Made by a program: the position numbers and the translations under genes
Shown: one piece after another, positions 1-10,759 of the stretch
How positions within the stretch are numbered: the stretch's first letter is position 1
How the letters are laid out: every line of letters begins with the position of its first letter
Source: a bacterium
Lineage (GTDB): Bacteria; Planctomycetota; J058; JAJDCP01
Assembly: GCA_030428695.1 (NCBI GenBank)
Contig: JAUIEM010000354.1
Location: 1-10,759 of the forward strand
Length of the DNA stretch: 10,759 nt
Reading direction: 5' to 3'
Notes under the pieces: model-generated
Databases searched by the model: none
Seen by the model: the letters and a program-made list of their open reading frames with translations, nothing else
What the model was told of the DNA's origin: nothing

Positions 1-965
1 ACGGGCGCGGCCCCATTGAAGCGCCTACCTCTACGACCGCCAGCTGCCCGTGCACCCGGGCATCCGCGCCTGCACGGGCGCGGCCCCATTGAAGCTGGCG
101 TCGCCTCGCTGCCGATCTCGCGGCGCGCAAGGGAGCATCCGCGCCTGCACGGGCGCGGCCCCATTGAAGCATCCAGCCGTAGGCGGGCCCGATACCGTAG
201 CCGAAAAGCATCCGCGCCTGCACGGGCGCGGCCCCATTGAAGCCCCGAACCAGGCGCCATCGACCGGCTCCGGCGCGAGCATCCGCGCCTGCACGGGCGC
301 GGCCCCATTGAAGCGAGGGCGACGGCCGGTCGAACATCCGCCGACTGCGCGCATCCGCGCCTGCACGGGCGCGGCCCCATTGAAGCCCGTTGGCGTCGCG
401 GAGCCGGGCCTGGAAGCCGGCGGCATCCGCGCCTGCACGGGCGCGGCCCCATTGAAGCCCCTTGCTATTCGGTGAGAAGGACGGAGGTGTAGGGCATCCG
501 CGCCTGCACGGGCGCGGCCCCATTGAAGCGAACCGTTATGACGATCGCGTACAATGCAGGTGTTGGCATCCGCGCCTGCACGGGCGCGGCCCCATTGAAG
601 CGTGCTGTTGTTGTCGTTCACCGTCCCGCTGGTGAAGAAGCATCCGCGCCTGCACGGGCGCGGCCCCATTGAAGCGCGAGGATCTCGCTGGCCAGTTCCG
701 CGCACCGGGCATGCATCCGCGCCTGCACGGGCGCGGCCCCATTGAAGCCACCGCGAGCTGCTCTACTTCGACGAGGCGCACCTGCATCCGCGCCTGCACG
801 GGCGCGGCCCCATTGAAGCGCGGACCAGAAGGTCCGAGCTTCGACCCGCAAACGGAGGCATCCGCGCCTGCACGGGCGCGGCCCCATTGAAGCGTTCTGT
901 AGGTAAAAGTTTTATTCGCTGGGTTTCATGCATCCGCGCCTGCACGGGAGCACCCAGCTGACCTC
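1..965 (+). CRISPR. CRISPR array, trailer end: 36-nt repeats, 13 spacers
   Basis: The repeat begins GCATCCGCGCC, has GGGCGCGG in the middle and ends CCCCATTGAAGC. The window opens inside repeat 1 (1-22, last 22 nt). Twelve complete, identical repeats start at 60, 135, 208, 279, 351, 423, 494, 566, 640, 713, 784 and 858. A degenerate last copy begins at 930. Spacers are 35-39 nt. Each repeat holds a 7-bp stem (CCGCGCC/GGCGCGG, repeat positions 5-11 and 18-24) around a 6-nt loop. The ATTGAAGC 3' end resembles the ATTGAAA(C/G) handle of many type I repeats. Together with the decayed copy at the high-coordinate end, this sets transcription on the + strand and places the leader before position 1. 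No cas gene is in the window, so the subtype is open. The CCCCATTGAAGC ending faintly recalls type I-G (formerly I-U) repeats, which is only an impression. Confidence 0.98.
930..965 (+). repeat. Degenerate terminal CRISPR repeat
   Basis: The first 19 bases (930-948) match the repeat exactly. From 949 the sequence leaves the consensus completely and enters the truncated PIN-toxin gene on the other strand. A decayed last copy is normal at the trailer end of an array. Here the loss is an abrupt break, not scattered substitutions, which points to a rearrangement junction at about 948/949. Confidence 0.9.
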
Positions 966-1090
966 GTCAAGCACCACCGTCGAGAGCCACACGCCGCCAG
1001 CAACCAGCGCCGTGGACCAGGCTTGTGCAACCCATCGCGACCGAAGCGGTCATCCTTCACAGTCAGCCGGACCACGAGGTGGGTGTCAAG
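949..1090 (-). pseudogene. Broken PIN-domain toxin (VapC-like), N-terminal remnant
   Basis: On the minus strand just after the antitoxin, 1090 down to about 1050 reads LDTHLVVRLTVKDD, the usual PIN N-terminus with its first acidic residue (LDT). The frame then has to slip. Inserting one base near 1048-1049 restores DPLRSRWVAQAW, then ALVAGGVWLSTVV and LDEVSWVL, the canonical PIN segment containing the conserved Glu. At 949 the frame runs straight into the last CRISPR repeat, so the C-terminal part with the remaining acidic residues is missing. No ATG or GTG precedes LDT. In intact modules the toxin start usually overlaps the antitoxin stop, but here only TGA is left at the junction. Three defects (lost start, frameshift, 3' truncation) make it non-functional. 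PIN proteins are metal-dependent RNases, normally partners of VapB-type antitoxins. Confidence 0.8.
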
Positions 1091-1331
1091 CGGCGCCGGC
1101 CGCCCCCTCCGCGATGGCCTGATCCATGTCCTCCAGGGACACCGGCGCGACGCCGGAGGGGCGGGAGAGCCGGCGACGGAGCAGGTAGGTGTCGAAGCTG
1201 ATCCGCTCGAGCTCGGTCTCGCGATCGGCTTCCACCGCAACCAACTGGACGTTGCGTCCAAGCAGCGGCCGCAGGGCAGGGAGAGCCCGCACCAGCCGCT
1301 CTTCGACGACGAGCTCGACTTTCACTTCCAT
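1086..1331 (-). CDS. Putative antitoxin of a VapBC-like module (orphaned)
   Basis: This 81-residue acidic protein starts MEVKVELVVEERLVRAL and ends in the region LSRPSGVAPVSLEDMDQAI. The Pro-Gly-Val-x-Pro-(V/L)-(S/T)-Leu-Glu-(D/E)-Met-Asp tail is one I associate with small antitoxins encoded just before PIN toxins. The ATG at 1331 is chosen because GAGGA lies 8 bases upstream; a longer TTG-started form to 1361 has no such support. The antitoxin role rests mainly on position: the stop codon abuts the PIN remnant in the expected antitoxin-toxin order. No AbrB, RHH or Phd motif is obvious, so the DNA-binding fold is unknown. The gene lies 81 bp after the large minus-strand gene and may be read from its transcript. 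With the toxin broken, it would be an orphan, selectively neutral or able to neutralise related toxins elsewhere. Confidence 0.65.
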   Translation of the reverse strand: MEVKVELVVEERLVRALPALRPLLGRNVQLVAVEADRETELERISFDTYLLRRRLSRPSGVAPVSLEDMDQAIAEGAAGAA

Positions 1332-1412
1332 CACGGTGGTCCTCGCGGCAGCGCCCACCAAGGCTGGGGCGATCCAACTTCATCCTACGCGAGACGCCCC
1401 GAAGACCCCCCT

Positions 1413-4400
1413 TCAATTCCCCCCGGGTGTCGCCGTCCGGATGGTGTCCGACAACAGCAGCGCGTCCCGCTCGATCCGCGCCGGATCGCAGCCTTGGGTG
1501 AACAGGTACTTCGCGTAGTCGCGCAGGGCGGTGAAGCCGTGCTTGGCGAAGTCGTCCGCGAGGTCGCAGTGGGTCGGGTCGGAGAACAGGTTGACGACCG
1601 CCGTGAAGATCGCCTCCAGGGCGTGCAGGTTGGTCGCCCCGAAGTGACGGCGGGCGGCGTTGAGGATGTTGTTCTTCTCGGCGATCAGGTCGCTGTTGAA
1701 GCTGTCGTAGCACGCGTTCATCGCCTGGTTCTGCGCGTCGAAGCCGATCTCCTTCAGGGTGAAGGGCAGGTCGTGGATGATGTGGGCGGTCATGCTCATG
1801 CCGATGATCTCGCTGCAGCTGAGCAGGGCGTAGTCGATCGCCTGCCCGACCCGCCCGGAGTCGAAGGTCGCGCGCCAGATCTCCTTGACCTTCGCCGGAT
1901 CGACCGCGTAGTCGTCGTAGGCCTGGAAGAACTTGTTCCCGAAGTTCGAGATCAGGCGGCCCTCGAAGAGCGCCTCGACCGTCTTGCCGTCGGCGTGCAG
2001 CTGGCGCAGGATCGCGAGGGCCTTGTCGGTGATCACCCGGTACATCGAGGAGAACAGGCCGCGGTGGTCCTTGCCCGGGCCGAGGGTGTTCTCCATGTCG
2101 ATCAGCCGGGCGCGGGCGAGCTCGGCCTTCTCGATCAGCTGCTCGACGCTGTCCGTCGAGGTCGGCAGCGGCACCCTGGCGAAGGCCTTCGGGCTCTTCT
2201 GGGGTGCGAAGAAACGGATGTGCTGGTCGTCGGAGCAGATCGCGAGCAGGTTCCCGCCGCCGATGTTCGTGATGAAGCGGCCGGCGCGGATCTGGCCGTA
2301 GCTGCCGAGGTCCGGCCCGGGCACGACCCCGGCCTCGATCAGGTAGATGTAGAACGTGCCGCCGTCCTCGATCAGCGCGGTGTCCGGGTCGTCGAGGATG
2401 CGCCACTCCTCGCGGGCGGCGACGACCACCTCGCGCTCGCTGGCGTAGCCGCTCACGGTACCGATGACGTTGCCGAGCTTGAGAGGGATGCTCCCGACCG
2501 CCCCGAGGTCCTGCCCGGTCAGCCGGCCCGGCTCCCCGATCGGCAGCAGCAGCTTCGGGACGTCCTTGAGCAGCACGCGCATCAGCTCGATCGCGTAGCT
2601 GTCGAAGTTGTCGTAGAAGTCCTTCGCGGCCTCCTCGATCACGCGCTTCAGCTCGTCGGGGTTCTCGGCGTACTCCTTCGCCTTCTCGAACAGCTGGATC
2701 GACTCGACCATCGCCTTCTCGAGCCACTGCTGCAGCGAGAGCAGAAATGCCGAGAGATGGTGCAGGCCGGCCTGCCAGTATTCCCGGGTGTCCTCGATGC
2801 CCTTGAAGGCCGTCTCCCAGATGCTCTGCACGCCGACCACGTTGCTGCCGCCGCCGTGGCGGTCGTAGTTCAGCATCATCTTGAGGAAGGCCGGGGAGTA
2901 GCTCGAGAAGGTCTCGAGCACCCCCATCACCCCCGAGAAGCCGCTGCCGGAGGGGTTCTCGAGCAGCTTGATCTCCTTGCCGCCGGCCTTGACCGAGTCC
3001 GGCACGGCCCAGTAGATGCCGAGCTGGCCGATGCCGTCCAGGCCCTCGCCGAGCGCGGCGAAGGCCTTGTAGCCCTCCTTCTTCGCGAGCTTCTCGATCG
3101 CGTCGACGCAGGCCGTCCCGAGGTCGTAGGCATCCGCCGCCGTCATGCAGGCCTGCAGGCCGGTGTCGCCGAGGCCGACGCTCAGCGCGCAGTCCTGCTC
3201 GACCAGCCCGGTCATCGGGGGGGAGGCGAAGCCGCTCGGGATCGGCGAGATCTTGAGCAGGTTCAGGCCGACGCCGGTGTTCCGCCCGTGGCCGAAGCCG
3301 ACACCGACGTAGGGGTAGGCGTTGACCTCGTCGCCGTGGCGCACCCAGGTCACCCCGAAGCTCTCGACCATCGAGATCGCCGAGAACAGGAAGTTCAGCC
3401 TGCCGAGCTTCGAGCCGAAGCGGGTCGCCAGCTGGAAGAAGTCCATCAGGTCGAGGACGATGTCGAGGTTGATGCCGAAGGCGTAGCGCTGGTCGACCGG
3501 CCCCTTCTCGTAGGGCGGCGGCAGGATCTTCGCCATCACCTTGAGCAGGAAGTCGCTCGAGGCGATCGCCTCGGCGGCGTCGACGAAGTACTTCTCGACC
3601 TGCTCCCAGCCGCGCCGGAACATGTTCTTGTTGAAGCCCTCCGCGAAGGCCTCGCGCATCTCCGCCTGGAGCTTCGCATCGCCGACGTCGAAGCCGAAGG
3701 CTGCCAGGTACGGGGTGGCGGCCTCCGCGACCGACTGGCCGACCGCGGTGGCGCCCTTCTGCCCCCAGCGGATCCCGGAATAGATGTTCGCCTTGCGCCC
3801 GTAGCCGGAGAGGATGTTGATCACGGTGTGCTCGGCTTTGAAGTGCTCGAGCATCTCCTTGACCATGTCGCGGATCATCGGCTTGCTCGTGTTCTCCCAG
3901 GCGTGCTGGTCGAAGGTCAGGAGCTGGCCCATGTACGAGGCGTTGTGCAGGACCTTCTCGAAGCTCTTCTTCAGCTGCGCCCAGCTCGGCACGTCGATGT
4001 AGCTCAGGGGGACGCTCTTGCCCTGGATCTCGGTCGTGCCGCTCAGGCGGGTGCGGTCCTCGAAGCGCAGCCGCGTCGTGCCGCTCTCCTGGTGGCGGGT
4101 GTTGGTCCAGTCGAGGACGACGTCGCTGCCGTTGACCTCGACCCGCGTGATGTCCCCGACCACGTCGCCGCCCGTCAGGCTCTTCTGGGTGTAGCTGCCG
4201 GTCACGTGGCCGTTCTTCCGCTCGAACTGGACGACCGCGCCGAGCGGATCGATGGTCCAGTAGCCGAGCAGGTCGTCGGCGTCGTAGGCCTGCTTCTTGT
4301 AGACCGGGGCATCACAGATCTTCGACCTGATCTTCTTGACGACGTCGACGGAGTCGTAGCGCATCTCCCCGCTGATCGTGTTGTTCGCCTGGAGCTCGAA

Positions 4401-5123
4401 GATGAAGGTCCCGGCATAGGACTGCTGGTCGTCCTTCCAGCGGCCCCTCAGGGTCCTGCCGGCGAACGCGACGTCGGTGAACTTGCCGGTCTTGTCCTTG
4501 GCGATCCAGTACTCGCCCGTGTAGGCCTTGCCGGTGTCGTCGGTCGGGCAGAACCAGAAGTAGCCGAAGGAAGCGAACGGATCGCACTCCCATTTGCCCC
4601 ACGACAGCACGCGCTCGCTGTTCTCCGCCTGCAGGAAGCGGGCGGCCGGCTCGACCGTCTCGAGGAAGGGGGCGCGCTGGAAGCCGCGGAGCTCCTGGGC
4701 GAAGACCCGCAGGCTGCGGATCAGCTCCTCCGGCTGGGTGCCGGACTCGAGGTTGTACAGCGTGCTGCTGTCCGTCAGGTTCTTCGGCTCCTCGAAGGCG
4801 ATGGTGGTGCCCTTCGGGGCCGCCTTCTTCAGCCACTTCTCGACCACGGTCAAGAGGTTGAGGATCTCGGGGAAGATCTCCGCCCAGGCCGTCGCCGCGG
4901 CGTCCTGGCCGTCGGCGACCTTGGGGAAGAGGGTGTCGATGACGTGGGAGCGGGTCAGGAACTGGTCGAGGTCGTAGGACTTCTTCGCGTTGTAGACGCT
5001 GTCCCAGGTCTCTCGGATCAGGCCCTTGGAGTAGACGTGGTCGACCTTCTCGTTGAAGGGCACGATGCGGGCGATGATCTCGTCGATCCAGGTGTCGATG
5101 TCGGCGACGCATTTGTCGACCAT
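1413..5123 (-). CDS. Large soluble multidomain protein, DUF5995-like C-terminus
   Basis: The protein is 1236 residues with no signal peptide and no clear membrane helix. The ATG at 5123 has GAGGAG 7 bases upstream, overlapping the stop of the preceding gene 12 bp away, so the two are an operon. Residues 1-170 look helical. Residues about 172-257 (GEYWIAKDK, GRWKDDQQSYAGTFIFEL) and 270-377 (LLGYWTIDP, GHVTGSYTQ) look like two beta-rich, lipocalin- or avidin-like modules. The middle, about 380-860, is mixed and includes a Gly-rich stretch (YPYVGVGFGHGRNTGVG). A further beta-rich part lies near 875-980. The C-terminal part, about 1005-1200, fits the DUF5995 pattern as I know it: YRVITDK, then MTAHIIHDLP (1109-1120), then a D..N..L helix. 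H1114, H1117 and D1118 are candidate functional residues. The function is unknown; secretion by a specialised machine is speculation. Confidence 0.85.
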   Translation of the reverse strand: MVDKCVADIDTWIDEIIARIVPFNEKVDHVYSKGLIRETWDSVYNAKKSYDLDQFLTRSHVIDTLFPKVADGQDAAATAWAEIFPEILNLLTVVEKWLKKAAPKGTTIAFEEPKNLTDSSTLYNLESGTQPEELIRSLRVFAQELRGFQRAPFLETVEPAARFLQAENSERVLSWGKWECDPFASFGYFWFCPTDDTGKAYTGEYWIAKDKTGKFTDVAFAGRTLRGRWKDDQQSYAGTFIFELQANNTISGEMRYDSVDVVKKIRSKICDAPVYKKQAYDADDLLGYWTIDPLGAVVQFERKNGHVTGSYTQKSLTGGDVVGDITRVEVNGSDVVLDWTNTRHQESGTTRLRFEDRTRLSGTTEIQGKSVPLSYIDVPSWAQLKKSFEKVLHNASYMGQLLTFDQHAWENTSKPMIRDMVKEMLEHFKAEHTVINILSGYGRKANIYSGIRWGQKGATAVGQSVAEAATPYLAAFGFDVGDAKLQAEMREAFAEGFNKNMFRRGWEQVEKYFVDAAEAIASSDFLLKVMAKILPPPYEKGPVDQRYAFGINLDIVLDLMDFFQLATRFGSKLGRLNFLFSAISMVESFGVTWVRHGDEVNAYPYVGVGFGHGRNTGVGLNLLKISPIPSGFASPPMTGLVEQDCALSVGLGDTGLQACMTAADAYDLGTACVDAIEKLAKKEGYKAFAALGEGLDGIGQLGIYWAVPDSVKAGGKEIKLLENPSGSGFSGVMGVLETFSSYSPAFLKMMLNYDRHGGGSNVVGVQSIWETAFKGIEDTREYWQAGLHHLSAFLLSLQQWLEKAMVESIQLFEKAKEYAENPDELKRVIEEAAKDFYDNFDSYAIELMRVLLKDVPKLLLPIGEPGRLTGQDLGAVGSIPLKLGNVIGTVSGYASEREVVVAAREEWRILDDPDTALIEDGGTFYIYLIEAGVVPGPDLGSYGQIRAGRFITNIGGGNLLAICSDDQHIRFFAPQKSPKAFARVPLPTSTDSVEQLIEKAELARARLIDMENTLGPGKDHRGLFSSMYRVITDKALAILRQLHADGKTVEALFEGRLISNFGNKFFQAYDDYAVDPAKVKEIWRATFDSGRVGQAIDYALLSCSEIIGMSMTAHIIHDLPFTLKEIGFDAQNQAMNACYDSFNSDLIAEKNNILNAARRHFGATNLHALEAIFTAVVNLFSDPTHCDLADDFAKHGFTALRDYAKYLFTQGCDPARIERDALLLSDTIRTATPGGN

Positions 5124-5135
5124 GAGCAGGCTCCT

Positions 5136-5855
5136 CTATCTCTCGTGTTTCCAGTGACGCGTTCCGCCGAACCCCGGCCCACGCCCGCCGGGCCCGTCGA
5201 CCCCGACGCCGGCGAGCGAGCGCGTGCCGCGGGGCCCGAAGCCGAGCTCGAGGCGGTAGTCGCCCTCCGGGCAGCGCCGGAACTCCGCCTTGCCCGTCGC
5301 GTCGCTGACCGAGTGCTGGACGCTGCCGTCGGCGAAGCGCAGCCGGCAGGGCTCGAAGGCCAGCGCACGCCCCACCTCGTCCTTCAGCTCCTCGACGATC
5401 GTCCGCTCCGGGGGCTCCTCGGGCGTCTTCGCCGGCGACGGAGCGGCGGAGGCGGGGTCCACGGCCGCGGGCTCCTTCGTGGCCGGACGCCCGGGCCGAC
5501 GCCAGGCGCGGAGCAAGGCGCCCGGGGCGGGACGCTCCGGGACCGGTCCGCCGCCGACACCGCCGACGGCGCGCGTGCCACGGGTTCCGAAGCCGAGCTC
5601 GAGGCTGTAGTCCCCGGCGGGGCAGTCGCGGAACTCCGCCTTGCCCGTCGCGTCGCTGACCGAGTGCTGGACGCTGCCGTCGGCGAAGCGCAGCCGGCAG
5701 GGCTCGAAGGCCAGCGCCCGCCCCACCTCGTCCTTCAGCTCCTCGACGATCGTCCGCTTGTCGACGATCACGAACTTGTAGCCGCGCCCGGTGCGCAGCT
5801 GGACGCCGCGCGCCAGGGTGTGTCGACCGTGACGCCTCGTGCCTTTCCCGGCCAT
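5136..5855 (-). CDS. Protein with two tandem beta-domain repeats (carboxypeptidase-regulatory-like)
   Basis: The protein has 239 residues. ATG at 5855 is chosen because GGAGAGGAGG ends 5 bases upstream; upstream codons in the frame lie inside the gene before it and are not protein-like. Residues 1-33 are basic (RRHGRH, RTGRGYKF). Two copies of one module follow, 34-95 and 151-212, each reading TIVEELKDEVGRALAFEPC, LRFADGSVQHSVSDATGKAEF, then CP(A/E)GDY and LELGFG. They are joined by a Pro/Ala-rich linker. The order (polar strand, DGSV turn, D-x-x-G-K-A, P-x-G-x-Y) is that of carboxypeptidase-regulatory or transthyretin-like beta-sandwiches, which I associate with VgrG- and effector-linked proteins. 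The C-terminus is Gly-rich. It is the first gene of the operon with the 1236-aa protein, so it may be that protein's partner or carrier; this is inferred from coupling only. Confidence 0.85.
   Translation of the reverse strand: MAGKGTRRHGRHTLARGVQLRTGRGYKFVIVDKRTIVEELKDEVGRALAFEPCRLRFADGSVQHSVSDATGKAEFRDCPAGDYSLELGFGTRGTRAVGGVGGGPVPERPAPGALLRAWRRPGRPATKEPAAVDPASAAPSPAKTPEEPPERTIVEELKDEVGRALAFEPCRLRFADGSVQHSVSDATGKAEFRRCPEGDYRLELGFGPRGTRSLAGVGVDGPGGRGPGFGGTRHWKHER
5222..5407. repeat. Long direct repeat, copy 1 (pairs with 5573-5758)
   Basis: This is one of two copies 351 bp (exactly 117 codons) apart. The part 5279-5407 matches 5630-5758 with a single difference (A at 5367, C at 5718), while 5222-5278 is more diverged. 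It encodes the second, C-terminal beta module of the gene here. Confidence 0.95.
5573..5758. repeat. Long direct repeat, copy 2 (pairs with 5222-5407)
   Basis: This is the partner copy encoding the N-terminal beta module. Identity extends to silent third positions, indicating recent duplication or ongoing gene conversion rather than protein-level selection alone. Confidence 0.95.
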
Positions 5856-5875
5856 CCCCGCCTCCTCTCCGGCGG

Positions 5876-5893
5876 CCGCGGGGGATCCCGCGG
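5876..5893 (-). other. Hairpin upstream of the beta-domain operon
   Basis: CCGCGGG and CCCGCGG form a perfect 7-bp GC stem around a 4-base loop, 20 bp before the ATG at 5855 and just ahead of its ribosome binding site. If transcribed it could affect translation or mark a processing site. No U-tract follows, so a classical terminator is unlikely. Confidence 0.5.
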
Positions 5894-5935
5894 TCGCGGT
5901 GCACGCTGATGGGAGGGGAGGTTGCAACCGGCGTT

Positions 5936-5955
5936 CCAGGCGAGAGACGGCCTGG
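5936..5955. repeat. Inverted repeat between DUF2254 gene and beta-domain operon
   Basis: CCAGGC and GCCTGG (6 bp each) are separated by 8 bases within the 164-bp gap between genes. A perfect 8-bp palindrome, GTTGCAAC, lies at 5921-5928. Either could be an operator or a weak terminator for the upstream gene. There is no T-run, and I see no convincing -35/-10 pair here. Confidence 0.35.
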
Positions 5956-6002
5956 CAGGCAGAACGGGCCCGACGCACGCGGGCACGCCGACGGCAGTTC
6001 GC

Positions 6003-6025
6003 CTTTACAGCTTTACAGCTTACAG
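6003..6025 (-). repeat. Tandem octamer at the stop of the DUF2254-like gene
   Basis: On the + strand CTTTACAG occurs twice (6003-6010 and 6011-6018), followed by CTTACAG (6019-6025). The gene's TAA stop (6020-6022) lies within it, and the same frame meets a second TAA at 6005-6007. This is probably a slippage-generated micro-repeat. Confidence 0.85.
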
Positions 6026-7600
6026 CTTCGAGGCTCCGACTGCCTTCCACAGGCAGGCCTTGACCGCGTGGTAGGCGTCCTTCTTCTCCGGCGGGATGAA
6101 GTCGAGGTGCAGGCGCCGGTCGGTCACTTCCCAGAAGTACGGCGTCGTCACGCTGTCGATCTCCGCCACGGCGGCTTCGAGCCGCGCGCGGGGGGCGCGG
6201 CACAGCTGCCGGCAGATGCGCTCGACCAGCTCGCGCTGGCCGAGGGCCTCGAGCTCGACGGCCAGGCCGATGCGGCTCTTCAGCACGCCGGGGATGGTCG
6301 CGAGGCTCTCGCTGCGGTCGAAGTCCATGCACAGCTCGAACAGCGCCCCGCGGCAGTCGGCGGCGTGCTCGAAGGCGACCCGCACCAGGGCCGCGAGGTC
6401 ATAGGCGACCAGGTTGGCGACGAAGACGATGCCCGCGCGGACCGCCTGATGGCCGTAGTAGTCGAGGTAGAAGGCGACGCGCAGGGCGTCCTTGGGGCTG
6501 AGGTCGATCAGCTCCTGGGCGAGCTGACGGTACTGGAAGACCAGCATGTAGATCGCGTCGGGGTTGCGGGCCGAGATCGCCGCGCGGATGAAGGAGTTGA
6601 AGTAGGTGCACACCGCCTCGACGGCCCCCGCGTCGCCCGCGGCGACGGCGACCTTGCCCATGTGCCGGACCATGTTCCCGATCATGCGCACGCCGTCGCG
6701 GAACTTCCCGATCGCGACCGACAGCACCAGGGCGCACTCCTCGAGCAGCTCGACCTCGAAGATCGTGCCGGCGTCCTCGATCTGCCGGATCACCTGGTGC
6801 GACTGGGCGAGGAACTCGTTGCGCTGGGCGCGGAACCACAGCGCGGGCATGTCCTTCTTGCGGTCGAAGTAGTGGTCGAACAGCCGCCGCAACGCCTCGA
6901 GGCTGTGCAGGGCGGTGTCGCGGTCGTAGCGGTCGATCGAGCGCAGGGTGATGTTCGACAGGTACTTGATGTTCTGGACCACATCCGTGCGCACCAGCGC
7001 GGGGTCGCGGGCCTTGCCCCGGGCGAGCAGCTCGAGCTCCTCGTCGACCTCGCGGCGGATGCGGGTGACGATGCGCTGCGGCATCAGGGCGATGAACACG
7101 TAGAAGGCGTAGGGCGTGACGACCAGCAGGCAGACCAGGGCCAGGGCGCTGGACAGCGCGACGTTGGCGAGCGGCAGGGGATCGCCCGCGCTGGCGAGCA
7201 GGGTCCAGTGGGCGAGGGTGTTCGCGGCGACCATCAGCCCGAACACCGCCCAGTTGATGCGGTCGCGGACGAACATGCTGATCAGCTTCGGGGTATAGTT
7301 GTTCGCGGTCAGCGGGATCGCGATGCCGCACACGGTCACCGTCGCCGCGAGCAGCACGCCGAGCATGCGCGCGAGGGCGGTCATGTAGCGCTGCACGGCC
7401 TCGGGGCTGAAGTCCGCGTCGAAGACCCGGAAGGGCGAGATCGCCGGCTCGAGCAGGCAGTCGATCACCAGGATGCCGAGCAGGGCGGCGACGAACACCG
7501 CGGCGACGCGCACGAGCCGCCGCCGCGAGCTCGCCGGCTTCGCGCTCGGCATCGCGGCGCGCACCTCGCGCGAGGTCATCAGCTCGGAGTGCTCGTGCAC
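6020..7600 (-). CDS. DUF2254-like predicted membrane protein
   Basis: The 526-residue protein begins with GTG at 7600, chosen because AGGAG lies 6 bases upstream; the later ATG (residue 8) has no comparable site. The N-terminus is basic (SSRRRLVRV). Four membrane segments follow at about residues 28-50, 76-100, 110-133 and 143-170. The loop after the second segment, NNYTPKLISMFVRDRINWAV, fits the DUF2254 signature (x-x-(Y/F)-(T/S)-P-(R/K)-x-(L/I)-x-x-F-x-x-D). About 350 residues follow, mostly helical and rich in Leu, Arg and Glu, predicted cytoplasmic. DUF2254 proteins are inner-membrane proteins without established function as far as I know. The gene has its own promoter box (7630-7638). 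It is co-oriented with the two-gene operon 164 bp downstream, but no functional link is visible. Confidence 0.85.
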   Translation of the reverse strand: MHEHSELMTSREVRAAMPSAKPASSRRRLVRVAAVFVAALLGILVIDCLLEPAISPFRVFDADFSPEAVQRYMTALARMLGVLLAATVTVCGIAIPLTANNYTPKLISMFVRDRINWAVFGLMVAANTLAHWTLLASAGDPLPLANVALSSALALVCLLVVTPYAFYVFIALMPQRIVTRIRREVDEELELLARGKARDPALVRTDVVQNIKYLSNITLRSIDRYDRDTALHSLEALRRLFDHYFDRKKDMPALWFRAQRNEFLAQSHQVIRQIEDAGTIFEVELLEECALVLSVAIGKFRDGVRMIGNMVRHMGKVAVAAGDAGAVEAVCTYFNSFIRAAISARNPDAIYMLVFQYRQLAQELIDLSPKDALRVAFYLDYYGHQAVRAGIVFVANLVAYDLAALVRVAFEHAADCRGALFELCMDFDRSESLATIPGVLKSRIGLAVELEALGQRELVERICRQLCRAPRARLEAAVAEIDSVTTPYFWEVTDRRLHLDFIPPEKKDAYHAVKACLWKAVGASKL

Positions 7601-7629
7601 CGGGGGCTCCTGGTGGAGGAACGCGGACC

Positions 7630-7638
7630 AGTGTAGCA
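7630..7638 (-). promoter_or_regulatory. Predicted extended -10 promoter for the DUF2254-like gene
   Basis: On the minus strand TGC-TACACT lies 29 bases before the GTG start, with AGGAG between. It shares TGCTA(C/T)(A/C)CT with boxes before the Uma2 and lipoprotein genes. No good -35 hexamer is present 16-18 bp further upstream, as is common for extended -10 promoters. Confidence 0.45.
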
Positions 7639-7665
7639 GAAGCCGGGGACGCGAAGGTGGCGCAG

Positions 7666-7703
7666 CGTCTCGCCTCTCCGGGGACGACGCGCGTCGCGAG
7701 ACG
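7666..7703. repeat. Nested inverted repeat between Uma2 and DUF2254 genes
   Basis: Outer arms CGTCTCGC (7666-7673) and GCGAGACG (7696-7703) are perfect 8-bp complements. Inside, overlapping the right arm, is the 12-bp perfect palindrome CGACGCGCGTCG (7685-7696). It sits 28-65 bp upstream of the predicted -10 of the DUF2254-like gene and after the Uma2 stop. It could be an operator or a hairpin terminator without a T-tract. Confidence 0.55.
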
Positions 7704-7726
7704 AGCCAGGGGGGACCCAGGGGAAT

Positions 7727-7736
7727 GGACGCGTCC
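7727..7736. repeat. Perfect 10-bp palindrome next to the Uma2 stop
   Basis: GGACGCGTCC is a perfect palindrome beginning one base after the TGA stop (7738-7740) on the transcribed strand. It is a possible element of a 3' hairpin, but it is short and GC-rich, so chance is not excluded. Confidence 0.35.
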
Positions 7737-7737
7737 G

Positions 7738-8568
7738 TCAGGCCGGGTCGCCGCTCGTGCCGCGCCGCAAGCGCTCCAGCTCGGCCTGGAGCCGCTGCAG
7801 GGCCGCCTCCGCCGCATCCGCGCGGGAAGCCGCCGCGTCCGCCCGGGATGCTTCCGCGTCCGCCCGGGACGCCTCCGCGTCCGCGCGCTCCCCTTCGCTC
7901 GCGACCAGATCGTCGCCGGCCCGGTCGCGGGCGAGCCGGAGGCGCGGCCCCTCATCCGTCGGAACGACGACCGCGCAGGCCTCGATCGCTTCGCACCAGA
8001 CGGGCGCGCTGCCCCGGTGGACGCGGACGAAAGCCCCGTCCTCGGTCCGGCGGTAGAGCTGCATCGCGCAACGCCCGGCATCCACCAGCCCGCGGGCCGC
8101 CGCCGGATCGAAGATCAGCAGCTCCCGCACGCCGAGCTGGAAGTACTTCTGCGGGCCCTGCTCGTAGTCCTTCCGCCAGTCCTCCGAGACGATCTCGACG
8201 GCGAGGGCCGGCGCCCGATGGCCGGGCTCCCACAGCTTCCACGACCCCGGCAGCGGCGGCGGGGGAGGCCCGCCGCGTAGCAGGTAGACGTCCGGCGAGA
8301 CGCGCACCAGGGGATGCGCCTCGACCCAGGCGAAGAAGTTGTCGGCGCCGACCCAGGCGTCCTCCCACGCCCGTTCCCGGACCAGCTCCCGCAGGACCGA
8401 CAGCAGCAGGCGGATGATCTCCCCTTGCTCGCACCCCTCGCCCATGTCTTCCTCGTCCGTCAGGTACCAGGCGGACCAGTCGACCTGCCCGGCCCAGGCC
8501 GCAGGCTCGGGGTCGGCGATGACGGCCGCCGCCCGGGGGGGACGCGTCGCGGTCGGTGTTTCGCTCAT
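7738..8568 (-). CDS. Uma2-family (DUF820) PD-(D/E)XK nuclease-like protein
   Basis: The protein has 276 residues. ATG at 8568 has GGAGG 7 bases upstream. The Uma2 core is clear: VRVSPDVYLL (D93), LAVEIVSED (E125), then KDYEQGPQKYFQLGVREL and LIFDP, with K141 as the likely catalytic lysine. Family members are compact restriction-endonuclease-like proteins, abundant in cyanobacteria and some GC-rich bacteria, often with neither known target nor partner. After the core, residues about 228-268 are four heptad-like units (ASRADAE/A) running into LQRLQAELERLRR, predicted to form a helical coiled-coil tail that could drive oligomerisation. The gene is monocistronic, with its own promoter box at 8586-8594, divergent from the lipoprotein gene. 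All core residues look intact; nuclease activity is inferred from the family. Confidence 0.92.
   Translation of the reverse strand: MSETPTATRPPRAAAVIADPEPAAWAGQVDWSAWYLTDEEDMGEGCEQGEIIRLLLSVLRELVRERAWEDAWVGADNFFAWVEAHPLVRVSPDVYLLRGGPPPPPLPGSWKLWEPGHRAPALAVEIVSEDWRKDYEQGPQKYFQLGVRELLIFDPAAARGLVDAGRCAMQLYRRTEDGAFVRVHRGSAPVWCEAIEACAVVVPTDEGPRLRLARDRAGDDLVASEGERADAEASRADAEASRADAAASRADAAEAALQRLQAELERLRRGTSGDPA
7808..7891 (-). repeat. 21-bp tandem repeat encoding heptads in the Uma2 tail
   Basis: About four imperfect 21-bp units, each containing the pattern GC(A/G)TCCGC(C/G)CG, encode the heptads ASRADAE/A. The unit length keeps frame and heptad register, so copy number can change by slippage without breaking the protein. 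Confidence 0.9.
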
Positions 8569-8585
8569 CGATCAGCCTCCGATGG

Positions 8586-8594
8586 AGTATAGCA
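8586..8594 (-). promoter_or_regulatory. Predicted extended -10 promoter for the Uma2 gene
   Basis: On the minus strand TGC-TATACT matches five of six -10 consensus bases plus the extended TGn. The predicted transcription start (about 8579) falls at the GGAGG itself, giving a leader of only about 11 nt. No clear -35 is seen. Confidence 0.55.
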
Positions 8595-8699
8595 CACCGA
8601 AACAGCTCCGCCATGACGGCCCATTCCGTCGCCGCTGGCCAGGCCGCGCCCTCCAGCCCGCGCGGGCCACCGGGGGCGCTGGCTCCCGTGGGGCCGGCC

Positions 8700-8708
8700 T
8701 GCTACCCT
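8700..8708 (+). promoter_or_regulatory. Predicted extended -10 promoter for the lipoprotein-CapK operon
   Basis: TGC-TACCCT on the + strand lies 77 bases before the lipoprotein ATG. It is the third copy of the TGCTA(C/T)(A/C)CT box in the window. The upstream sequence is GC-rich with no convincing -35, so the call rests on the shared box and its position. Confidence 0.4.
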
Positions 8709-8740
8709 GGTTTATCCGGGAGATCGAATGGAGTCAGCCC

Positions 8741-8760
8741 GCGCCCGTCTCCACGGGTGC
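8741..8760 (+). promoter_or_regulatory. Leader hairpin before the lipoprotein gene
   Basis: GCGCCCGT (8741-8748) pairs with ACGGGTGC (8753-8760) through 8 bp including one G-U, around the loop CTCC. It lies in the predicted 5' leader, 10 bases before the ribosome binding site AAGGAGG (8771-8777). It may stabilise the mRNA or tune translation. Confidence 0.45.
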
Positions 8761-8785
8761 AAGCTGACGCAAGGAGGAGAAGGAC

Positions 8786-9136
8786 ATGCGGACGCTCGCG
8801 CCGCTCGTGATCGTGCTCGTGTGCGCCCTCGGCGGCTGCGGGGACCAGGCCCCGCCGCCACAGCCCCCTCCCCCGGCGCCGACGCCGCCGCCCGTCGAGA
8901 GCAGCCGCGAGCTCAGCCGCGGCCAAAGCTTCAGCTCGGGGGGCGCGAGCTCCCGCAGCATCGAGTCCTCGCAGACCTTCAGCCAGTCGAGCACGCAGGG
9001 CGTCGAGGTCACCGTCGGCGCCGAGATGGGAGGCGGCCCCCTCGGCCTGTCGGGCAGCGTGTCGGGCACGGTGACCGGCAGCTACGCCCAGACCGCCCGG
9101 CGGCTGTTCCCCACCTGCCTCCCCTACGAGGGCTGA
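8786..9136 (+). CDS. Small lipoprotein with amphipathic Ser/Thr/Gly beta segment
   Basis: The 116-residue protein starts at ATG 8786 with AAGGAGG 8 bases upstream. Residues 1-17 are a lipoprotein signal peptide (LVIVLVCALGGC) with the lipobox Cys at 18, so the mature protein should be membrane-anchored. A Pro-rich spacer follows (about 22-37, largely PPPQPPPPAPTPPP). Next comes a Ser-rich stretch (SRGQSFSSGG, SIESSQTFSQSS), then GVEVTVGAEMGGGPLGLSG and SVSGTVTGSYAQT. The alternating polar and small hydrophobic residues around a Gly/Pro turn recall the membrane-inserting region of aerolysin/ETX-MTX2-type pore formers, but the rest of such a toxin is absent. It may be a small beta-hairpin lipoprotein of unknown role. 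Its stop is 3 bases before the adenylating enzyme, so the two are translated together. Confidence 0.85.
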   Translation: MRTLAPLVIVLVCALGGCGDQAPPPQPPPPAPTPPPVESSRELSRGQSFSSGGASSRSIESSQTFSQSSTQGVEVTVGAEMGGGPLGLSGSVSGTVTGSYAQTARRLFPTCLPYEG

Positions 9137-9139
9137 AGG

Positions 9140-10303
9140 ATGGAACGCGCACCTTTCACCTTGCGCCCCGCGCAGGACTACCGCGCGCTGGCCCGGGAAG
9201 TCCCCTTCTACCGCGACGGCATCCCCGCGCGGGTCGACAAGGACGCCGTGCGAGGCCGGGCCGAGGAGCTGCTCCACCCCCTCGCCCGGGACGAGCGGCC
9301 GAAGCTCGGGCACACCTCCGGCAGCACCGGGGCGCCCTTGACGTTCTACGAGAGCGCCCTCGACCACGCCGCGGCGCGGGAGTGCTACAACCGGCTGTAC
9401 CAGATGCTGCCCGGGCGCCACTACCGGGCGCTCACCATCCGCGACGTCGCCTCGACCGACGCGCCGGACGCGCCCCCCTTCGTCGTCGACGGGCCGGGCT
9501 TCGAGCACCTGTTCCGCCAGCTCTCCTCTCGCGAGAGCTGTGATCTGCTCGCCGACCGTGTCGAATCCGAGGCACCCGGCCTGCTCGAGGGCTACCCGTC
9601 GATCCTGCACCTGCTCGCGCGGGTGCTCGTCAGCCGCGGGCGGACGCTGCCGAGCGTCGAGGTGATCAGCCCCTGCGGCGAGCTGTGCGACGCGCGGGAC
9701 CGGGAGGTCTTCGCGCGGGCCTTTCCGCAGGCGCGGGTCTTCAACCGCTACGGCTGCCTCGAGCTCGGCTCCCTGGCCTGGGAGTGCCCGCTGTGTGGCT
9801 GGTACCACTTCAACACCGACCACTACGCCCTGCGCATCGAGCCCGACCAGGAGCTGGTGGTCAGCAAGCGCTTCCCCTCCGCCTGCCAGCTCGCCCACTA
9901 CGCCCTCGGCGACAAGCTGCGCTTCGTGTCCTTCGGGGAGTGTCCCGTGCCGCTTCCGGCGGTCGAGGTGCTCGCCGGGCGGCGCGACCAGCTGCTGATC
10001 GACGACGCGGGCGAGCCGCGCCGCATCCTGATCTTCTACGGCCTACAGGAAGTCGCGGGGCTCCTGCAGTGGCAGCTCGTCCAGCGGGCGGACGGCTCCC
10101 TCGAGCTGTACGCGGTAGTCGAGCGGGAGGGCGAAGCCCTGCGCGCCGAGCTGGAGCGGACGCTGCGCGCCGACCTCGGGCCGGGCTTCGGGCCGCTCAG
10201 CGTGCGCTTCGTGCGGGCGCTGAACGCGACCGCGAAGGGGGTGCGGGTGGTGTCGGAGCGGACACTGGGGGAACCAGGCAGCCGAGGAAGTTCTCCGCGT
10301 TGA
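9140..10303 (+). CDS. CapK/PaaK-type adenylate-forming enzyme
   Basis: The 387-residue protein belongs to the ANL superfamily in the phenylacetate-CoA ligase/CapK branch. Visible motifs are the ATP-binding loop HTSGSTGAPL (58-67), GYPSIL (151-156), SPCGEL (177-182), NRYGCLELG (202-210, the Y-G-x-x-E motif), CPLCGWYHF (216-224), ALGDKLRF (255-262), RRDQLLI (281-287) and near the C-terminus AKGVRVVSER. It should activate a carboxylic acid as acyl-AMP; the acid and the acceptor are not evident. It is somewhat shorter than catabolic PaaK (about 430 aa), mainly at the N-terminus. The ATG at 9140 has GAGGG within the end of the lipoprotein gene, 7 bases upstream, so translation is coupled. No CoA-pathway or polysaccharide gene is adjacent, so phenylacetate catabolism is unlikely. 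The 3' end overlaps the M15 peptidase gene on the other strand. Confidence 0.88.
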   Translation: MERAPFTLRPAQDYRALAREVPFYRDGIPARVDKDAVRGRAEELLHPLARDERPKLGHTSGSTGAPLTFYESALDHAAARECYNRLYQMLPGRHYRALTIRDVASTDAPDAPPFVVDGPGFEHLFRQLSSRESCDLLADRVESEAPGLLEGYPSILHLLARVLVSRGRTLPSVEVISPCGELCDARDREVFARAFPQARVFNRYGCLELGSLAWECPLCGWYHFNTDHYALRIEPDQELVVSKRFPSACQLAHYALGDKLRFVSFGECPVPLPAVEVLAGRRDQLLIDDAGEPRRILIFYGLQEVAGLLQWQLVQRADGSLELYAVVEREGEALRAELERTLRADLGPGFGPLSVRFVRALNATAKGVRVVSERTLGEPGSRGSSPR

Positions 10304-10679
10304 ACCACAGCCGGTCCGGGCGTTCCTCGTCGATGTCGAGGTGCACGTAGTCGTAGCCGAGCTCGACCCGCAGCGGCAGGCGGTGCTCCCGCACGAGCGC
10401 GAGCCAGTGTCCGACCAGCGCGGCGCGCAGGCTGTCGTCCAGACACCCGAAGTCGACCGCCAGGCCGCGGGTGTGGGGGCTGTCCGGGACTCCGCCGACG
10501 GCCTCGTTCCAGGCCGGGCAGCGGCAGAAGGAGTTGACGGTCAGGGGGCGTCCGACCCGCTCATAGAGGCTGTCGAGGAAGCGGAGGAAGCGGGCGGACG
10601 CGGCGCCGAAGCCACATCCACACCCGCAGCGGAGGACCGCGGCGGGGAAGTAGCGGGACGCGCTCATGAGGGTCTGCAT
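10197..10679 (-). CDS. M15-family zinc D,D-carboxypeptidase/endolysin-like peptidase
   Basis: The protein has 160 residues. ATG at 10679 is preceded by GGAGG with 8-base spacing. It matches the Peptidase M15_3 pattern: RYFPAAVLRCGCGCG near the N-terminus, LTVNSFCRCPAWNEAVGGVP, SPHTRGLAVDFG and YDYVHLDID. Predicted zinc ligands are H69, D76 and H113; D110 takes the place of the catalytic acid in the E/D-x-x-H motif. Relatives cleave peptide cross-links of peptidoglycan and are common in phage lysis modules and cell-wall turnover. There is no signal peptide, so it would need a holin-like route, another export path or injection. The gene is 18 bp after the stop of a preceding gene. The last 107 bp overlap the CapK-type gene, and the Pro/Ser/Arg-rich tail after residue 137 is probably a by-product of that overlap. 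Confidence 0.9.
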   Translation of the reverse strand: MQTLMSASRYFPAAVLRCGCGCGFGAASARFLRFLDSLYERVGRPLTVNSFCRCPAWNEAVGGVPDSPHTRGLAVDFGCLDDSLRAALVGHWLALVREHRLPLRVELGYDYVHLDIDEERPDRLWFNAENFLGCLVPPVSAPTPPAPPSRSRSAPARSAR

Positions 10680-10697
10680 GACGGGATCCTCCCTCGC

Positions 10698-10759
10698 TCA
10701 GCGCTGCACGCCCTCGCCCCGGTGCACGCCCTCGCCCCGGTGCACGCCCTCGCCCCGGT
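10698..10759 (-). CDS. 3' end of an upstream gene ending in RGEGVH repeats (partial)
   Basis: The minus-strand frame entering from the window edge reads RGEGVH three times (last copy RGEGVQ), then R and TGA (10698-10700). It is called a gene end because it is open to the edge, stays in one frame with an 18-bp (6-codon) repeat, and stops 18 bp before the M15 peptidase ATG, an operon-like distance. The identity of the protein cannot be told from 19 codons. A non-coding minisatellite remains possible. Confidence 0.45.
   Translation of the reverse strand, partial: RGEGVHRGEGVHRGEGVQR
10705..10759. repeat. 18-bp tandem repeat, at least three copies
   Basis: TGCACGCCCTCGCCCCGG is repeated perfectly at 10705-10722, 10723-10740 and 10741-10758, and the next base begins another copy, so the array continues past the window. 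Perfect identity suggests recent expansion and a variable copy number. Confidence 0.97.

Follow-up and report, generated by a model that had tools for sequence, protein, structure and literature searches.

The window, the whole 10,759-nt stretch of planctomycete DNA analysed here, contains two adjacent genes on its minus strand. The first, gene A (5136..5855), encodes a 239-aa protein with tandem prealbumin/TTR-like (CarboxypepD_reg-like) domains and without a hydrophobic N-terminus. The second, gene B (1413..5123), encodes a 1236-aa orphan protein that ends in a DUF5995-containing module. The TAG stop codon of gene A (5138-5136) is separated from the ATG start codon of gene B (5123) by a 12-nt gap, AGGAGCCTGCTC, and AGGAG, the probable ribosome-binding site of gene B (5131..5135, minus strand), directly adjoins the stop codon. 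Both reading frames and their 12-bp spacing thus lie where the initial annotation had placed them, and the spacing suggests that translation of A and B is coupled. With third-position GC contents of 0.976 (gene B) and 0.925 (gene A), both genes are strongly coding. A 1628-aa ORF covers the same stretch on the plus strand; its GC pattern is the mirror image (0.947, 0.449, 0.635), which is what a shadow frame would show.

The upstream gene on the same strand encodes a DUF2254 membrane protein and ends 164 nt before gene A. No sigma-70-like promoter was found in the interval 1000-6300, and terminator-like sites were at chance level (2 found versus 2.2 expected). An 81-aa ORF without a Pfam or NCBIfam family match starts 81 nt behind gene B. 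Seven proteins of the window, which ends with the record at position 10759, were scanned and gave no match to Phage_GPD spike, sheath, PAAR or Rhs families; among them, gene A is neither on nor directly beside a Phage_GPD/VgrG hub. By Kyte-Doolittle hydropathy over 19 residues, the best means were 0.37 for A and 1.34 for B; no hydrophobic N-terminus and nothing as strong as a transmembrane segment was seen in either protein, which agrees with the earlier statement that both lack a Sec signal.

Gene A is built around an internal duplication of a 66-residue unit (copy 1, aa 34-99, 5559..5756; copy 2, aa 151-216, 5208..5405; both minus strand). The copies are identical at 59 of 66 amino acids and 181 of 198 nucleotides. 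Because 16 of the 17 nucleotide differences sit in the last 70 bases, the pattern fits a recent duplication or a partial conversion. In Pfam, the protein stayed below the cut-offs (CarboxypepD_reg, 27.2 bits versus 32.3; SpaA/prealbumin-like, 22 versus 23.1), with each half alone scoring weaker than the whole. The double carboxypeptidase-regulatory-like protein described in the initial annotation was recovered as a tandem duplicate with sub-cut-off family scores. No match to gene A was found in the plasmids, phages or viral contigs searched. A weak similarity to phrog_14789, a family of unknown function, was seen at E 5.6e-6 (0.0034 for the first half alone).

The much larger product of gene B consists of several dissimilar parts (all coordinates on the minus strand). 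Residues 1-165 (4629..5123) are predicted to be helical in a low-confidence model and have no Pfam family. They are followed by two putative beta modules, at about aa 176-265 (4329..4598) and aa 283-376 (3996..4277), delineated by sequence comparison and the same low-confidence modelling. The modules are weakly alike: blastp aligned them at 25% identity over 77 residues with E 1.9e-4 (a single comparison without composition correction), whereas hhalign returned a probability of only 5.9. The middle of the protein (aa 600-760, 2844..3326) contains 16.8% glycine versus 8.5% overall, as its earlier description as Gly-rich implied. Structure prediction, which the initial annotation had proposed as a check, gave a mean pLDDT of 37.4 for residues 1-867 (AlphaFold, single sequence), that is, very low confidence. 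The order of helices and strands in this model agrees with the helical N-terminus and two beta modules proposed earlier; the model is otherwise not usable. Five fragments of B were scanned against Pfam and NCBIfam and revealed no additional family above cut-off, so that DUF5995 is its sole above-cut-off match, with neither a PAAR nor an Rhs domain.

No full-length relative of gene B was found in viral contigs, plasmids or genome contigs. In the protein set, where 7,998 candidates of 0.55-1.75 times the length of B were chosen by shared words and scored, B matched only itself. The search of 392 Planctomycetota genomes produced three rows, all dismissed as being at chance level (E 0.004-0.009 on a single-genome basis). 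The row from G001 spans the same stretch as a false match, L001, from the scan of genome contigs with the A2 profile. We rejected L001 since its segment SVSEVWRATFD is the N-terminus of a long ORF, presumably a 2-oxoglutarate dehydrogenase. Gene B itself has a sub-cut-off match to the N-terminus of the 2-oxoglutarate dehydrogenase family. The A2 profile gave no match in viral contigs and returned P0003 alone from the protein set (7,998 candidates scored).

The lack of a full-length homologue of B in the collections searched and the seemingly recent duplication or conversion within A would suit an accidental pairing, with a duplicated, fast-changing small gene beside a strain-specific giant gene and no joint function. 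We consider this very improbable in view of the 12-nt spacing, the adjoining translation signals and the strong coding bias of both genes.

Only the C-terminal module of B (aa 868-1236, 1413..2522, minus strand) could be connected to other proteins. It is homologous over its length to the stand-alone proteins P0002 and P0003, with which it aligns at 32-40% identity depending on the tool, the final PGGN included. The match to Pfam DUF5995 (PF19458) covers aa 1005-1148 (1680..2111, minus strand) with 45.5 bits against a cut-off of 27 (E 6.9e-12), and P0002 and P0003 also score above the cut-off. At the N-terminus of these two proteins (392 and 399 aa), a stretch resembling a signal peptide runs up to the vicinity of a cysteine; judged by eye, it looks like a lipoprotein signal. 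A model of the C-terminal module (mean pLDDT 61.6, from a three-row alignment) has a helical core of moderate confidence and an uncertain N-terminal beta part, and its comparison with the PDB and BFVD returned no outstanding fold match.

The DUF5995-like end with an H-x-x-H-D motif, as originally described, is present: the HIIHD motif occupies aa 1114-1118 (1770..1784, minus strand), with H1114, H1117 and D1118 in place. Of the six DUF5995 members that we aligned, three came from Planctomycetota, where only three of 392 genomes gave a match to the family. H1114 and D1118 are conserved in all six, but the second histidine, H1117, is kept in just three (B, P0002 and P0003), so this part of the original motif did not hold for the family. 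A conserved core A-H-I-x-x-D-L, read from the six aligned sequences rather than from Pfam, is also present in B.

The invariant H and D in the six aligned members are what one would cite for B as an enzyme or ligand-binding protein that works in the cytosol through a DUF5995 active site, with A as a small partner or chaperone and no secretion. In the irumamycin cluster (PMC11672594), the gene of a DUF5995 protein neighbours that of an F420/flavin-dependent oxidoreductase, which also favours such a role; that paper, the only one naming DUF5995 in the library searched, assigns it no function. B itself has no hydrophobic N-terminus, in line with a cytosolic location, while the close relatives of its end look exported by eye. 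Domains of the class found in A are also not usually associated with cytosolic chaperones, and we regard the cytosolic explanation as unlikely.

For gene A, the search of 392 Planctomycetota genomes returned 21 rows at E<=0.01 from 20 genomes. Translation of all 21 identified four relatives of the gene A domain; the other 17 were rejected because they were of low complexity, lay out of frame or came from proteins lacking this domain; L028, which lay outside the best rows of the window-only model, is among them. The single-row E-values were weak (8.1e-5 at best, calculated for one genome out of 392 searched). When the fetched loci were searched with A by plain tblastn, true relatives (3e-4 to 0.001) and the unrelated L021, L024 and L025 (4e-4 to 0.017) gave comparable values, and one relative, L019, was absent at E<=1. 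A profile made solely of the two window copies ranked the ORFs of the four relative loci first, at E 2.5e-5 to 0.0012, the remaining 17 loci beginning at E 1.6. In leave-one-out runs of an eight-row model (Z set to 10,000, and the alignment built with the omitted row included), the omitted locus was still recovered at E 1.6e-7 or better in four of four cases. By these two tests, gene A shows sequence kinship with domains of Phage_GPD/VgrG hubs.

The first relative (L010/L020) is a Phage_GPD protein combining gene A-type domains with PG_binding and a GH75 chitosanase domain. The second (L015/L022) forms the C-terminus of a VgrG (Phage_GPD, Gp5_trimer_C, Phage_base_V), and the domain that ends this VgrG had no Pfam match at E<=0.05. 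The third (L012/L026) is a 175-aa gene separated by 11 nt from the Phage_GPD gene before it, whose own end is likewise a gene A-type domain; this hub and that of L020 are tail proteins according to PHROGs. The fourth (L009/L019) is a protein approximately 384 aa long that contains PG_binding_1; its gene leads four tightly packed ones (spacings of 1, 1 and 4 nt when starts are assigned mechanically), of which the second is weakly metzincin-like. Relatives of gene A are thus found in or directly behind spike genes in three of four cases and as a stand-alone peptidoglycan-binding protein in one. Like A, the genes at L026:9658-10185 and L019:4238-5392 encode small free-standing domain proteins tightly packed with other genes; A differs in its duplication, in having no PG-binding match, and in lying in a window where no hub gene was detected. 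The loci around the four relatives contained no row resembling gene B at E<=1.

How specific the domain is to spikes is a separate matter. In 59 evenly drawn Planctomycetota genomes, the broad family of this domain, PF13620, is common, with at least 1,994 matches. Phage_GPD, whose 19 rows are spread over 14 of the 59 genomes (above cut-off in 12), is rare. Compared by eye, no PF13620 match among the best-scoring ones listed lay within 80 kb of a Phage_GPD row. The A4 profile, made from gene A and its relatives, gave 28 rows in seven chosen genomes, six of them its own. Two of the 22 further rows fell in Phage_GPD frames (G306:C216 and G192:C160), neither of which took part in building A4, and 20 lay elsewhere. 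Among solved structures, A4 matched prealbumin-like domains, best of all the B-type domains of Gram-positive adhesins (SdrD, 7e-10), with the effector region of VgrG2b (6h56) at 0.0035 and VgrG 6sjl at 1. Phage_GPD is present in all four genomes holding gene A relatives, which is true by construction for three, so that only the fourth (G192) is informative. There, the relative is not beside a spike gene, and the genome contains Phage_GPD and two Phage_sheath_1 rows; two such sheath rows are also present in G024. Kinship of the gene A domain with spike-borne domains is thus well supported at the sequence level, whereas exclusiveness of such domains to spikes is not.

The same figures lend weight to the idea of a non-injected structural complex of A and B, associated with the envelope or the cell. 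The domains of A would then be ordinary protein-protein spacers in the manner of adhesin domains, and B would be a large scaffold carrying at its C-terminus the module that its relatives anchor as lipoproteins. The domain class of A is widespread outside spikes, most further A4 matches fall outside Phage_GPD frames, and adhesin domains are its best solved matches; the relatives of the end of B look lipoprotein-like by eye, and the upstream same-strand gene encodes a membrane protein (DUF2254). Such a complex fits poorly with two proteins that lack a hydrophobic N-terminus or transmembrane-strength segment, and with the spike association of three of the four relatives of A. On balance, we judge it somewhat unlikely.

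The best-supported reading, which we advance tentatively, takes A for a spike-type adaptor detached from the spike, with B as the cargo. According to PMC7043769 and PMC6684961, TTR-like domains at the C-termini of VgrG proteins bind cognate effectors, stabilise and deliver them, and decide which spike carries an effector; this includes VgrG-effector pairs whose genes lie outside the core cluster. Without their VgrG, PldA and PldB are reportedly degraded. TTR-like domains are listed among effector signatures in a review (PMC11925235). A could do for B in trans what the VgrG TTR-like domains do. In the pairs EAEC VgrG1-Tle1, P. aeruginosa VgrG4b-PldA and VgrG5-PldB, as described there, the VgrG carries the same class of small beta domain that A, encoded beside a putative cargo, represents; A differs in that it stands as a gene of its own, has the domain in two near-identical copies and lacks a gp27/gp5 hub, and its cargo binding is putative.

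In detail, the proposal is as follows. A would be a free-standing tandem of the TTR/prealbumin-like domain that elsewhere is a C-terminal extension of VgrG/Phage_GPD spikes or a gene directly behind them. A and B would be made together from one message, as their spacing suggests, and A may then bind and stabilise B and dock it onto a spike encoded elsewhere in the genome. The long N-terminal part of B would serve docking and packing, and its C-terminal 370 residues, homologous to seemingly exported lipoprotein-like proteins, may act in or on the recipient envelope through H1114/D1118. Compared with P0002 and P0003, with which it shares DUF5995 (PF19458), homology over aa 868-1236, the H/D site and PGGN at or near the C-terminus, B has 867 extra residues and no signal-like N-terminus.

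This reading leans on A. The adaptor idea has independent support because three of four relatives lie in or behind spike genes and because of the published VgrG TTR precedent. For B, a cargo role is suggested by its operon with A, by the lack of a signal and by relatives that look exported. Of the adaptor-cargo pair suggested in the initial annotation, the adaptor half has accordingly gained evidence from the four relatives, and the cargo half stands as it was first proposed. We counted several points against the pair: the weak single-row E-values, the sub-cut-off Pfam scores, adhesin domains as the best solved matches, the 20 of 22 further A4 rows outside Phage_GPD frames, no spike, sheath or PAAR match in seven window proteins and no recognisable immunity gene. 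Neither Phage_GPD nor Phage_sheath_1 was found in the three Planctomycetota genomes with a DUF5995 match, where DUF5995 is stand-alone, and the absence of Phage_GPD there was counted likewise. A non-injected scaffold and a DUF5995 enzyme are serious rivals.

Among the papers retrieved that link T6SS or contractile injection to TTR-like or carboxypeptidase-regulatory-like domains, none showed a tandem TTR adaptor that stands free of the spike and is paired with a giant cargo. The A-B pair could plausibly represent a new form of TTR-mediated cargo loading. The strongest form of this claim is that a detached tandem TTR adaptor delivers a modular cargo of more than 1200 residues and of an undescribed class, in which the DUF5995 module, elsewhere a lipoprotein of its own, has been turned into an injected effector domain; we think this rather improbable. 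If true, spike loading would be possible in trans via a two-domain clamp outside VgrG. Should the adaptor-cargo assignment be right, the cargo-binding function of spike TTR domains would be separable from the spike itself, a testable route to the function of DUF5995 would be at hand, and a small tandem TTR gene with a large orphan gene would provide a sequence mark for cargo missed by marker families. Elsewhere in the window, a gene that we take to be LuxE/PaaK-like has matches of 24-36% in 61 of the 392 Planctomycetota genomes.

The two 66-residue domain copies in gene A, which encodes the tandem transthyretin (TTR)-like protein, differ unevenly along their length (window 5208-5756), with one difference in the first 128 nt versus 16 in the last 70 nt. 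This distribution suggests that one part of them has undergone conversion.

Relatives of this domain include proteins at two loci from Planctomycetota genomes. At L020 (1416-4322), a Phage_GPD-like hub, the VgrG-type spike protein of contractile injection systems, is fused to TTR-like domains, a PG_binding match below the cut-off and a GH75 chitosanase domain; this Planctomycetota protein is an evolved spike. Locus L019 (2-5392) holds four tightly packed genes encoding a TTR-like/PG_binding protein followed by a weakly metzincin-like protein, a weakly HEAT-like protein and a 734-aa protein with no family, and this run is possibly a carrier-cargo operon.

Directly behind gene B, which encodes the DUF5995-module protein, lies an 81-aa ORF (1086-1331, minus strand) that looks antitoxin-like by eye and matched no family in Pfam and NCBIfam scans. 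The adjoining remnant (930-1085, minus strand), with its pieces in two different frames, looks on visual inspection like a broken PIN/VapC-type gene and extends into the terminal repeat of a CRISPR array. The array (1-950) contains 12 intact 36-nt repeats (GCATCCGCGCCTGCACGGGCGCGGCCCCATTGAAGC), starting with a partial repeat at the window edge and ending with a degenerate one at 930; no cas gene was matched among the seven window proteins scanned.

Upstream of A, a DUF2254 membrane protein gene (6003-7600, minus strand) ends in a short tandem repeat, CTTTACAG (6003-6028), and in a Uma2-family putative nuclease gene (7738-8568, minus strand) a 21-nt tandem repeat (7809-7884) encodes part of the Ala/Asp-rich tail. 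Farther right (9140-10679), a plus-strand gene that we take to be LuxE/PaaK-like, with an AMP-binding match below the cut-off, converges with a minus-strand Peptidase M15_3 gene, the two overlapping by 107 nt. A perfect 18-nt tandem repeat (10705-10759; unit TGCACGCCCTCGCCCCGG, 3.1 copies) reaches the window edge.
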